Positions 1-64,000 of a stretch of DNA of 64,000 nucleotides are shown in pieces. Below the pieces are notes generated by a model. That model ran no database searches. It was not told where the DNA came from and saw only the letters and a list, made by a program, of their open reading frames with translations. The stretch comes from Chloroflexota bacterium. Its GTDB lineage: Bacteria; Chloroflexota; UBA11872; VXOZ01. The DNA lies in contig JAPOQA010000016.1 in assembly GCA_026710945.1 (NCBI GenBank), positions 1 through 64,000 on the forward strand. The letters run 5' to 3'. How positions within the stretch are numbered: position 1 is the stretch's first letter; the number at the start of each line of letters is the position of its first letter. The position numbers and the translations under genes are program-made.

Positions 1-1572
1 ATCTGGACCTACGCCCCCAGTGGGGAAGGGGGGGCAAGAAGGAAAACAAACCCGCTGGTAGTTGTGGGGGCGGGTCCGGCCGGCACGACTGCTGCCATTG
101 AACCCGCCCGTGCCGGCGTGCCGGTCACACTCATTGACGAGAATCCCATCGGCAAGTCCATGATGGACTTAGACGTACCACTTTTCTTCGGCAAGCGGAC
201 CACATCCTCACTCGCGAATAGAAATGCAATGTTGGAGAGGGTGACCGCGGCAAGCCCTGCGCTCAGTGAGTTGGAGTCAGCCGGTGTCGAGGTTCAGCTT
301 GGCACGTGCGTCTGGGGCGTTTTCTGCAATACGGAAACCAGCCGGAGACTCGATGGTCCGCAACTCGGCTTGGCCGACGACAAGCAATCGTGGGTCATAA
401 AGTACGACCGGCTCATCGTGGCGGCCGGCGCCCGGGACTTGAACTTCTCGTTTGCCGGTTCAGACCTGGCGGGAGCGATGGGAGCCAACGGCGCTCACGC
501 GCTGCTAAGTCGCTACCAGGCATTGACGGCGCGGCGTATGGTGATCATGGGCTCTGGCAACGTGGGACTCCACACTGCCAGAATGGCACTCGCAAATGAC
601 ATTGAGGTAGTCGCCATTGTTGACGTGTCCTCATCCGTGCGTGGCGACGAGTCCCTCGCAAGAGATCTGCAGCAAGACGGCGTTGACCTTTACACCTCAC
701 ATACCTTAAAGGAAGCCGTCGGCGGCGAAGACGGTATCGAGTCCGTCGTGCTCGTGGCAGTAGACGAACACAACGAGCCGGTCAGCGGTTCAGAGAAGAC
801 GATCGCCGCCGATACGGTGTGCCAAGCGATCGGGCTCGTGCCCAATATAGAGCTCCTCAGTCTTCTGGACTGCGACGTAACCTTCAAGTCTGAGCTTGGT
901 GGATACGTGCCGAACCATGATGAGTGTATGCGAACCAGCGTCGAAAATGTGTTTGTCGCGGGTGACGTTGCAGGATTCCACGATGGCATGATCCTGGACG
1001 ACAATGTCGCCCGCAATCAAGGTCGCCTCGCCGGCATCGCCGCTGCCGAGTCGCTCGGCGCTATCGATAGCGCGCAGGCGCGCGCCCGGCGCGCCGAGAT
1101 TCAGGCTGAGGCAGTCGCTGCCAGCCCGGCCGCCGTTCATTCAGTTTGGCATCAATGGCTGCAGTCACTTGTCAATGTAGGCGGGCTGGATGTGCTTGTC
1201 TGCGAGTGCGAGGAAGTTACCCGCGCGGAACTCATAGACTTGGACCCGCCCCGTTACTTAGATTGGCGGTCGGAGCAGATGAACAGTCGGAGCCTGCAAA
1301 CCCAATTGCAGGATGGTCCGGTCGATCCAGACCAAGTCAGGCGCCTCACGCGGGTGGGCATGGGCCAATGTCAGGGCAGGCGCTGCCGCGAGCAGGCTGC
1401 GCTGCTGCTGGCTGCGGAGTCGGGTACCAATATTTCAGATGTACCTTATATGTCTTACCGGCCACCCGTGCGACCGCTGCCGCTGAATGTGATGTGGCCC
1501 CACGATGAGACCGAGGAGATGCGCGAAAACTGGGTGAAGTGGTTCATTCCCGTGAGTAGAGTGTTGGGGTAG
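1..1572 (+). CDS. FAD/NAD-dependent oxidoreductase with C-terminal [2Fe-2S] domain (HcnB/opine oxidase A/sarcosine oxidase alpha type), 5' partial
   Basis: The frame is open from base 1, so the gene begins upstream; GTG 64 is not a credible start because the FAD-binding beta strand (LVVVGAGPAG) is already under way before it. A second dinucleotide fold (GSGNVGLHTA, near 549) and an ATG-type FAD motif (VFVAGDVAGF, near 952) follow. The C-terminus carries C-x-C at codons 1201/1207 and C-x4-C at 1369/1384, the BFD-like [2Fe-2S] signature of HcnB and opine oxidase subunit A. Such proteins form the electron-transfer subunit that pairs with a DAO-type flavoprotein, and exactly such a gene follows 31 bp downstream. 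The true substrate (opine, cyanide from glycine, sarcosine, proline) cannot be told from sequence alone. Confidence 0.85.
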   Translation: MWTYAPSGEGGARRKTNPLVVVGAGPAGTTAAIEPARAGVPVTLIDENPIGKSMMDLDVPLFFGKRTTSSLANRNAMLERVTAASPALSELESAGVEVQLGTCVWGVFCNTETSRRLDGPQLGLADDKQSWVIKYDRLIVAAGARDLNFSFAGSDLAGAMGANGAHALLSRYQALTARRMVIMGSGNVGLHTARMALANDIEVVAIVDVSSSVRGDESLARDLQQDGVDLYTSHTLKEAVGGEDGIESVVLVAVDEHNEPVSGSEKTIAADTVCQAIGLVPNIELLSLLDCDVTFKSELGGYVPNHDECMRTSVENVFVAGDVAGFHDGMILDDNVARNQGRLAGIAAAESLGAIDSAQARARRAEIQAEAVAASPAAVHSVWHQWLQSLVNVGGLDVLVCECEEVTRAELIDLDPPRYLDWRSEQMNSRSLQTQLQDGPVDPDQVRRLTRVGMGQCQGRRCREQAALLLAAESGTNISDVPYMSYRPPVRPLPLNVMWPHDETEEMRENWVKWFIPVSRVLG

Positions 1573-1603
1573 GCAGTGATCTATAGATCAGCGGAGAGGC
1601 AAT

Positions 1604-2764
1604 ATGCCTAGTAACAGAGCAGACGTCGTCATCATAGGGGGCGGCATTTCGGGCCTCAGCACAGCCTACCATCTGGCCAAGGCGGGCAAGGACGTCGTCG
1701 TTGTTGAAAAAGGGGTCGTGGGAGCCGAGGCTTCCGGGCGCAACGGCGGGATGATTAGCGAGCGCACAGACGAGCCGGACTTGGTGCCATTGGCGGTGGA
1801 GTCTGTGCGACTGTGGCCGACACTGGATGATGAGTTGGGGTATCCTACCGAATTCGTGCAAAAGGGCAGGCTCCAAGTCGCCGTATCGGAAGCGGAAATG
1901 GGCCGCTACTTGACCGAGCGCGAAGTCGGGGAGCGGTTCGGCGTGCAGGTGGACGTGTTGGACCCATCCGACATACAGGACATGGCACCCTGTGTCACCG
2001 ATAGGTCCCTCGGCGGAATCTTTTTTCCCAAGGGTGCTCACGCCAACCCACAGCGGTCGGTCCAGGCATTCGCCTGGGCATTTCAAGATAGGGGTGGCAG
2101 GCTCTACCAGCACACCGCTGCCACCGGCTTCAAGCTCACCGGCGGGAGGGTTTCGGCGGTTGAGACGTCTGCCGGCGACATCGAAGCAGACACAGTGGTT
2201 TGCGCTGCCGGGCCACAGACGGCATTGTTCCTAGAGATGGTGGGCGTGCGCGTTCCGCTAGCGACGGCACGGGCGGAGATTATTGCCACTGCCCCCTTAG
2301 AACCACTCTTTCAGTGCGCCCTGGTGGGCAACGGACTCTACGGGCGCCAGGCCAAGAAGGGTAATCTGCTCTACGGTGGCGGTCCCCACGAATGGATTGA
2401 TGTGGATCTGATCTCCGATCCCAGCAAACCGAACACTCCCCTCATACGGAATATTGCCAGACGACTTGCGGACCTGTTTCCAGTAGCGGCGGATGTACCG
2501 GTGATTCGGAGTTGGGCCGGTGTGATTGAACAGGCCCCGGACTCCCTGCCGATCTTTGACATCCTGGACCACCCGAGCAACTTTGTGTTTGTTTCCGCGT
2601 CGGCGCATGGCTTCGCCATCGCAGCCGCCACGGGTAAGGTTGTGGGCGAATTGGTGCTCCACGGCGAGTCCAGCGTTGACATAAGCGGACTGCGCATGGA
2701 CAGGTTTGGCGACGTCGCGCCGAATTGGCGGGAAGAACTCGGATGGGTTACTGTTTCTTTATGA
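1604..2764 (+). CDS. FAD-dependent amine/amino-acid oxidase (DAO family, sarcosine oxidase beta-like)
   Basis: 386 residues. The N-terminus has the GGGISG dinucleotide-binding motif (residues 12-17) and the GRNGGM segment that marks the glycine/D-amino acid oxidase superfamily; the C-terminus has the usual AHGFAIAAATGK helix that closes the FAD site. A GGAGAGG ribosome site sits just before ATG 1604. The gene follows a HcnB/OoxA-like subunit by 31 bp, the typical layout of heteromeric opine, proline or sarcosine dehydrogenases: the DAO subunit oxidises the C-N bond and the partner passes electrons on. The stop codon overlaps the start of the methyltransferase gene (ATGA, 2761-2764), which is odd for functionally unrelated genes and suggests a junction of a mobile restriction-modification pair. 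Confidence 0.85.
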   Translation: MPSNRADVVIIGGGISGLSTAYHLAKAGKDVVVVEKGVVGAEASGRNGGMISERTDEPDLVPLAVESVRLWPTLDDELGYPTEFVQKGRLQVAVSEAEMGRYLTEREVGERFGVQVDVLDPSDIQDMAPCVTDRSLGGIFFPKGAHANPQRSVQAFAWAFQDRGGRLYQHTAATGFKLTGGRVSAVETSAGDIEADTVVCAAGPQTALFLEMVGVRVPLATARAEIIATAPLEPLFQCALVGNGLYGRQAKKGNLLYGGGPHEWIDVDLISDPSKPNTPLIRNIARRLADLFPVAADVPVIRSWAGVIEQAPDSLPIFDILDHPSNFVFVSASAHGFAIAAATGKVVGELVLHGESSVDISGLRMDRFGDVAPNWREELGWVTVSL

Positions 2765-3987
2765 AGCAGACCAAGACCAATCTCCCATCTACATCATCTC
2801 TTGGTGCCGATAGGTCACATGGGTACGATCCTGATTATCAAACGGACCCGTTCACCGCATTCGATTCAGTTAATTCAAATACGAAGCTAGAAGTCCTCAA
2901 TCTCAACTGGCGCGAAAGCGACTTGCCGGAGCGAATTCGGACAAAGCATGTCCATCGTCTTCATCCCTATCTTGGAAAATTCGTTCCACAGTTGGTCGAG
3001 ATTTTCCTACGTAAATTTGCGCCTACAACGGTCTGTGATCCATTTTGCGGTTCGGGCACAACCTTGGTTGAAGCGGCATCGCTAGGGATAAATGCGATAG
3101 GGTGTGATATTTCCGAATTCAACACCCTAATGACCCGAGTAAAGACGGGCAAGTACGACCTAAGTCTACTCAAGTATGAGATAAACGATGCGTTGGAGAG
3201 GGCGCTTGGCACTAACCAACTCTCGTTGCTTGAACAGAAAGCCGAGTATAACGTGAGCGACTACCTACAGTCGTGGTTTGCGCCTCAAGCACTAGATTCG
3301 TTGCTAGCATACCGGAAGCACATTGAAGATTACACTTACAGTGACGTCCTCAGGGTGATCTTGTCACGGGCAGCTAGGTCGGCGCGCCTTACAACCCATT
3401 TTGACCTCGACTTTCCAAAGCAGCCTCAAACTGAGCCTTATTACTGCTATAAGCATAGCCGAACCTGCAGACCAACAAAGAATTCTGCACAGTTCTTGAA
3501 GCGGTATAGCAACGATACACTCAAACGAATTCGTGAGTTTGCTGACGTTCGCAAAAATGTGGCCGTACTTGTAACTACTGACGACACGAGAAGGGCCCAG
3601 TTCCCAAAATACGACCTTGTAGTCACCTCGCCACCATATGTGGGGCTTATTGACTATCATGAACAACATAGGTATGCATACGAGTTGCTGGGTTTAGAGT
3701 GGAAGGCTGAGGAGGAGATAGGTCCAGCCACGAAAGGAAGCTCGCAGAGAGCGCAAGCTGAGTACGTCAAGAAGATGATCGATTCGTTCGAGAACGTCAA
3801 GAAGCGCCTCTCCAAGGGCGGTCGCATGGTGGTTATCGTCAACGATAAGTACGGTCTTTACGAGAAAATCCAAAAGCAGATCGGAGTGACTCTTGAGACT
3901 AGACTTGAAAGACACGTAAACAGAAGGACGGGAAGAAGGGCTGGAGATTTCTTCGAGAGCGTTTTGATTTGGGCGGCAAAAGGATAG
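2761..3987 (+). CDS. Type II DNA methyltransferase (N4-cytosine/N6-adenine class)
   Basis: 408 residues from ATG 2761; TTG 2725 and ATG 2743 are in-frame alternatives. The motif X region (HPYLGKFVP, residues 68-76) precedes the SAM-binding motif I DPFCGSG (93-99), and the catalytic motif IV TSPPY comes late (289-293), leaving about 190 residues between them for target recognition. SPPY is more usual in N4-cytosine than N6-adenine enzymes. The next gene, 5 bp on, looks like its cognate restriction endonuclease, so this enzyme would protect host DNA. Base composition is visibly AT-richer than the flanking metabolic genes, in line with horizontal gain. Recognition sequence cannot be read off directly. 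Confidence 0.85.
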   Translation: MKQTKTNLPSTSSLGADRSHGYDPDYQTDPFTAFDSVNSNTKLEVLNLNWRESDLPERIRTKHVHRLHPYLGKFVPQLVEIFLRKFAPTTVCDPFCGSGTTLVEAASLGINAIGCDISEFNTLMTRVKTGKYDLSLLKYEINDALERALGTNQLSLLEQKAEYNVSDYLQSWFAPQALDSLLAYRKHIEDYTYSDVLRVILSRAARSARLTTHFDLDFPKQPQTEPYYCYKHSRTCRPTKNSAQFLKRYSNDTLKRIREFADVRKNVAVLVTTDDTRRAQFPKYDLVVTSPPYVGLIDYHEQHRYAYELLGLEWKAEEEIGPATKGSSQRAQAEYVKKMIDSFENVKKRLSKGGRMVVIVNDKYGLYEKIQKQIGVTLETRLERHVNRRTGRRAGDFFESVLIWAAKG

Positions 3988-3992
3988 TAGGG

Positions 3993-4772
3993 TTGAATAC
4001 CACGACAAGAGACGCTGTCTTTGGTGTCCTAAAGGAATTTGCCGCAAGTCAGATTCCCAAACTGAGCAAGTGGACGCTCAAAGACATAAGACTCGGGTAT
4101 CCGTTCCACCAGATTTTCTTTCCTGAAGAAGCAATTTTGGCGGCCAGGGTTGAGCGGAGCGTTGTGACATCGATGGGCACGAGGCTTTACCCAACTTTGG
4201 CCAAAGCCGTTGCGCTTGGTCAATACAAAAGTGTACACACCGAGCACGTTGTTGAAGGCACTGTAAACGATGCAGCTATAAATATGATCGAGCAGATTGT
4301 GACCGAACTCCGGACGCCTCAATCTCAACGGGAGTCTCCAAGAAGACCTGACCATGAGGGCGAGATGAGAGACATCCTTTATTCGCGTGGCGGTGGACAG
4401 TCAAGCAGATCGGTAACTGCCGACCTATACATAGATGACTTTGAACAAAGGCCCTTGTTTGTCGAGTTGAAGACTCCTCTTCCAAATCTGGATGTTGCTG
4501 CAGAGTCGAAGAGAAAGCTGCTATATTACTTGACCATAATGAACAGACGAGGAATCGATGGATCCAGGGCGTATTTGGGCCTGACCTACAATCCTTACGT
4601 GACGCGAGATCGCTATGGGCACTCATTCACAAAACAAATAATGGACATGGAAAAGCAGGTTTTGATTGGCAGCGAGCTATGGGACTTTATTGGCGGTCCC
4701 AACACCTATTCGGAATTGCTTTTGCTTATCGAGAAGGTTCGAATGGAACTCCCCAATACTGTTAGCCTTTAG
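3993..4772 (+). CDS. Type II restriction endonuclease, probably TdeIII/MjaII-like
   Basis: 259 residues from TTG 3993, chosen because AAAAGGA lies about 9 nt upstream; TTG 3969 would overlap the methyltransferase. A PD-(D/E)XK-type nuclease core is visible: Asp in TADLYIDD (residue 144) and the VELK pair Glu158/Lys160. The overall look, including the segments LGLTYNPY and QIMDMEKQVLIGSELWDFIG, recalls the RE_TdeIII family, whose characterised members cut GGNCC (family call from memory, not searched). It sits directly after a matching methyltransferase in AT-richer DNA, so the two form a type II restriction-modification unit. If the family call is wrong, the position and core still argue for a restriction enzyme. 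Confidence 0.65.
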   Translation: MNTTTRDAVFGVLKEFAASQIPKLSKWTLKDIRLGYPFHQIFFPEEAILAARVERSVVTSMGTRLYPTLAKAVALGQYKSVHTEHVVEGTVNDAAINMIEQIVTELRTPQSQRESPRRPDHEGEMRDILYSRGGGQSSRSVTADLYIDDFEQRPLFVELKTPLPNLDVAAESKRKLLYYLTIMNRRGIDGSRAYLGLTYNPYVTRDRYGHSFTKQIMDMEKQVLIGSELWDFIGGPNTYSELLLLIEKVRMELPNTVSL

Positions 4773-4777
4773 GTCAT

Positions 4778-4807
4778 TTCAATTGAGTTTTCCCTCGAGC
4801 AATTGAA
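4778..4807. terminator. Inverted repeat after the restriction gene
   Basis: A perfect 8-bp stem TTCAATTG/CAATTGAA encloses a 14-nt loop beginning AGTTTTCCC, starting 5 bp after the restriction endonuclease stop. No clear U-tract follows, so termination is only possible. Confidence 0.3.
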
Positions 4808-4856
4808 CATTGCTACACATTTGAGGGATTGCTAAACAGGCCGATTGCACTTTCGG

Positions 4857-6383
4857 ATGTCACGTTTCCTAACGGAGTCTTGGGTGGAAGCATCTATCCG
4901 CTTGGATACCGCTCGCCACGTCGGCGAGATAGACCGGCGCATCTTCAGCGGATTCCTCGAGCACATGGGGAGAGCCATCTACAAGGGAATCTACGATCCG
5001 GGTAGTCCGTTGAGCGATGCCAATGGCTTTCGCACGGACGTGGGTGAGGCGTTGCGGCGGCTGGGAATGCCGTACATGCGGTATCCCGGCGGCAACTTTG
5101 TCAGCAACTACGATTGGCGTGACGGCGTGGGGCCGCAAGACCGGCGTCCTGTGCGGCCGGACTTCGCGTGGCGGAGCATCGAGCCGAACACGTTTGGCGT
5201 AGACGAATTTGTGGACTGGTGCCGCTGGATGGATATTGAGCCCATGATGGCGGTCAATTTAGGCACGCTGGGACCGCGCGAAGCGGCAGAACTCGTCGAG
5301 TACTGCAACTTTCCGGGCGGCACCCATTGGTCCGATGCACGTCGGCAGAACGGCAACTCCGAACCCTACGGCATCGACCTCTGGTGCCTAGGCAACGAGA
5401 TGGACGGCCCGTGGCAGGCGGGCCATTGCTCGGCAGAAGCGTACGCGGGAAAGGCGCAGCAGGCTGCTCGTCTCATGCGTGGGATCGACCCTGCCATAGA
5501 ACTCGTGGCGTGCGGCTCCTCCGGTCGCTATATGGAATCCTACTTGGAGTGGGACCGCGTCGTGCTGGAGTCCTGCTGGGAGGAAGTCGCATATATCTCC
5601 GCCCACCGCTACAGCCGCAATTCTCAGGATGACAGCGCGTGGTTCCTGGCGGAGGGCGTGGAGATAGACCGGGTCTTGAACGACTACGCCGGTCTTCTGG
5701 CCTATGTGCGTGGCGTCAAGAGAAGCGATAGACAGGTCTACGTTGCCTTTGATGAGTGGAATGTCTGGTACAAGGACCGCAAGATTGATGGCGCCTGGTC
5801 TCCCGCTCCGCACTTGATCGAGGAGGTCTATAACCTGGAGGATGCGCTGGTCTGCGCTCAATTCTTGAACAGCTTCTTGCGGCACGCCGATATCGTGAAG
5901 ATCGCCTGCCTCGCCCAAGTCGTCAATGTCATCGCACCCATTCTCACAAAGCCTGACGGCATGCTCATTCAGAGCATCTACTATCCGTTGCAACTATTCT
6001 CGCAGCATGCACAGGGACTTTCGCTCACGCCGATTGTGGATGGTCCGACGTATACGGCTGGGTCCAGAGGGGAAGTCCCGGTGCTGGACGTGACGGCAAG
6101 CTATCACGCAGAAAGCAATTCCGTCTGTGTCTTTCTCGTCAACAGAAGCTTGACAGACGATGTTGAAGTCCAGGTTTCATTCGGAGATCGCCGCGCAACC
6201 GCCGCCCTGAAGACTGCGGTGCTCACCGGCGGCGACCCCAAGGCACACAACACATGGGAAGAGCCAAATGTAGTCAGGCCGAATTGCGGTTCTTCCACCG
6301 TGGATGCCAGCGGACAGATAGACGTGGTTGCACCGTCACTTGGGCTGACCGTCGTGCGCGTGCGGCTTGAAGAGAAGAACTAA
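4857..6383 (+). CDS. Alpha-N-arabinofuranosidase, GH51
   Basis: 508 residues from ATG 4857. GTG 4884, with GGAG 6 nt upstream, is an equally good or better start and keeps the family's usual N-terminus (ASIRLDTARHVGEIDRRIF). The TIM barrel holds the acid/base glutamate in CLGNEMDGP (Glu181) and the nucleophile in YVAFDEWNVWY (Glu300); a C-terminal beta domain follows. Length is normal for GH51. No signal peptide is seen, so it should act in the cytoplasm on imported arabino-oligosaccharides or arabinosides. It stands between a restriction-modification pair and a cyclophilin-like gene, with no arabinose operon in view. Confidence 0.9.
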   Translation: MSRFLTESWVEASIRLDTARHVGEIDRRIFSGFLEHMGRAIYKGIYDPGSPLSDANGFRTDVGEALRRLGMPYMRYPGGNFVSNYDWRDGVGPQDRRPVRPDFAWRSIEPNTFGVDEFVDWCRWMDIEPMMAVNLGTLGPREAAELVEYCNFPGGTHWSDARRQNGNSEPYGIDLWCLGNEMDGPWQAGHCSAEAYAGKAQQAARLMRGIDPAIELVACGSSGRYMESYLEWDRVVLESCWEEVAYISAHRYSRNSQDDSAWFLAEGVEIDRVLNDYAGLLAYVRGVKRSDRQVYVAFDEWNVWYKDRKIDGAWSPAPHLIEEVYNLEDALVCAQFLNSFLRHADIVKIACLAQVVNVIAPILTKPDGMLIQSIYYPLQLFSQHAQGLSLTPIVDGPTYTAGSRGEVPVLDVTASYHAESNSVCVFLVNRSLTDDVEVQVSFGDRRATAALKTAVLTGGDPKAHNTWEEPNVVRPNCGSSTVDASGQIDVVAPSLGLTVVRVRLEEKN

Positions 6384-6518
6384 CTCTATGGGTCATTCGC
6401 CACCAAGATTGAAGTCAGGTTTAGGCAAGTTGAGAGAATCTACTTACTTGCCAATTGGCTCTTGCACGTGTTACAGAATGAGAGCGAGTGGATGGAGACC
6501 CGGCCAGGTGAGTGCCCT

Positions 6519-6893
6519 ATGACAAAACGTATTCGCATCCGCTGCGGCGAATTGGAAGCAGCAGCGACGCTGAATGAGACAGACACTGCCCAAGCGATCT
6601 GGGAAGCGCTGCCTATCAAAGGCAGCGCCAACGTGTGGGGTGACGAGATTTACTTTCGCATCCCGGTGGCGCTAACGGAAGACAACGCTCAGGAAGTAGT
6701 AGAGCTGGGCGATCTCGGCTACTGGCCGCCCGGCAGCGCTTTTTGTATTTTCTTTGGGCCGACTCCCATGAGCCACGGCGACGAGATTAGACCCGCCTCA
6801 CCCGTAAACGTCTTTGGACGGGTGGAATGCAATCTATTTGCTCTCAAGAACGTGTCCGGCGATTCACCGATACTGATTGAGCGGATGGACTAA
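6519..6893 (+). CDS. Cyclophilin-like fold protein (TM1367 type)
   Basis: 124 residues from ATG 6519, preceded by AGGTGAG at a 6-nt distance; the longer frame from 6462 lacks such a site. The pattern resembles the small bacterial cyclophilin-like proteins: RIRIRCGELEAAATL at the start, then WGDEIYFRIPV, LGDLGYWPPGSAFCIFFGPTP and VNVFGRVECN. Members of this family have a cyclophilin-like barrel but usually lack proline isomerase residues, and their role is unknown. No partner is suggested by the neighbours. The assignment rests on recognition of the segments, not on a search. Confidence 0.65.
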   Translation: MTKRIRIRCGELEAAATLNETDTAQAIWEALPIKGSANVWGDEIYFRIPVALTEDNAQEVVELGDLGYWPPGSAFCIFFGPTPMSHGDEIRPASPVNVFGRVECNLFALKNVSGDSPILIERMD

Positions 6894-6996
6894 ACGTACA
6901 GGCTCACTTCATTTGAGGCAGATAGTTTGAGGGTTATAGGGCATGACATACACATCGAAAGATGGACGTAGTCTAGCCACAAAGGCATAAACAAGA

Positions 6997-8271
6997 ATGA
7001 GTAAACTTAGGTTTGTCCACGCCGCCGATCTGCACTTGGATAGTCCCTTCTCGGGCTTAAGGGCCGTCGCCCCACCAAGTGTGGCGAAAGCTCTGCACAA
7101 TGCTACTTTTGAAGCGTACAAGAACTTAATTGACTTGTGCATAGATGAGCAGGTGGACGCCCTGCTGGTAGCAGGAGACATCTTTGACAGTGCTGACCGT
7201 AGTCTTCGCGCTCAACGGGCGTTTGTAAGTGGATTAGAACGACTACATGAAGCGGGAATACGCTCATTCATTTGTCACGGCAACCATGATCCATTGGAGG
7301 GCTGGGAGGCGCAGTTGACTTACCCGTCAAGTTGCCATCGTTTTGGCCGAGCATTTGAGTGTGTGCCATTCTTTGATTCGAGCCCCGATTCTGCGGTTGT
7401 CTATGGCATAAGCTACCCCGTTCGTGAGGTTAGGGAGAATCTTGTATACCAACTTGGGAGAGTAGACCCGGATCGTTTTTCTATCGGCCTGTTGCATGCC
7501 AATGTGGGTGGTAATCCGAACCACGATGCTTACGCTTCTTGCACATTGAGTGACTTAGAGCAGACTGGGGTAGATTATTGGGCCCTTGGCCACGTTCACG
7601 CACGACAAATACTACGAGACGGTACACCAACGGTCGCTTATCCCGGCAACCCGCAAGGTAAGAATCCAACCGAGACTGGGGCCAAGGGTGTTTATCTGGT
7701 CGAAGTAGCCGACGACAGAAGCATACAACACGCTTTTCACTGCACCGATGTGGTGCGCTGGGCAAGTCTCAGGTTTGATATCTCCGATTCGCAGACAGAG
7801 CAGGAATTACTTGACGATCTTGGCGAGCTCTTGCGGGAAACCCTTTCTAAAGCTGATGGGCGATCTGTGGTCGTGCGACTCACGCTCACGGGCAGAGGAT
7901 CTTTGAGCGCCGTGCTGCGCAGAGACAATTTTGTCGAGGAATTGCGGGACGAAATAAACAAATATTGGAGTGATTATTCACCGTTTACTTGGTGCGAACG
8001 CATTGAGAATCAGAGCGCGTCGCCGTTTAATCGAGCGGAGAGAGTGGTAGGGAGCGACTTTGTTGCCGAGTTCTTGCGCGTGTGCAATCGGGCGAAGAAT
8101 GACCATGAATTGCAGGATCGGCTGAGAGCCAATCTTGATGAACTCTTGCGTCATCACAGATTTCGCCGTGACTTGCCGGACGAGTTGCATGAGAAAATAG
8201 AGCTATCCGATCTGATCGATGAAGCCGAGTCTATAGCCATAGACTTACTGACTGAGGTTGACGAAACGTGA
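6997..8271 (+). CDS. SbcD/Mre11-like DNA exonuclease subunit (YhaO type)
   Basis: 424 residues. The calcineurin-like metallophosphoesterase motifs appear in order: HAADLHLDSPF (residues 8-18), LVAGDIFDS, CHGNHDP, LLHANVGG and LGHVHARQ, giving the residues that bind two Mn ions. The C-terminal part is long and would bind the partner ATPase. The stop overlaps the start of the next gene (GTGA, 8268-8271), so the two subunits are translationally coupled. The pair most resembles Bacillus YhaO/YhaN, a variant of SbcCD/Mre11-Rad50 that processes DNA ends. Substrate and pathway are inferred from the family. Confidence 0.88.
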   Translation: MSKLRFVHAADLHLDSPFSGLRAVAPPSVAKALHNATFEAYKNLIDLCIDEQVDALLVAGDIFDSADRSLRAQRAFVSGLERLHEAGIRSFICHGNHDPLEGWEAQLTYPSSCHRFGRAFECVPFFDSSPDSAVVYGISYPVREVRENLVYQLGRVDPDRFSIGLLHANVGGNPNHDAYASCTLSDLEQTGVDYWALGHVHARQILRDGTPTVAYPGNPQGKNPTETGAKGVYLVEVADDRSIQHAFHCTDVVRWASLRFDISDSQTEQELLDDLGELLRETLSKADGRSVVVRLTLTGRGSLSAVLRRDNFVEELRDEINKYWSDYSPFTWCERIENQSASPFNRAERVVGSDFVAEFLRVCNRAKNDHELQDRLRANLDELLRHHRFRRDLPDELHEKIELSDLIDEAESIAIDLLTEVDET

Positions 8272-11200
8272 GAATACAACGATTTCACATCGAAGGCTTT
8301 GGTCACTTTGCAGATTGCAGTTTTGGTCCAATCGAGTCCCCCGTTACTATTCTCTACGGACTAAACGAAGCGGGGAAGAGCACACTGCTCGCATTTGTGC
8401 GCTGTGTCTTGTTTGGGTTTCCGAAGCGGAATCGTGCCCAGCATTATCCCGCATTAGCCGGCGGCAGACACGGCGGGAGCATTGACATTGAGGATTGTAA
8501 CGGACAATACTACACAGTCCACCGTATAGAAGAGCCTGGTGGCGTGCCGATGACGATCACCAACGATTCTGGAGTTATCCAAGATGAGGCCACGCTTGCC
8601 CGGCTCGTGGGCCACCAAACCGGTGATGTGTTTAAGAGTATTTTTGCTTTTGCCCTCGATGAATTGTATAGCGACGATCTGTTGAAGGACGAAAATGTCA
8701 ATAGTCAAATCTACAGCGCTGGCATGGGCGTAACTAAACTCCCCGCTGCCTTGAAGGCGGTCAACGAAAGGCAAAACAAGCTTTTCCTAAAGGGCGGAAG
8801 CAAGCAAGAATGCGCAAGAGTCGCTGCAGAACTAAAGGAAATTGAGATTAAGTTGCGGCGTATTGCGGGAAATGCAGCGGAATTCAGCGAGCTATCAGCG
8901 AGACTCGAAAGATTAGAGGAGGAAGGTAAACTAATCCGGATTGAGCACAAACAAATTTCGTTACGACTTGCATGGCAGGGCCAATTGGCAGTGAGCTGGG
9001 ATGATTGGAATGACCTCGTTGGTATCGAGGCGGCGCTTGCAGATGCAAAATCCATTATCACTTTCCCGGAAGATGGCTTGATTCGCCTAGAAGCTTTGGT
9101 AGAACGGTTTAGGAGTGCCCGGCGGGAATTTCATGGTGCACTCTCGCAGGCAAAAGCTGCTGAGTCTGCGGCAAGTGTGGACATCGACCGAGAGTCGATT
9201 CTTGAGCACTCTACAGCCATAGATAAGCTCTCGCAGGGACGAGAGCGCATAATAAGTGCCTTGCGAGACTTGCCAAAGCGGGAGACCGAAACCGGCGAAC
9301 GTCAAGAAGAGTTAAGCAAAGTCTTGAGTGACCTTGGCGTAGATTGGGACGAAGCCCGGCTTGAGCAATTCGACTTTTCAATTGCGGTGCGAGATGAGAT
9401 TGCAGCGTTCGGGGATGGGTTGCGAGAAGCTACAAAGGCAGTGGATGAACGCAATGCTCAAGTTGCTCAGAGCAGAGAAGTGCTTCAGGAAGCTACGGAA
9501 GCAGAAAAGGCTATTGACGAAGAGCTTGCGCAAGCTACAAAACCAAGTTTCGATCAGGAACAGCTTAGCCGGCGCCGAGCGAGCGTTCGCGAAGCGCAAT
9601 TGCTGTTGAGCAAAGTGAATGAGGTTCGCAATAGGATCAACGGTCTTCAAGATCAGATCAACGCCCTGGGCAGTCCTGCCTCACGATCAGCTTTTGGATT
9701 TAAGCAAATTGGAATTGTTCTCTTTGTCGCCGCAGTCATACTTGGACTTCTGCTAGCAAGCGCGCTGCTTGGGGAATCCTCTTTTACATGGAATGGCCTC
9801 GTTGCTCTGGCGATAGTTTGTGTTGTGGCGTATGTCCTTGTGTCTAACACTAGAATTAAAACGGTTGCTGAGTCCCCGCTGGCGGACCAAATCCGAAAAT
9901 CCCTGAAGCGTTCGGAAACTGAGTTGGAAGAGCATCAGTCGGCGTTGGCACAAAGCGGTGCTACTCTTGATCTTGCAGCGATTGATGAAGCGACACTCAT
10001 GTCCTACCTAGAAGACTTGGATCGGCAGCAGGAAGAAATCCGCAAGTGGGAAAGTGCTGTTGAGAAGCTCCGCGCTGCCAGGGAAGTGGTCAAGAACCGG
10101 AAAAGCAAACTGGAGCAGTCTGAAAAAGGCCGCAAGACGGCAACTGCGCTGCTTGGGGCAACTAAACTAGAGTGGCAGGACTGGCTAAGAGCACGAGGTC
10201 TGCACGATTCCTGGAACGCTCAGGCGATAGAGGAGATTCGGGCAGGAGTAGAACTTGGGCGAGATCGGCTGCGGGTTGTTCGCGAATCGCAGCAGCGTGC
10301 TCTTACCATCCGGCAGAGCATTTGCGATTATCGCAGAGTCACAGAACCGTTAGCGTCAAAATGTGGGATTGCAATTGATGAAAGCGATGCAAATAGCGTT
10401 GTAGTTGCCGTCGATGAGCTTGTTGCGTTGCGAAAAGAGATTGAGAAGAGAGTTGGAGAGCGAGAGACGGCGGCCACAGAACTGGTGAAGGCCAGGCGCC
10501 GAATTGAAGAACGCAAGAGTGATCTCGAGGCAGTAGAGCGAGAGAAATCGGATCTGCTTGCTTCCGGGGGCGCCGCGAACGTCGAGCAATTTCGAGAACG
10601 GGAAGCCGCGTACCGGCTAAGACACAATCTAGAGGAAAAGCGGAGCGAATTGAGCGGTCGGCTACAGAAAGTCAGCGGACCCGGCGAGCGGCTTGAGGCG
10701 CTGAAGACGTCCCTCCAAGAGACGAATATCCAGGCTATCAACGATGAGACTAGCCGGCTTGAAGAAGAACTGGCAGAGAAACAAAGTCGCTTGACAGAAT
10801 TGGCTTCCGAGCGTGGTTCGATAAATAATGCGTTGCAGGCGCTCACGGGCGAAGAGGAGTCCTCGGCACTAAGGGCAGAGCGCGGCGTTTTGCGGGCACA
10901 ACTCGGTGAATATGCCCGAGAATGGATAAAGCACCGGCTTGCGGAGGGACTCCTGGAAGAAGCGCGTAGCACGTTTGAACGTGAACGGCAGCCTGGTGTT
11001 GTCCGTAACGCTAGGGCTTTTTTTGGCGAAATTACGGGCGGATGCTATGACCAGGTTACAGCCCCTCTAGGTGAAAAGACTATCAGAGTCAGTGGTAAAG
11101 ACGAAGTCAAAAGAGAGCCGTTGCAATTGAGCCGCGGCACGCGTGAACAGTTGTTCCTCGCACTACGTTTTGGCTTGGTGCAAGAACTCAGCCAACGGAC

Positions 11201-11414
11201 GGAGCCGCTGCCTGTGATTGTCGATGAGGTGCTTGTGAATTTTGATCCTGAGCGGGCTCTGCGGGCCGCAATGGCCTTTGTGCAACTATCAAGAACCAAT
11301 CAAGTTCTCGTCTTTACCTGCCATCCGATAGTCGTCAAGCATTTCCAAACGGCTGCGAAAGAGATGAATTCTCCTGACCCCACGTTGATTCCGATAGAGC
11401 GGGCTGTGAGTTGA
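8268..11414 (+). CDS. SbcC/Rad50-like SMC ATPase with internal membrane segments (YhaN type)
   Basis: 1048 residues from a GTG overlapping the sbcD-like stop. The N-terminal ATPase half has Walker A GLNEAGKST (about 31-39). Long Glu/Arg/Lys-rich coiled coils follow, interrupted near residues 478-528 by two hydrophobic helices (IGIVLFVAAVILGLLL and LVALAIVCVVAYVLV). The C-terminal half has the ABC signature LSRGTREQ and Walker B PVIVDEVLVNFD. Two central membrane helices in place of the CxxC zinc hook are typical of YhaN, implying a membrane-tethered nuclease complex. It should supply ATP-driven control of the adjacent exonuclease subunit. Confidence 0.88.
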   Translation: MRIQRFHIEGFGHFADCSFGPIESPVTILYGLNEAGKSTLLAFVRCVLFGFPKRNRAQHYPALAGGRHGGSIDIEDCNGQYYTVHRIEEPGGVPMTITNDSGVIQDEATLARLVGHQTGDVFKSIFAFALDELYSDDLLKDENVNSQIYSAGMGVTKLPAALKAVNERQNKLFLKGGSKQECARVAAELKEIEIKLRRIAGNAAEFSELSARLERLEEEGKLIRIEHKQISLRLAWQGQLAVSWDDWNDLVGIEAALADAKSIITFPEDGLIRLEALVERFRSARREFHGALSQAKAAESAASVDIDRESILEHSTAIDKLSQGRERIISALRDLPKRETETGERQEELSKVLSDLGVDWDEARLEQFDFSIAVRDEIAAFGDGLREATKAVDERNAQVAQSREVLQEATEAEKAIDEELAQATKPSFDQEQLSRRRASVREAQLLLSKVNEVRNRINGLQDQINALGSPASRSAFGFKQIGIVLFVAAVILGLLLASALLGESSFTWNGLVALAIVCVVAYVLVSNTRIKTVAESPLADQIRKSLKRSETELEEHQSALAQSGATLDLAAIDEATLMSYLEDLDRQQEEIRKWESAVEKLRAAREVVKNRKSKLEQSEKGRKTATALLGATKLEWQDWLRARGLHDSWNAQAIEEIRAGVELGRDRLRVVRESQQRALTIRQSICDYRRVTEPLASKCGIAIDESDANSVVVAVDELVALRKEIEKRVGERETAATELVKARRRIEERKSDLEAVEREKSDLLASGGAANVEQFREREAAYRLRHNLEEKRSELSGRLQKVSGPGERLEALKTSLQETNIQAINDETSRLEEELAEKQSRLTELASERGSINNALQALTGEEESSALRAERGVLRAQLGEYAREWIKHRLAEGLLEEARSTFERERQPGVVRNARAFFGEITGGCYDQVTAPLGEKTIRVSGKDEVKREPLQLSRGTREQLFLALRFGLVQELSQRTEPLPVIVDEVLVNFDPERALRAAMAFVQLSRTNQVLVFTCHPIVVKHFQTAAKEMNSPDPTLIPIERAVS

Positions 11415-11538
11415 TCGGGATTCTACTCTGCATGCTCTTTGTCCTTAGGATGCGAATTGTAACCGCTAGTGCGAGGGGTGCTAGCTAATGAATGAGAACA
11501 TCCGTGACGATGTATCAGCAGTACGAGGAGTTTGAGCT

Positions 11539-12372
11539 ATGGCATACGCATTGGAAGACGAGTTTGGTGACATCATCGGCAAGGCACGGCGAGGGTTGGG
11601 ATTGACCGTTGACGCAGTGGCGGAGCAAGTGGGTGTCAGCGCAGGCGATGTTGAGAAGATGGAGGCTTACACACTCACGCCCGATCAGGCCGTTGTGGGC
11701 CGACTTGCCGCCGCACTTGGGCTGCAAGAGGAGCGTCTTGGGGCAATTGCACGTGAAGAATGGGAACCCGCACCATGCGGCTTCACGGCCGGTGACAATA
11801 TAGATATCGAGCACTTTCTCGTCGCAGAGTACAACGCAAACGTCTACCTGCTGGTCAATAACAAGACAAAGACCGCCTTGCTCATCGATGCTGGTGGGCT
11901 GGCGAATGAGGTTGTGCAGCGCGTCAATCAGGCTGGACTCCGCTTGCTCGCAATTCTCTTCACGCACGGACACGGCGACCACACGGAATCGGCGGACACG
12001 ATTCAGCAGCAGACCGGCGCAGCCGTCCATGTCCACACTGCCGACGAAAATCTTGCAAGAGGAGCTTTTAGTGGAGGCATACGGATACTGAAAGACAACG
12101 AGACGGTGGAGTTTGATGGTTTTTCCGTCCTGGTCGTCCCTACTCCGGGCCATACCGCGGGGAGCGTCACCTACGTGGTCGAGGATGCCGCCTTCACCGG
12201 AGACACGTTGTTTGCCGGCTCGATGGGAAGATGCAGTCTAGCTTTCCCCAAGATGCTGCAGACTATTCGAGAGCACGTTCTCACGTTGCCGCCCGCGACA
12301 AGTCTTTTGCCAGGGCACGGTCCGGCCACGACCGTGCAGGAAGAGCGAGACCACAACCCGTTCTTCAGCTAG
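11539..12372 (+). CDS. Metallo-beta-lactamase fold hydrolase with N-terminal XRE-type HTH domain
   Basis: 277 residues; GGAG lies 8 nt before ATG 11539. Residues 8-70 read as an XRE/cro helix-turn-helix (LGLTVDAVAEQVGVSAGDVEKMEAY). The rest is a glyoxalase II-like MBL domain with all metal ligands: T-H143-G-H145-G-D147-H148, H205 in TPGHTAGS, D222 in FTGDTLFAG and H260 in LPGHGP. Glyoxalase II and persulfide dioxygenases share these ligands, so hydroxyacylglutathione-type hydrolysis or another thioester reaction is possible. A DNA-binding module fused to this enzyme is unusual; it may be an enzyme-regulator or the HTH may serve only for oligomerisation. Confidence 0.85.
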   Translation: MAYALEDEFGDIIGKARRGLGLTVDAVAEQVGVSAGDVEKMEAYTLTPDQAVVGRLAAALGLQEERLGAIAREEWEPAPCGFTAGDNIDIEHFLVAEYNANVYLLVNNKTKTALLIDAGGLANEVVQRVNQAGLRLLAILFTHGHGDHTESADTIQQQTGAAVHVHTADENLARGAFSGGIRILKDNETVEFDGFSVLVVPTPGHTAGSVTYVVEDAAFTGDTLFAGSMGRCSLAFPKMLQTIREHVLTLPPATSLLPGHGPATTVQEERDHNPFFS

Positions 12373-12734
12373 GCAACTGCGAGACTTTCAGGCGAGGCCA
12401 ATTCCCGCGTTGAAGGACCCCTCTTCGGTCCGTTAAGTTGGCGCCCGGGCTCCTGCATTGGACATCTTTTCTGTGGCGCAACGTGCCGGCAGACCGTCAA
12501 CTTTGGGATCTGAAGAATCACCTTTCGAGTCTTCCCCATTGCCCGGCTGACGCCGCTGACATCCGGAATCGGCAAGTCTGCGCACGAGGTGCGAGTGCGA
12601 AAACCCTCATCGCTGCCGTAATGTAGTCTCGCGTACAAAACGCTGCTCGTGAGCATGATATGCTCTCAATTAGGGACAGAGATCGGCTCCAGGTCAGTGC
12701 AATTCGCTGCCGCCCTGCAAATGGAATTAGCCGC
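12373..12734. other. Intergenic region before the Crp/Fnr gene
   Basis: 362 bp without a credible gene. It holds a small hairpin GGACC-7 nt-GGTCC (12415-12431), 42 bp after the MBL stop, which might end transcription, and a 15-bp palindrome GAGCAT-GAT-ATGCTC (12651-12665) about 70 bp before the preferred Crp start. The overlapping minus-strand open frame (12369-12656) has no recognisable product. Confidence 0.5.
12651..12665. promoter_or_regulatory. Palindrome upstream of the Crp/Fnr gene, possible operator
   Basis: Perfect inverted repeat GAGCAT-GAT-ATGCTC. It does not match the Crp (TGTGA-6-TCACA) or Fnr (TTGAT-4-ATCAA) consensus. Its place 69 bp before ATG 12735 would fit autoregulation by a divergent family member. 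The in-frame ATG 12660 falls inside the palindrome, one reason to prefer the later start. Confidence 0.3.
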
Positions 12735-13487
12735 ATGAGAAACTACCGAGTATCCTCTCGATCAAAGGAACTGCGGACAAGCCAACGGCAGAACGGTCGA
12801 TTGGGACTTTACAACCATACGCTTTCCTGTATTTCCAAGATTGAAATCTTCGCCGACCTTCTGCCGCATGAAATTAGTAAGATAGACCATTCCAGCGCGA
12901 CGGTGCACATAAACAAGGGAGGGGTAATTCACACGCCCGAAGATAACCGAGAGATGCTCTTTCTTATCAAAGAGGGCCGCGTTCAGCTCTACCGCATATC
13001 ATTTGAAGGCCGCAAGCTCGTGCTGGCAATGCTGGGGCCGGATACATTCTTCGGAGAAATGCCGCTCTTTGGGCAGGCGATGGGAGATTCGGTGGCCCAA
13101 GCAGTGGATGACGTAACATTGTGCACACTGGGCCGCACTGAGGTGGAACGCATCCTCGTCACCTATCCCAGGATCGGCTTACGCCTCATTCAAGTGCTCA
13201 ACGAGCGACTTCAGGAAGCCGAAGAGCGCCTACACGAGAGCGCATTCTTGACCATGCCGGCCCGCACAGCGGCTTTGCTTTTGCGGCTCGCAGAGGATTC
13301 CGATGAGATTCAGGGGCTTACGCATCAGGACTTGGCGGACATGCTCGGCGTCTATCGCGAGACCGTTACGGCGACGTTGGACAAGCTGAAGCATGAGAAT
13401 TATCTCGAAATCGGACGGAAACGGATTACTCTGACAGACCGTTCTGCGCTAGAGAATGTCGTCCATGGCGCGCAACAGGACACGTGA
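12735..13487 (+). CDS. Crp/Fnr family transcriptional regulator
   Basis: 250 residues from ATG 12735; ATG 12660 would give 275, longer than is usual. The cyclic-nucleotide-binding-like barrel spans about residues 30-140 (FLIKEGRVQLYRI, GPDTFFGEMPLFGQ), the dimerisation helix follows, and the C-terminal winged helix is LTHQDLADMLGVYRETVTATLDKL. No cysteine cluster for an Fe-S centre is present, so it is not an Fnr-type oxygen sensor; the effector is unknown. Its stop overlaps the frame of the DUF3179 lipoprotein gene, suggesting co-transcription and possibly local control. Confidence 0.88.
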   Translation: MRNYRVSSRSKELRTSQRQNGRLGLYNHTLSCISKIEIFADLLPHEISKIDHSSATVHINKGGVIHTPEDNREMLFLIKEGRVQLYRISFEGRKLVLAMLGPDTFFGEMPLFGQAMGDSVAQAVDDVTLCTLGRTEVERILVTYPRIGLRLIQVLNERLQEAEERLHESAFLTMPARTAALLLRLAEDSDEIQGLTHQDLADMLGVYRETVTATLDKLKHENYLEIGRKRITLTDRSALENVVHGAQQDT

Positions 13488-13504
13488 AAAGGAGAAGTCA
13501 GCCA

Positions 13505-14731
13505 GTGAACAGGACCCCGCGCAACCTCTTGAGTCGACGCAACATTCTGCTAGCGGCCGGCACCGCATCGGTCGCTATCGTAGCCGCAGTGGCCTGCGGA
13601 CAGACGCGGGAGGACACGACCGTAGAGGAAGTCGAGCCCGCCGTTACTCCTGAAGCAGAGGCTGTGCAACCCTCTCCCTCACCGGAGCTTCCCGCTAATC
13701 TCCAGTTCTCCACATTTGGGTGGAAGACTGACTTTTCCAAGCATAGCGTGCCGCTGAGCGAAATCAGCTCAGGCGGTCCCGGCAAAGATGGCATCCCCCC
13801 AATTGACGACCCGGCCTTCATCACGTCCGATGAAGCCGCAGCATACCTTGATGATCGCAAACCCGTTGTAGTGGTTGAAGTCAACGGAGAGGCGAAGGCC
13901 TATCCGATTGAAATTCTGGTTTGGCACGAGATTGTGAACGACACCATCGGCGGAGTGCCGGTCACGGTGACATTCTGCCCGCTCTGCAATACCGCGATTG
14001 CTTTCGACCGGCGCCTGGATGGCACCACGTATGACTTTGGTGTTAGCGGCAATTTGCGCTACAGCGACTTGATCATGTACGACCGTCAGACGGAGAGTTG
14101 GTGGCAGCAGATTACGGGAACGGCCATCGTAGGCGAACTTACCGGCAAGAAACTAACCACGGTGCCGGCGTCGATAGTTTCTTTCGCAGACTTCCGCAGC
14201 ACGCATCCTGAAGGTCCGGTGCTCTCGCGCGAAACCGGCAATCCCCGATCGTATGGCAGAAACCCGTATCTCGGCTATGACGACATTTCTCGATCGCCCT
14301 TCCTCTTCTATGAGGAGGTAGACGGTCGCCTGCCCGCCATGGAACGAGTGGTCACGGTGTCGCTGAATGGCGAAGATGCCGCCTATCCCTTCAACGTGCT
14401 GGCGGAGCAGCGGGTAGTGGAAGATTCCGTCGGCGGCGAGCCGATAGTGGTATTTCACCAACCCGGCGCGATATCTCCATTCTCTGGTGCAGACATTGGC
14501 GCCGCCGGTGTTTTCGCGCCGGTAGTCGACGGTGCCACGCTGAAGTTTCAAGTGAATGACGACGGGAAAATTGTGGATACGGAAACTCAATCGCAGTGGA
14601 ATGTCCTTGGCCGCGCGATTGCAGGACCATTGACCGGCAAGCAACTGCAGTCCATCGTGAATGGCAACCACTTCTGGTTTGCTTGGGCCGTCTTCAAGCC
14701 CGACACCCGTGTATTCGGTTTGTCTAATTAG
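13505..14731 (+). CDS. DUF3179 domain-containing Tat lipoprotein
   Basis: 408 residues from GTG 13505, preceded by AAAGGAG 10 nt upstream; GTG 13484, which overlaps the regulator stop by 4 bp, is the alternative. The N-terminus has a twin-arginine-like segment (LLSRRNILLAAG) and a lipobox ending at Cys31 (AAVACG), followed by an acidic, Pro-rich linker. The DUF3179 body shows GEAKAYPIEILVWHEIVND, VTFCPLCNTAIAF, SGNLRYSDLIMYDR and ESWWQQITG. The family is secreted, common in Chloroflexota, marine bacteria and haloarchaea, and of unknown function; the conserved CPLC and GNLR motifs suggest a metal or redox site. It is coupled to the Crp/Fnr gene. Confidence 0.85.
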   Translation: MNRTPRNLLSRRNILLAAGTASVAIVAAVACGQTREDTTVEEVEPAVTPEAEAVQPSPSPELPANLQFSTFGWKTDFSKHSVPLSEISSGGPGKDGIPPIDDPAFITSDEAAAYLDDRKPVVVVEVNGEAKAYPIEILVWHEIVNDTIGGVPVTVTFCPLCNTAIAFDRRLDGTTYDFGVSGNLRYSDLIMYDRQTESWWQQITGTAIVGELTGKKLTTVPASIVSFADFRSTHPEGPVLSRETGNPRSYGRNPYLGYDDISRSPFLFYEEVDGRLPAMERVVTVSLNGEDAAYPFNVLAEQRVVEDSVGGEPIVVFHQPGAISPFSGADIGAAGVFAPVVDGATLKFQVNDDGKIVDTETQSQWNVLGRAIAGPLTGKQLQSIVNGNHFWFAWAVFKPDTRVFGLSN

Positions 14732-15294
14732 GAGACCGTTGCGCAACTCACCTGCAGATGAGAAAACCTCCGTCTCCTTGGGAGGCCGTCTCATAAACGC
14801 ATCGCTCCGTGTAGACTTGCCCTTCGACCCTTCGAAAGGCTCAGGACAGGCAGGCTCAGGGCGAACGTAACAGGCAACAATCCGTTCGTGCTGAGGGCTA
14901 CGCGAAGCCTGCTGCGCTAAGCCCTTGTCGAAGCACGATTTAGCCAATCGAGTCGACCTATGAGACAGCCTCTTGGGGATTGGGTCGGGGTGAGGGGTGT
15001 TCTTGCTACAATTGCCGTTTGTGCTGTGCAGTGTCAATATGAAGCAGCGCAGGAAACGCTATGCTAAGTAGAGAATTCAGGAGATTCACCCTCACCCCCG
15101 TACTCGATCCAGCGTATCGAGTACGGGGCAGGCTCTCGCCCTCTCCCTCGACGGGAGAAGGGACATTCTCGCTGCGGCGAGGGTTATGCACGGGTCTAAA
15201 ATTAGGGAGTGGCTGCTGCCATGAAGCCGACCGTTGACTGACCGTAGTGTTTCGCAAGAAGGCAACTGCCGACGGTCTAGATTGTCGCTTGCGA
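14732..15294. repeat. Intergenic mosaic of interspersed repeats
   Basis: 563 bp between convergent genes, without a credible gene. It contains an imperfect inverted pair built on the CTTCGA..GGCTCAGG..CGAACG motif (14828-14867 against 14882-14936), a second inverted pair GGGGTGAGGG (about 14988) against CCCTCACCCC (about 15089), and a strong hairpin (15096-15128). The first motif returns at 63418-63549, so it is dispersed in the genome. The long minus-strand frame crossing here (14153-15037) is a shadow. Confidence 0.7.
15096..15128. terminator. Perfect 13-bp hairpin between convergent genes
   Basis: Stem CCCCGTACTCGAT / ATCGAGTACGGGG with a 7-nt loop (CCAGCGT). It lies between the DUF3179 gene and thiO, which converge here, so it may stop transcription from both sides, although no U-tract follows; it may also simply be the core of a repeat element. 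Confidence 0.45.
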
Positions 15295-16407
15295 TCATCT
15301 CGCCGATGTTCCAAAGCGGGTGGGGATCCAATGGTCAATGGGGCGGCTGGTCTTGCCGGTAGTCACGAGATCCTTGACAATCTCAGCGGTGATGGGCGCT
15401 TGTTGAATGCCTAGCTTGTGGTGGCCGACGGCGTAGTAATAGCCAGGGAGCGCGGAAGGTCCGACCAAGGGATAGCCGTCGGGACTGAAGGGACGGAATC
15501 CCGACCACAGCTCCTCGATTGTCCCTGCCGCCAGGGCCGGGATGGCCTCGATGGCGGCGTGAAGCATGCCTTGGATCGCTCCCGCCGTGTTGCGCCTGTC
15601 GTAGCCCACCTTCTCCGTTGTCGCACCAAGGACGATACGTCCGCTCCTGCGCGGGATGACTATGAATTGCGGCAGGTTGATGAGGTGTCTGAGCGCAACG
15701 GCATCCGCGTGGAGGGAGAGCATTTGCCCACGTTCCGGCTGCACAGGAATGTGCTCAGGTGCTCCTTGCAGCGTGCCGCCCCAACTGCCCGCCGCATTGA
15801 CGACCGCTCCGGCATGGAAGGCTTGGTTTGCCGTGCGCACGCCAGTGACCTTGCCGCCTTCAACTTGGAGTGCCCGGACGTCGCAGCCGGTAAGAACATT
15901 GACTCCCGCCTTGCGCGCGCCGACTTCCAAGGCACGCAGCAAGCGACGGTTCTCGATGTTCGCGCACGACGTCAACATGCCGAGGGCCACCGGCAGCGTG
16001 ATCTCTGGCTGGCGTGCCTGAACCTCCTCCGAGCTGATGTACTCACAGCCAAGGCGTGCCCCTTCTAACTGCGGTTGTAGCGCCCGCATGTTGGCTTCAT
16101 CTTCCGCAGTATGGGCAAGATGGAGAGCAGGGTGACGCACGGCCTCGATATCGATGCCAGTCTCATCTGCAAGCACGGGACCCAAAGCCAGCAGCATCTC
16201 GCTGCCTTCCACCCGCAGCCTAAAGTCGGCAATGCTCTCGTAGGGATAGGGTCTGCTCATGAGCACGCCAGCAGACGCCCACGACGCCTCTTTGCCGACC
16301 TCGCTCCGCTCTAGGAGCGCCACTGTCAGCCCGGCAGCGCGCAATTCGCGCGCAATCATGAGCCCGATAATGCCGGCGCCGATGACGGCGACGTCGTATG
16401 CTCTCAT
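15295..16407 (-). CDS. thiO: Glycine oxidase ThiO
   Basis: 370 residues. The N-terminus has the FAD-binding GAGIIGLMIARELRAAG motif; EASWASAGVL follows, a hallmark of ThiO, and the C-terminus has the DGYPLVGPS and YYYAVGHHKLGIQQAP segments of that family. GGGGAAGGG lies before ATG 16407. ThiO oxidises glycine to the imine needed for the thiazole ring of thiamine, releasing peroxide. No other thiamine genes are nearby, so the gene is an orphan here; a general amine oxidase role remains possible. Confidence 0.85.
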   Translation of the reverse strand: MRAYDVAVIGAGIIGLMIARELRAAGLTVALLERSEVGKEASWASAGVLMSRPYPYESIADFRLRVEGSEMLLALGPVLADETGIDIEAVRHPALHLAHTAEDEANMRALQPQLEGARLGCEYISSEEVQARQPEITLPVALGMLTSCANIENRRLLRALEVGARKAGVNVLTGCDVRALQVEGGKVTGVRTANQAFHAGAVVNAAGSWGGTLQGAPEHIPVQPERGQMLSLHADAVALRHLINLPQFIVIPRRSGRIVLGATTEKVGYDRRNTAGAIQGMLHAAIEAIPALAAGTIEELWSGFRPFSPDGYPLVGPSALPGYYYAVGHHKLGIQQAPITAEIVKDLVTTGKTSRPIDHWIPTRFGTSAR

Positions 16408-16715
16408 CTTGTTGCCCTTCCCCTAAGCAATTCTCAAAACATGATGCGCTCTCTGGCCTTTCATTCTACTCTACCCGTACTATCGTGTTACTCACGTGAA
16501 GCCAACCTTCCGCGTCTGTTGTGTAGCCCCTGGCCCAAGATTGGGCAGTGTGCGGCCCGGCACGAGACTTGGGACTCTCGCGGCCTTGGCGAACTGTACC
16601 CCTCGGCATGAATGTGGTCCTATCCCTGAAGTTCGACTGTGGCATAATCGAACATGCCGCGATGCAGCAGGCACGGCGGTCTGAGCGCGACGGAGCCTAC
16701 CCAGAGGTCCCATAT
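16408..16715. other. Divergent intergenic region, thiO / nucleoside hydrolase
   Basis: 308 bp. A possible extended -10 for the hydrolase gene is TGGCATAAT (CATAAT at 16643-16648), without a good -35. On the other strand TAGAAT lies about 70 bp before thiO. No riboswitch or small gene is evident. Confidence 0.4.
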
Positions 16716-17606
16716 ATGCCGGAAAAAGTGCTGTTCGATACCGACATCGGCACCGACATAGACGACGCAGTGTGTCTGGCCTACCTGCTGGCTCAGCCTA
16801 CGTGCGAGTTACTTGGCATCACCACCGTAAGCGGTGAATCAACCAGGCGCGCCATGTTGGCCAGCGCCCTGTGCCGGACAGCAGGCAAGGATGTTCCCAT
16901 CTATCCTGGAGCAGAGAGTCCCTTGCTGATCGAGCAGAGGCAGCCCAAGGCGCAGCAGGCGGATGTGTTGGGCGATTGGCCGCATGACAAGGACTTCCCA
17001 CAAGGCGCTGCAATCGAGTTCCTGCGCCAAACTGTGCGAGCGCACCCGGGTGAAGTCACATTGCTTGCCGTCGGCCCACTGACCAATGTCGGACTGCTCT
17101 TCCGCGCAGACCCAGAGATACCCGGAATGCTAAAAGGCCTTGCGCTCATGTGCGGACAGTTCTTTGGACGCGCGGCGGGACGAGCGCCGGTGGAGTGGAA
17201 CGCCTCGTGCGATCCTCACGCAGCGGCGATAGTCTACCAGAGTTCAGCCGCCAACCATCGTTCGCACGGTCTCGACGTTACACGGCAGGTCACCATGTCC
17301 GCCACAGACGTGCGCGATCGTTTTCAGTTACCGTTGCTCCAGCCGGTGGCTGCATTTGCCGAGGTGTTCTTTCAGCGGCGAGACGAAATCACCTTCCATG
17401 ATCCTCTCGCTGCCACGACAGTCTTCGACGACCGAATCTGTTCCTTTGCCTTCGGCAACGTACGAGTGGAGCTCGAGAGCCAGCCACTCGCAGGCTTCAC
17501 GCACTGGCAGAAAGATGACGCCGCTGGTTGCCATCAGGTGGCAGAAACGGTCGACGCCGATCGGTTCTTCGCACACTATTTCTCAGTTTTCGAGCAAGGA
17601 GAGTAG
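16716..17606 (+). CDS. Nucleoside hydrolase (IunH/URH family)
   Basis: 296 residues from ATG 16716, preceded by AGAGG at 8 nt; the frame is open from 16548 but that part is not family-like. The signature [18 protein letters not shown] near residue 8 supplies the aspartates that bind Ca2+; [10 protein letters not shown] and the later [12 protein letters not shown] segment also fit. Such enzymes split ribonucleosides into base and ribose in the cytoplasm for salvage. The gene precedes a MOSC protein by one base between stop and start region, so the two are probably co-transcribed. Base specificity cannot be predicted. Confidence 0.88.
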
Positions 17607-17607
17607 C

Positions 17608-18084
17608 ATGTTCCAAGGGAAAGTCCTCAGCATCTATACCGCCCCGGCCCGCCGGGAACCAATGGTCTCACAGCAGGAAGTGCGTGTGGTGCCCGGTAAG
17701 GGAATTGAAGGCGACCGCTACTTCATTGGTAACGCTACGTATTCGGATAGAGCGGGACCGCACCGGGAGTTAACACTGATCGAGAGCGAAAGCCTCGATG
17801 CGCTGGAGCGGGAATATGGGTACCGCCTCGAACCGGAAAAGTCCCGCCGGAACGTGTTGGTTTCCGGGGTGCCGCTCAATCATCTCATCGACAGGGAGTT
17901 CACTGTTGGCGACGTGCGTCTGCGGGGGTTGCTGCTCTGCGAGCCGTGTGCGATCCTCGCAGAAACCAGCGGACACTCCCACATTGTCAACCACCTAATG
18001 CACCGCGGCGGCCTGCGCGCGGAGATATTGACCGAGGGGACGATCAGCGTTGGTGCTGAGATCTTGCCCAGTGGCGACGAATAG
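17608..18084 (+). CDS. MOSC domain-containing protein
   Basis: 158 residues; AAGGAGAG precedes ATG 17608. The single MOSC domain shows GKGIEGDRYFIG, LTLIESESLDAL, SRRNVLVSGVPLNHLIDREFTVGDVRLRG and the conserved cysteine region LLCEPCAIL. MOSC domains receive sulfur or bind molybdenum cofactor; stand-alone versions resemble YiiM, which reduces N-hydroxylated bases. Placed right after a nucleoside hydrolase, a role in handling modified nucleobases (for instance N-hydroxylaminopurines) is an attractive inference but is not shown. Confidence 0.85.
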   Translation: MFQGKVLSIYTAPARREPMVSQQEVRVVPGKGIEGDRYFIGNATYSDRAGPHRELTLIESESLDALEREYGYRLEPEKSRRNVLVSGVPLNHLIDREFTVGDVRLRGLLLCEPCAILAETSGHSHIVNHLMHRGGLRAEILTEGTISVGAEILPSGDE

Positions 18085-18146
18085 CGCCTACGGGGAACGA
18101 AATGCTCCGCCCACGGGCAGCATAGTCCTCCCAATAACAAGCGTTG

Positions 18147-18917
18147 CTACCCTGTCTTGTATCCGAGGGTGCCGCCGCCATCGGCGTAGAGTTCAGTTCC
18201 CGTAAAGTATGACGATTCATCCGAGACGAGAAAGAGCGCGGCGTCGGCCATTTGCTCCGGTGAAGAAATATAGCCCAGTGGAGCCCGCGCCGCAACGCCG
18301 GCACGCGCTTCGTCCGGGTCGGGCTGCACATTTAGGAAGCTTTCGAAGAGCGGGGTGGCAACGCTTGACGGGCAGAGCGAGTTCGCCCGTACGCCATATT
18401 GGGCACAATCCAGGGCGAGCGCACGAGTAAATGTGATTACCGCCCCTTTCGAAGCACAGTAGGCAATCGAATGCGGTTGCGCGTGCACGCCTACCATTGA
18501 GGCAATGTTGAGAATTACTCCTTTTGTTTCTTTCAGGGATGGCAGGGCGTACTTACAGGTCCAAAGGAGGCTCTTGACGTTGACATTCATGATGCGGTCC
18601 CATTCGTCCTCCGTTGTGCCTTCGATGTCCTTGTCCACGTAGATACCGGCATTGTTCACAAGAATGTCCAACGGGCCGAATCGGTCTTGGGTTTCAGCGA
18701 GCATGGCACGCACGTCGTTCTCGCTTGCAACATCGGCCGCGATGGCATGCGCCCGCCCTCCCGTTTTTTGTATGGCGGATACTACTCGTTCCGCGCCCTT
18801 CTGATTTAGGTCCACAATTGCGGTGGCTGCGCCCTCGGCGGCAAAGCGCAATGCCATGGCTTCCCCTATACCGCTCCCGCCCCCCGTAATGAGCGCGACT
18901 TTGCCCTGCAACCTCAT
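18147..18917 (-). CDS. SDR family NAD(P)-dependent oxidoreductase
   Basis: 256 residues, classical SDR length. Cofactor motif TGGGSGIG (11-18), the LVNNAG motif, and the catalytic triad Ser in NIASMVG, Tyr and Lys in YCASK. VDLN after the second beta strand, with an acidic residue, favours NAD+. The C-terminus GTELYADGGGTLGYKTG is typical of glucose/3-oxoacyl-type dehydrogenases. Convergent with the MOSC gene; the substrate is unknown. Confidence 0.88.
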   Translation of the reverse strand: MRLQGKVALITGGGSGIGEAMALRFAAEGAATAIVDLNQKGAERVVSAIQKTGGRAHAIAADVASENDVRAMLAETQDRFGPLDILVNNAGIYVDKDIEGTTEDEWDRIMNVNVKSLLWTCKYALPSLKETKGVILNIASMVGVHAQPHSIAYCASKGAVITFTRALALDCAQYGVRANSLCPSSVATPLFESFLNVQPDPDEARAGVAARAPLGYISSPEQMADAALFLVSDESSYFTGTELYADGGGTLGYKTG

Positions 18918-19218
18918 GCCAAAACCCCCTATTTACCTGTAAATCAGTAATCTTCGCAAAAGCTCTCATGCAATTATACCGACTACCGGTCAGAAACGAG
19001 GTTGCCAAGATTGATGTGACGCCAGCCCAAATTGACGGTTGATTCGGTAGACAGTAGCATGCACTGAGAGCAGCAAGCTTCACACACTGCGAACCGCTGC
19101 GAAATTGCCGGGACGGCCTGCGCTGTGATGGAAATCATTGGCGTAGGCGCGCACTCCTGGCAACCGTTCATCATCAAGGCTCGCTTCGATCCTGCAACCT
19201 ACGATTGCCATAAGCACT
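18918..19218. other. Divergent intergenic region, SDR / phosphofructokinase
   Basis: 301 bp. A perfect minus-strand -10 hexamer TATAAT lies at 18973-18978, about 56 bp before the SDR start, without a clear -35. No ribosome site is evident before the kinase ATG 19219. A small plus-strand frame (19125-19313) has no recognisable product and overlaps the kinase in another frame. Confidence 0.4.
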
Positions 19219-20424
19219 ATGAGTGGAACCCTAGTTGTCGGACAATCAGGCGGATCAACCGCCACGCTGAGCACCACGCTTGCGGGCGTGCTCGAAGCCG
19301 CGCTGCAGAGTGATGCCGTGGACCGAGTTTACGGCATGTGTAACGGCGTAGAAGGCTTGCTGCAAGAACGGTTCATAGACCTGAACGATGCCTCAACAAA
19401 GCTCCTCAGCGCGATCAGGCAAACACCGTCGGCTGCCCTGGGTTCGTGTCGCTACGGCCTGCTGGAGTCGGACGCCGCAAGGGCACTGGGTGTGCTGAAG
19501 GCACATGGAGTCCGGTACTTCATTTACATTGGCGGCAATGGCTCGGCGCTCACGGTGCAGTCGGTCAACCGGTGGGCCGAGACGAGCGGCTACGACATCA
19601 ATGCAATTGCCGTGCCGAAGACAATCGACAATGATCTGTGGGGCACTGACCATACGCCGGGCTACGGGAGCGTGGCACGGTTTGCGGCGCTGGCCGCCAT
19701 GGATGGGGGTTCCGATTCCTGGGCGCTGCGCACGCACGACCAGGTGAAAGTCCTGGAGACATTTGGCAGAAATACCGGCTGGGTAACAGCCGCCACTGCG
19801 CTGGCAAAGCGGGAGGAAGCAGATCCGCCGCATCTTCTATTCGTTCCAGAACGCCCGCTTACCCGGGAACGATTCTTGCAGGCTGTGCAAGACGCTTACG
19901 ACCAATACGGGTATGTACACGTCGCCGTGTGCGAGGGGTTGCGTCGACCGGATGGAGCCTTGCTCTTTGCTTCGGACCGCGCTGTTGACCGAGATGCCTT
20001 CGGCAGAGGACAACTCGGCGGCGTGAGCACGTTACTCGCGGAACTGGTGGCGAGTGAGTTGGGGCTGAAGAGCCGCACAGACAAGCCTGGCACGATGCAG
20101 CGCGCTTGCATATCCCTCGCTTCATCTGTAGACCTCGAAGAGTCTTTCCGCGTCGGCAAAGCGGCAGTGGCAGCGGCAGTGGGGGGTGAGACCGGCAAGA
20201 TGGTTACGTTGGAGCGCAAGCCCGGCAAGGACTACGCAGTGAACACCGGTCTCATTAGCGTGGATGAAGTTGCGGGCAAAGAGCGACCGCTCCCTGATGC
20301 CTTTCTCAATAATGAAGGCAATTTTGTAACTCCTGAGTTCCTAGAATATGTCCGCCCATTGATTGGTGAGCCGTTGCCTGAGTACGTGCGGCTGCGTGCA
20401 CCCACCGTACCCAAGCAGACGTAG
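19219..20424 (+). CDS. 6-phosphofructokinase, probably PPi-dependent (donor uncertain)
   Basis: 401 residues of the PfkA superfamily. The phosphate-binding N-terminus is GQSGGSTATL; the catalytic motif is PKTIDND (Lys134, Thr135, Asp137), whose lysine at the E. coli 124 position is the PPi-enzyme signature. The other donor-determining site reads GGNGS, with Gly108 (E. coli 104), as in ATP enzymes, and Asn107 where the Mg-binding Asp103 normally stands. The later GRNTGW motif is intact. It phosphorylates fructose 6-phosphate in glycolysis, reversibly if PPi is used. The kinase is followed by an MFS transporter. Confidence 0.85.
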   Translation: MSGTLVVGQSGGSTATLSTTLAGVLEAALQSDAVDRVYGMCNGVEGLLQERFIDLNDASTKLLSAIRQTPSAALGSCRYGLLESDAARALGVLKAHGVRYFIYIGGNGSALTVQSVNRWAETSGYDINAIAVPKTIDNDLWGTDHTPGYGSVARFAALAAMDGGSDSWALRTHDQVKVLETFGRNTGWVTAATALAKREEADPPHLLFVPERPLTRERFLQAVQDAYDQYGYVHVAVCEGLRRPDGALLFASDRAVDRDAFGRGQLGGVSTLLAELVASELGLKSRTDKPGTMQRACISLASSVDLEESFRVGKAAVAAAVGGETGKMVTLERKPGKDYAVNTGLISVDEVAGKERPLPDAFLNNEGNFVTPEFLEYVRPLIGEPLPEYVRLRAPTVPKQT

Positions 20425-20514
20425 GCTTTGGGTACGCCTCGCAAGTCTCCTCTGGTTACATGGCACTTTGTGTTGCCAACTTGCGAATCTCGATAACAAG
20501 AAAGTTACCACTGC

Positions 20515-21705
20515 GTGAAGGCATTGAGAGTTCTAGCGAGGCCGGCGGCGGGAATGCCGCGCACCGTCATTGTCCTAAGTACGGGCTTCTTCTTTGTCTT
20601 CATGGGCGCGAGCGCATTTCAGCAGTTCTTGATTCCCTTTCTCACCGACAAGGGGGCTACGAACGCCTTCCAGGCTTCTACCGTACTTGCGGTGGTATAC
20701 ATCTCGTTTCTCGTCTGGCGCGCAGTGGTGGCGTATACCCTCTACTACTTGGGAGAGTATTGGAGCACCGTGCTGGGAGCGGCGACGTACTCGCTTTTTG
20801 CCGTGGCCGCATTCGCCCTGAATCGCTTTGAGCTCTTGCTCATTGCCGCAGGGATGTGGGGATGGGGCGCCGCGGCCATGTGGATATCAAGCACAACGCA
20901 ACTCCTGGATGCGACCGCTGACACGCATTACGGACGCGCCAGCGGTTTGCTTTACACGGCGACAACCGGCGGGCAAGCGATTGGCGTGCTTCTGCTCGGG
21001 GCGCTCATGAGTGTTACCAACGTTGAGTTTGGCCCGCTGGTGGCGGCCGCTATTACGGCAATTGGCGTCGCGACATTCCTCTTCTTGCCCTACCAGCACA
21101 CAAAACGCGTGAAGCCGCGCCTGGCGCCGATTTTCCAGGTGCTAACCGTTCCGCGCACCGGTCTGGCTGCGCTCTTTCTCTTTCTTTCGTCACTCGCTTT
21201 CGGCCTCATTCTGGGCAGCTTCAGCCAGATTATTGGCGGCGACCAAGGTCACGGCGCGCTGGCGCTTATCACCGCGGGCTACTGGGTCACGCGCGTCTTT
21301 GGCAGCTACCTTGGCGGGTTCGTTGCCGATTGGCTTGGCCGTGAGCACATTCTCATTCTCTCCTTTGGCGTAGCGGGCTTTGGTCTGCTCATACCGACAT
21401 TTGTCGGTGGGGTTCTGACCATGGGAATTGCCGCGCTTGCCATGGGCCTGCTGAACAGCACCGTGCCGGTGGCGACCAACGCCATGATCGGCGACCTCAC
21501 CACTTTCAGCAATCGTCACCTTGCAATCGCGTCGCTCTTTGTGTGGCGCGACCTAGGCGTCGGCATAGCAATCCTTGCGGGAGCAGCCATCATTGCCCTT
21601 TTAGGTAGTGAACAGTTGATCTTTGGGATCTTTGGCGTGGCATTCCTGTTTTCAGCCGGGTTCGCCTACTGGCTCAAAGGACAGCCGATTGTTAAGATGA
21701 CATAA
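20515..21705 (+). CDS. MFS transporter
   Basis: 396 residues with about 12 hydrophobic helices in two halves split by a basic loop (YQHTKRVKPRLAPIF, about 190-205). The half-motif GGFVADWLGREHIL is the MFS A-like loop between helices 8 and 9. Start GTG 20515 is assumed. It lies 90 bp downstream of a phosphofructokinase on the same strand. The substrate cannot be predicted; sugars, organic acids and drugs are all possible. Confidence 0.85.
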   Translation: MKALRVLARPAAGMPRTVIVLSTGFFFVFMGASAFQQFLIPFLTDKGATNAFQASTVLAVVYISFLVWRAVVAYTLYYLGEYWSTVLGAATYSLFAVAAFALNRFELLLIAAGMWGWGAAAMWISSTTQLLDATADTHYGRASGLLYTATTGGQAIGVLLLGALMSVTNVEFGPLVAAAITAIGVATFLFLPYQHTKRVKPRLAPIFQVLTVPRTGLAALFLFLSSLAFGLILGSFSQIIGGDQGHGALALITAGYWVTRVFGSYLGGFVADWLGREHILILSFGVAGFGLLIPTFVGGVLTMGIAALAMGLLNSTVPVATNAMIGDLTTFSNRHLAIASLFVWRDLGVGIAILAGAAIIALLGSEQLIFGIFGVAFLFSAGFAYWLKGQPIVKMT

Positions 21706-21797
21706 ATTAACTCCAATGCCCATGAATTTACGCAGTTGCACGTGTAGGTGGGCTACTCGACAAGCGCAGCAGCTTTGCAACCATGAGGGCAATAGAA

Positions 21798-21835
21798 GAA
21801 GGACAGGGTGGCATTTGTATGCCACGCTGTCCTTC
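21798..21835. terminator. Strong bidirectional hairpin
   Basis: Stem GAAGGACAG / CTGTCCTTC continued inward by GTGGCAT / ATGCCAC, with one G-G mismatch and a TTGT loop. It sits between the convergent MFS and FmdB genes. On the minus strand the stem runs into TTCTTCTATT, which fits an intrinsic terminator for the FmdB transcript. Confidence 0.6.
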
Positions 21836-21896
21836 CAGTCAACCGCTATAGCTTTGCTAAACTGTGAGCAGTGTGTCCACGACGGACACGAAGGCG

Positions 21897-22214
21897 TCAA
21901 TCCTTCTTAGCCGGCGCAGACTTCGATTCTCCACCAGAATCCGATTTGGCCGTGCCCGCTGCTTTCGACTCGGCAGTATCCTTTGCCGGGGCATCCTTGG
22001 GTTTTGGACTGCCGTTCTTCTCACTCTTGCCATTGTTCGTGCGGTTATCGGTGACGTACCATCCACTTCCCTTGAAGATCACACTCGCAGGATGGAATAC
22101 CTTACGCACTGCACCATCGCACTCAGGGCAATTTGTCACCGGAGGATCACTGAACCGCTGCTGCCGTTCAAAGCGATGGCTGCAATCACCACATTCATAT
22201 TCGTACAACGGCAT
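21897..22214 (-). CDS. FmdB-type zinc ribbon protein
   Basis: 105 residues from ATG 22214, the usual MPLYEYEC start. A zinc ribbon is formed by Cys8, Cys11, Cys29 and Cys32 and is followed by the PASVIFKGSGWYVTD segment found in this family. The C-terminal half is a Lys/Ser/Ala/Pro-rich tail of low complexity. FmdB was named from a formamidase operon and is thought to be a small regulator; function is unproven. It has its own terminator hairpin downstream and lies upstream-divergent to nothing obvious. Confidence 0.85.
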   Translation of the reverse strand: MPLYEYECGDCSHRFERQQRFSDPPVTNCPECDGAVRKVFHPASVIFKGSGWYVTDNRTNNGKSEKNGSPKPKDAPAKDTAESKAAGTAKSDSGGESKSAPAKKD

Positions 22215-22476
22215 TGAAACCACATCCCTCCACAATTATTCTGGCAGGTCAATTGTTAGTCGAGAGTCTTTGGCGAACCCCTGCCATCTAGTCTAATCAA
22301 AGGTGGAACACTCGTGTCTCACACTACTTGCACACTGCATAACTTTGAGTCTACGGCAATTCTCTCTCTTTTTCGTCCCTCTTATTGCAGTGAAGCAATT
22401 GCAGTCCGAGCCTTAAGAGTGTACGTAACTACCAAGTTCCAAGTATACCACTCACGGCTGAACGTAGTAATGCATC

Positions 22477-23451
22477 TCACAGCGCTTCTGGCAGGTGCAG
22501 CACGAGCGTCTCTAGGGCGAGACGTGCGTTTACGTTTGCTCTCACCCACTCGCGCGCTTCGTCGATCCGCTTGATCGCGCTCACAATTTCCTGGGAAGAG
22601 ATGCTGAGGTCGGCAACATTGCCGAGAGCTTGGCTGTCAGTAGCGGTGCCATCCGGGTCTCCCACTTGGAGCAGGAGGAATGAACGCCACCACTCACACC
22701 ACAGGTCGAACAGGCGTTCAAGGTCTGATACTTGATCAATGAGCTGGTCCACGATCTCTGTTCTCGATGCCCGGTCGGCTTGGAGGGTCTGCACAAGGGA
22801 TTGTACGATGAGATTCTCTTGCTCACGTAAATCCGGCTGCGCGCTAGCACGGATTGCCCACCCCATACGCCCCATGCTCGCCGCCGCAAGGAATGCGGCG
22901 TCTTCCTCCGGCACCCCGCGCTGTTCTAATTCAGCCTGCACAACTCGACGAGGGAGTCCCGCGAGACGCCACACCTGGCAACGCGACAGAAGGGTCTGTG
23001 GCAGGAGTTGCGTGGATGTTGCAGTGAGGATAAGGGTGTTGTGTGCGGGTGGCTCCTCAAGCGTCTTGAGCAGGCGCTGACTTGCTTCAGGTTGGAGAAG
23101 GTGCGCATCGAGGATCAGGGAGACGCGCTGCGCTGCTTGGAAGGGACGCAATGCGACCGCTCGCTGCAGTTCCGCAACTTGCTCCATACGGATAGATTTG
23201 CGGCCTTCTTCCAACTCCACCATGTGAAGGTCGGCGTGCTCTTGACGCAGAACCCCTTTGCACTGAACGCACTCCCAGCACGGATCGCTTGGCTGGACGT
23301 TGCAGAGTAGGGCGGCAGTCAGGTCGATGGCGAGAGTCCGCTTGCCGACCGACTGTGGGCCGGCAAACAGAATTGCATGACCTAGAGAGTTTTGGGCGAT
23401 CGCGCGCTGCAGGAAACGCAACACCCGACCATGACCTACTGTTCGCCACAT
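22477..23451 (-). CDS. holB: DNA polymerase III subunit delta'
   Basis: 324 residues of the clamp-loader AAA+ fold. The P-loop is GPQSVGKRT (31-39); a zinc module is formed by Cys50, Cys58, Cys61 and Cys64; Walker B-like ILDAHLLQPEASQRLLKTLEEPP and the SRC motif (LLSRCQVW) follow. The C-terminal domain is shorter than in E. coli. Delta' is the stator of the clamp loader that puts the beta clamp on DNA. It lies at the 3' end of the exopolysaccharide gene series but 13 bp after it, so may be read from the same transcript. Confidence 0.88.
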   Translation of the reverse strand: MWRTVGHGRVLRFLQRAIAQNSLGHAILFAGPQSVGKRTLAIDLTAALLCNVQPSDPCWECVQCKGVLRQEHADLHMVELEEGRKSIRMEQVAELQRAVALRPFQAAQRVSLILDAHLLQPEASQRLLKTLEEPPAHNTLILTATSTQLLPQTLLSRCQVWRLAGLPRRVVQAELEQRGVPEEDAAFLAAASMGRMGWAIRASAQPDLREQENLIVQSLVQTLQADRASRTEIVDQLIDQVSDLERLFDLWCEWWRSFLLLQVGDPDGTATDSQALGNVADLSISSQEIVSAIKRIDEAREWVRANVNARLALETLVLHLPEAL

Positions 23452-23464
23452 CCGCAGTTATGTC

Positions 23465-24709
23465 CTACGTGCAGTGGATCTCTGCAAGAAAGTCCGCCCA
23501 GCTTGCCGATCGTTGAGACTCCACCACGTAACCATTCAATATCTCTTCATACGACTTCGCATTATATGTGCCCTCAGAGCCCCAGAGCGCCTGCCAAAGC
23601 GCTGCCTCAACACGCAGGCCGTTCGAAACCAGTTCTCGACACGTATCACGGGATTGTTCAAAGGGAACTGAAGAGAGTGTTTGGGCTTCCAGATAGGTAG
23701 CGAGGTGGGCGAGCACCGCTGCGACTGCTTCATAACGTGCATCCTTTAGCGCGGGATGCAAGTATATCAAGACCCAGTTTCCGACGCGCAACGCCGCAGT
23801 GTCCAGCAGATCAGGCGCATATCCGACTATGACGTGTTCCAAATAGGGCACGAGATGCGCCGTAGCCGGTTGTTCGGCGAGGAGGGTACGTATTTGGGCC
23901 AGCAAGGCATCGCTCGGCCTATCGAATGGGTTTGGCTCCGGTCGAAACGCTTCAATCGGAATGAGATTGGCATCTTTGTAGAGGTCTCCGGCAAAGACCC
24001 GTGTCACGGAGCCAGGTACCGGCTGGCCGGGCACTGATTCAACCCAGCGTTGGAATGCCGCCCTTTGAAATCGCTGCACGACGAATGGGCCGATTTTTTC
24101 AGGTCGTGACATTGGCAGGCCATACAGCACGATAGAGGCTTCAAGATTGCCCGGGTCCAGCGGGTTTTGCAGAAAGAGATCGGCGATCCCTTGATCGGTC
24201 AGCCAGGAGAGCCGAATAGCCCGGGACTCCTCAAATGTGGATCCACCGTCGTCCTTGATCGCCCGGGGAATGCCACGGTGGAAGAGCCATAACTCGAGCC
24301 CGACGTTGTCGAGGAGTTCAAAGGTGTTGGCAACCGAAGTTTGGCCGGTAGCGCTATGCCAAACCAATACCGCACGTTGCAGAACCAGATACATGTCTCC
24401 CGTAGTTGTGTCTGTGAAGTGAGAGGCCACGGGATAGCCGAGAGAGTCTGCGCCGCCAAGGGCTTGAAACAGGGTGAAGAATTCTGGGCCGTCGGGAACA
24501 TCCTGAATGACATACCCGAACCCTTCACCGTATCCGGACACCTCACTAAAGAACGCCTGATTTGGCGGATCAGTGGTGGCACTTTGGTCAGCGTTTACGC
24601 TTGCTAGTGCCGGCGTAATGCCGATGTGGCACAGCCAAAGCGCAAGTAGCAGGCTGAAAGCGCGATGCCGCCAGCTACCCGACAAGCGAATTCTTGGCAT
24701 TGGGGTCAT
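23465..24709 (-). CDS. Secreted protein with LGFP-like repeats, function unknown
   Basis: 414 residues (411 from ATG 24700). A signal peptide is clear: basic start, hydrophobic AFSLLLALWLCHIGITPALA, then cleavage before SVNADQ. The middle has two segments of the LGFP-like type (FQALGGADSLGYPVASHF, then VLQRAVLVWHS; later YGLPMSRPEKIG and FQRAAFQRW), often seen in cell-wall-associated exported proteins of Chloroflexota. The C-terminal third is helical and contains no catalytic motif I recognise. The gene overlaps the end of the CpsD-like gene by 26-35 bp, so it belongs to the exopolysaccharide operon and may anchor or process the polymer. Confidence 0.75.
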   Translation of the reverse strand: MTPMPRIRLSGSWRHRAFSLLLALWLCHIGITPALASVNADQSATTDPPNQAFFSEVSGYGEGFGYVIQDVPDGPEFFTLFQALGGADSLGYPVASHFTDTTTGDMYLVLQRAVLVWHSATGQTSVANTFELLDNVGLELWLFHRGIPRAIKDDGGSTFEESRAIRLSWLTDQGIADLFLQNPLDPGNLEASIVLYGLPMSRPEKIGPFVVQRFQRAAFQRWVESVPGQPVPGSVTRVFAGDLYKDANLIPIEAFRPEPNPFDRPSDALLAQIRTLLAEQPATAHLVPYLEHVIVGYAPDLLDTAALRVGNWVLIYLHPALKDARYEAVAAVLAHLATYLEAQTLSSVPFEQSRDTCRELVSNGLRVEAALWQALWGSEGTYNAKSYEEILNGYVVESQRSASWADFLAEIHCT

Positions 24710-25340
24710 CGTTAAACACTACACCCAGGACGTGTGCATCGATCTGTGTCAGCATGGTCTTGGCCCTTTGCACCTGGTCGCGCCGCGTTTGATTGGCGCG
24801 CACAACGAGGAGCACACCGTCAACGCAACGAGCCAGTGCGGCGGCGTCGGCCGCCATGAGAAGCGGTGGCGTGTCTAGAATAACGTGGTCGCACTGTCGT
24901 GCAAGGTCCGCAATGAATTCCGCCATGCGTTGTGAAGCGAGCAGTTCAGGGGCATTATCTGGAACTGCGCCTGCTGGCAGCAAATTCAGCCCTTCTGTCC
25001 CGCAGTCTTGGTGGTACGCTGCGTTCTCCATGCCACTAAGGTAGTCTGCGAGCCCCGGTTCTTGAGATACGCCAAAAGCGGTGTGCAAGGCGGGCGTGCG
25101 CAAATTCGCATCGATGAGCACAACTCGGAGACCCAATTGCGCCAAAGATGACGCGAGGTTTGCTGCCACCAGACTCTTGCCTTCCTGCGGCCCGGCGCTC
25201 GTCACTAAAAGTGTCTTCTGAGCATGCTCGTCTGCTTGAAAACGTATCGTCGTGCGGAGGGCGCGAAACGCCTCGGAAGCAGGACTATTCGCCTGGTGAA
25301 TTGTCGGGAGTTGCACTGAGGGTAATGCCATTGTAATCAT
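24675..25340 (-). CDS. CpsD/CapB-like tyrosine-kinase-family ATPase
   Basis: 221 residues. Walker A GPQEGKS (50-56), Walker A' LIDANLRTP (Asp77) and Walker B VILDTPPLL (Asp156) define a BY-kinase. The usual C-terminal tyrosine cluster is missing: the protein ends NDDPNAKNSLVG. Such ATPases act with a Wzz-like membrane activator to control exopolysaccharide length and export, and two Wzz-like genes lie directly upstream. Without the tail it may phosphorylate other proteins or act only as an ATP switch. Confidence 0.85.
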   Translation of the reverse strand: MITMALPSVQLPTIHQANSPASEAFRALRTTIRFQADEHAQKTLLVTSAGPQEGKSLVAANLASSLAQLGLRVVLIDANLRTPALHTAFGVSQEPGLADYLSGMENAAYHQDCGTEGLNLLPAGAVPDNAPELLASQRMAEFIADLARQCDHVILDTPPLLMAADAAALARCVDGVLLVVRANQTRRDQVQRAKTMLTQIDAHVLGVVFNDDPNAKNSLVG

Positions 25341-25383
25341 TGCCTCATTTAGTCAAATGCCGGTGAAGCGTCTACGCAGCTTG

Positions 25384-26076
25384 CTAACTCTCAGCATCGG
25401 ACCCGGATACAGGTGGGATGCAGACAAGAGTGGGCGCACCGAGCAGTTGCTGGGCCTCCTGCCGCAAACGGACGCGCGCGTCGAGAAATTCAGCCGCCAG
25501 TGCCAATACAATGCCGGCAATTGCACCAAGGACAAGGGCAACCGCCACATTGAATCTCAGACGCGGGCTTATCTGGGCCGCGCTACTCGCTCTGTCAAGG
25601 ACTTTTGCCCGCAAGAAGATGTCACCGCCTGGGCCGCTGCTTTGCTCCGACTGAGCTAGTTGCTCAAGCTCCTCAGCAAAGCCATTTGCGACATGAACCG
25701 CTTGTTGCGCAGAGGAACTCTCCGCCTGAATGAACACCTTGTAGCTGGCTGGGACGACTACCATGCGCAGGCCACCAAGCACATTGCCAGGCGAGTCATC
25801 TAGTTCTTTGCGATCGACCACGCTTTGTGCCACCTCCCAAGTGCGCACACGCTCTACATACGTGTTGAGCAACCGCTCTACGGCTTGAATCGTCCAGTAG
25901 TCAATGACATTTGGTGTTACTAAGACACTCACCCCCGCTTGGTACACCGGCTGTTGACGGCTGCTGTAAAGATAGGCGAATAAAACGGCGACCAGAGCAA
26001 GAACGAGCACGATCCAGAACCGGCGTCGAATGACGCCAGTATAGTCCTGTAGCCGTAGCGATGCGAACTCAAGCAT
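25384..26076 (-). CDS. Wzz/CapA-like chain-length determinant protein (second copy)
   Basis: 230 residues. An N-terminal helix (FWIVLVLALVAVLFAYLY, about 20-37) and a C-terminal one (VAVALVLGAIAGIVLALAAEFLDA) bracket an extracytoplasmic domain of about 130 residues, the Wzz layout. A short cytoplasmic tail (LGAPTLVCIPP) would contact the CpsD-like ATPase. It starts at the base next to the stop of the other Wzz-like gene, so the two are coupled. The pair probably forms the activator and scaffold for polymer export. Confidence 0.8.
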   Translation of the reverse strand: MLEFASLRLQDYTGVIRRRFWIVLVLALVAVLFAYLYSSRQQPVYQAGVSVLVTPNVIDYWTIQAVERLLNTYVERVRTWEVAQSVVDRKELDDSPGNVLGGLRMVVVPASYKVFIQAESSSAQQAVHVANGFAEELEQLAQSEQSSGPGGDIFLRAKVLDRASSAAQISPRLRFNVAVALVLGAIAGIVLALAAEFLDARVRLRQEAQQLLGAPTLVCIPPVSGSDAES

Positions 26077-26832
26077 TCAGCGTGCCTTGTTTTCGACCGA
26101 CTCTCCATCTGAATTCTCCGCAGGCGCCACTTCCTGCCCGGCGATCGGCGGGATAGTTGTGAGTATCGGAACGCGAAGCACTTCCTCAATGTCTTCCCGC
26201 GAACGACACACACTCGCAACCACCTCTAAGACAAATGCGATTCCGGTAATGAGGAGAATCGCAACCAGTGTGCGAGCGAAAACATCAAGACCGAGACGCA
26301 GCAGTGAGGTTGCCTCCGGATCGCTGGCGGGATCGACAATCTTTACTCTCACAAGTCCTTGCTGCACGCTAGGAGAATACTCTCCTGATTTTGTTTCAAA
26401 TACAGTCTGGGCGGCATCTGCGAGAGCTTGGGCAACCCTTGCCTCACCACTTACAAGGGTGATCTCCAGAATTCGATGACTGTGATCGCTGGTGAGCGAT
26501 TCTTCGATCACCTTTGGGGCAAGCTGCAGCCCGTACCTTTCAGCAACGACTTCAGAAATGCTTGTGGCAAACGCGCGTCCGCGGACAATCTCAGAAAAGT
26601 CTTCAATGTTGTACTGGGCAATAATCTGACGATAGTACTCTTGCGAGTAATAGAAGCCAGCCCCTTGTTCTGCTGGTGGTGGCACTGGCTGGACATGCAC
26701 CCGAACCGTAGACTCATATGCGTTTGGCCAGAGCAGGGCTAAGAGCACACTGCCGAGGAAGGCCACGAGCGTAACGGCGAAAATGAGCTTCTTTCTGGCC
26801 CCGAGAATTCTGAGATAGGATTGGATGCTCAT
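26077..26832 (-). CDS. Wzz/CapA-like chain-length determinant protein (first copy)
   Basis: 251 residues. Helices near 16-36 (LIFAVTLVAFLGSVLLALLW) and 180-205 (LVAILLITGIAFVLEVVASV) flank a periplasm-side domain; the tail RVPILTTIPPIAG resembles the segment that meets the tyrosine kinase. It differs clearly from the adjacent copy in sequence, so this is not a recent duplication. The TGA stop directly abuts the next start. Role: membrane partner of the CpsD-like ATPase in exopolysaccharide length control. Confidence 0.8.
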   Translation of the reverse strand: MSIQSYLRILGARKKLIFAVTLVAFLGSVLLALLWPNAYESTVRVHVQPVPPPAEQGAGFYYSQEYYRQIIAQYNIEDFSEIVRGRAFATSISEVVAERYGLQLAPKVIEESLTSDHSHRILEITLVSGEARVAQALADAAQTVFETKSGEYSPSVQQGLVRVKIVDPASDPEATSLLRLGLDVFARTLVAILLITGIAFVLEVVASVCRSREDIEEVLRVPILTTIPPIAGQEVAPAENSDGESVENKAR

Positions 26833-26883
26833 ATGGTGTGTTGGTGATTGCTGGATACCACCCCATCATAGCAGATTCCTTGG

Positions 26884-28017
26884 CTACGTCAGCGAAGACT
26901 GAGTGCCAGGGTCGTGAGGAAGATGTGGGCGCCCTGGTGTACTCTCAACAAGCGCCTCAATTCTCTCCTTGAAAACGCTTTTGTCGAAGGTCGTGGCATG
27001 AGCGGTAATTCGCTCCACGATGAAATCCATAGTCGCGAAACGCTCCACGGCATCGCAGAGAGCGCCCACCTCTTGCGTGTGAAAGAAAAGACCTGTTTCG
27101 CCTTCAATTACCGTGTCGAGCGCTCCTCCGGCAGCGTAGGCGATGACCGGACGACCGGAAGCTTGGGTTTCAACTGGTACGAGACCGAAGTCCTCTTCGC
27201 CGGGGAAGATCAGCGCTCGGCACCGGGAGAGGTGGCGCATTCGCTCCGCATCATCTACATAGCCAAGGAATTGGACGTTAGCTTGTGCCATTGCTTCTAA
27301 GCGACCGCGGTCACGTCCATCGCCAATGATTCGTAGTGGTAGTCCAAGGCGATTGAAGGCCCTTACTGCAAGGTCCACCCTTTTGTATGGCACCAAGCGT
27401 GAAACCACCAGAAAGTAGTCGTCAATCTGATCGGAAGGAGTAAAGAGCGTTGTATCGACGGGAGGAAAGAGAATTGTAGACTCGCGCCTGTAGAGTTTCT
27501 GGACCCTGGCAGCAACCACGCGGGAAATTGCGATAAAGTCGTCTACGCGCGCGCTCGCAGCCACGTCCCAGGCGCGAATCCAGGTGAGCGTCATTGGAAG
27601 GATCCTGCGCGCAAACCAGCCAAATCGCTCTCCGGCGAGGTATTCGTGTGTGTTCCAGGCAAACCTCATGGGAGAGAGGCAGTAACAAATGTGCCGGGTG
27701 TCTTCACGAGTAATGACGCCCTTGCACCAAGCACTGCTGTTACTGATGACTATGTCGTACTCGCGGAGGTCCAGTTGCTCAAAGGCGACCGGATAGAGCG
27801 GTAGCAGCTTCTGATGACGGGGATAGCGGGTAAGTGGTCCTAGTCTCTGCAAGAAGGTCGTACGAATATCGAGTGAGCGGAACGCTGCCGGCATGGCTTC
27901 GGGACGATAGAGTGACGTGTAAATGGGCGCCTCAGGAAAGATCTCGTGAAGCGTGAGCAGTACGTTTTCAGCTCCCCCCATTTGGTTGAGATAGTCATGG
28001 ATAATGGCAATTCGCAT
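26884..28017 (-). CDS. Glycosyltransferase family 4 (WbaZ-like mannosyltransferase type)
   Basis: 377 residues from ATG 28017 (MRIAIIHDY), the usual GT4 N-terminus; ATG 28032 is an alternative. The GT-B fold is shown by MGGAENVLL near the start, FLVVSRLVPYKRVDLAVRAF at the beginning of the C-terminal domain and the E-x7-E motif FPGEEDFGLVPVE. The segment CYCLSPMRFAWNTHEYL is typical of the WbaZ-type mannosyltransferases. It should add a sugar from a nucleotide donor to the lipid-linked exopolysaccharide unit at the cytoplasmic face. Confidence 0.85.
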   Translation of the reverse strand: MRIAIIHDYLNQMGGAENVLLTLHEIFPEAPIYTSLYRPEAMPAAFRSLDIRTTFLQRLGPLTRYPRHQKLLPLYPVAFEQLDLREYDIVISNSSAWCKGVITREDTRHICYCLSPMRFAWNTHEYLAGERFGWFARRILPMTLTWIRAWDVAASARVDDFIAISRVVAARVQKLYRRESTILFPPVDTTLFTPSDQIDDYFLVVSRLVPYKRVDLAVRAFNRLGLPLRIIGDGRDRGRLEAMAQANVQFLGYVDDAERMRHLSRCRALIFPGEEDFGLVPVETQASGRPVIAYAAGGALDTVIEGETGLFFHTQEVGALCDAVERFATMDFIVERITAHATTFDKSVFKERIEALVESTPGRPHLPHDPGTQSSLT

Positions 28018-28357
28018 TGTAGTAGGAGGCATTCTTCGCTGCTGAGAGAGTAATCGGGCTGTGCTTAGTGGCTAAAGTGGCGGCGGCCAATGGCTGCCGG
28101 CAACTGATAGCAAGAGCTTTTCTTTATGGACCCATCGAGTCTTGGCACAATGCTTGAACGAAAGCGATTGTAGGACGTCAACTTGCCTGCTGAAATGAAC
28201 CAACTGTACAGGTCTGCACACAACCAACCCATCAATTCCTCTTCAATGAGAAGTGCATTTTGTGCTCGACGTTGCAGAGGATATGTTGCGCCAACGTCGT
28301 TGGCACCGTATGCCATTGCGGAGTGCTGGCAGAACCGTTCGTCGCCGCAAGAGACAG
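28018..28357. other. Gap inside the exopolysaccharide locus
   Basis: 340 bp. A minus-strand frame (28065-28361, TTG start overlapping the upstream stop by 4 bp, 98 residues) is open but shows no recognised domain and has several Cys, Arg and Trp residues of shadow-like composition. Near 28080-28098 the minus strand can form a hairpin CGGCAGCC-ATT-GGCCGCCG with one mismatch, a possible weak terminator. Confidence 0.35.
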
Positions 28358-29815
28358 TCAATAGGCGCCGTCACGACGCAGGACCGCTGGAACTGTGCGA
28401 ATTGCCAGATTGATGTCCAGTCCAATCGTCCAGTTTTCTATGTAGTAGATATCCATCATCACCATCTCTTCGAAAGGGACGTTGCTTCTTCCATTCACCT
28501 GCCACAGCCCCGTAAGACCGGGTCTGACACTGAGCCGCTTTTTCTGCCATTCCTCGTATTGGTCCACCTCATCGGCTAGCGGAGCACGTGGGCCGACCAG
28601 GCTCATGTCGCCTCGCAATATGTTCCAGAATTGCGGCAGCTCATCCAGCGAGAGTTTGCGCAGCCAAGCGCCTATTCGCGTGCGCCGGGGATCATTTGCC
28701 ATCTTGAAGAGCGGACCGTCGGCCTGATTGTGGCCGGCGAGTGAAGCGAGCAGCTTGTCCGCGTCCTCGCGCATCGAGCGAAACTTGTACATTCTAAAGG
28801 GCTTGCCTTCTTGACCAACGCGGTCTGCCGCGTAAATCACCGGGCCTGACGACTCCAGTTTTATGGCGAGCGCAATGATGAAGAATACGGGGCTACCCAG
28901 GACGAGCACGGCAGTGGAGACGACGATATCAAGCAGGCGCTTCAAGAAGAGGTCCCAACCAGCGATCCCACCATCTTTCAGGCCGATGATGGGGATGCCT
29001 CCTATTGAGTCTATGTCTACCGTGTTGAGTTGGATCTCAAAGAGGTCCGGTATGAGGTGAAAGCCAACACCTTGAACCTTGCACTGATCGATTAAGTCTG
29101 CGATACGTCGATGCTCGGTGGCCGGCAACGCAATAATCACACGTTCCACCCCATGGGCCTGCACCGCGTCTGCCAGACGATCAACCGGCCCCAATACCTT
29201 GATGCGGCCAAAGTGCGCCCCCCGAGAGTGGTGGCCGTCGTCCAAGAAACCAACGAGCCGGTAGCCCAAATTGGGCTGCGTAACCACTTGTTGCATGATC
29301 ATCTTGCCATGCATGCCTCCGCCAACGACGACTAACTGCTCGAGCAGGCGGCCGCGACGTCTCAGCATATCGACCCCTATGCGCAGCAGCAGGCGGCTGA
29401 CGCCTATAATCAACGGGGTGCTCAACCCGACGTACGTAAAGACAAGCCGTGAGTAAACCGTGGGTTGATACATGGAAAATATCACTATGAGGAAAAAGAC
29501 GGCCAGTGCAGAGCCCAGGATGATCCGCCCTAATTCACCCAGCAGGCCGGTTGAACGCCGCAGCCGGTAGACACGCGTAACCTGAAAGGCGACAAATATG
29601 AGGGCTAGGTAGCTACCAAAGACAGGCAGATAGAATTCAATCGGCAAGTATTGAAATTCGTTCAGATCCGGTCCTACCTCCAACTCGTAGCGTAGCCACC
29701 AGGAGGCGTAGAAGGCGAGAGCGGCAAGAGCCAGGTCAAGCAATCCAAGGAGCACCTTTCCGGTAACGTGCTTTCTGCGCTTGACTTTTGGCGGCGAAAC
29801 CATTGAGGCAATCAT
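28358..29815 (-). CDS. Exopolysaccharide polyprenyl glycosylphosphotransferase (initiating sugar transferase)
   Basis: 485 residues from ATG 29815, 5 nt after GGAGG; ATG 29818 overlaps the upstream stop as ATGA. Four N-terminal membrane helices are followed by a CoA-binding-like Rossmann domain (VVVGGGMHGKMIM) and, after a further helix (VVSTAVLVLGSPVFFII), the bacterial sugar transferase domain with KFRSMREDAD, KLSLDELPQFWNIL, SLVGPRAP and RPGLTGLWQVNGRS. This WbaP/WcaJ-type enzyme moves a sugar phosphate onto undecaprenyl phosphate, the first step of the polymer unit. It is coupled to a GT4 gene. Confidence 0.92.
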   Translation of the reverse strand: MIASMVSPPKVKRRKHVTGKVLLGLLDLALAALAFYASWWLRYELEVGPDLNEFQYLPIEFYLPVFGSYLALIFVAFQVTRVYRLRRSTGLLGELGRIILGSALAVFFLIVIFSMYQPTVYSRLVFTYVGLSTPLIIGVSRLLLRIGVDMLRRRGRLLEQLVVVGGGMHGKMIMQQVVTQPNLGYRLVGFLDDGHHSRGAHFGRIKVLGPVDRLADAVQAHGVERVIIALPATEHRRIADLIDQCKVQGVGFHLIPDLFEIQLNTVDIDSIGGIPIIGLKDGGIAGWDLFLKRLLDIVVSTAVLVLGSPVFFIIALAIKLESSGPVIYAADRVGQEGKPFRMYKFRSMREDADKLLASLAGHNQADGPLFKMANDPRRTRIGAWLRKLSLDELPQFWNILRGDMSLVGPRAPLADEVDQYEEWQKKRLSVRPGLTGLWQVNGRSNVPFEEMVMMDIYYIENWTIGLDINLAIRTVPAVLRRDGAY

Positions 29816-30972
29816 CATGACCTCCCAGGTGGCGCGAGAGAGCCGAGAGACTGGTAAATGTCCAAGCACGTATGCACCGAGTCTACCCAGTTGAATTTGG
29901 TAGCTTGCTCGAGGCCGCGCGATCGCAATTTGCCTGCTAATTCGCTATCAGCAAGAATGCCAGCCATGGCAGCGGCGAGTTGGCTTACGTCCCGGGGCGG
30001 CACTAGTTCGCCGGCATCACCTACGACCTCAGGCAGTGACGAAGTGTTTGAAACTATCACTGGCGTACCTGACGCCATCGCTTCCAACGCGGGATAGCCA
30101 AATCCTTCGTATGTTGAAGGATAGACAAAGAGATCAGCACTACTATACCAAAGGGGCAATTCCTCCCGTGCCACGTACCCCGGCATGAGCACACGATCAC
30201 CGACACCGGCGTCCTCTATCGCTTGCTGAATCGCCTGCGTCATCCAGCCTTTTCCACCTATCAACACCAGCTTATGTTGTAGCCCCTCTTCGCGTAGAAC
30301 TTTCCCGAACGCTCGGATCAACACGTCAACGTTCTTGCGGGGCTCCAATGTCCCTACATAGAGGATATACCGTGACGTTAGCCCTCTTGATGCACGGAAA
30401 GTATTGCACTCATCCTGTGAGCGCAAACAGAAGTCGGCGTCCGCGGCATGATACACCACATGCACCCGGTCTCTCGGCACTCCAAGCATCTCCACCACAT
30501 CATCCCGGGTGCTTGCAGAGACCGTCATAACGGCATTCGCATTGCGCGCAGACATACGAGTGAACAGCTGCAGATAGCGTTGTTTGAACCGAGGAAAGAG
30601 CCGGGGATAGCGTAAGAAAGCAAGATCGTGGATAGTCAATACGGTGGGACAGGCTGCCGCCATTGGGATTACGTTCAGCGGACAGTGTAATAAGTCTAGT
30701 TTACCACGCGTTGTGTGCCAAGCCAATAGCGTTTGTTCCCATAGGATCCGCGGCACCGGCCGAGCGGTAGGAAGCCAACTCGTGACAATTCTGGGGGCAT
30801 ATCGCGTTTGCTCCTGCCATTGTGGCATGAGATTGTTCGTAAAGAGGGTGTAGTCATTCTTGCCGTCGTGATCAAGCAGGTGCGTGGTCAACTGGCGAAT
30901 GTAGTGACTAATGCCGGCATTGCGATAGTCCTGCGAAGTGTAGAGCTTCAGGGCATTTATCCCAATTTTCAC
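29815..30972 (-). CDS. Glycosyltransferase family 4
   Basis: 385 residues from GTG 30972, 7 nt after GAGG; GTG 30978 is too close to that site. GT-B features: YRNAGISHYIRQL near the start, ILYVGTLEPRKNVDVLIRAF at the domain junction, and the donor-binding YPSTYEGFGYPALEAMASGTPVI. The sequence is of the RfaB/WfgS-like mannosyl- or rhamnosyltransferase type. It heads the minus-strand exopolysaccharide series and overlaps the following initiating transferase gene by 4 bp or less, so they are translationally coupled. Confidence 0.87.
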   Translation of the reverse strand: MKIGINALKLYTSQDYRNAGISHYIRQLTTHLLDHDGKNDYTLFTNNLMPQWQEQTRYAPRIVTSWLPTARPVPRILWEQTLLAWHTTRGKLDLLHCPLNVIPMAAACPTVLTIHDLAFLRYPRLFPRFKQRYLQLFTRMSARNANAVMTVSASTRDDVVEMLGVPRDRVHVVYHAADADFCLRSQDECNTFRASRGLTSRYILYVGTLEPRKNVDVLIRAFGKVLREEGLQHKLVLIGGKGWMTQAIQQAIEDAGVGDRVLMPGYVAREELPLWYSSADLFVYPSTYEGFGYPALEAMASGTPVIVSNTSSLPEVVGDAGELVPPRDVSQLAAAMAGILADSELAGKLRSRGLEQATKFNWVDSVHTCLDIYQSLGSLAPPGRS

Positions 30973-31350
30973 GGCCACACCTCGGACTGCTTCACAGGTT
31001 CTCGGCTAAACACTCTGCCCAAGTGTTATTGTAGCGTGCGAAAGTACGACCCGCCCACTCCAAGTTGCAATGCGTTTGCAGCGTTTTCAAGCATTTGCAA
31101 GCTCTGAAATCTGGCTCGCGCCCAACTTGAAGTGAGGGATTCATGTCGAACGAGTACTGGCGGTATGCATGAAGTAAGTCTTACCGATTGTCATGCACCA
31201 AGGGTAATGAGATGGCAAAAGCAATCCAGGTGTATTCCCATAATCAGATTGAACACGTCGCGAACTCTGGCAGTGACTGTCTTTCACCAAGAATTCTGCT
31301 AGCATGAGTGCACAGGGTAATTGCGCCACGTCTTGAGGAGCTAGAGCGTT
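30973..31350. other. Divergent intergenic region, exopolysaccharide locus / isomerase
   Basis: 378 bp. A possible minus-strand -10 TACAAT lies at 31028-31033, about 56 bp before the first glycosyltransferase, but no convincing -35 is seen. GAGGAG lies about 10 nt before the isomerase ATG. No gene or clear repeat is visible in the rest. Confidence 0.4.
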
Positions 31351-32112
31351 ATGCGGCTTGGAATTGTGACCTACAACATTGCAGCAGACTGGGACATTCC
31401 CACGATGCTTGCAAATTGCGAAGAGGTTGAAATCTATGGAGTAGAACTCCGCACAACCCATGCCCACGGCGTTGAACCCACCCTCTCAGTGCAAGAACGC
31501 CGCGAAATTAAGTCACAGTTCGCAGATTCACCAGTCACCATTATCGGACTGGGAACCACGTGTGAGTTTCATGACGTCGATAAGGAGACAGTACGCGAGA
31601 ATATCGAGACCGCCAAGGAATTCGCGCAGCTTGCCCATGACCTGGGGGCAGCCGGGATAAAGGTGCGTCCAAACGGCTTGCAGTTGGCGGCCGGAGTACC
31701 TAGAGAGCAGACGCTGGAGCAGATTGGCAAATCGCTCAATGAGGTCGGCGCTGCGGCCCAGGACGTGAATGTTGAAGTCTGGCTGGAAATGCACGGCCGC
31801 GACACCGCTGAACCGAAAAACATCCGTCACATAATGGATAGCGCAGGCCACCCTGGCGTGTCCCTGTGTTGGAATTCAAACCCGCAGGACGTGGAATCGG
31901 GCTCAATTGCGCAGAGCTATGCTCTCGTCCGGGATGAAATACGGCACGTCCATATCAATCGACTCTACAGCGACTATCCGTACGGTGAGCTCTTTGGGCT
32001 CTTGCAGGAGGACGGTTACCAGGGCTGGCTCTGTGCGGAAATCCAGGCCTCTTCGGATCCAATTACAATTCTGCAGTACTACCGCACGGCGTTCCACAGT
32101 CTAGGTGGGTAG
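31351..32112 (+). CDS. Sugar phosphate isomerase/epimerase (AP endonuclease 2 TIM barrel)
   Basis: 253 residues. The xylose isomerase-like TIM barrel shows metal ligands in VWLEMHG (Glu, about residue 143), VSLCWNSNP (a position where Asp is more usual; here Asn), HVHINRL (His) and CAEIQ (Glu). N-terminus RLGIVTYNIAADWD is typical. Members epimerise or isomerise ketoses or act in inositol breakdown; the substrate is not predictable. It stands alone, divergent from the exopolysaccharide operon. Confidence 0.82.
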   Translation: MRLGIVTYNIAADWDIPTMLANCEEVEIYGVELRTTHAHGVEPTLSVQERREIKSQFADSPVTIIGLGTTCEFHDVDKETVRENIETAKEFAQLAHDLGAAGIKVRPNGLQLAAGVPREQTLEQIGKSLNEVGAAAQDVNVEVWLEMHGRDTAEPKNIRHIMDSAGHPGVSLCWNSNPQDVESGSIAQSYALVRDEIRHVHINRLYSDYPYGELFGLLQEDGYQGWLCAEIQASSDPITILQYYRTAFHSLGG

Positions 32113-32174
32113 GCATCCGCCCGGATATGGTAAATTCTCTGGGCCCATCCCATGCCGAAACCATTGAGACCCTG

Positions 32175-32180
32175 TATAAT
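32175..32180 (+). promoter_or_regulatory. Consensus -10 hexamer upstream of a small membrane protein
   Basis: TATAAT preceded directly by TG, 179 bp before ATG 32359. No good -35 is at the right distance, so this is a weak call. Confidence 0.25.
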
Positions 32181-32358
32181 TGGGATTGGTTCCGCAGGGC
32201 AGCCAGCTTCATTCAGATCGTGGGCGGTCGCTGCTCGGATGCTTGAGAGGCGATGCGGATCGGGGTATCGCGCTCGTACGGTTTGTTTGATACCTGAGAT
32301 CCTGCAGACCATGAGTAGTCGATGAAGATCGGTTAATTGCAGAGAGAGCCCTGAGAAT

Positions 32359-32748
32359 ATGGCGCGAAAGCGACGAAGATCTAACAGCCAGCGGCGGAAA
32401 CCGGCACGCTCCCGGAGTGCAACAAGGGAGCCGCGTTCGCCAAACGCCATTCGGCCCCCGCAAGACGGGGACGGACTGGCAGCGAGGGGCAGTGAAGCTG
32501 CCGCCGCTGTGGCCGCAGAGTCCTCTATGGGACCATCTGAAGCGAATGACGTTGCGCTGGATTCCGCGCAATCGCCGGGATCCACTGCTGCTGCGAGTTC
32601 GGCTTGGCCTACTCGCCGCAAGCGATCACAAATTGTCGACCTGCCCGTTCAGGAACTTGATCACATTCGAGGAGACTTGGCGCGGATCGGCTTGCTCTCT
32701 TTGGGCATGGTGGTGATTTTGGTAGCTCTGACTATTGTGCTGCGATGA
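32359..32748 (+). CDS. Small single-pass membrane protein, basic N-terminus, unknown function
   Basis: 129 residues. The first 35 are strongly basic (MARKRRRSNSQRRKPARSR), the middle is Ala/Ser-rich and low in complexity, and the C-terminus has one membrane helix (IGLLSLGMVVILVALTIVL), so the protein would be tail-anchored with most of it in the cytoplasm. No family is recognised. Real-gene status is supported by its place just before another membrane protein on the same strand and by the sharp hydrophobic end, but the disordered body is weak evidence. Confidence 0.5.
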   Translation: MARKRRRSNSQRRKPARSRSATREPRSPNAIRPPQDGDGLAARGSEAAAAVAAESSMGPSEANDVALDSAQSPGSTAAASSAWPTRRKRSQIVDLPVQELDHIRGDLARIGLLSLGMVVILVALTIVLR

Positions 32749-32847
32749 CTGATGTGCTTCTCCCCACGGCGGAATGTGGACTTGCCGCCCAGACCCCAAC
32801 TGCATGCGGGATACCCATTACAGGGTGCGCAATTCTTCAATTAGATT

Positions 32848-33348
32848 ATGTTTGATCAAGGCACCACACTCTCTCAGATTATTGGCACGTCTCTCGCCAG
32901 CTTCTTATTGGCGCTGCTATATCTGCGCATCTACCTGCCATTTGCCCCAAAACGACCGGGAAAACCCTTGGGGAAAATCCGTCTTGGCATTCGCGAAAAA
33001 GTGCTAGTTTTTCGCCCCACGCTAATCCCCCTTCTCTTGCTTCTCTTCGTAAACCAGATACCCGTTTCGGGGATTCAGTTCTCATTCATGCTGCCGGGCA
33101 CTGAGTTGATGATCATGTTGGCAGTCATAATTGCCGCTATCGTGCCCATAGCCTACATCTTTACGACCGAGGGGTATTCGCTTAGCAACGGTCAGGCCCA
33201 CAAGTGGGAAAACTATCGCCGCTACGAATTTGAGAACGGCACCGTCCTCCTTGAAGGGAAGGGAGAGCGCCCCCTAAAGCAGAAGCTGTACATCCCTTCC
33301 GAAAAGGAAAACGCGCTTCGCACGGTCTTGAAGCGATTTGTTCGCTAG
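32848..33348 (+). CDS. Membrane protein of unknown function
   Basis: 166 residues. Three hydrophobic helices are seen: LIGTSLASFLLALLYLRIYL-like (about 11-29), PTLIPLLLLLFVNQI (about 57-72) and LMIMLAVIIAAIVPIAYIF (about 87-106). The C-terminal 60 residues are hydrophilic with alternating charged and aromatic residues (NYRRYEFENGTVLLEGKGERPLKQ cut short here), resembling a small PH-like barrel. It lies 99 bp after a tail-anchored protein and 85 bp before rarA. No family is claimed. Confidence 0.6.
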   Translation: MFDQGTTLSQIIGTSLASFLLALLYLRIYLPFAPKRPGKPLGKIRLGIREKVLVFRPTLIPLLLLLFVNQIPVSGIQFSFMLPGTELMIMLAVIIAAIVPIAYIFTTEGYSLSNGQAHKWENYRRYEFENGTVLLEGKGERPLKQKLYIPSEKENALRTVLKRFVR

Positions 33349-33433
33349 GCCAACCAACGGTCCCTTACTCCCATCTAACCGCTAACGCCACCCTGTGCAC
33401 AAAAGCGAGTCGTGGAGGAAGGCGCAAAGAGCA

Positions 33434-34864
33434 ATGAAACGACGGTCGCCCCAGGAGAATCTTCACCCGTCGCTCTTTGCGGAAGCGAACACCGGCAAAG
33501 AAACGGCATCTCCTCGAACAAGCTCAAGCTCTGCTACCGTGCCCCTGGCCACGCGCATGCGTCCGTTGACGTTAGACGAGTACGTGGGGCAGGCTCACCT
33601 CCTCGGTGAGAAGGGCGTGCTCAGGCAGGCGATCACGGTGGACCGTATCCCATCGATGATTCTTTGGGGGCCGCCGGGATCAGGCAAGACCTCTTTGGCA
33701 GCTATCATCGGCCGTACCGCCAAGGCCAAGATCTCCGGCATCAGTGCGGTGAGCGCCGGAGTCGCCGACTTGCGCAAAGTGGTGGAGGAGGCCCAAGCGC
33801 GGCTTGAACTCACCGGCCAGCGCACGATCCTCTTTATCGATGAGATTCACCGCTTTTCCAAGAGCCAGCAGGATGCCATCCTGCCCTTCGTAGAGGACGG
33901 CACGGTTACGCTGATTGGAGCGACGACGGAAAACCCATCATTCGAGGTCAACGCTCCCCTCCTCTCGCGCGCACGGGTCTATAAACTGGAGCCTCTCACC
34001 GATGGTGAGATAATGACGCTGTTGACTCGGAGCTTAGAGGACACGACCCGTGGACTTGGCAAGCAGCAAGCGGCTGCGCAACCGGAAGCCCTCGCATATC
34101 TTGTGCGCATGGCGAATGGCGACGCCCGCGTGGCTCTGGATACCCTCGAACTCGCCGTTACGCTTGCCAAGGCGGACGACGGCGGCCAGCTTACTATTAC
34201 TGAAGGCGACATTGCGAGCGCGTTGCAGCGGCGGGTGCTCCCCCATGACAAGAAGGGGGACTTTCACTACGATCTCATTTCAGCGTACATCAAGAGCGTT
34301 CGCGGCAGCGATCCCCATGCAGCCGTCTACTGGCTCGCACGCATGCTAGAGGGTGGTGAAGAACCGCTTTTCGTCGCGCGGCGGATAGTGATCCTGGCAT
34401 CGGAAGACATTGGGCTCGCCGATCCCAATGCGCTCAGCGTCGCTGTGGCTGCTCAGCAAGCCGTCCACTTCATCGGAATGCCGGAAGGGATCTACCCACT
34501 CACTCAGGCTACGCTCTATCTCGCCACGGCGCCCAAGAGCAATTCAGCGTTGCGGGCGTATGCTGCGGCGCGGGAGGCTGTTCAGGAGACAGGAAACCTC
34601 AGCGTGCCGCTCCATTTGCGCAATGCGCCAACAGGGCTGATGGCTGCCTTTGGCCAGGGTAAAGACTACAGGTACCCCCACTCATACGATGAGAATTGGG
34701 TAGCGGAAGTGTACCTGCCTACGCCTTTAGAGGGCCAACACTACTATGAGCCCGGCACTGTTGGTTTTGAGCAAGAGCTTTGCGACCGAATGCGGGAACA
34801 CCAAGCACGCACCGCTCAGGCAATGCCTGATGCCGAGGAAAGTGAGCAAACCCCGGAGGGCTGA
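33434..34864 (+). CDS. rarA: Replication-associated recombination protein A (MgsA/RarA)
   Basis: 476 residues from ATG 33434. AAA+ features: [15 protein letters not shown], Walker [11 protein letters not shown], Walker [18 protein letters not shown], sensor 1 [12 protein letters not shown] and SRARVYKL. The C-terminal MgsA domain carries [25 protein letters not shown] and [10 protein letters not shown]. The homotetramer acts at stalled replication forks with SSB. The N-terminal 40 residues are a variable Ser/Thr-rich extension. The gene converges with the AttH lipocalin gene 28 bp downstream. Confidence 0.92.
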
Positions 34865-34881
34865 ACTTTGATCGCACGGAA

Positions 34882-34910
34882 TTGCGAGAGGTCTAGAATA
34901 GGCCTCGCAA
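34882..34910. terminator. Inverted repeat at the rarA/attH convergent junction
   Basis: A 7-bp stem TTGCGAG / CTCGCAA around a 15-nt loop. It lies 18 bp after the rarA stop and spans the stop codon of the opposing lipocalin gene (34893-34895). No U-tract is seen. Confidence 0.3.
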
Positions 34911-36068
34911 GGGCTGAGCATACCCTGTGAGTTCTGCATAGCCGTAGCCCTCAGCGTCTCCGCTTACGCGCACGGCGCCTTCCCAGTACGTCACGCTGCT
35001 CAAGACCTCCTGATCTGCGAGTAGCGGTTCCAGCAAGAGCTGCAACGGCCTGTTATCGAAGTCTATCGTAATTTCCCATCCAGCAGGATACGTTGCGCCA
35101 CTGCGACTGCTCCGCCAACTGCCGATCGGCCTGATGGTGAACGCTTCCGATGGCAAGTAACGTGTCTGCCCGTTCGGCATGACCAGCAAGCCGCCAAATA
35201 AGGGCTCAACACTGCCGTCTTGCCGCCGAATTTGGCCCACCATGATATCGCGGCCGTCGTTAAGGTGCACGGCAAACCAGTCCCAGCCTACGGACCCCTC
35301 GCTCAGTGCGCTGGTGCCAAACTCGCGGTCCATCCAGCTCATGCCGCTAACCGCGAACTCCTCGTTGCCTATTGCCACCGTGCCGGTCGTTTCGATGCGC
35401 GTCAGGGAATAGTAGTAGCTTGCATTACCGGGCTCGGGCCCCTTTTGGCTCAGGCCATTGTCGCCATGCAGGGCGGGCGACTTTGCAGGTGTGAGCAGCA
35501 GGTCGATAGCAAAGCCGTTCGCCTTGGCTTGGATGGTCATTTGCGCTGCAGAATCATCTGCGGCAGTCAACGTCCAATCGTCCAGCCAAACGTGGAAGCG
35601 CGGTAGTGACTCTGCGCCGGCAAGGCCGATCGCCCCGCGGCTAAGCCGCTCTTCCTGGTAAAACGTGCCGTCTACTACATCACTAACCGTAAAGTGCGCC
35701 ATGAAGACCTGGTTCGTATTCCATTCAGAGCGCGAGTCTCGCAGGGTGGGGGTCAGGGCTCGGCGGAAAATGGTGAATTGGTACCCGAATCGTCGACCTT
35801 CGGCGGTTGTCAGATTTCCCGTGTAGTACCACCATTCCGTCTGGAACGTCGGATGTGGCCCGTGGTCCCGGGGGAAGTCCCACTGCCACGGTCCCACGGC
35901 ACGCGCGAAGCCGTCGGCATCAAGACTAGGCGGGAGCAAAACGGTCTCTGCGCCAATGGGGTCTACCGGCCTGGTTGAAACTCGCGCTATGACGATTGCG
36001 AGCAGCGCGAGCACAGCCGTTAGAAGGAAAAACCAAACCAATTTGTTCTTGACATAAAGTCTAATCAT
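34893..36068 (-). CDS. AttH/CrtC-like lipocalin domain protein
   Basis: 391 residues from ATG 36068, which overlaps the permease stop by 8 bp; ATG 36101 is an alternative. A membrane anchor (VWFFLLTAVLALLAIVIA) at the N-terminus puts the rest outside the cytoplasm. Signature segments are FPRDHGPHPTFQTEWWYYTGNL, FGYQFTIFRRAL, SGMSWMDREFGTS and GWDWFAVHLNDGRDIM, as in the carotenoid 1,2-hydratase/AttH family. Such proteins are regularly coupled to LolCDE-like exporters and bind hydrophobic molecules. It is the last gene of the ATPase-permease-lipocalin module here. Confidence 0.85.
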   Translation of the reverse strand: MIRLYVKNKLVWFFLLTAVLALLAIVIARVSTRPVDPIGAETVLLPPSLDADGFARAVGPWQWDFPRDHGPHPTFQTEWWYYTGNLTTAEGRRFGYQFTIFRRALTPTLRDSRSEWNTNQVFMAHFTVSDVVDGTFYQEERLSRGAIGLAGAESLPRFHVWLDDWTLTAADDSAAQMTIQAKANGFAIDLLLTPAKSPALHGDNGLSQKGPEPGNASYYYSLTRIETTGTVAIGNEEFAVSGMSWMDREFGTSALSEGSVGWDWFAVHLNDGRDIMVGQIRRQDGSVEPLFGGLLVMPNGQTRYLPSEAFTIRPIGSWRSSRSGATYPAGWEITIDFDNRPLQLLLEPLLADQEVLSSVTYWEGAVRVSGDAEGYGYAELTGYAQPLRGLF

Positions 36069-38628
36069 TGCGAATTGCCTCTGCCGGAGCGAGACGGGCA
36101 ACGCGCCATGCCGGGTATGCTCCCGCCAGCAAAGCCGCTGTCATGGCAATGAATACCGCTTGCAGCAGAGAACCCGCCGGAACAAGATATGCAAATGTCC
36201 AACCAAACGCGCGCACATTTATAACGTCGATGAGCATCTTTGCCAGCAGCAAGCCGATTGGAAGCGCAAAGAGACCCGCAGCGAGTCCCATCAACCCTGT
36301 TTCCAGCAGAGTAAGCCTCCATAGTTGTCCCCCCGTGAGGCCGAGGGCTCGCATTGTGCCGAATGTGCGCTTCTGGTCCATTTGCAGGGCCATGAGGGCG
36401 CTCAGAATGCCGATGAAGGCAACAACAGCAGCCAGGCTGCGCAAGGCGGCAGTGATGCTGAATGCACGGTCGAAGATCGCGAAGACTTGAGTCCGCAACT
36501 CGCGCGTGCTCTGAACGGTCAGACCTTGTTCAGCAACCACTAGGCGAACGCTCTCCTCAACGTTCTCGCTGCCTGCATTGGGCGTCAGAAAAAGCGCGAA
36601 GGTTGACACCCACGGGTCGGCATAGAGTTTGCGATAGACGGACGCTGCCATGAGCACAATCCCTTGATCGGATCCATAGTGCTGGTACACGCCAACTACA
36701 GGGAAGCTTTGGGGACCGGCGTCGGTGAGGAGCGTGAGCGTGCTCTTCTCAGGTGTAATGCCGCGGCGGTAGGCGAACGACTCCGTAACGACAATGGCCC
36801 CATCTTCCATGGCATCCCAGACTTCTTCCCTTGGCATTGTAAGCCACAGATACCGGCGCGAACGGTCGGCCAAGTCCTCACTTACCGCGACAAGATTCAC
36901 CGGCGGCAGCTCAGGGTAGTCCGGCGCGAGCACCGGTACGTCGCGCGCCGTTAGGACTCTGGCTACGCCAGGCACACGTTGGAGTTGCTCCGCCAGCCCT
37001 GGATCGAGATTTATTGTTTCGAGCAAGCCGCTCGTTGGCGCGGAAATGAAGACATCGGCGGTCAATGCGCCGTCGAGCCAGGTCGTTACCGTCCCTCTGA
37101 AACTCGTAATCATCACACTTACGCCGACGATCACGCTCACTGCCAACGCCAATGCCGCCACCGCAACACCGGTCCGGCTCAGCGATCGGTTGATGGATCG
37201 CGGCGCCATAGCCCCAAGTGTGCCGAAGAGACGGCCTGATAAGGGCTGCACAGCGCGCATGCACACGAAGAGAGCCGCCGGCGTGAAGAGAATGCTGCCC
37301 ATGAGGACCAAGAAGAGCGCGCCAAAGCCAAAATACAGACTCTGCGTCTGCAACTTGGTCAGAATGAAGCCGGCAGCCAATACGACAAGACCGGTAGCCG
37401 CGGCAATATCAACGCGATAGCGCGTCGCCTGCTCGGCGTCGATGCTGCGGAGAGCGCTCGCGGCCGAGATGCGAGTGGCATTTAGGGCGGGGAGTAGTGC
37501 CGCGCCCAGGCTCGCAACTAGCCCCGTTATCACGCCTTTGGCGACCGTGAACGAGGAGAGCGTCAGTACCTGGACCTCAACTCGATAGTAGACGTCGGTG
37601 ATGGTGCGGGCAACCGCTCCAACTAAGAGTCCACCCAGCAGATAGCCAACAGCCAGACCGAGCACCGTGCCAAGCATGCCGAAGACGAGCGCCTCGATGA
37701 GGACGGTGGCGAAGATCTGTCGGCGCGTGGCGCCAATCGCGCGCAGCATACCGATTTGCACGCGCCGCTGTACAACGCTGAATGACATAATGTTATAGAC
37801 AAGAAACATGCCGACGACGAGTGCGAGCAGACTGAGCGCCTGTAGATTGAGTGTGAAACTGCCGCTTAGCTGCTCTAGGTTGTTCCGGTTGCTTGCTACT
37901 GTCCTCACGACAGTTCCCGGTGGCAACGAATCTTGAATGCGGGAGAGCGTTTGAGGGTCGGTGAGCATCAGATCGATACGGGTTAGCGCTCCCGGACTGC
38001 CTACGATGTCTTGCGCAGTGGCAATGTCAGATACAATTAAATGGGAGAGCGCCTGCTCGCTCAGTGCATTCCAAGGTCGAATGGTGCCCACAAGGGTGAC
38101 ACTCCGCCACCCCTGCGCCGTGTGGATCTCGAGCTGATCTCCAGGTTCAATGTCAAGCCGTGCAGCTACGGATTGTGAGACCAGTACGGTGTTTGCCTCG
38201 GTCAAGAGTCGAAGCAGTGCCAGACTCTCGACGCTATCAGCGTCCGACGTGGACGCGCCGACGAGGAACTGACGAAAATGAGATTCTGCGAAAGGATCGA
38301 TGCCCAGCAGCGTGAGCGCGGCGTCATTCTCGCCCACGCGAACAGTGCCCTGCACAACCGGCGCAGCAGTGCGTATGCCAAGATCGACTCGCAAGTCGCG
38401 ATAGAGCGCGGAAGGAACTCCGCTGGGACCTCCCACGATTTCGTGGGTTGCGCTGCCCTGGAGGCTGGCAACGCTCAGCGAGAACGCGCGTCGCGACGAC
38501 TCGGCGGCGACGTCAACGCCCACCACCAACGCGACGCCGGCCACAATACTAAAGACAAACAACGCACTCTGCAGCACGCGCCGCTCCATCGCTCGATAGG
38601 CGAGACGGCAGACCATCGCAAGATTCAT
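36061..38628 (-). CDS. FtsX-family ABC transporter permease, two-repeat form
   Basis: 855 residues. The N-terminal helix and MacB-type periplasmic domain are followed by a three-helix FtsX block (SLLALVVGMFLVYNIMSF), a linker with two more helices, a second periplasmic domain and a second FtsX block near the C-terminus (AVVAFIGILSALMALQMDQ). It therefore carries two permease units in one chain, like AttG or YbbP. It would work with the adjacent ATPase to extract or move lipids or lipoproteins across the envelope rather than pump small solutes. It starts 3 bp after the ATPase stop. Confidence 0.87.
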   Translation of the reverse strand: MNLAMVCRLAYRAMERRVLQSALFVFSIVAGVALVVGVDVAAESSRRAFSLSVASLQGSATHEIVGGPSGVPSALYRDLRVDLGIRTAAPVVQGTVRVGENDAALTLLGIDPFAESHFRQFLVGASTSDADSVESLALLRLLTEANTVLVSQSVAARLDIEPGDQLEIHTAQGWRSVTLVGTIRPWNALSEQALSHLIVSDIATAQDIVGSPGALTRIDLMLTDPQTLSRIQDSLPPGTVVRTVASNRNNLEQLSGSFTLNLQALSLLALVVGMFLVYNIMSFSVVQRRVQIGMLRAIGATRRQIFATVLIEALVFGMLGTVLGLAVGYLLGGLLVGAVARTITDVYYRVEVQVLTLSSFTVAKGVITGLVASLGAALLPALNATRISAASALRSIDAEQATRYRVDIAAATGLVVLAAGFILTKLQTQSLYFGFGALFLVLMGSILFTPAALFVCMRAVQPLSGRLFGTLGAMAPRSINRSLSRTGVAVAALALAVSVIVGVSVMITSFRGTVTTWLDGALTADVFISAPTSGLLETINLDPGLAEQLQRVPGVARVLTARDVPVLAPDYPELPPVNLVAVSEDLADRSRRYLWLTMPREEVWDAMEDGAIVVTESFAYRRGITPEKSTLTLLTDAGPQSFPVVGVYQHYGSDQGIVLMAASVYRKLYADPWVSTFALFLTPNAGSENVEESVRLVVAEQGLTVQSTRELRTQVFAIFDRAFSITAALRSLAAVVAFIGILSALMALQMDQKRTFGTMRALGLTGGQLWRLTLLETGLMGLAAGLFALPIGLLLAKMLIDVINVRAFGWTFAYLVPAGSLLQAVFIAMTAALLAGAYPAWRVARLAPAEAIRND

Positions 38629-38631
38629 GGT

Positions 38632-39342
38632 TTAGAATGCGGAAGTCACGGTGGAATGAAGAGTGAGCGCACCGGCGTGAAGCCGGCAGACACGGGAGGC
38701 CTGACGCGCAATCTCATGGTCGTGGGTGGCCATCAGCAATGTGCGTCCGGCTTCTTGGGTCAGTTGGAGCAAGAGTGAAAGCACTCGCGCACTGTTCTCA
38801 GCGTCGAGATTGCCAGTTGGCTCATCGGCAAGCACGACGAGCGGCTGGTGCGCCAGCGCGCGCACAATGGCAACGCGTTGCTGCTCGCCGCCGCTCAAAC
38901 GGTCCGGGAATGTATTCTTGCGGTCGGCGAGACCCACGCGCTCAAGCAATGCCCCTGCCTGGCCTTTGAGCTTGGCGTCGACTGCGCCTTCAAGCTCGGC
39001 CGGCAGGAGCACGTTCTCCCATACGGTGAGGGTGGGGATCAGATTGAAGAGCTGGAATACCATGCCAACGTGGCGCCGGCGAAAGCGCGTGCGGGCGGTA
39101 TCGCTGAGAGCGGTGAGCTCGTTTCCTTCAATGGTGATGGAACCGCTATCGGGTGTATCAATCCCGCCGATGAGGTGCAGAAGGGTTGTCTTGCCGCTGC
39201 CGCTGCTTCCCAGGACGGCGACGAATTCGCCGCCGCTGACTTCCAAACTCACGTTATTCAATACAACGCGCTGCTCGCCTTGGTCGAAATAGGACTTGCT
39301 GATTTCGTGGAGTGAGACGATGTTCTTCTGTTTCTGGCTCAT
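38632..39342 (-). CDS. ABC transporter ATP-binding protein (LolD/MacB type)
   Basis: 236 residues. Walker [11 protein letters not shown]-loop in [17 protein letters not shown], signature LSGGEQQRV, Walker [13 protein letters not shown] and the switch His in MATHD are all present, and their wording is that of the LolD/MacB/FtsE group. It is the first gene of the three-gene module with the double FtsX permease and AttH-like protein and powers it from the cytoplasm. AGGAA precedes ATG 39342. Confidence 0.9.
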
Positions 39343-39411
39343 TTCCTATCACAGAACGTCTAGGGAGGAGAAGCGAAGGTGAAGCTTGGGAGGGGCCCAC
39401 TGACCTGACGA

Positions 39412-40074
39412 TTACTTCGCTGCTTCACACACTGGATTGCCGTTGTCGGGTTGCATCTCGGCAAGTTGAGCCAATGCCGAGAGTCGTGGACGCTCTTCAA
39501 GGAACTGTCGAATCTTACCTGCACACTCCTGAGGAGAACATCGTGAAGTATCGACTTCAATGTCATAGATACCCGGAATGTGGACTTCACGCTGCCAGCG
39601 TTGAATGTGCTCGTCCAGTCCCCGACTTGGGTCCCACGTCTTTTGTCGTCGCTCCACGATCACGTCAACAGGACAACGAACTCCCACAAACAAGACGGGC
39701 AAGCCGCTTAGACGCCGGGCGCTGGCAAAGAGGATGCCGCGTGGCTCCGCATAAGCGTCGTGATGGCCGACGTCCACAACGACGTTTACGCCCAGCCGGC
39801 TGTGGGCAGCGATAGACTCGTACATGGCCGCATACAGCACCGGAACGAGAGGTTCGATCGTTGTTGACAGTTCTCCACCGGGACGAAGACCAATGCCCGG
39901 ACTGTAGCGCTGGGATGTTTGCTGCTTGAAGCAATCTACGCCAAGGTTGATCCACACTCCATCGAATGTGTCCAGGACCACCTTGACGATGCTCGACTTG
40001 CCCGATCGCGGCGCGCCGTTCAGGATGATGATTTGCCCTGGATCGGCGGCATTCACGATGCACCCCGCTTTCAC
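39412..40074 (-). CDS. Chloramphenicol phosphotransferase-like kinase
   Basis: 220 residues from GTG 40074 (GTG 40056 is an alternative). P-loop GAPRSGKSS (20-28); the catalytic Asp lies in WINLGVDCF, matching the Asp37 region of Streptomyces venezuelae CPT; VLFVGVRCPVDVIVERRQ and IYDIEVDTSRCSPQECA match the distal CPT motifs. The founding enzyme phosphorylates the C3 hydroxyl of chloramphenicol. Many environmental relatives have unknown substrates, so resistance should not be assumed. It is downstream of the lipocalin exporter on the same strand, separated by the 69 bp preceding the ATPase. Confidence 0.82.
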   Translation of the reverse strand: MKAGCIVNAADPGQIIILNGAPRSGKSSIVKVVLDTFDGVWINLGVDCFKQQTSQRYSPGIGLRPGGELSTTIEPLVPVLYAAMYESIAAHSRLGVNVVVDVGHHDAYAEPRGILFASARRLSGLPVLFVGVRCPVDVIVERRQKTWDPSRGLDEHIQRWQREVHIPGIYDIEVDTSRCSPQECAGKIRQFLEERPRLSALAQLAEMQPDNGNPVCEAAK

Positions 40075-40171
40075 GCATAGAAGGCGAGTTTCGCCTCGGT
40101 ACTGGAAGGTAGTCAGCCTTCTAGGTCAAGAGAAAATGCGGGCATGTACCTGGCACTCTAGATTGATGTCT

Positions 40172-40246
40172 TGGTACCCCCAGGGCGACTCGAACGCCCG
40201 CTCCTGGCTCCGGAGGCCAGTGCTCTATCCACTGAGCTATGGGGGC
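40172..40246 (-). tRNA. tRNA-Arg (anticodon CCG)
   Basis: On the minus strand the 72-nt body folds fully: acceptor GCCCCCA/TGGGGGT (first pair G-U), D stem GCTC/GAGC with loop AGTGGATA, anticodon stem CTGGC/GCCAG with loop CTCCGGA (anticodon CCG, reading CGG), T stem GGGCG/CGCCC with loop TTCGAGT. The discriminator is A (40175) and CCA is encoded in the DNA (40172-40174). It lies about 106 bp downstream of nuoN on the same strand and could be co-transcribed or independent. Confidence 0.95.
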
Positions 40247-40352
40247 TCGTGTGTCTTCTATGATACCAGACGATGCGCTGCTGCCACGTGCCAAGAGGCT
40301 CAAACGGTGGTGGGCCAGACCAGAGGCATCTGGGAGTGAGGAGGCTCGTCGT

Positions 40353-41828
40353 CTAGCGCGACAGTGCCAGCTTGCCGACCTCTTCAAAGGCGGCTTGCGC
40401 CCACTCGATGGCTCCGGCGGGATAGATGCCGAGCACGAGCGTACCGATAATGCCCACGGCAACCACTGCGCCAATTGCAGTGGAAGATGGAACGGGAAGC
40501 AAGCGGGGTTGCCCATCAACCATGTACATGTTAACGACAACGCGCAGGTAGTAGTATGCCGAGACCGTGCTTGTCAGCACAAGAACGACAGCCACCCAAA
40601 TCAAGCCGCCGTTAACGGCTACTTGCAGCAAGTACAGCTTGCCAAAGAATCCCGCGGCCGGTGGGATGCCGGTAAGCGAGATCATGAACACCACCATAGC
40701 AGCAGCTAGCAAAGGCGAAGAACGACCGAGGTTTTGGAAGTTCTCCATATCCGTGCCGCCGGTGCGCCGTTCCACAGCAAAAGTGACGGCAAATGCACCA
40801 AGCGTCATCAAGGCATACACCGCGGCGTAGAACAGAATCGCCGCCACGGCGTCTCGCATGAGTCCGCCTGCTTCAGACTGTGCATGCACTACCGCGATGG
40901 CGACAAGCATATATCCTGTGTGCGCAATCGACGAGTACGCGAGCAAGCGCTTCACGTCGCGCTGCCAGATTGCCACAAAGTTGCCGACGATCATACTTGC
41001 GACGGCTAGCGCGATCACGATGGGCACTACCATGTCCTGCCAGGGCCCGAGTCCGTGCACGACTACCCGCAAAAGGCCCGCCATAGCGCCCATTTTGGCG
41101 CCGGCCGCCAGGAATGCCGTGGACGGGGTGGGCGCCCCTTGGTAGGCGTCAGGCGTCCACATGTGGAACGGAACGGCAGCAACTTTGAACGCTAAGCCGG
41201 CAAGCAGGAGGCCGAGTCCTAGCATGAACCAGGGATTGTCCGCACCTTGGCTCTGCACGTACAATGCCATATTCGCCAGATTCGTTGTGCCCGTCAGGCC
41301 AAAGAGCCAGGCAATACCATAAAGCATAACTCCGGAGGCAAATGCGCCGAGCAGGAAATACTTGAGTGCGCCTTCCGTCGCGCGGAAACGATCGCGCTTG
41401 ATGGCAACGAGTACGTAGACAGGAATAGACGTGAGCTCAATGCCGAGATACAGCGTGATCAGATCTCCCGTTGCGCCCAGCAGAAGCATGCCGACTGTCG
41501 CAAACAGAATGAGCGCCGCAAGCTCTGCAAACGGAACGTCCTTCGACTGCGCATAAGCCAGCACGATGCTGAGAGCGGCAATGGCGAGAAAGAGCACTTT
41601 GAAGAAGACCGCGTAGCCATCTGTCAGCACGGTACCACTAAACGCAGTTGCACCGTCAGCGCGCACGAAGACTGTGACGAGGATCGCGACTACACTCCCA
41701 ACCACAACCAAACCCAACAAGCCGCGATGAGTCCGCCGGCCGCCGAACGCGTCCACCATGAGTACGCAAGCGGCAACCACCGTGATGATGATTTCGGGCA
41801 GGATGCTGATGAGGTCTTCTATTTGCAC
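40353..41828 (-). CDS. nuoN: NADH-quinone oxidoreductase subunit N
   Basis: 491 residues, about 14 membrane helices, an antiporter-like proton-pumping subunit of complex I. Recognisable are KYFLLGAFASGVMLYG (transmembrane helix 5 with its broken region), PFHMWTPDAYQGAPTP and RDVKRLLAYSSIAHTGYML, which carries the key lysine of the proton channel. It is the last gene of the operon, 46 bp after nuoM. Confidence 0.93.
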   Translation of the reverse strand: MQIEDLISILPEIIITVVAACVLMVDAFGGRRTHRGLLGLVVVGSVVAILVTVFVRADGATAFSGTVLTDGYAVFFKVLFLAIAALSIVLAYAQSKDVPFAELAALILFATVGMLLLGATGDLITLYLGIELTSIPVYVLVAIKRDRFRATEGALKYFLLGAFASGVMLYGIAWLFGLTGTTNLANMALYVQSQGADNPWFMLGLGLLLAGLAFKVAAVPFHMWTPDAYQGAPTPSTAFLAAGAKMGAMAGLLRVVVHGLGPWQDMVVPIVIALAVASMIVGNFVAIWQRDVKRLLAYSSIAHTGYMLVAIAVVHAQSEAGGLMRDAVAAILFYAAVYALMTLGAFAVTFAVERRTGGTDMENFQNLGRSSPLLAAAMVVFMISLTGIPPAAGFFGKLYLLQVAVNGGLIWVAVVLVLTSTVSAYYYLRVVVNMYMVDGQPRLLPVPSSTAIGAVVAVGIIGTLVLGIYPAGAIEWAQAAFEEVGKLALSR

Positions 41829-41874
41829 TAGCTATGTCCTCACTCGTGCCCCGGATAGACCGGGCCAATAGGAG

Positions 41875-43377
41875 CTATCTTGTCAGAGCGCTCGTAACTC
41901 CGGATGCTGCAATTGCTTCTACAATCCCGCTCGTGTCGGCAGTGAAGAGCTCGATGAATCCCTGGGGTTGCACGCCTGCCCACACAATTACCAACGCAAG
42001 AGCGACGAGTACCGCAGTCTCAAGTCGTGTAAGATCCTCCAGCTTGCGATGCGCTTCCTGCAATGAACCCAGCATCACCCGCCAATACATCCAAAGCATG
42101 TAAGCCGCGGAAAGAATGATGCCAAGCACGGCCAGCACACCGAAGATGCGCGTGCCGGTCACGAAGGCCCCGAGCAGCACCATGAACTCGCCGACAAACC
42201 CCGATAGTCCCGGTAAGCCGATTGAGGCGAGCGAGAAGAAGAGAAAGAGCACGGCATAGACCGGCCACCGATGGGCAAGCCCGCCAAGGTTGGCAATGAG
42301 CCGGTCGTGCGTGCGCTCGTAGAGTTGCCCCACACAGAGGAAGAGCGCTCCCGTCACCAATCCGTGGCTAAACATCTGCATAATGGCCCCGTCGAGGCCC
42401 TGCTGCGTAAAGGAGAAAATGCCCAGCGTCACAAAACCCATGTGGCTGACTGAGGAGTAGGCAATGAGCTTTTTCAGGTCCGTCTGCATCAATGCGACCA
42501 ATGCGCCATAGAGAATCGCGATGACGGAGAGCACGAGGATGGCTGTCTGTGCTGTCTGGCTTGCGCTGGGGAAAAGGGGCAGGCTAAAGCGAATGAAGCC
42601 GTAGCCACCCATCTTGAGCAGGATACCGGCCAGAATGACGCTGCCGGTAGTCGGCGCCTCCACGTGGGCATCCGGCAACCATGTGTGGAACGGCACCATG
42701 GGTACCTTGATGGCAAACGCGAGGAAGAAGGCCAGGAACGCCCAAAGTTGGAAGCGTTCACCATAGGTGCCTTGCGTGAGTTCAAGAATGTCGAACGTGT
42801 ATACGCCTGTCGTATTACCGTGCACGAAATAGAGCGCCAGAATAGCAACCAACATGAGCAGACTGCCAAAGAGCGTGTATAGCACGAACTTAACCGTCGC
42901 ATAGACCCGGCGTTCTCCGCCCCACACGCCAATCAGCACGTACATGGGAATAAGCATGATTTCCCAGAAGACATAGAAGAGCACGAAGTCCAGCGCCAGA
43001 AATACTCCCGTTATGCCCACTTCCAAGAGGAGCATGGTAAAGAGGTATTCTTTCACGCGATCGTGAACCGATGCCCATGCATAGACGATGCAGAGGAAGA
43101 ACAGGAATGTATTCAGGAGCACCATCAGAAGGCTTATGCCGTCTACGCCAAGCGCATACTGAATGCCAAGGGCAGGCAGCCAATCGAACGTCTCGCGGAA
43201 TTGCATGCCTGCGCCTGGCGCAAAGCTCGCCCATACCAAAACGCTCAGCACGAGCGAAAGCAGGGCCCCCGCTAGGGACACCGCAAACATCGCGCGGCGA
43301 TCGGAAAGGAACAGCACGATTACGGCTGCAATGAGCGGCAACCAGAGAATGAGGGAGAGAATGGGGAATGACTCCAC
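41875..43377 (-). CDS. nuoM: NADH-quinone oxidoreductase subunit M
   Basis: 500 residues, about 14 helices, second antiporter-like pump of complex I. Motifs: FVLFYVFWEIMLIPMYVLIGVWGG with the conserved glutamate, VPMVPFHTWLPDAHVEAPT and TDLKKLIAYSSVSHMGFV with the channel lysines. It lies 10 bp after nuoL in the operon. Ordinary length and no broken motif. Confidence 0.94.
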   Translation of the reverse strand: MESFPILSLILWLPLIAAVIVLFLSDRRAMFAVSLAGALLSLVLSVLVWASFAPGAGMQFRETFDWLPALGIQYALGVDGISLLMVLLNTFLFFLCIVYAWASVHDRVKEYLFTMLLLEVGITGVFLALDFVLFYVFWEIMLIPMYVLIGVWGGERRVYATVKFVLYTLFGSLLMLVAILALYFVHGNTTGVYTFDILELTQGTYGERFQLWAFLAFFLAFAIKVPMVPFHTWLPDAHVEAPTTGSVILAGILLKMGGYGFIRFSLPLFPSASQTAQTAILVLSVIAILYGALVALMQTDLKKLIAYSSVSHMGFVTLGIFSFTQQGLDGAIMQMFSHGLVTGALFLCVGQLYERTHDRLIANLGGLAHRWPVYAVLFLFFSLASIGLPGLSGFVGEFMVLLGAFVTGTRIFGVLAVLGIILSAAYMLWMYWRVMLGSLQEAHRKLEDLTRLETAVLVALALVIVWAGVQPQGFIELFTADTSGIVEAIAASGVTSALTR

Positions 43378-43387
43378 AGGGATTTCC

Positions 43388-45295
43388 TCAGCGCACCATT
43401 ATGATGTAGAAAGCGAGCACAAGCGCAGTACCGAGGACAACGCTAAAGGCATAGTTTTCCAAGCGGCCGGTCTGCATGCGGCGGAGGCCGCCGCCAACGC
43501 CGTTGACTATCAAGCCAATGAGATTTACCAGTCCGTCCACGACGTTCAAGTCGAACCAGGCGAAGAGCCAGCCTACGCCCTTCGTTCCGCCCGCCAGGAC
43601 CGTGTCGTAGAAGTCGTCCAGGTAGTACTTATTGACCAGGAGGGCATGAATGAACGGGGTCGCGCCGGCGACAGCCTCCGGCGACGGAGATCTACGTATG
43701 TGGATGCTGTAGGCGATGAGGATTCCAAACACCGCTATGAGTGTAGATACGCCCATCAACGCAACCACAAACGCCGTTGACGGCTTGTGAACCAATCCGG
43801 CAAGCTCAGCCGACAAGAACGTGTCGTGGAGGTAGTTGTGAATTAGCCCGTGCTCCGGCGGAATGCCAACAATACCGGCTCCTATTGCGCCCACTGCCAG
43901 GATGATGAGCGGAATCGTCATCACCCGGGGCGATTCGTGAACATGCGAATGACGCTCCGTCTCCATGCGGGTCTTGCCAAAGAAGGTAAGGAAGATCATA
44001 CGGAACGTGTATACGGCTGTCAGGAATGAGGCCGAGGCCCCCAAGAAGAAGAGAAGATAGCCAAGTTGACCGGAAAGTAGCGTGGCTCCCAGCAATTCGT
44101 CCTTACTCCAGAAGCCCGCCAGCGGGATGATACCGGACAGTGCCAGGCCGCCAATAATGTACGTGGTTCCAGTGACGGGCATCTTTCCAAAGAGGCCGCC
44201 CATACGCTGCATGTCCTGTTCCTCATTGGTACCGTGAATCACGGAGCCTGAGCCAAGGAAGAGGAGACCCTTGAAGAAGGCGTGCGTAGCCAGGTGGAAA
44301 ATCGCCGCGGTGAAGGCCCCCACGCCGAGAGCCATGAACATGAGTCCGAGCTGGCTAACCGTAGAAAACGCAAGGACTCGTTTGATGTCGTTCTGGGCCA
44401 AGCCGATCGTAGCCGCAAAGAGTGCAGTGAATGCGCCGACAAGCGCTACCACCATCATTGCGTTCGGTGTCAGCACGTAGAGTGGATTGAAGCGGGCTAC
44501 CATATAGACGCCTGCCGTCACCATTGTGGCGGCGTGGATCAAGGCGCTCACCGGTGTCGGACCTTCCATCGCGTCGGGCAGCCAGACGTGCAGCGGAAAT
44601 TGCGCCGACTTGCCCATGGCGCCCACGAAGAGCAAGAGACATATGAGGGTGAGCATGCCCGGCATCGCAGCCGCAATCGCCGGAGCTTGCGCGAAGATCT
44701 CGTCATAGTCCAGCGTCCCAAAGACATGCCATGCCAAAATGAGACCGATCAGGAAGCCCACATCGCCAATGCGGTTCGTTAGGAAGGCCTTGATGGCTGC
44801 CGCGGAAGCCGACTGTCGTTCGAACCAAAAGCCAATGAGCAAGTAGGAGCACAAGCCGACGGCTTCCCAGAAAACGAACAGGACGAGCAAGTTTGTCGCC
44901 ATCACGAGCATGATCATTGCAAAGACGAATAGCGGCAGATAGGTGAAGAACCGCCAATAACCGGGGTCGCTGGCCATGTAGCCAATCGAGTAGACGTGAA
45001 CCATGAACGACACGCTCGTGACCACCAAGAGCATGACGAGCGTCAGGGCGTCCACGCGCAATGCGATGTCCAACGCAAAGTCGCCGGAAACGGCCCACGT
45101 CCACAGTGAAACCGTCGCCGGTTCCGCATGGTCCAAGTGCGTGATGAAGAGGGCCACGGTTACGACAAGTGCCCCCAGCACACCCGCGTTGGCTATGAGA
45201 CCGGTGCGTTTCTTTAGGTAAGTGCGTCCAAAGAGGCCATTAATCGCAAACGCGACAAATGGCAGGAGCGGAATTAGCCAGGCAACATCGGTCAT
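43388..45295 (-). CDS. nuoL: NADH-quinone oxidoreductase subunit L
   Basis: 635 residues, the largest pump subunit, with a C-terminal extension that forms the lateral helix along NuoM and NuoN. Motifs: NLLVLFVFWEAVGLCSYLLIGFW, KSAQFPLHVWLPDAMEGPTPVSALIHAATMVTAG (shown in part) and NDIKRVLAFSTVSQLGLMF. It starts 15 bp after the nuoK stop. The C-terminal helix HL and final transmembrane helix appear complete. Confidence 0.94.
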   Translation of the reverse strand: MTDVAWLIPLLPFVAFAINGLFGRTYLKKRTGLIANAGVLGALVVTVALFITHLDHAEPATVSLWTWAVSGDFALDIALRVDALTLVMLLVVTSVSFMVHVYSIGYMASDPGYWRFFTYLPLFVFAMIMLVMATNLLVLFVFWEAVGLCSYLLIGFWFERQSASAAAIKAFLTNRIGDVGFLIGLILAWHVFGTLDYDEIFAQAPAIAAAMPGMLTLICLLLFVGAMGKSAQFPLHVWLPDAMEGPTPVSALIHAATMVTAGVYMVARFNPLYVLTPNAMMVVALVGAFTALFAATIGLAQNDIKRVLAFSTVSQLGLMFMALGVGAFTAAIFHLATHAFFKGLLFLGSGSVIHGTNEEQDMQRMGGLFGKMPVTGTTYIIGGLALSGIIPLAGFWSKDELLGATLLSGQLGYLLFFLGASASFLTAVYTFRMIFLTFFGKTRMETERHSHVHESPRVMTIPLIILAVGAIGAGIVGIPPEHGLIHNYLHDTFLSAELAGLVHKPSTAFVVALMGVSTLIAVFGILIAYSIHIRRSPSPEAVAGATPFIHALLVNKYYLDDFYDTVLAGGTKGVGWLFAWFDLNVVDGLVNLIGLIVNGVGGGLRRMQTGRLENYAFSVVLGTALVLAFYIIMVR

Positions 45296-45310
45296 TGCTT
45301 CTGCGCGCCT

Positions 45311-45619
45311 TTACCCCTTGAGAGTGTCAATTTCATCAACATTGAGCGAATCCCTGTGGCGCGACAACGCCACGATTATGGCGAGCCCAACCGCCGCTTC
45401 AGCAGCGGCTACGGTCAAGGAAAATATGACGAAGGCTTGCCCCAGCATGTTGTTCAGAGCTACGGCAAATCCAACAAACGTGACGTTTGCTCCCAATAAA
45501 ATGAGTTCAATCGACATAAATACAATCAGTAAATTGCGCCGCACCAGCACACCGAGCAGACCGATGATAAAGAGTGCCGCACCCAGCACCAAGTAGTACT
45601 CCAAGGCCGGGATGATCAT
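45311..45619 (-). CDS. nuoK: NADH-quinone oxidoreductase subunit K
   Basis: 102 residues with three membrane helices. The conserved acidic residues lie in FMSIELILLGANVTFVGFA and the AAAEAAVGLAI helix, which join the proton path of complex I. Length and spacing (17 bp after nuoJ) are ordinary. Confidence 0.94.
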   Translation of the reverse strand: MIIPALEYYLVLGAALFIIGLLGVLVRRNLLIVFMSIELILLGANVTFVGFAVALNNMLGQAFVIFSLTVAAAEAAVGLAIIVALSRHRDSLNVDEIDTLKG

Positions 45620-45636
45620 TTAGGTCGACTAGCTCC

Positions 45637-46260
45637 TCAACGCGGCTTGGCCGGATCTTGTTCTCGTTGTTTTGCCTTCTCGTACCGTTCTGCCATCCAC
45701 TCCCCCACACCCATCTGCGAGGATGAGCGGGGTCGTCTCGGCTTCTGTCTTGCCAAGACAATCGCGCCGACTACGGCAGCAGTCAGCAAGACCGAGGCTA
45801 CCTCAAAGGGAAGCAAGTAGTCGCGGAAGAGCACTTGCCCCAAGGCTTGCACGTTGCCGCCCTGTCCAACCACCCAGGCCGGCGTGTGGGGACCCGAGGC
45901 TCCCACCGTAATAGTAGCCCCGGTGAGGACGATGAACTCCAGAAAAAGAACTGCGCCAATCACAATTGCGAGAGGCGCTTGGACGTGGAACTGACGCGCA
46001 CGCTCGACCACACCGAGATTCAGCAGCATCATGGTGAAAAGGAAGAGCACGATTATGGCGCCCGCGTAAATAATAATATGTGCTACGGCAAGAAATTCGG
46101 CGCGAAGCAGAATAAAGATTCCCGCAAGATGGAATACAACACCAACAAGCGCCAGCGCGCATTGGACCGGATTGCGCAGCATGATCACGAGCACGGCAAG
46201 CGCCACGCACGCTACTGCAAGGTACGCAAAAATCAACGTAAGCAAGGTTTCGCTATTCAA
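45637..46260 (-). CDS. nuoJ: NADH-quinone oxidoreductase subunit J
   Basis: 207 residues with five helices; the third (AHIIIYAGAIIVLFLFTMMLLNL) contains the bend that transmits conformational change in complex I. The C-terminal 35 residues are a charged cytoplasmic tail. Its start overlaps the nuoI stop by 8 bp. Confidence 0.92.
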   Translation of the reverse strand: MNSETLLTLIFAYLAVACVALAVLVIMLRNPVQCALALVGVVFHLAGIFILLRAEFLAVAHIIIYAGAIIVLFLFTMMLLNLGVVERARQFHVQAPLAIVIGAVLFLEFIVLTGATITVGASGPHTPAWVVGQGGNVQALGQVLFRDYLLPFEVASVLLTAAVVGAIVLARQKPRRPRSSSQMGVGEWMAERYEKAKQREQDPAKPR

Positions 46261-46711
46261 GCGTAGCTACCTCCTTGCCTTGCTTGTCCACCAGGTCCAT
46301 CAGGCGATCAACGTCGTAGATGAGTGTACTGCGGTCATCCGTAGAGAAATTGTACGCGTTCGTCATTTCCAATGCCTCCACCGGACAGGCCTCGACACAC
46401 AGCCCACAGAAGAGGCAGCGACCGACGTCAAGCGTATATGACGTTACCACTTTATCGGTAGGTTGCGCGGGATTCGACTCCGTCGTGATGGTAATGCACT
46501 CATTCGGACACGCAGTCTCGCAAAGGCCGCAGCCCACGCACTTCGGCCGACCGTCCGGCCTGCGCCGCATGCCAACAGCACCGCGAAAGATCGCAGAGAG
46601 GGGCCGTTTCTCCTCCGGATAGCGGATTGTTACCGGCTGCCGGAAGAACTCACGGAGGGTAACACTGAGCCCTCTCGCTATTGGCAGCAGCGAGTCGATC
46701 CGAAAACTCAT
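46253..46711 (-). CDS. nuoI: NADH-quinone oxidoreductase subunit I
   Basis: 152 residues, with two [4Fe-4S] clusters (N6a and N6b): CVGCGLCETACPNECI and CLFCGLCVEACPVEAL. The end AYNFSTDDRSTLIYD is characteristic. It transfers electrons from the peripheral arm towards NuoB near the quinone site. Present next to nuoH, as usual. Confidence 0.94.
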   Translation of the reverse strand: MSFRIDSLLPIARGLSVTLREFFRQPVTIRYPEEKRPLSAIFRGAVGMRRRPDGRPKCVGCGLCETACPNECITITTESNPAQPTDKVVTSYTLDVGRCLFCGLCVEACPVEALEMTNAYNFSTDDRSTLIYDVDRLMDLVDKQGKEVATLE

Positions 46712-46736
46712 TGCGTCTCCTTTCCGGAAGTTAGAT

Positions 46737-47756
46737 TCAGGCGTAAATAGTCAGTTTTAGCACCGTTGCGACTGCAAGATTCACCAGTCCCAGCGGCAAA
46801 AGCACTTTCCAGCAAAAGTTCATCATTTGATCGTAGCGAAACCGCGGCAACGTGGCGCGGATCCAAAAGTAAAAGAAAAGAAAGAGCAGGACTTTGCTCA
46901 TCATGATGCCAACAGCAAGCAAGGTTGTGAAGAGATGGCCGATATATGGCTCCAGCAACTGGGCCGGCCATCCTCCACCCAAGAATACCGCACTCACCAA
47001 GAAGGAGACGAGCACCATATTTGCGTACTCGGCCAGGAAGAAGAACATGAACCGCGCGCCGGAATACTCTACGTGATAGCCGGACACAAGCTCGGTTTCC
47101 GCTTCCGGTAAGTCAAAGGGGGCGCGGTTGGTTTCCGCCAACGCGGCGCAAACAAAGACAAATGCGCCGATAAACAGCGGTATAGCGTATGGCACCTGCT
47201 GCTGCCGCACAATCTCCGGCAACGAGAGCGACCCGGCGAGCACCACAACACCGACGAGCGCCAAGCCAAGCATAATCTCATAGCTAATCATCTGTGCGCT
47301 CGACCGGAGGCTACCCAACAAGGCGTACTTGCTATTGGACGCCCAGCCGGCCATAACGATGCCGTATACCGCTACGGACGTTAGCGCCACGATGTAGAGC
47401 ACGCCGACGTTAAGATCAGTGGGATAGAGGCCGATGACTCGTCCAAAGATGTGCAGTTCGGTGCCAATCGGCACGACAGACCAAGCCATAAACGACGGAA
47501 CCAAGAGCAGAAACGGCGCGAGAATGAAGAGCGCACGATCTGCACCTGCCGGAATCATGTCTTCTTTGCCCAAGAGCTTGACGGCATCGGCCAGCGTTTG
47601 GAATAAGCCAAAGGGGCCGACGCGGTTGGGGCCAACTCGCGACTGGATGCGGCCCAGGATGCGACGTTCTGCCCAAATCAGGGGCGGCACGGCCAGCAGC
47701 GGAACCAAGAACGCGATGATCGACTTGAAGATTACGGCAATGACAAGCTCAGTCAT
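46737..47756 (-). CDS. nuoH: NADH-quinone oxidoreductase subunit H
   Basis: 339 residues, eight helices, the quinone-chamber subunit of complex I. Diagnostic segments: RRILGRIQSRVGPNRVGPFG, LADAVKLLGKEDMIPA, ETNRAPFDLPEAETELV and RATLPRFRYDQMMNFCWKVLLPL. The acidic residues of the E-channel are all present. It starts 15 bp after nuoG. Confidence 0.95.
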   Translation of the reverse strand: MTELVIAVIFKSIIAFLVPLLAVPPLIWAERRILGRIQSRVGPNRVGPFGLFQTLADAVKLLGKEDMIPAGADRALFILAPFLLLVPSFMAWSVVPIGTELHIFGRVIGLYPTDLNVGVLYIVALTSVAVYGIVMAGWASNSKYALLGSLRSSAQMISYEIMLGLALVGVVVLAGSLSLPEIVRQQQVPYAIPLFIGAFVFVCAALAETNRAPFDLPEAETELVSGYHVEYSGARFMFFFLAEYANMVLVSFLVSAVFLGGGWPAQLLEPYIGHLFTTLLAVGIMMSKVLLFLFFYFWIRATLPRFRYDQMMNFCWKVLLPLGLVNLAVATVLKLTIYA

Positions 47757-47771
47757 GAATCAGTTCCTAAT

Positions 47772-50333
47772 TCACCTCTGCCCCGGCATCGTCGATGCCG
47801 ACGACTCCGCTGTAGATGACGTAACTGCGGCTCGCACTGATACCGCCACCGCGGCTTCCGCTCCTAGCAAAGCGCCCACCGGCGCATCCGGGAAGCCAAC
47901 GGGAACATAGACAATGTCTTCCGCCAATCGGTCATTGGCTTTCGCAGTAACTACCAGATCGGCGCCGTTCGCCTGAATGTCTACCTTTTCGCCGTCTCGA
48001 ACGCCGATGCGGTCTAACTGTGCCGGATGCAATTCAGCTATCGGCTCTGCGACCATCCGGCGCAAGTTGCTACTGTAGCGTCCGGTAACTCCCGGCACGA
48101 AGAGGTGGTCTTGGGTTACCAAGAGCAGCTTGCCGTCTCCATTCACGCTGGGGAGCGTGGGGAGATCCTGCCAACCGAAGCCCTGCGTGCTGTGCGTAAT
48201 GGGGATGTCGGCCAACACTGCAGCAATTTCCTGCGCAACCGAGTCCGAATTCCGGTATGTCCACTGCGCGCCAAGCTGTAGCGCAAGTTCAGTCAAAATC
48301 TGCCAATCGGGTTTCGCTTCGCCTACGGGCGGGATTGCCGCTTGGGCTCGTTGAGACCGCCCCTCCAAATTGGTGTACGTCCCGGTCTTTTCCGCAAAGC
48401 TGACGGCAGGCAAAACGACGTCGGCGTGCTCCGCCGCCGTGCTACTTACGAAGATGTCTTGCACCACCACAAAGTCTGCTTGCTCAAGAGTTGCTTGCGC
48501 TTGGTTGCGGTTGCGGGCGCTCGCCGCTAAATCCTCTCCAATTACGAAGAGCACAGCAACATCGGCGCCGGCCAAGAGATCGTCAACTGTTAATCCCTGA
48601 GAATCTGGCAGCACCACGTCCCACAGCCTGCCCAACGCACTGCGAGCCTGGGCGTCGTCAACGCTGCGGAAATTCGGCAGTATGTCCGCTCCCGCGCCCA
48701 TTTGCACCAAACCTCTGGAGTTTGCCTTATTAGCCAAGGGGAAGAGATGCGCGCTTGGCAAGGCCAACTTGAGATTGGCCGCCGCTTGAGCAAAGCTCTC
48801 GGCGCTGCCAATTAGCCAATTGCCGAGGGCCCAGACTATGCCGACGTTGCCAGCCTGCGCGAGTAATTCTGCAACCTGGCCGATCTCCTCCGCAGCGATA
48901 CCGGTATCTGTGGCAGCGCTCTCCAGAGTATAGCCACGCAATTCCTCCGGCGCGTTATCGTTCTCTGATCGGCGCAAAATATCACTGGCTAGTCCTTGAA
49001 CCAGGTGCTCTTCCGATCCCGGGCGTACGCGCAGCACGTGGCTTGCGAAGCGACTGTCCTGTCTGCTCGGCAAACTACTGACTTGGATAAGCGATTTTCC
49101 TTGGTCACGTACCCACTGCCGCATGCGCATACCAAGCACATCATGGCTTTCCATAATGTCGCCACCGACGACCAAGAAAGCATCCATTTGCTGCATCTGA
49201 TCGATACTGAAGTTGAAGGCGGCAGGTCCTAAGGCGCTGAGGGTGGGTATGAACGTCCAGCGCTCAGTGCTGTCAACGTTGTTGGTACCGATGACGTCCC
49301 GCATGAGACGCGACACGAGATAGTTTTCTTCATCTGAGAGCCGCCCGGAGGTAATGGCCGCTACGGAATCGGGCCCACTCTGCGCTTTTGCTTCCGTGAC
49401 TTGCGCCGCGACCAAACTGAGCGCTTCGTCCCAGCTTGCGGCTTCAAGTTGACCGTCTCTGCGCACCAGCGGTTGAGTCACGCGCGCGTCATCATGAATG
49501 TAGTCGTAGCCAAAGCGTCCGCGCGTGCAGAGCATGCCGTCTCCAGGCCCCCTGTCTCGCGTGTTTACCGGAGTTTGGTCGCGGAGCGCCGGATTCGCTT
49601 TCGTGCGCAGCACCTCGCCCATGCGCGTTTCAACGTGCATCTGGCAGCCGACGCTGCAGTGGTTGCAGATAGACTCGCTCTGGTGCACCTGCCATGCGCG
49701 GCCGCTGTGCATGAAGGGCCGGCTCAGCAGAGCGCCTACCGGGCAAACTTCAATACACTCTCCGCACTCGACGCAGTCCAGCGGTTCATCGAACTGCGTG
49801 CCGATATAGCTGTGGAAGCCGCGCAGATTAAAGGTAAGGGCGCTATCTCCGACTCTTTCATCGCAGACTCGCACGCACTTGCCGCAATAGATGCAGCGGT
49901 TTGGGTCCCACTCGATTAGCGGGCTGAATTCGTGGTCCGGTTCGTTTGGATTGTCGCTGCCCAACTTGCTGCGGTATACGCCCACCTCATAAGCGGTGTG
50001 CTGCAAGTCGCAGACACCGGACTTGTCGCAGTACGGGCAGTCGAGCGGGTGGTGCTGTAGGGTCATCTCCATGATGCCCTGCTGCGCATGCACCACCGGG
50101 TCGGTCTTGGTGCTCACCACCATGCCGTCCATGGCCATGGTATTGCAGGAAGAGAGCGGCTTAGGGGCCCGTTCGACCTCAACCACGCACATGCGGCAGG
50201 CGCCGTACGGCTTGAGGAAGGTATCAAAACATAGAGTAGGAATGTAGATACCAGACTTGCGCGCGGCATCGAGGATCGTCGACCCGTCAGGTACCGTTAC
50301 CTCTTGACCGTCAACTGTCAGTGTTACCGGCAT
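47772..50333 (-). CDS. nuoG: NADH-quinone oxidoreductase subunit G
   Basis: 853 residues. The [2Fe-2S] site (N1b) is in CFDTFLKPYGACRMC plus the CNT cysteine; the His-Cys3 N5 site is HHPLDCPYCDKSGVC; N4 is formed by CIYCGKCVRVC and CVECGECIEVCPVG; an additional cluster of the N7 type is present (CNHCSVGC, then a cysteine in MLCTRGR). A long molybdopterin-oxidoreductase-like domain without obvious catalytic residues follows. The protein normally takes electrons from NuoF, but nuoE and nuoF are absent between nuoD and nuoG, where they would be expected. Confidence 0.93.
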   Translation of the reverse strand: MPVTLTVDGQEVTVPDGSTILDAARKSGIYIPTLCFDTFLKPYGACRMCVVEVERAPKPLSSCNTMAMDGMVVSTKTDPVVHAQQGIMEMTLQHHPLDCPYCDKSGVCDLQHTAYEVGVYRSKLGSDNPNEPDHEFSPLIEWDPNRCIYCGKCVRVCDERVGDSALTFNLRGFHSYIGTQFDEPLDCVECGECIEVCPVGALLSRPFMHSGRAWQVHQSESICNHCSVGCQMHVETRMGEVLRTKANPALRDQTPVNTRDRGPGDGMLCTRGRFGYDYIHDDARVTQPLVRRDGQLEAASWDEALSLVAAQVTEAKAQSGPDSVAAITSGRLSDEENYLVSRLMRDVIGTNNVDSTERWTFIPTLSALGPAAFNFSIDQMQQMDAFLVVGGDIMESHDVLGMRMRQWVRDQGKSLIQVSSLPSRQDSRFASHVLRVRPGSEEHLVQGLASDILRRSENDNAPEELRGYTLESAATDTGIAAEEIGQVAELLAQAGNVGIVWALGNWLIGSAESFAQAAANLKLALPSAHLFPLANKANSRGLVQMGAGADILPNFRSVDDAQARSALGRLWDVVLPDSQGLTVDDLLAGADVAVLFVIGEDLAASARNRNQAQATLEQADFVVVQDIFVSSTAAEHADVVLPAVSFAEKTGTYTNLEGRSQRAQAAIPPVGEAKPDWQILTELALQLGAQWTYRNSDSVAQEIAAVLADIPITHSTQGFGWQDLPTLPSVNGDGKLLLVTQDHLFVPGVTGRYSSNLRRMVAEPIAELHPAQLDRIGVRDGEKVDIQANGADLVVTAKANDRLAEDIVYVPVGFPDAPVGALLGAEAAVAVSVRAAVTSSTAESSASTMPGQR

Positions 50334-50394
50334 CTTTCCCTCTTCTCACCCACCGCAAATTTTTGAGACCACTCGTCCACTAGGCAAATCGTTG

Positions 50395-51600
50395 CTAACG
50401 ATCAATCTCTCCAAGCACAATGTCAATGCTTCCAATTACCGCAACCACGTCTGCCAGCAGCCGTCCCTTAACCAGATACGGCAGCGACTGCAGATTTGCA
50501 AAAGACGGCGAGCGCACGTGCATACGGTACGGTTTGCCGCTGCCGTCGCTGACAACATAGAAAGCCAGTTCCCCCTTTGGCGCCTCGATAGCTGCGTACG
50601 TTTCACCGCGTGGCACCGGGAAGCCGTGGATGTACATCCAGAAGTGATTGATCATTGCTTCCATATCGGTATAGAGGCGGGGCGTGTCGGGTCGGGCGAC
50701 GCGCGCGTCATCCGTCATGACCGGGCCTGGTGGCAAGTGATCGATTACTTGCCGCATGATGCGTACGCTCTGGCGCATCTCCTCAAGGCGCAGCAGATAG
50801 CGGCTATAGACATCGCCTTTGCCGGTTCCGATTGGGACGTCAAACTCCACCTTATCGTAGGCGGCATAGGGTTCCGCTTTGCGGATGTCCCACTCCACCC
50901 CCGAGCCGCGCAAGCAAGCGCCGGAAAGCCCCATCGCAATCGCGTCATCGGCGGAAATGACGCCCACGTCCACAGTACGTCCCAGCCAGAGCTCATTCTT
51001 GCTGAGCAGCGTGTCGAATTGATTGATTTCCTTGATGAAGTAGTCCAGAGAACTTTCAAGCTTTTCGTAGAAGGTCTCGCTCGGCTCTTCCAGGAAGCCG
51101 CCGGGCCGCATGACGCTGTGGGTCATCCGCGCGCCGCAAAGCTCTTCGAAGAGTTCGAGCACGCGTTCACGGGCACGGAAGGCATAGAGAAAGACCGACA
51201 TGGCGCCGATATCCAGCGCGTGGGTGCCGATCCAGACCAGATGTCCTGCCAGACGTCCCAACTCGCCAACAATGCAGCGCAGCCATTGCGCGCGTTCCGG
51301 CACTTCTATACCCGCAAGCGTTTCTACGGCCACCAACCAGCCAAGGTTACTGGACGCCGCTGCGGTGTAATCCATGCGGTCCGTGTAGCCGAGAATCTGC
51401 GTATACGTTTCACTCTCGGCAATCTTCTCAGTGCCGCGATGCAGGTAGCCGATGATGGGTACGGCTTCCTCGATGTACTCACCATCCATCTTCAAAATGA
51501 CCCGCAGCACACCATGCGTACTGGGATGCTGTGGCCCCATATTCAGGATCAGTCCTGAATCGCCTTCACCTGCGATGCGTTCAACTTCGACAGTCGCCAT
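50395..51600 (-). CDS. nuoD: NADH-quinone oxidoreductase subunit D
   Basis: 401 residues. Segments NMGPQHPSTHGVLRV, GYLHRGTEKIAE, GVISADDAIAMGLSGACLRGSG and the C-terminal GSIDIVLGEIDR are those of the 49-kDa subunit, which with NuoB forms the quinone-binding pocket and derives from hydrogenase large subunits. It is followed directly by nuoG (61 bp), with nuoE/F missing. Confidence 0.95.
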   Translation of the reverse strand: MATVEVERIAGEGDSGLILNMGPQHPSTHGVLRVILKMDGEYIEEAVPIIGYLHRGTEKIAESETYTQILGYTDRMDYTAAASSNLGWLVAVETLAGIEVPERAQWLRCIVGELGRLAGHLVWIGTHALDIGAMSVFLYAFRARERVLELFEELCGARMTHSVMRPGGFLEEPSETFYEKLESSLDYFIKEINQFDTLLSKNELWLGRTVDVGVISADDAIAMGLSGACLRGSGVEWDIRKAEPYAAYDKVEFDVPIGTGKGDVYSRYLLRLEEMRQSVRIMRQVIDHLPPGPVMTDDARVARPDTPRLYTDMEAMINHFWMYIHGFPVPRGETYAAIEAPKGELAFYVVSDGSGKPYRMHVRSPSFANLQSLPYLVKGRLLADVVAVIGSIDIVLGEIDR

Positions 51601-51639
51601 CTGACGCTCTCACTACACCTTACGGAGCCGCCCTATCAA

Positions 51640-52125
51640 TCAGAGACCTTCCCGGGGGAAGTCTTTGCGCAGTGGGTGATACTCGTAGTCTTCATCCATT
51701 AGGATGCGCCGGAGATCCGGATGGTTTTCGAATTTTATGCCCATTAGATCGTAGACTTCACGCTCCGGCCAGTCGGCGCCGGGCCAGACCTGTGCCATAG
51801 ATTCTATCGACTCGCTCGCGGCAATGCGCGTCTTGACGCGAATGCTGCGATTGTCCGGAATCGAGCGCAGGTGGTAGACGACTTCATATTCCTGCGTCTC
51901 GCCCGGCCAGTGTACCGCCGTCACGTCACCAAAGTAATTGAAGCGAAGCTCCAAGTCATCCCGCAATACCGTTGCGACCGCCAGAAGGTCCGCCGCCGCA
52001 ATCTCTATCGTCAGAAAATTGCGTTGGGTATTTGCAGCAATGACCTTATCGTCCAGGACCGCTTGCACACGTTCCTGAATAGTTTCCGCGGCAACCGGCG
52101 GCGGAATGCTCACGACTCCACTCAC
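51640..52125 (-). CDS. nuoC: NADH-quinone oxidoreductase subunit C
   Basis: 161 residues from GTG 52125, overlapping the nuoB stop as GTGA. Signature [40 protein letters not shown] (30-kDa subunit, in several pieces here). Separate from nuoD, not fused as in E. coli. It contributes to the peripheral arm scaffold. Confidence 0.93.
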
Positions 52126-52703
52126 TCCTTGGCCGCCGCAGCGGCACGGGCGGTAAGCAGGGCTTCCTCAGAGCCTGCCCATTCGCCTTGCTTGATCTTT
52201 TGCTGCAATAACATTAGACCATCAAGCAGCGCCTCCGGCCGCGGCGGACAACCGGGCACGTAGATGTCAACAGGAACCGCAAGGTCTACGCCTTGGAGCA
52301 CACTATAGGAGCGGTACGGACCTCCACACGTCGCGCAATTGCCATGGGCAATCACCCAACACGGACGCGCCATTTGTTCCCAAAGGTTGCGAATGATGGG
52401 CGCCATCTTCTTGGTCACCGTGCCTGCCACAATCATCACATCGGACTGTCTCGGCGTTGCCCGCGGTGCCATGCCGAAGCGGTCCATATCATAGTGTGAG
52501 GCAAACAGCGCCATCATCTCAATTGCGCAGCACGCCAGGCCAAACGTCATAGGCCACAATGCATTTGCCCGTCCCCAGTTCAAGACTTGATCAGCGGAAG
52601 CGAGTACAAAGCCGGAAGCGCCGGTTTTCTGCCCAGCGGTCTGCGCAGTCGGCAGGGTAAGTGTATCTTCTACAACCCCCAATCGAACGCTCCTTTCTTC
52701 CAT
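52122..52703 (-). CDS. nuoB: NADH-quinone oxidoreductase subunit B
   Basis: 193 residues from ATG 52703; TTG 52682, 7 nt after GGAG, is a good alternative and would shorten the 34-bp overlap with nuoA. The N2 [4Fe-4S] ligands are in [11 protein letters not shown], then NCATCGG and [17 protein letters not shown]2 is the last cluster before quinone. The C-terminal 20 residues are a variable Ala-rich tail. Confidence 0.94.
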
Positions 52704-53047
52704 GCGTAAACGTATCCCACGAGCAAGATAGCAATAAATATCGCCATTTCAATCAGACCAAACAGGCCGAGCGACGCCAAGATGACGGCCCATGGGAAGA
52801 GAAACGCAAGCTCCAAGTCGAAGACAACGTACACAATTGCCACCAAGTAGAAGTGCACGCCGTGACGACCGCGCGTATCGCCCACCAAGCCACTGGGGCC
52901 AATCCCGGATTCGTAAGGGATTGTGCGCAGTGGTCCCGGTTTGAATTTCGGTCGTAGTACGGAAGCAAGAGCCAGCGCGATGATGCCGAATGCAGACGCA
53001 GCGACGAAGAGCACCAAGAACGGGATGTATCCAACGTAATACTCCAT
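52670..53047 (-). CDS. nuoA: NADH-quinone oxidoreductase subunit A
   Basis: 125 residues with three helices; YESGIGPSG and [22 protein letters not shown] are conserved NuoA segments, though the loop cysteine seen in many homologues is replaced (YESGIGP rather than YECG). First gene of the nuo operon, with a recognisable promoter 50 bp upstream. Confidence 0.93.
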
Positions 53048-53097
53048 GCCTAACGCCCTACCCTACTCTATGACTGTTGCCAGCGCACTCCGGTCTT

Positions 53098-53126
53098 ATA
53101 ATGGACGAATCGTTCACCATTTTCAA
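53098..53126 (-). promoter_or_regulatory. Putative nuo operon promoter
   Basis: On the minus strand, -35 TTGAAA (53121-53126) and -10 CATTAT (53098-53103) are 17 bp apart. The -10 lies 50 bp before ATG 53047. Between the two boxes is TGGTGAA, a 6/7 match to one Rex half-site. Confidence 0.5.
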
Positions 53127-53162
53127 CCGTACTCCAGCGCGCCTCAATTCAGGTTGCGCGGT

Positions 53163-53840
53163 CTAATCGTCTGAACATGTGCTGCCCGATGCTTGGTCTT
53201 CCGCCACACTTTCCCTCAGCAGGTACGAGAGATACTCTACTTCGATTGAAAGGTCCACACTGGCCAAGTAAACGTCGGAAGGCACCTTGAGCGAGATTGG
53301 GGCGAAATTGAGCACGCAGCGCACGCCGGCATCGACGAGCTGCTGGGTTACTGACTGTGCGGCTTTTGCCGGCACGGCTAAAAGCGCCATGACGATCTTG
53401 CGCGCCTGAATGGTCTCCCGGATCTCGTCCATCGGCTTTACGACTATGTCGCGGATCACAGTGCCGACCCGGCGGGGATCAGAGTCGAAGGCCTCTACAA
53501 TGCGGAAGCCCTGGCGTGGAAACCCATCATACGCCAGCAGGGCGGAGCCCAGATTGCCGACACCGACAAGCGCCATGGGCCATCCTTCGCCAATTCCCAA
53601 GATTTCCTGCATGTGCACGAGCAGCGATTGTACGTCGTACCCTACTCCGCGCCTCCCAAAGTTTCCAAAGTAGGCGAGATCGCGGCGGACCTGGGCGGCA
53701 GTGGAGCCAGTCAGATTGGAGAGGTGTTCAGAGGATATGCTCTCAACTTCCTGTTCCCGTAGCGCAGCCAATGTACGATAGTACATAGAGAGGCGTCTAA
53801 TCGCCATTTGCGGCGCTTTTCCCCTCGGCGACCCAGACAT
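53163..53840 (-). CDS. rex: Redox-sensing transcriptional repressor Rex
   Basis: 225 residues. The N-terminal winged helix (residues 15-70) reads RLSMYYRTLAAL, then SSEHLSNLTGSTAAQVRRDLAYFGNFGRRGVGY, typical of Rex (quoted in parts). The NAD(H)-binding Rossmann motif is LVGVGNLGSALLAY (Gly93, Gly95, Gly98). Rex binds DNA when NAD+ is high and leaves it when NADH rises. It lies 115 bp upstream of nuoA on the same strand, and an operator sits 30 bp before its own start, so it very probably controls itself and may control nuo. Confidence 0.93.
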   Translation of the reverse strand: MSGSPRGKAPQMAIRRLSMYYRTLAALREQEVESISSEHLSNLTGSTAAQVRRDLAYFGNFGRRGVGYDVQSLLVHMQEILGIGEGWPMALVGVGNLGSALLAYDGFPRQGFRIVEAFDSDPRRVGTVIRDIVVKPMDEIRETIQARKIVMALLAVPAKAAQSVTQQLVDAGVRCVLNFAPISLKVPSDVYLASVDLSIEVEYLSYLLRESVAEDQASGSTCSDD

Positions 53841-53869
53841 TGGCGCTCCTCATATCAGAAGCTTTTGCC

Positions 53870-53887
53870 ACGTGAAACATATCACAA
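53870..53887 (-). promoter_or_regulatory. Rex operator (ROP) upstream of rex
   Basis: On the minus strand TTGTGATATGTTTCACGT matches TTGTGAA-N4-TTCACAA at 11 of 14 fixed positions. It ends 30 bp before ATG 53840 and covers TATGTT, a possible -10 that has TTGCGT 17 bp upstream. A second TATCA-GAAGCTT copy lies at 53851-53864 as a direct repeat of 53878-53891 (13/14). Confidence 0.75.
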
Positions 53888-54422
53888 GCTTCTGGCACAC
53901 GCAACCAAATTACGCCGCGCCTGGGCGAATGTTCTCCCGACTAATCCGTCAACTGATTGAATGAGGCGTGCTGCCAATTCGGTCAGAATCAAATGACGAC
54001 CACTTTCACTCTTGCTGCGACGAGATAGTACATGAATGAGGGACCTTGGCGCCCAAGACTTTGCCCATACAAGGCCCCCTTTGTAAGCTCGTACACACGG
54101 GCAATGCGGCAGCTGTTACTACAAGTCCAGTCGTGGAGAGTCGTCAAACTCCCCACGTCAACGACTTGGCGGGGGAAGAGCCGTGAAGGTCAAAGTAGAT
54201 TTCATACTGGCCGTCTACGCCTAGAAGAGTCGTAATGCAACTGAGAGTCGCACTTTGCAAGGAAGAGTTGGCTGAGCCCAGTGTGGATGAAAAGGGCTGA
54301 CCTCGTAGATAGCCGTTGTGGTGCGGTGAAAGGAAAACCCCGCACCTACTCACCATTGGTTTAGTGAATGGCTGCGGGGATCGAGTGGCGCATCCAGGCG
54401 CAGGTGAGGTGAGGCTGCTTGC
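53888..54422. other. Long noncoding stretch between vanW and rex with inverted repeats
   Basis: 535 bp beyond the Rex site, without a credible gene. Two clear hairpins are present: CGTGG-A-GAGT-CGTCAA-ACTC-C-CCACG (54132-54157) and GGTGCGG-13 nt-CCGCACC (54320-54346). I checked by eye for RNase P, tmRNA, SRP and 6S hallmarks and saw none. A structured small RNA or long leader is possible. Confidence 0.4.
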
Positions 54423-56246
54423 TTATCCCGGCAGTTGTGGAGCAGAATCCGGTTGTTCCCCTGGCGGCACAGTCTTCGTGCCGACGAGCCAGCGCTCCCG
54501 CCATGGCCGGTAGCGGCTGCGAAATTGATCGTACTGGGAATCTCCGGCTACCACAATTTCTCGATGTATCTCGGCATCTACGCCGTCCACCGCCCATTCC
54601 ACCTGCAAGCGTTCGCCCAGCGGGAGATCAGGGTCTACTTTGTCCGGCAGGGGTGGACCGTGTTTTACCCAGTTCTTGGCGACAGCGGGAAGCATGCGCA
54701 CCCACCGATCCGGACTGCGACCGTGGAAAACAAACTTGAGCTCCATGGCTTCTTTGTCAACATGCGTTTGGATGAGGATGGGGTGTTCCGAATCGTTGAC
54801 AAACTTGAGATCGACACCCGGGTCATAGACTGCGGCATCGAAGCCCGGCGGGCTCCCGTCTCGCTCGTAGTATCCAACTCTGTAAGAGTGTTGATTGCGT
54901 TCCGTGATTGGCAGTCCGGCCCAGAATGCCGCCCGGAACATGGTGGTGGATACCTGACACACCCCTCCGCCGACACCCGGAACTGTCTGATCGCCAAAAA
55001 TTATCAGGCTGGACTGGTAGCCGTCCCCACGCGTGATCGGCCCGAGTACGCTCAGGAACGAGAACGTTTCTCCAGGCGGGATAACATAGCCATGAAGCTT
55101 CGACGCTGCCAAGGCAATGTTGTGGGCGCGCTCAGGCGGCGAACCGGCGAACAATGAGGTGCCCTCAGCAATGACTTCCTCGAAGCCCCAATTGTGCATG
55201 TTGTCCGCGGTATAGGCCGGTTCCCGTACCTCAGCGGGGAGGTAGAGGGCCGTTACGCCTTGCTCGATGGCGGCCTGTGCTGTGGCAATGAGGACATCTG
55301 AGTCGGTCTGATAGCCTTGCTTGGCAGGCACATCCAGGTGCACACTCTTCTCCCGGACGGTAAATCGGGCGTTCAAGGGAGGCCGAGATGCCTCGACGGC
55401 AACTCGGGCTAACCAATTCTGAAGCATCTCCTGCTCACCCATGATCGCCAAACGGCCCTGCTCCGGGTCTTGATAGATTTGTATCCAGGACTTTAGCATG
55501 CTCCCCGGCACTTCCCAACCATCTCCGTCAAGCTCAAATCGCAAACCTTGGGTAACGAGCTTTTCAAAGACTGACTTTGTTCTTTCTGCCATTTGTAAGG
55601 TGATCGGTGGTGTTAGTGATACGACAGGCAATTCTATTACCTGGAGCTGCGGCGGGTCTGTGGGCAGCTTCATCAAGCCAAGCGTAGCTTCACGGTCTAG
55701 CCGCTTGCCTTCGGCGCCGGGGACAACACGGACACGATCGGCCTGGCGTTCTAGCAGAGAATTGATGGGCGGTCGGTCGATATGACTTGCAACCGCACCC
55801 AGGAATCCTAAGGCTACCGTAGAATCCAAGAAGATTGGCAGATCTACCTGGTTGCGTGAGCTCAATCCCAAGAACCACAGCCACATGCGCCGCCGTTCTA
55901 ATGCGAATGCGGTGCGAATTGCCTTCTTGATCTGCACGATGAGTCCAATTTCCGTTGCTGAGGGCGCCCAAGTGGCTTCTTCATGGCCGAAAACCACTGG
56001 GTTGCGCAGATAGTCTTGCCACTGAGCCTCGACCTGCGCGCTTGCCTCATCAACCGACATTCCGGAAATGTCCACAGAACCGATGAATGTCCCCGGCAAC
56101 GCGTATCTGCCTAATTGAGAGCGAATCACGCCATAGGCCGACCCGGTTGCCATGCCCACAACGGGTACAGCAGCGACTTTCAGGACCAGCCGCCGGGAAA
56201 TACTGCGAGAACTAGCTTTCCATGCGTAACGCGATTGCATCGGCAT
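54423..56246 (-). CDS. VanW family protein with peptidoglycan-binding-like N-terminal domains
   Basis: 607 residues; GGAG lies 7 nt before ATG 56246. The N-terminus has a twin-arginine-like leader (SISRRLVLKVAAVPVVGMATG), then two repeats of the domain that begins GTFIGSVDISGMSVDEASAQV, as in YoaR-type proteins. The VanW domain near residues 385-520 carries SKLHGYVIPPGETFSFL and VPGVGGGVCQVSTTMFRAAF with the conserved cysteine. VanW accompanies some vancomycin-resistance clusters, but these large versions are common exported wall proteins of unknown role in Gram-positive and Chloroflexota lineages. No van genes are nearby. Confidence 0.87.
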   Translation of the reverse strand: MPMQSRYAWKASSRSISRRLVLKVAAVPVVGMATGSAYGVIRSQLGRYALPGTFIGSVDISGMSVDEASAQVEAQWQDYLRNPVVFGHEEATWAPSATEIGLIVQIKKAIRTAFALERRRMWLWFLGLSSRNQVDLPIFLDSTVALGFLGAVASHIDRPPINSLLERQADRVRVVPGAEGKRLDREATLGLMKLPTDPPQLQVIELPVVSLTPPITLQMAERTKSVFEKLVTQGLRFELDGDGWEVPGSMLKSWIQIYQDPEQGRLAIMGEQEMLQNWLARVAVEASRPPLNARFTVREKSVHLDVPAKQGYQTDSDVLIATAQAAIEQGVTALYLPAEVREPAYTADNMHNWGFEEVIAEGTSLFAGSPPERAHNIALAASKLHGYVIPPGETFSFLSVLGPITRGDGYQSSLIIFGDQTVPGVGGGVCQVSTTMFRAAFWAGLPITERNQHSYRVGYYERDGSPPGFDAAVYDPGVDLKFVNDSEHPILIQTHVDKEAMELKFVFHGRSPDRWVRMLPAVAKNWVKHGPPLPDKVDPDLPLGERLQVEWAVDGVDAEIHREIVVAGDSQYDQFRSRYRPWRERWLVGTKTVPPGEQPDSAPQLPG

Positions 56247-56320
56247 GCTAGGACTCCAAAGTGGATTTCAGGTTCTCTTTGTCCATGACTACCTATGCAC
56301 AACTAAGGTGAATGATACCG

Positions 56321-56725
56321 CTACTGTATGACATTACCCGACTGCATGTATCGCATCGACTTCACATTTGCTTCAAGTGCGCTGTACCGAGCATTGTGAG
56401 GTGTTTCGCTGAAGGACTGTGCTGAGAGTCTTCCACCTATCAGTTTCTGTGCAGAAGTTCCAAGCATTCTGGAGCTGATAGGTACCGAAAAGGGGGTTTG
56501 TGGGAAAGTTGGCGAGAGAAGGCCACCGGCGCCTAATTGATCGAAGAGTTGGTCTCTTACCAGGGAATCCGCGAGTGCGATATTCGTAGAGATCAACCGC
56601 CACGTGGTGAACTGCAGCGCAGGAAATGCTGCAAGCGGACTTGGGGGTACGCTGGGATCACCAGCGGTGCGGTCTCTCTGGCTGCTCGTAATTGAAAGCA
56701 AGGTATTCCGAACCTGCCACGTCAT
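56321..56725 (-). CDS. Possible small protein of unknown function
   Basis: 134 residues from ATG 56725, with GAGG 9 nt upstream; ATG 56743 is the frame's first start but lacks such a site. The sequence is Ser/Leu/Ala-rich without charge clusters, domains or membrane helices (LISTNIALADSLVRDQLFDQLG is its most helix-like part, cut here). A -10 element TATAAT in extended form stands 51 bp upstream. It could be a real orphan or chance; no homologue is known to me. Confidence 0.3.
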   Translation of the reverse strand: MTWQVRNTLLSITSSQRDRTAGDPSVPPSPLAAFPALQFTTWRLISTNIALADSLVRDQLFDQLGAGGLLSPTFPQTPFSVPISSRMLGTSAQKLIGGRLSAQSFSETPHNARYSALEANVKSMRYMQSGNVIQ

Positions 56726-56775
56726 TTTGACTTTCCTCATCATTGAGGCTACGTGGATTCCTCACTTTCCAACCT

Positions 56776-56781
56776 ATTATA
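56776..56781 (-). promoter_or_regulatory. Extended -10 promoter element, minus strand
   Basis: TATAAT preceded by TGC (extended -10, TGCTATAAT); AAGACA 19 bp upstream is a poor -35. It points towards the small frame at 56725 and vanW. Confidence 0.4.
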
Positions 56782-57306
56782 GCACCTCATCAAAAAGAAG
56801 TGTCTTACCCGACATTCCATTTAACTTTAGGCAGGACTTCACGCAATGAATGAGCCATGCCTTGCACATCATCCGAATGTGCCTGCATGGGTCGAACACG
56901 GCAGGGGAATCACTTACGCTCCGAGCTATCCAGTAGTTCATGAATGCAGGTGACAAAAGTGTTAGCCAGATATGACTAGCGTTAAGCTGCCTCTCAGGTA
57001 ATCGTGTCAAGGTATGCCAAAGAGGCTGTAGCGAAGATTGAAAGGCTGTCAAGGCAGAAGGGAGATTCTGGGGGTTTCTATCTAAGAGATAGTCGCTGGA
57101 GCCAAGTAACCGCTCCTCTCACCAAGGTAGGCGACTGCGGAAGCGCAGGGGGCAATGCCACTAGAATCGACCTTTGCATCAAATGGGTTTTGGCGTGCAA
57201 TCCCCGTTCTGATTTGCGCCTGCAACTCTATGCGGTCTCTGCGCTCTGGTTTCTCTGCGGCAGTGTCGAACGGCAATCTAAACCAGCAGGAATTTGGAGG
57301 CGAGCT

Positions 57307-58542
57307 ATGCTGACGCGTCGTGCCTTGATCGCGGGATCTGCTGCACTCACTGCCGGATGTGGTTTTCTTGAATCTCGGTTTTCCGCGCCGAGCGTACCGC
57401 AAGAAAGACCGCTGATTTGGGCGGTATCCCGGGTATCCGACGAGGAATTGCCCTGGTTGGCCGAGCAATTGCTCAATAGGGATGAAGAGAATCCCAACGG
57501 CCCCGAGCGCGGGGGTTACGTTCTTGCGCGCAAAGACGTTGGCAAGACCCTTGATACCGTTGACCTAATCGCCATAGTGAAGGAGATGGAAGCCGACTTG
57601 GTCAACGTGGATACATGGGCCGTAGATGAATTGGTCAGCAGGGGCCTCTTGCTACCCTTGGACGGATTCTCTGGCGCCGACGAGGCAACCTTGAACCAAG
57701 AGTACCATCCGAGCGTGCTCGACCAATTTCGCTTTAGGGGTTCGCTCTATGCATTGCCTCTGAATGCGATGCCGCTGATGGTGGAATACGATGAAGCACT
57801 GTTTGCGTCGGAGGGCGTGCCGCCGGTGGATAGTAGTTGGACCTGGGTGGACTTGATAAGGGTTGCAGAGCAATTGACACAAAAGAGAGAAGACGGCGCC
57901 GTTAGACGTTGGGGCCTAGTCGCGCACAATTTTGGAATCTGGTGGGCGCTATGGCAAAACAACGCGGAGGTGGTCGATCCGGCCACCGGCGAGTGCCGCC
58001 TTGGGGATGCAGCCGCTCTCGAGGCACTGGAATTCATGCGCGGTCTCTTCCACACGCAGCGCGTCTCTCCTGCAGCCGTAGGCAGGGAAATGTGGGACAA
58101 CATCTACATCAATAGGGTTGCGCCAGCCATGATGCATACACTGTTTCCTAGGCCGCCCACAGGAATTCGCTTGGGGGAACTCCCCCGCGGCAAAGCCCAG
58201 GTGGTGCCGGTTCAAGCTGATATGGGGATGGCTATTGTAGCAGAGACTCCTCCACCCGAGTTAGCATATATCGCTTTGCGGGGGCTCGTGGATGTGATGC
58301 AGGAGCTTGTCGCCATACCGGCAAAACGAGATGCGGTTGCCCGCCTTGGAGATTTCAAAGTTGGTCTTGAAGAGAAGGACATTACTATCATCCAACAATC
58401 CATGGAACATGGACGCGGCGTGCCACGGTACAGCCAGACTGCGCATAGCGCGCTGGATAGGACGCTAGAGTCACTGGTGCGAGGAGACGACGTGACCACC
58501 GCCGTCAATGACACATGTAGGTTCATTCGCCAGAATCAGTAG
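57307..58542 (+). CDS. Extracellular solute-binding lipoprotein (ABC importer family 1-like)
   Basis: 411 residues from ATG 57307, with GGAGG 6 nt upstream. Leader MLTRRALIAGSAALTAGC ends in a lipobox with Cys18 and has a twin-arginine start. The body shows solute-binding features such as FRFRGSLYALPLNAMPLMVEYDEALF (in parts) and SSWTWVDLIRVAEQLTQ. It would deliver a sugar or similar solute to an ABC importer, but no permease or ATPase lies nearby. It is only distantly like the tandem pair at 59341-62413 and faces the opposite way. Confidence 0.82.
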   Translation: MLTRRALIAGSAALTAGCGFLESRFSAPSVPQERPLIWAVSRVSDEELPWLAEQLLNRDEENPNGPERGGYVLARKDVGKTLDTVDLIAIVKEMEADLVNVDTWAVDELVSRGLLLPLDGFSGADEATLNQEYHPSVLDQFRFRGSLYALPLNAMPLMVEYDEALFASEGVPPVDSSWTWVDLIRVAEQLTQKREDGAVRRWGLVAHNFGIWWALWQNNAEVVDPATGECRLGDAAALEALEFMRGLFHTQRVSPAAVGREMWDNIYINRVAPAMMHTLFPRPPTGIRLGELPRGKAQVVPVQADMGMAIVAETPPPELAYIALRGLVDVMQELVAIPAKRDAVARLGDFKVGLEEKDITIIQQSMEHGRGVPRYSQTAHSALDRTLESLVRGDDVTTAVNDTCRFIRQNQ

Positions 58543-58683
58543 TGTACTGCATGCCTCCGCCTTTTCGAGGCGGCGCGAGTTGAGCCGCAAAGTGCGACCC
58601 AGACCGCGTAATTCCTATGCTCGCGATACAAGCCTGTGAGAGGCGCTGGCGGCTCCTATCCCGCAATTCTGAGCCTCACGATG

Positions 58684-59079
58684 TCAGTCAAACACCGCGA
58701 TCGCGTCTATCTCCACTAGCCAGTCCTCACCTGAAAGCGAGCCGATCTGCACCATGGTGGCGGTGGGATATGGGGGCTCGAAGATCTCATTGCGGATGCC
58801 GGTGACGACGGCGCGGAAGCGGATGTCGGTTACGTACATGTTGAGGTGCGCCACGTTGGCGAGTGATCCGCCCGCCGCTTCGCACAGCGCCTTGATGTTG
58901 GCATAGACCTTGCGCGCCTGCGCCTCGATGTCACCCTTGCCTATGAGTTCTCCGTTTTCGTCGAGCGGAAACTGTCCGGCGATGAAGAGGACGCGCCTTA
59001 TTCCATCGATCATGAGGCCCTGGGAAAAGTTGCTGAAGGGCGGGCACACGCCCGCGCCGAGAACTGTTTCTTTTTTCAA
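58684..59079 (-). CDS. Rid family protein lacking the canonical catalytic arginine
   Basis: 131 residues from TTG 59079, 7 nt after AGGAG. The fold is RidA-like: LFIAGQFPLDENGELIGKGDIEAQARKVYANIKALCEAAGGSL (in parts) and VEIDAIAVF at the end. Where RidA has the enamine-deaminase arginine (PARS), this protein has PTAT with Ala107, so it should belong to a Rid subgroup without the usual 2-aminoacrylate deaminase activity. It lies downstream of two solute-binding genes, an isochorismatase-like gene and an aminotransferase on the same strand, suggesting a catabolic role. Confidence 0.8.
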   Translation of the reverse strand: MKKETVLGAGVCPPFSNFSQGLMIDGIRRVLFIAGQFPLDENGELIGKGDIEAQARKVYANIKALCEAAGGSLANVAHLNMYVTDIRFRAVVTGIRNEIFEPPYPTATMVQIGSLSGEDWLVEIDAIAVFD

Positions 59080-59110
59080 TGAACTGCTCCTTGGATTGCT
59101 TGTGGTCTGA

Positions 59111-59140
59111 CTCTAGATTTCTCGCTACGCTCGAAATGAC
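59111..59140. repeat. Interspersed repeat end (TTTCTCGCTACGCTCGAAATGAC type)
   Basis: The motif CTCGCTACGCTCGAAATGAC, read on the other strand as GTCATTTCGAGCGTAGCGAG, is one of the dispersed short repeats frequent in environmental genomes. It runs directly into the 24-bp tandem array. Confidence 0.5.
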
Positions 59141-59230
59141 ATTAAGTGAGGAAGCGCGAATGACATCAAGTGAGGAAGCGCAAATTACATTAGGTGAGAA
59201 AGCGCAAGTGACATAAGGTGAGGAAGCCCA
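59135..59230. repeat. 24-bp tandem repeat, four copies
   Basis: Four consecutive 24-bp units start at 59135, 59159, 59183 and 59207, each of the form AATGACATNAAGTGAGGAAG-CGCN with few changes. No spacer lies between units, so this is not CRISPR. It begins within the end of the preceding interspersed repeat, as if that end had been duplicated. Confidence 0.75.
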
Positions 59231-59276
59231 ATTGAATTGGGGATAACTGCAAGTGCGCGTTTGTCGCTGCAATGAG

Positions 59277-59308
59277 CATTCGCCCCCTCGTTTTGGAGGG
59301 GGCGAATG
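59277..59308. terminator. Strong hairpin downstream of a solute-binding gene
   Basis: Perfect 13-bp stem CATTCGCCCCCTC / GAGGGGGCGAATG with a 6-nt loop, starting 33 bp after the solute-binding gene stop on the minus strand. It probably ends or attenuates that transcript before the Rid gene; no U-run follows. Confidence 0.6.
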
Positions 59309-59340
59309 TCTGACCAAGACTACACCAAAAGAAGGTATGC

Positions 59341-60777
59341 TCAACTCTTATTGGCGTAATACTCGTCGATCATGGCTTGCATGATCTTGCCGGCGCTCTG
59401 CATGGCGTCTGCGACAGTCATCTCCTGATTCCACACCATGCGCATGTGGTCCAAGTAGACACCACGGATCTCCCCATAGTTGGGGTAGAGCTGTGTCATG
59501 AAGCCGTTTCCCTCGCCAATCGGCTCCGTTATCGGGGTCAATTCGCGCGGCGGACGCGCCTTCTGTTCCGCCAGGCGCGGGTCGTCCCACGCCGCTCTGA
59601 CCACGGGCATGCCGTAGTTCAGCAGCGTGGTGACGCCTACCTGCACCTCAAGATCGGTGCTGAGGAACTTCATCAGTTCCCAGGTGGCGTCCGGATGCTT
59701 GGTGCCGGACCACATGTACTGCACCGGCGTGTAGCTGCCCACGGCGTCCGAGTTTTCGCTCTGCACGGTGTGGGCCGGGAAGCGCCGCGCCTTGACCGGC
59801 AGTTCCTCAACGCCCGGCACGTTCCAGGCAGACTCGGCATTGAACCAGGTATGGTACACCGCCGCCCGCTGCTGTGTGAACGGCGAATCACGCCGCTGCC
59901 CTTCCGGAATAGTTTCATTAAGGGCACCAATGTCATCCGAGGTCGGCTTCACGCGGTACTTGAACTCGAGGTCATAGAGAAACTGAATGACATCGATGAA
60001 TTCAGGTTCGTGCAGCCGGAAGCGGGCATAGTCGTCGGTCACGAAGTTTGTGCCGTTCTGGATCAGCATCGTTGGCACTTCGGTCGTGGAGTCGTTGCGG
60101 CTCCAGAAACCCCAGATCGGATCCTGATCGGCACTGGAGCGCTGCGTGATTTCCTGCGCCGTCTCCAGCAGCTCGCCGCCATCGCTTGGATTCCAGGTTT
60201 TCGGCGGTTCATTGATGCCGAACTTATCGAGAATGGCCGTGTTGTAAATCTGAATGGTTGCCAGCACGCCGTAGGGGAACGTCCACAGCTTGCCCTCTGG
60301 GTCTTGTAGCCAGTCAATACCTACTACGTCTGCGAGCACTGCCGCATCGCGCTGGACAAAGGGTGTGAGGTCAGTCACGTAACCTGCGTCCCGATACTGA
60401 GGGTAGCGGGTAGGTTCGGGACCCAAGATGTCCGGTGACGATCCGGCAGCAAGTTCGACAACCTGTTTTTCCATGAGGTTACGATAGCCCAAGGACTGCC
60501 AATTGACCGTGATGTTGGGGTGCAGTTCCTTGAACGGGCCGAGCACGAGGTCCTCGAAAGCCCCGGCGTTCTCGGCGATATTCACGACCCAGTTAACGTT
60601 GACGGTCGCCTCTTCCATCTGGGGCATGTCGTCGGACTGCGGAGCATCGTCGCTTGCTTCGGGCATCGCCGCCGGCGCCTGCACCTGACCGCAAGCCGCC
60701 AGTACTGCAAGGGAGCCCATGCCCCCTGTCGTTGCCAAGAGCCCTCGACGCGTCATTAGAGTTCGTTGTTCAGTCAT
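59341..60777 (-). CDS. Extracellular solute-binding lipoprotein, paralogue A
   Basis: 478 residues from ATG 60777, preceded by GGAGG at 9 nt; the frame upstream to 61008 is not family-like. Leader with TRRGLLATTGG and lipobox ending at Cys29 (LAACG), then a Pro/Asp/Met-rich linker. The body follows the sugar-binding family 1 layout (IQIYNTAILDKFGINEPPKTW). It is strongly similar in order and wording to the gene at 60983-62413, so the two are tandem paralogues. No permeases are in the window. The ligand is unknown. Confidence 0.88.
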   Translation of the reverse strand: MTEQRTLMTRRGLLATTGGMGSLAVLAACGQVQAPAAMPEASDDAPQSDDMPQMEEATVNVNWVVNIAENAGAFEDLVLGPFKELHPNITVNWQSLGYRNLMEKQVVELAAGSSPDILGPEPTRYPQYRDAGYVTDLTPFVQRDAAVLADVVGIDWLQDPEGKLWTFPYGVLATIQIYNTAILDKFGINEPPKTWNPSDGGELLETAQEITQRSSADQDPIWGFWSRNDSTTEVPTMLIQNGTNFVTDDYARFRLHEPEFIDVIQFLYDLEFKYRVKPTSDDIGALNETIPEGQRRDSPFTQQRAAVYHTWFNAESAWNVPGVEELPVKARRFPAHTVQSENSDAVGSYTPVQYMWSGTKHPDATWELMKFLSTDLEVQVGVTTLLNYGMPVVRAAWDDPRLAEQKARPPRELTPITEPIGEGNGFMTQLYPNYGEIRGVYLDHMRMVWNQEMTVADAMQSAGKIMQAMIDEYYANKS

Positions 60778-60982
60778 TTTCTGCTGCCTCCGTCCTCTAA
60801 TCAACACAATATTCGTGTGCCCATAGCGCAACCCTCGACAACTATGGGCGTAAATTACCTCACGGCTCCTCTTACCTCCTCTCAAACCCGGCGTCCGCCG
60901 GCCAAGGCTGACGATTGACATCCCCGATTGCATTGTAATACAAGCGAAGGCTGATGCCAATCGTCCTCTTGACAATTCTCTC

Positions 60983-62413
60983 CTACTTATTGGCCCAATA
61001 CTCGTCAATCACCGCCTGCGTATGTTTGCTGGCGTTCTGCATGGCTTCCTCAACGGTGAGCTCCTGCTTCCACACCAGGCTTTTCTGTTCATTGAAGAAG
61101 CCCAGGTGTTCCCGCCAACCGGGGAAGATTTGGGTGATAAAGCCGCGGCCTTCACGGAGCGGCGTGGCAATGGAGTCTATCTCGCGGGGCGGACGGGTCT
61201 TAGTCGCCACCAGACGGGGATCGTCCCACGCATTTGCATTCGCCGACAGACCGTAGTTGAGCAGCGTCGTCACCGCCACACCGAACTCGATGTCCGACAT
61301 GGCGAACTTCATGAACTCCCACACTGCATCCGGGTGCTTAGCGCCGGACCACATGTACTGGACCGCCGTCCAACCGGCAACCTTATCGGAAGTTGGCCCT
61401 CCCTTGCTGTTCTCCAGCATGGGCACCGCCTTCATGGGCAAGTTATCCACGTCCGGGTGGGTCCACCCGCTCTCGGCGTTGAACCAGGTATTGTTCATCG
61501 CCGCGCGCCCGTGCACGAACAGCGCGTCGCGGTGCCGGCCCTCGCCCAAGGTCTCTTGGAACGCAGCCTTCGCTTCAGCGGTCGGGGCCACACGGTACTT
61601 GAACTCCAGGTCATACATGAACTGTATGGCCTCGATGAACTCGGGCTCGTGCATGGTGGCCCGCGTCAGGTCGTCGGAGAGGAAGTTGGCGCCGTTCTGA
61701 ACGATGTAGGTACTCATTTCGGTTGTGTAGTCAGCGCCAGTGTAAATCCCCCAAATCGGGTCTGGTTCGCTGCTGGACCTACTCGTTATCTCCCGAGCGA
61801 CGTCCAGATACTCGCCGCCGCCGGAGGGATTCCACTGCCTTGGCGGCCCGCTGATTCCATACTTGTCGAAGATGGACGTATTGTAGATGTGAATGGTGCC
61901 GAGCGCCGTATAGGGCATGGACCAGAAGCGCCCCTGCGGGTCAACGATCCAATCAAGCGCCACGGTGTCTCCGAGTTGACTCTGGTCGCGCTTGTAGAGG
62001 TCGGTGACTTCCCGCACAAACCCTTTGTCCGTCCACTCAATCCACCGGGTGGGGTCGGGGGTGAGAATGTCAATCGCCTCATTGGCGGCCAGTTCGGCCA
62101 GCATTTTCTCGTAATGCGCTCCGTATGGTGAGGCCTCGTAATTGAGGTCAATGTCGGGGTGCATTTCCCTGAACCGGTTAATCACCCCGTCCTCAAAGGC
62201 TTGCGCGTTCTCCGCGACGTTTACGATCCAGCGCACGTTGACAGTTGCGGGCTCCATCGTGGGGGCTTCTTCAGCTTGCGGCGCCTCATCGGCTTCCGGC
62301 GCTGCGGCCGGAGCCTGGGCTTGGCCGCACGCTGCTATAAGCGCCGCGGCGCTCAGGCCTGCCGATACGCCGAGGAATCGTCGCCGACTCAGACCGATGT
62401 TTGAAGTACTCAT
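60983..62413 (-). CDS. Extracellular solute-binding lipoprotein, paralogue B
   Basis: 476 residues from ATG 62413, with GGAGG 6 nt upstream. Tat leader SRRRFLGVSAG and lipobox Cys29 (IAACG), then an Ala/Pro/Glu linker. The body contains IHIYNTSIFDKYGISGPPRQW, HEPEFIEAIQFMYDLEFKYRV and YMWSGAKHPDAVWEFMKF, each nearly matched in paralogue A. It precedes paralogue A on the same strand by 205 bp and follows the isochorismatase-like gene. Presumed function: capture of a solute for an ABC importer encoded elsewhere. Confidence 0.88.
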   Translation of the reverse strand: MSTSNIGLSRRRFLGVSAGLSAAALIAACGQAQAPAAAPEADEAPQAEEAPTMEPATVNVRWIVNVAENAQAFEDGVINRFREMHPDIDLNYEASPYGAHYEKMLAELAANEAIDILTPDPTRWIEWTDKGFVREVTDLYKRDQSQLGDTVALDWIVDPQGRFWSMPYTALGTIHIYNTSIFDKYGISGPPRQWNPSGGGEYLDVAREITSRSSSEPDPIWGIYTGADYTTEMSTYIVQNGANFLSDDLTRATMHEPEFIEAIQFMYDLEFKYRVAPTAEAKAAFQETLGEGRHRDALFVHGRAAMNNTWFNAESGWTHPDVDNLPMKAVPMLENSKGGPTSDKVAGWTAVQYMWSGAKHPDAVWEFMKFAMSDIEFGVAVTTLLNYGLSANANAWDDPRLVATKTRPPREIDSIATPLREGRGFITQIFPGWREHLGFFNEQKSLVWKQELTVEEAMQNASKHTQAVIDEYWANK

Positions 62414-62501
62414 ACCGGACCTCCAAATGAACGTGGAATTGACATCTACTCTTTCGCTTGGCACTCGCAAAGTCGCTCTAAGCTACTACCTCCTTCTGCA
62501 C

Positions 62502-63335
62502 TTAATCTGATTGATCTTGGGAGAGTGCCTCTCTTAAGTCTTTGCCCTTGGCGGTGAGCGTACCGCCTATCTCCAGCCAGTGGATGAATGCCTTGGTAAT
62601 TAGGTTTTCATCGGTAGACCATGCCGTCTCCGAGGCTGCGGTGCAGTCCCGCAGCACAATGGCGCGGTAGCGGTTGCGGGTCTGCAGGATGCCGCCGGGT
62701 TTCATGAGCAGGCAGAAGTTCAAGAGGAAGCCCACGTAGACGAGATTGAGAATCTTCCGCTCCGCTAAGAAACGCTCGATCTGTTGGGGTTGGGAAAAGA
62801 GATGGTCGCGCGGGTCCGGTTTGACAGAGTCGGCAAAGTCGTAGTTGGCCTGGATTTTGCTCCAGGGTTCTCTATAGCCTGGGCCAAAGACTGTGCTGTG
62901 GTATTCAGCCAGCAGTTCTTTGCGGAATTCGGGCGGCGGCCAATCGGGCGTGCTGCTATTGGTTTTGGGCGTAGGCTCAGGCGGCTCCGCCCAGGGATAG
63001 CGCGCGAGAACCTGGGGCGGTTCATTGTGGATGACCGGGACGCTGGCTTCACGCGCCGCCTCCAGCGCGGGCACAATCTCCTCTGCCATGATCTTGCCAG
63101 CCCGCTTGGCCACGCCGTGCCCGCCCATGTAGTTGTACTCCCAGTACTTGTCCACGCCGGGTATGATGGGTTCGCCGTCGCCGCCGAGGTTCCACATGTC
63201 TATGGCAATGACGGCCGTGTTGGCGGTATCGAGCTCTACCGACTTGTGCACGTGGCCGTAATTGCGGTCGTCATACGCCTGCCCGGGCAGCGGGTAGACC
63301 CGATAGGAGCGCACCGGCAATTGAAATGTGGCCAT
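62502..63335 (-). CDS. Isochorismatase-like cysteine hydrolase
   Basis: 277 residues from ATG 63335 (GGTGAG 6 nt upstream). The hydrolase fold shows the catalytic Asp46 in AVIAIDMWN and the nucleophile Cys208 in VGFLLNFCLL; Lys172 is a candidate for the third residue. Insertions around 55-75 and 112-165 make it longer than simple nicotinamidases (about 200). Members cleave amides, ureas or carbamates. The neighbouring solute-binding, Rid and aminotransferase genes suggest breakdown of a nitrogen compound. Confidence 0.8.
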   Translation of the reverse strand: MATFQLPVRSYRVYPLPGQAYDDRNYGHVHKSVELDTANTAVIAIDMWNLGGDGEPIIPGVDKYWEYNYMGGHGVAKRAGKIMAEEIVPALEAAREASVPVIHNEPPQVLARYPWAEPPEPTPKTNSSTPDWPPPEFRKELLAEYHSTVFGPGYREPWSKIQANYDFADSVKPDPRDHLFSQPQQIERFLAERKILNLVYVGFLLNFCLLMKPGGILQTRNRYRAIVLRDCTAASETAWSTDENLITKAFIHWLEIGGTLTAKGKDLREALSQDQSD

Positions 63336-63583
63336 AGTTGACTCACCGAACATAGGCTTGTTTTGGGACGATTCTTCGCAATTAGCTCTTGTGCGAACGC
63401 TTCGGTACGTGCCCGTGCACCCTTCGACAGGCTCAGGGCGAACGGATTAGCAATGCACTTGTTCCCATTTCAAGAATCCCGGTCGAGCTGAGCCTGATCT
63501 CTGCCAATTCTGAGCTTGATGTCCGTTCGTGCTGAGCCTGTCGAAGCACCTCTTGGCTTGCTGAGCGGGATACGAGCCTTTCA
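63336..63583. repeat. Inverted pair of dispersed GGCTCAGG/CGAACG repeats
   Basis: Copy a (63418-63445) contains CCTTCGACAGGCTCAGGGCG and copy b (63523-63549) its near reverse complement CGTGCTGAGCCTGTCGAAGC, 77 bp apart. The same motif is at 14828-14936. No gene is seen in this 248-bp gap; the two arms could form a long stem. Confidence 0.7.
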
Positions 63584-64000
63584 TTAATAGGGCCGGTTGA
63601 ACGATATCGTGGCGGCGGCAACTTCATCGGCAACCCGTCCGGCATCTCGCGCGCGGCGCAGATCCAGCAGGGCATCTTCCACCGCCTCCAAGGTCTCCGC
63701 CACGTCCTCGTCGCTGTGGGCGTAAAGCACGTTGTTCCAACTGCCCTTGAGCATTACGCCACGCTTGGCGAGGCCGGTGTAGAAGAATGTTCCAGCCTCA
63801 GCGGGCAGGGGCTCATCGCCGCCAATGAAGCGGATCCCAAAAAGCGCCGGCGGGCCGAAGGACTCCATGGGGATGCCCACGCGGTGCGAGACCTCTTCCA
63901 CGCCGTCCATTACCGCCTGCGAAATTCGGTTGATGTGCCCCGCCACGTCCTCGTCGCGGCAGATTTGGAGCGTGGCGATGCTCGCGACAAGGGAAAGCGT
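63584..64000 (-). CDS. Class III aminotransferase (glutamate-1-semialdehyde aminomutase-like), 5' partial
   Basis: Only the last 138 codons are in the window; the gene starts beyond 64000. The C-terminal small domain is recognisable: TLSLVASIATLQI, then FGPPALFGIRFIGGDE and YTGLAKRGVMLKGSWNNVLYAHSDEDVAETLEAVEDAL (in parts). The PLP lysine is not in view. Such enzymes move amino groups between amino acids, polyamines or semialdehydes. It reads towards the isochorismatase-like gene on the same strand, with a repeat-filled gap between. Confidence 0.8.
   Translation of the reverse strand, partial: TLSLVASIATLQICRDEDVAGHINRISQAVMDGVEEVSHRVGIPMESFGPPALFGIRFIGGDEPLPAEAGTFFYTGLAKRGVMLKGSWNNVLYAHSDEDVAETLEAVEDALLDLRRARDAGRVADEVAAATISFNRPY

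Follow-up and report, generated by a model that had tools for sequence, protein, structure and literature searches.

The DNA analysed here (the window) is a 64-kb stretch of a 3.5-Mb genome in 70 contigs. The window genome (G000) was compared with five congeners (G001 to G005), all of which are Chloroflexi/Chloroflexota MAGs; the six genomes were 77%–95% identical in their rex–nuoA–nuoB DNA. On the minus strand of the window, rex is followed by genes for subunits of complex I in the order nuoA, nuoB, nuoC, nuoD and a nuoG-like gene. Upstream of rex lies a gene for a VanW-domain protein with a peptidoglycan-binding domain (54423–56246, minus strand), which occupies this position in each of the six genomes. 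The genes of the locus are as follows.

53163–53840, minus strand: rex, redox-sensing transcriptional repressor, 225 aa (NCBIfam, Pfam and PDB matches)
52670–53047, minus strand: nuoA, complex I subunit A (PF00507 over cut-off)
52122–52703, minus strand: nuoB (NCBIfam scan)
51640–52125, minus strand: nuoC, an open reading frame named from its position, without a family scan
50395–51600, minus strand: nuoD (NCBIfam scan)
47772–50333, minus strand: nuoG-like subunit (TIGR01973, 445.7 bits, just below the cut-off of 470.05)

The rex product exceeded the cut-off in six of nine NCBIfam Rex models and contained both PF06971 (N-terminal Rex DNA-binding domain) and PF02629 (C-terminal Rossmann domain) above their cut-offs. 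Its top match in the PDB was 3wg9 (E = 1.3e-44), and the Rex chains 3ikt and 3ikv matched with E values of 5.5e-44 and 7.7e-44. These two chains are Thermus aquaticus Rex, 3ikt with DNA. GxGxxG is the NAD(H) glycine motif of Rex, and it was present in the rex product, where GVGNLG aligned with GMGDLG of 3ikv. The family, domain and structure-chain matches identify the predicted product as a Rex repressor; the likeness to 3ikt and 3ikv is one of sequence, and DNA binding is predicted.

Between the VanW-domain gene and rex, the following elements were located.

53899–53904, minus strand: putative −35 of rex, TTGCGT (from sequence; TTGCG in all six genomes)
53878–53891, minus strand: direct-repeat copy 1, CATATCACAAGCTT, which contains one operator half (exact sequence check)
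53876–53881, minus strand: putative −10 of rex, TATGTT, within the operator and 17 bp from the −35 (TATCTT in G001)
53870–53887, minus strand: predicted Rex operator, TTGTGATATGTTTCACGT (11/14 match, conservation and matrix)
53851–53864, minus strand: direct-repeat copy 2, CATATCAGAAGCTT, the proposed extra half-site (13/14 in the window; not conserved)
53846–53851, minus strand: Shine-Dalgarno sequence of rex, GAGGAG (read from sequence; all six genomes)

The initial annotation had described an 11/14 match to the Rex consensus covering a possible −10 of rex, and both points were borne out by the exact sequence. Read on the rex strand from 53887 to 53870, TTGTGATATGTTTCACGT agreed with the consensus TTGTGAANNNNTTCACAA at 11 of 14 positions, and TATGTT lay inside it at the expected distance from TTGCGT. 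The TTGCGT-17-TATGTT pair was too weak to be listed by an automated promoter scan of the window; from its sequence and conservation it is likely to be the rex promoter.

The strength of the match was less informative. Two sites with at least 11/14 matches were observed in the window, against 2.0 expected in order-1 Markov sequence; therefore, the match alone provided no evidence for an operator, and motif strength was dropped as sole evidence. Genome-wide, TTGTGAN6TCACAA with up to two mismatches occurred at 81 sites, compared with 60 for the reversed control, and in the five congeners the pattern with up to one mismatch occurred at 35 sites, compared with seven for a control pattern. When a matrix was trained on 16 different sites from other promoters, 12 of them in the genus and four in the rex–nuoA gap of family f3, the operator came first among the 63,983 positions of the window; a score this high is expected 0.3 times per 64 kb. 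This rank is partly non-independent, because the training sites came from a related pattern.

Conservation was much clearer. The operator started 47 bp ahead of rex in all six genomes, and 17 of its 18 columns were invariant, compared with only 8 of the 95 columns ahead of the −35. In the stretch between these two regions, 8 of 18 columns were invariant; repeat copy 2 had 6 of 14, and the Shine-Dalgarno sequence with the start codon (53850–53838) had all 13. Position and conservation, rather than match score, convincingly raise the predicted operator above chance.

The initial annotation had also noted that CATATCA-S-AAGCTT occurs twice, 27 bp apart, with one copy holding an operator half. An exact check agreed, and the two copies were identical at 13 of 14 positions. 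The window contained four such repeat pairs (at least 13/14, spacing of 14–40 bp), two of them in one tandem array, and the same count in ten shuffles was 0, 0, 0, 0, 0, 4, 0, 1, 0 and 1. A tandem array of 4.2 copies of the 24-bp unit AAATGACATTAAGTGAGGAAGCGC was observed at 59134–59235. An extra half-site and possibly cooperative binding had been proposed from the CATATCA-S-AAGCTT repeat, and neither was supported. In the five congeners, only 9, 8, 9, 6 and 8 of the 14 repeat positions were identical, and none of them carried a conserved half-site beside the operator. Copy 2 reads TTCTGAT, which agrees with the half-site TTGTGAA at five of seven positions and lacks the G of TTGTGA. It lies in the putative leader of the rex transcript, abuts the Shine-Dalgarno sequence, and is 27 bp from copy 1, a half-integral number of helical turns (2.57).

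Copy 2 might nevertheless be a functional extra Rex half-site aiding rex repression, as proposed in Streptomyces avermitilis, and several observations are in favour of this. Besides its identity with copy 1, its 9-bp half scored 3.63 bits, close to the 3.94 bits of the weaker half of the operator. In the rex–nuoA–nuoB DNA tree, which is unrooted, G000 grouped with G002 (support of 0.956), so the change in copy 2 is most simply placed on the G000 branch. With the state in G001 as reference, copy 2 arose through three substitutions, all toward copy 1, an outcome that random placement reproduced in 0.0004–0.0014 of simulations in a post hoc test. These substitutions may reflect template switching or selection. 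Precedents are found in the accessible text of the S. avermitilis study, where half-sites accompany the full operators of cydA1 and wblE, and where two adjacent half-sites alone are protected at aveR (PMC5355995). The copy here likewise resembles a half-site beside a full operator. As far as that text goes, however, the half-sites at cydA1 and wblE read TTGTGAA/TTCACAA and share one 28-nt protected region with the full site (PMC5355995), whereas copy 2 reads TTCTGAT, is 27 bp away and is not conserved. Furthermore, 450 of the 127,984 half-site positions in the window scored at least as well as copy 2. A functional half-site is therefore improbable, and a more elaborate version is at least as doubtful: that the rex leader was rewritten in one species, through template-switch homogenisation or selection, into a Rex half-site abutting the Shine-Dalgarno sequence, through which Rex, or a DNA loop bound by Rex, would brake rex but not nuo, which has its own promoter. 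The extra half-site is probably not functional, and copy 2 is best regarded as a lineage-specific 5′ leader sequence without a demonstrated role.

Sites resembling the rex operator were found ahead of a coherent set of respiratory genes in the genus, named from NCBIfam scans of the G000 copies. An upstream site was present at coxA in all six genomes (five perfect, one 11/12; the site in G002 is 193 bp ahead of the gene) and at coxB in all six (10/12 in every case), the G002 coxB frame, which was masked in the open reading frame list, having been placed by alignment. At ctaB (heme O synthase), a site of 10–11 of 12 was found in all four genomes with a close homologue; such a homologue was not found in G001 and G003 (95% and 97% complete), though both carry coxA. 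The atp genes were preceded by an identical 10/12 sequence in the five genomes where atpB was found, about 320–345 bp before atpB and ahead of a small reading frame. A conserved 11/12 site, TTGTGAANNGCNGCACAA, also lies upstream of cimA (citramalate synthase) in all six genomes. The product of cimA is an isoleucine-pathway enzyme, which has no obvious tie to Rex.

Apart from those at coxA, the conserved sites were mostly imperfect (10–11 of 12). Conversely, the window genome contained eight sites with at most one mismatch, of which only those at coxA and cimA belonged to the conserved set; among the others, for which sequence was taken outside contigs C31 and C45, one ahead of an RND efflux gene recurred in two of six genomes and five had no demonstrated conservation. 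The RND efflux gene was excluded as a core regulon member on this distribution. The site ahead of a DAK2/YloV-type gene (L003) was not counted in the regulon, nor were those inside coding frames (L055, L056, L058, L060, L078 and L082, frames without a family scan).

Beyond the genus, the picture varied among lineages. In family f3 (19 genomes), a site lay between rex and nuoA in all 14 loci examined, 12 of them perfect and two at 11/12 (L011, L015, L016, L020, L023–L030, L033 and L034). The target promoter thus seems to have moved between lineages, since the predicted operator of this family is directly before nuoA and not before rex. One of two loci in family f4 carried a site at 10/12, located 123 bp upstream of the rex start as matched, and no site of at least 10/12 was found near rex in the eight loci examined in families f2 and f5. 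Of 13 class regions taken, three had a clear respiratory or NAD target, all in G016, where sites precede coxB, atpB (98.0 bits against the TIGR01131 cut-off of 102.6) and nadA.

Among 121 relatives, 43 of 61 Rex-positive genomes contained a perfect site, but only 4 of 60 Rex-negative genomes did (Fisher's exact test, 9e-14, without correction for phylogeny); Rex-positive was defined as having the Rex DNA-binding domain over cut-off, and three of the 60 negatives had a sub-threshold match. In total, 103 perfect sites were found in these relatives, compared with four for the control pattern. Outside the class, perfect sites were present in 11 of 23 Rex-positive genomes, leaving 12 without one, and in 2 of 57 Rex-negative genomes. 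Within the class alone, co-occurrence was not significant (32 of 38 Rex-positive vs. two of three Rex-negative; p = 0.44). The three class members lacking Rex were G024 and G026, which had sites and are 81% and 77% complete, and G011, which is 96% complete and had none. The rex genes of G024 and G026 may lie in a missing piece of the genome.

Two other readings of the palindrome were considered. Crp-type sites follow the consensus TGTGA-N6-TCACA, with arms and spacing as in Rex operators, and the site of a Crp/Fnr activator is located upstream of or overlapping the −35. The palindrome could accordingly belong to a Crp/Fnr-family regulator instead of Rex: the arms of the two are indistinguishable, the rex site (TGTGA-N6-TCACG) agrees with the Crp arms at nine of ten positions, and the window genome encodes two Crp-type proteins, one of them within the window.

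12660–13487, plus strand: Crp/Fnr-family regulator with an RETV recognition helix, by eye (below the CRP and NtcA model cut-offs)

In the other paralogue the helix differs, also by eye, and no site of at least 8/12 was found at 12301–12700, around the start of the gene in the window. The position of the sites is also unfavourable. Judged by eye, each operator at rex, coxB, ctaB and cimA sits on a −10-like sequence or shortly after one, which is the geometry expected of a repressor; at rex the site spans the likely −10, and at the other three genes it comes after it, positions unsuited to a Crp-type activator. Moreover, Crp-type helix-turn-helix domains were present in nearly all of the relatives (117 of 121, with 107 over cut-off), so they cannot account for sites whose distribution follows that of rex. 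Given this near-universal distribution and the repressor geometry, Rex is favoured over Crp, and a Crp/Fnr-type site is unlikely. It is far less credible still that the promoter is constitutive and the match in it accidental. The count of sites in the window would suit such a reading (two at 11/14 or better, 2.0 expected), but the invariance of the operator in six genomes and the wider set of conserved sites argue strongly against it.

A second promoter-like element was detected downstream of rex, before nuoA.

53098–53126, minus strand: TTGAAA-17-CATTAT, a promoter-like element that lacks a Rex operator (promoter scan; CATTAT in all six genomes)

The scan of the rex–nuoA gap found one element, against 0.6 expected in shuffles. 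Because a conserved promoter-like element without an operator precedes nuoA itself, Rex control of nuo in this genus may be partial, with nuo possibly served by a Rex-independent promoter. A purely single-promoter rex–nuo operon was doubted on the same grounds.

Taken together, TTGTGATATGTTTCACGT is very probably an autoregulatory Rex operator over the −10 of rex, released by NADH, and the same Rex probably acts on the cox, ctaB, atp and cimA sites. At a low NADH/NAD+ ratio, an NADH-free Rex dimer would bind TTGTGATATGTTTCACGT across the −10 and block RNA polymerase at the rex promoter. High NADH would release Rex, and rex would then be expressed, with nuo by read-through. Action of the same Rex at the coxB, coxA, ctaB, atp and cimA sites would make this a respiratory regulon. 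Binding, the NADH response, the promoters and the read-through from rex into nuo are predictions in this scheme. The autoregulation of rex predicted in the initial annotation is supported by conservation in all six genomes, by the coherent set of respiratory sites and by the co-occurrence of perfect sites with rex in the 121 relatives, each of which was observed directly.

This arrangement resembles the Rex operator (ROP) systems of Streptomyces. In the accessible text of the S. avermitilis study, the Rex regulon includes atp, nuo, cyd and rex–hem, and DNA binding by Rex is reduced by NADH (PMC5355995). The same text describes, for S. avermitilis and S. coelicolor ROP, the consensus TTGTGAANNNNTTCACAA and Rex on its own promoter, as predicted here, and the footprinted atpI site TTGTGATACGGTTCACGA of S. 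avermitilis is identical to the rex operator in the window at 15 of 18 positions (PMC5355995). Nuo, atp and oxidase genes, with operators over or just after the promoter, are likewise common to both, here as predicted from sequence and there as far as that text extends (PMC5355995). According to the same portions of the source, rex precedes hem genes in Streptomyces, unlike here, where it precedes nuo; and the oxidase genes of S. avermitilis are cyd, whereas here they are coxBA with heme O synthase, and citramalate synthase is included.

A search for literature on Rex together with Chloroflexus, Chloroflexota or Chloroflexi gave almost no matches, although the regulon is not claimed to be absent from print. 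Rex regulons were reportedly covered by Ravcheev et al. in 2012, who may already have included other Chloroflexi. The finding is an ordinary further example of the well-known Rex switch, and the apparent extra half-site fell away once relatives were aligned. These results suggest, by comparative genomics, a Rex regulon for an uncultured Chloroflexota genus that would comprise complex I, cytochrome c oxidase, heme O synthase, ATP synthase and citramalate synthase, a simple redox-control hypothesis that could be tested using a single purified protein and some six DNA fragments.
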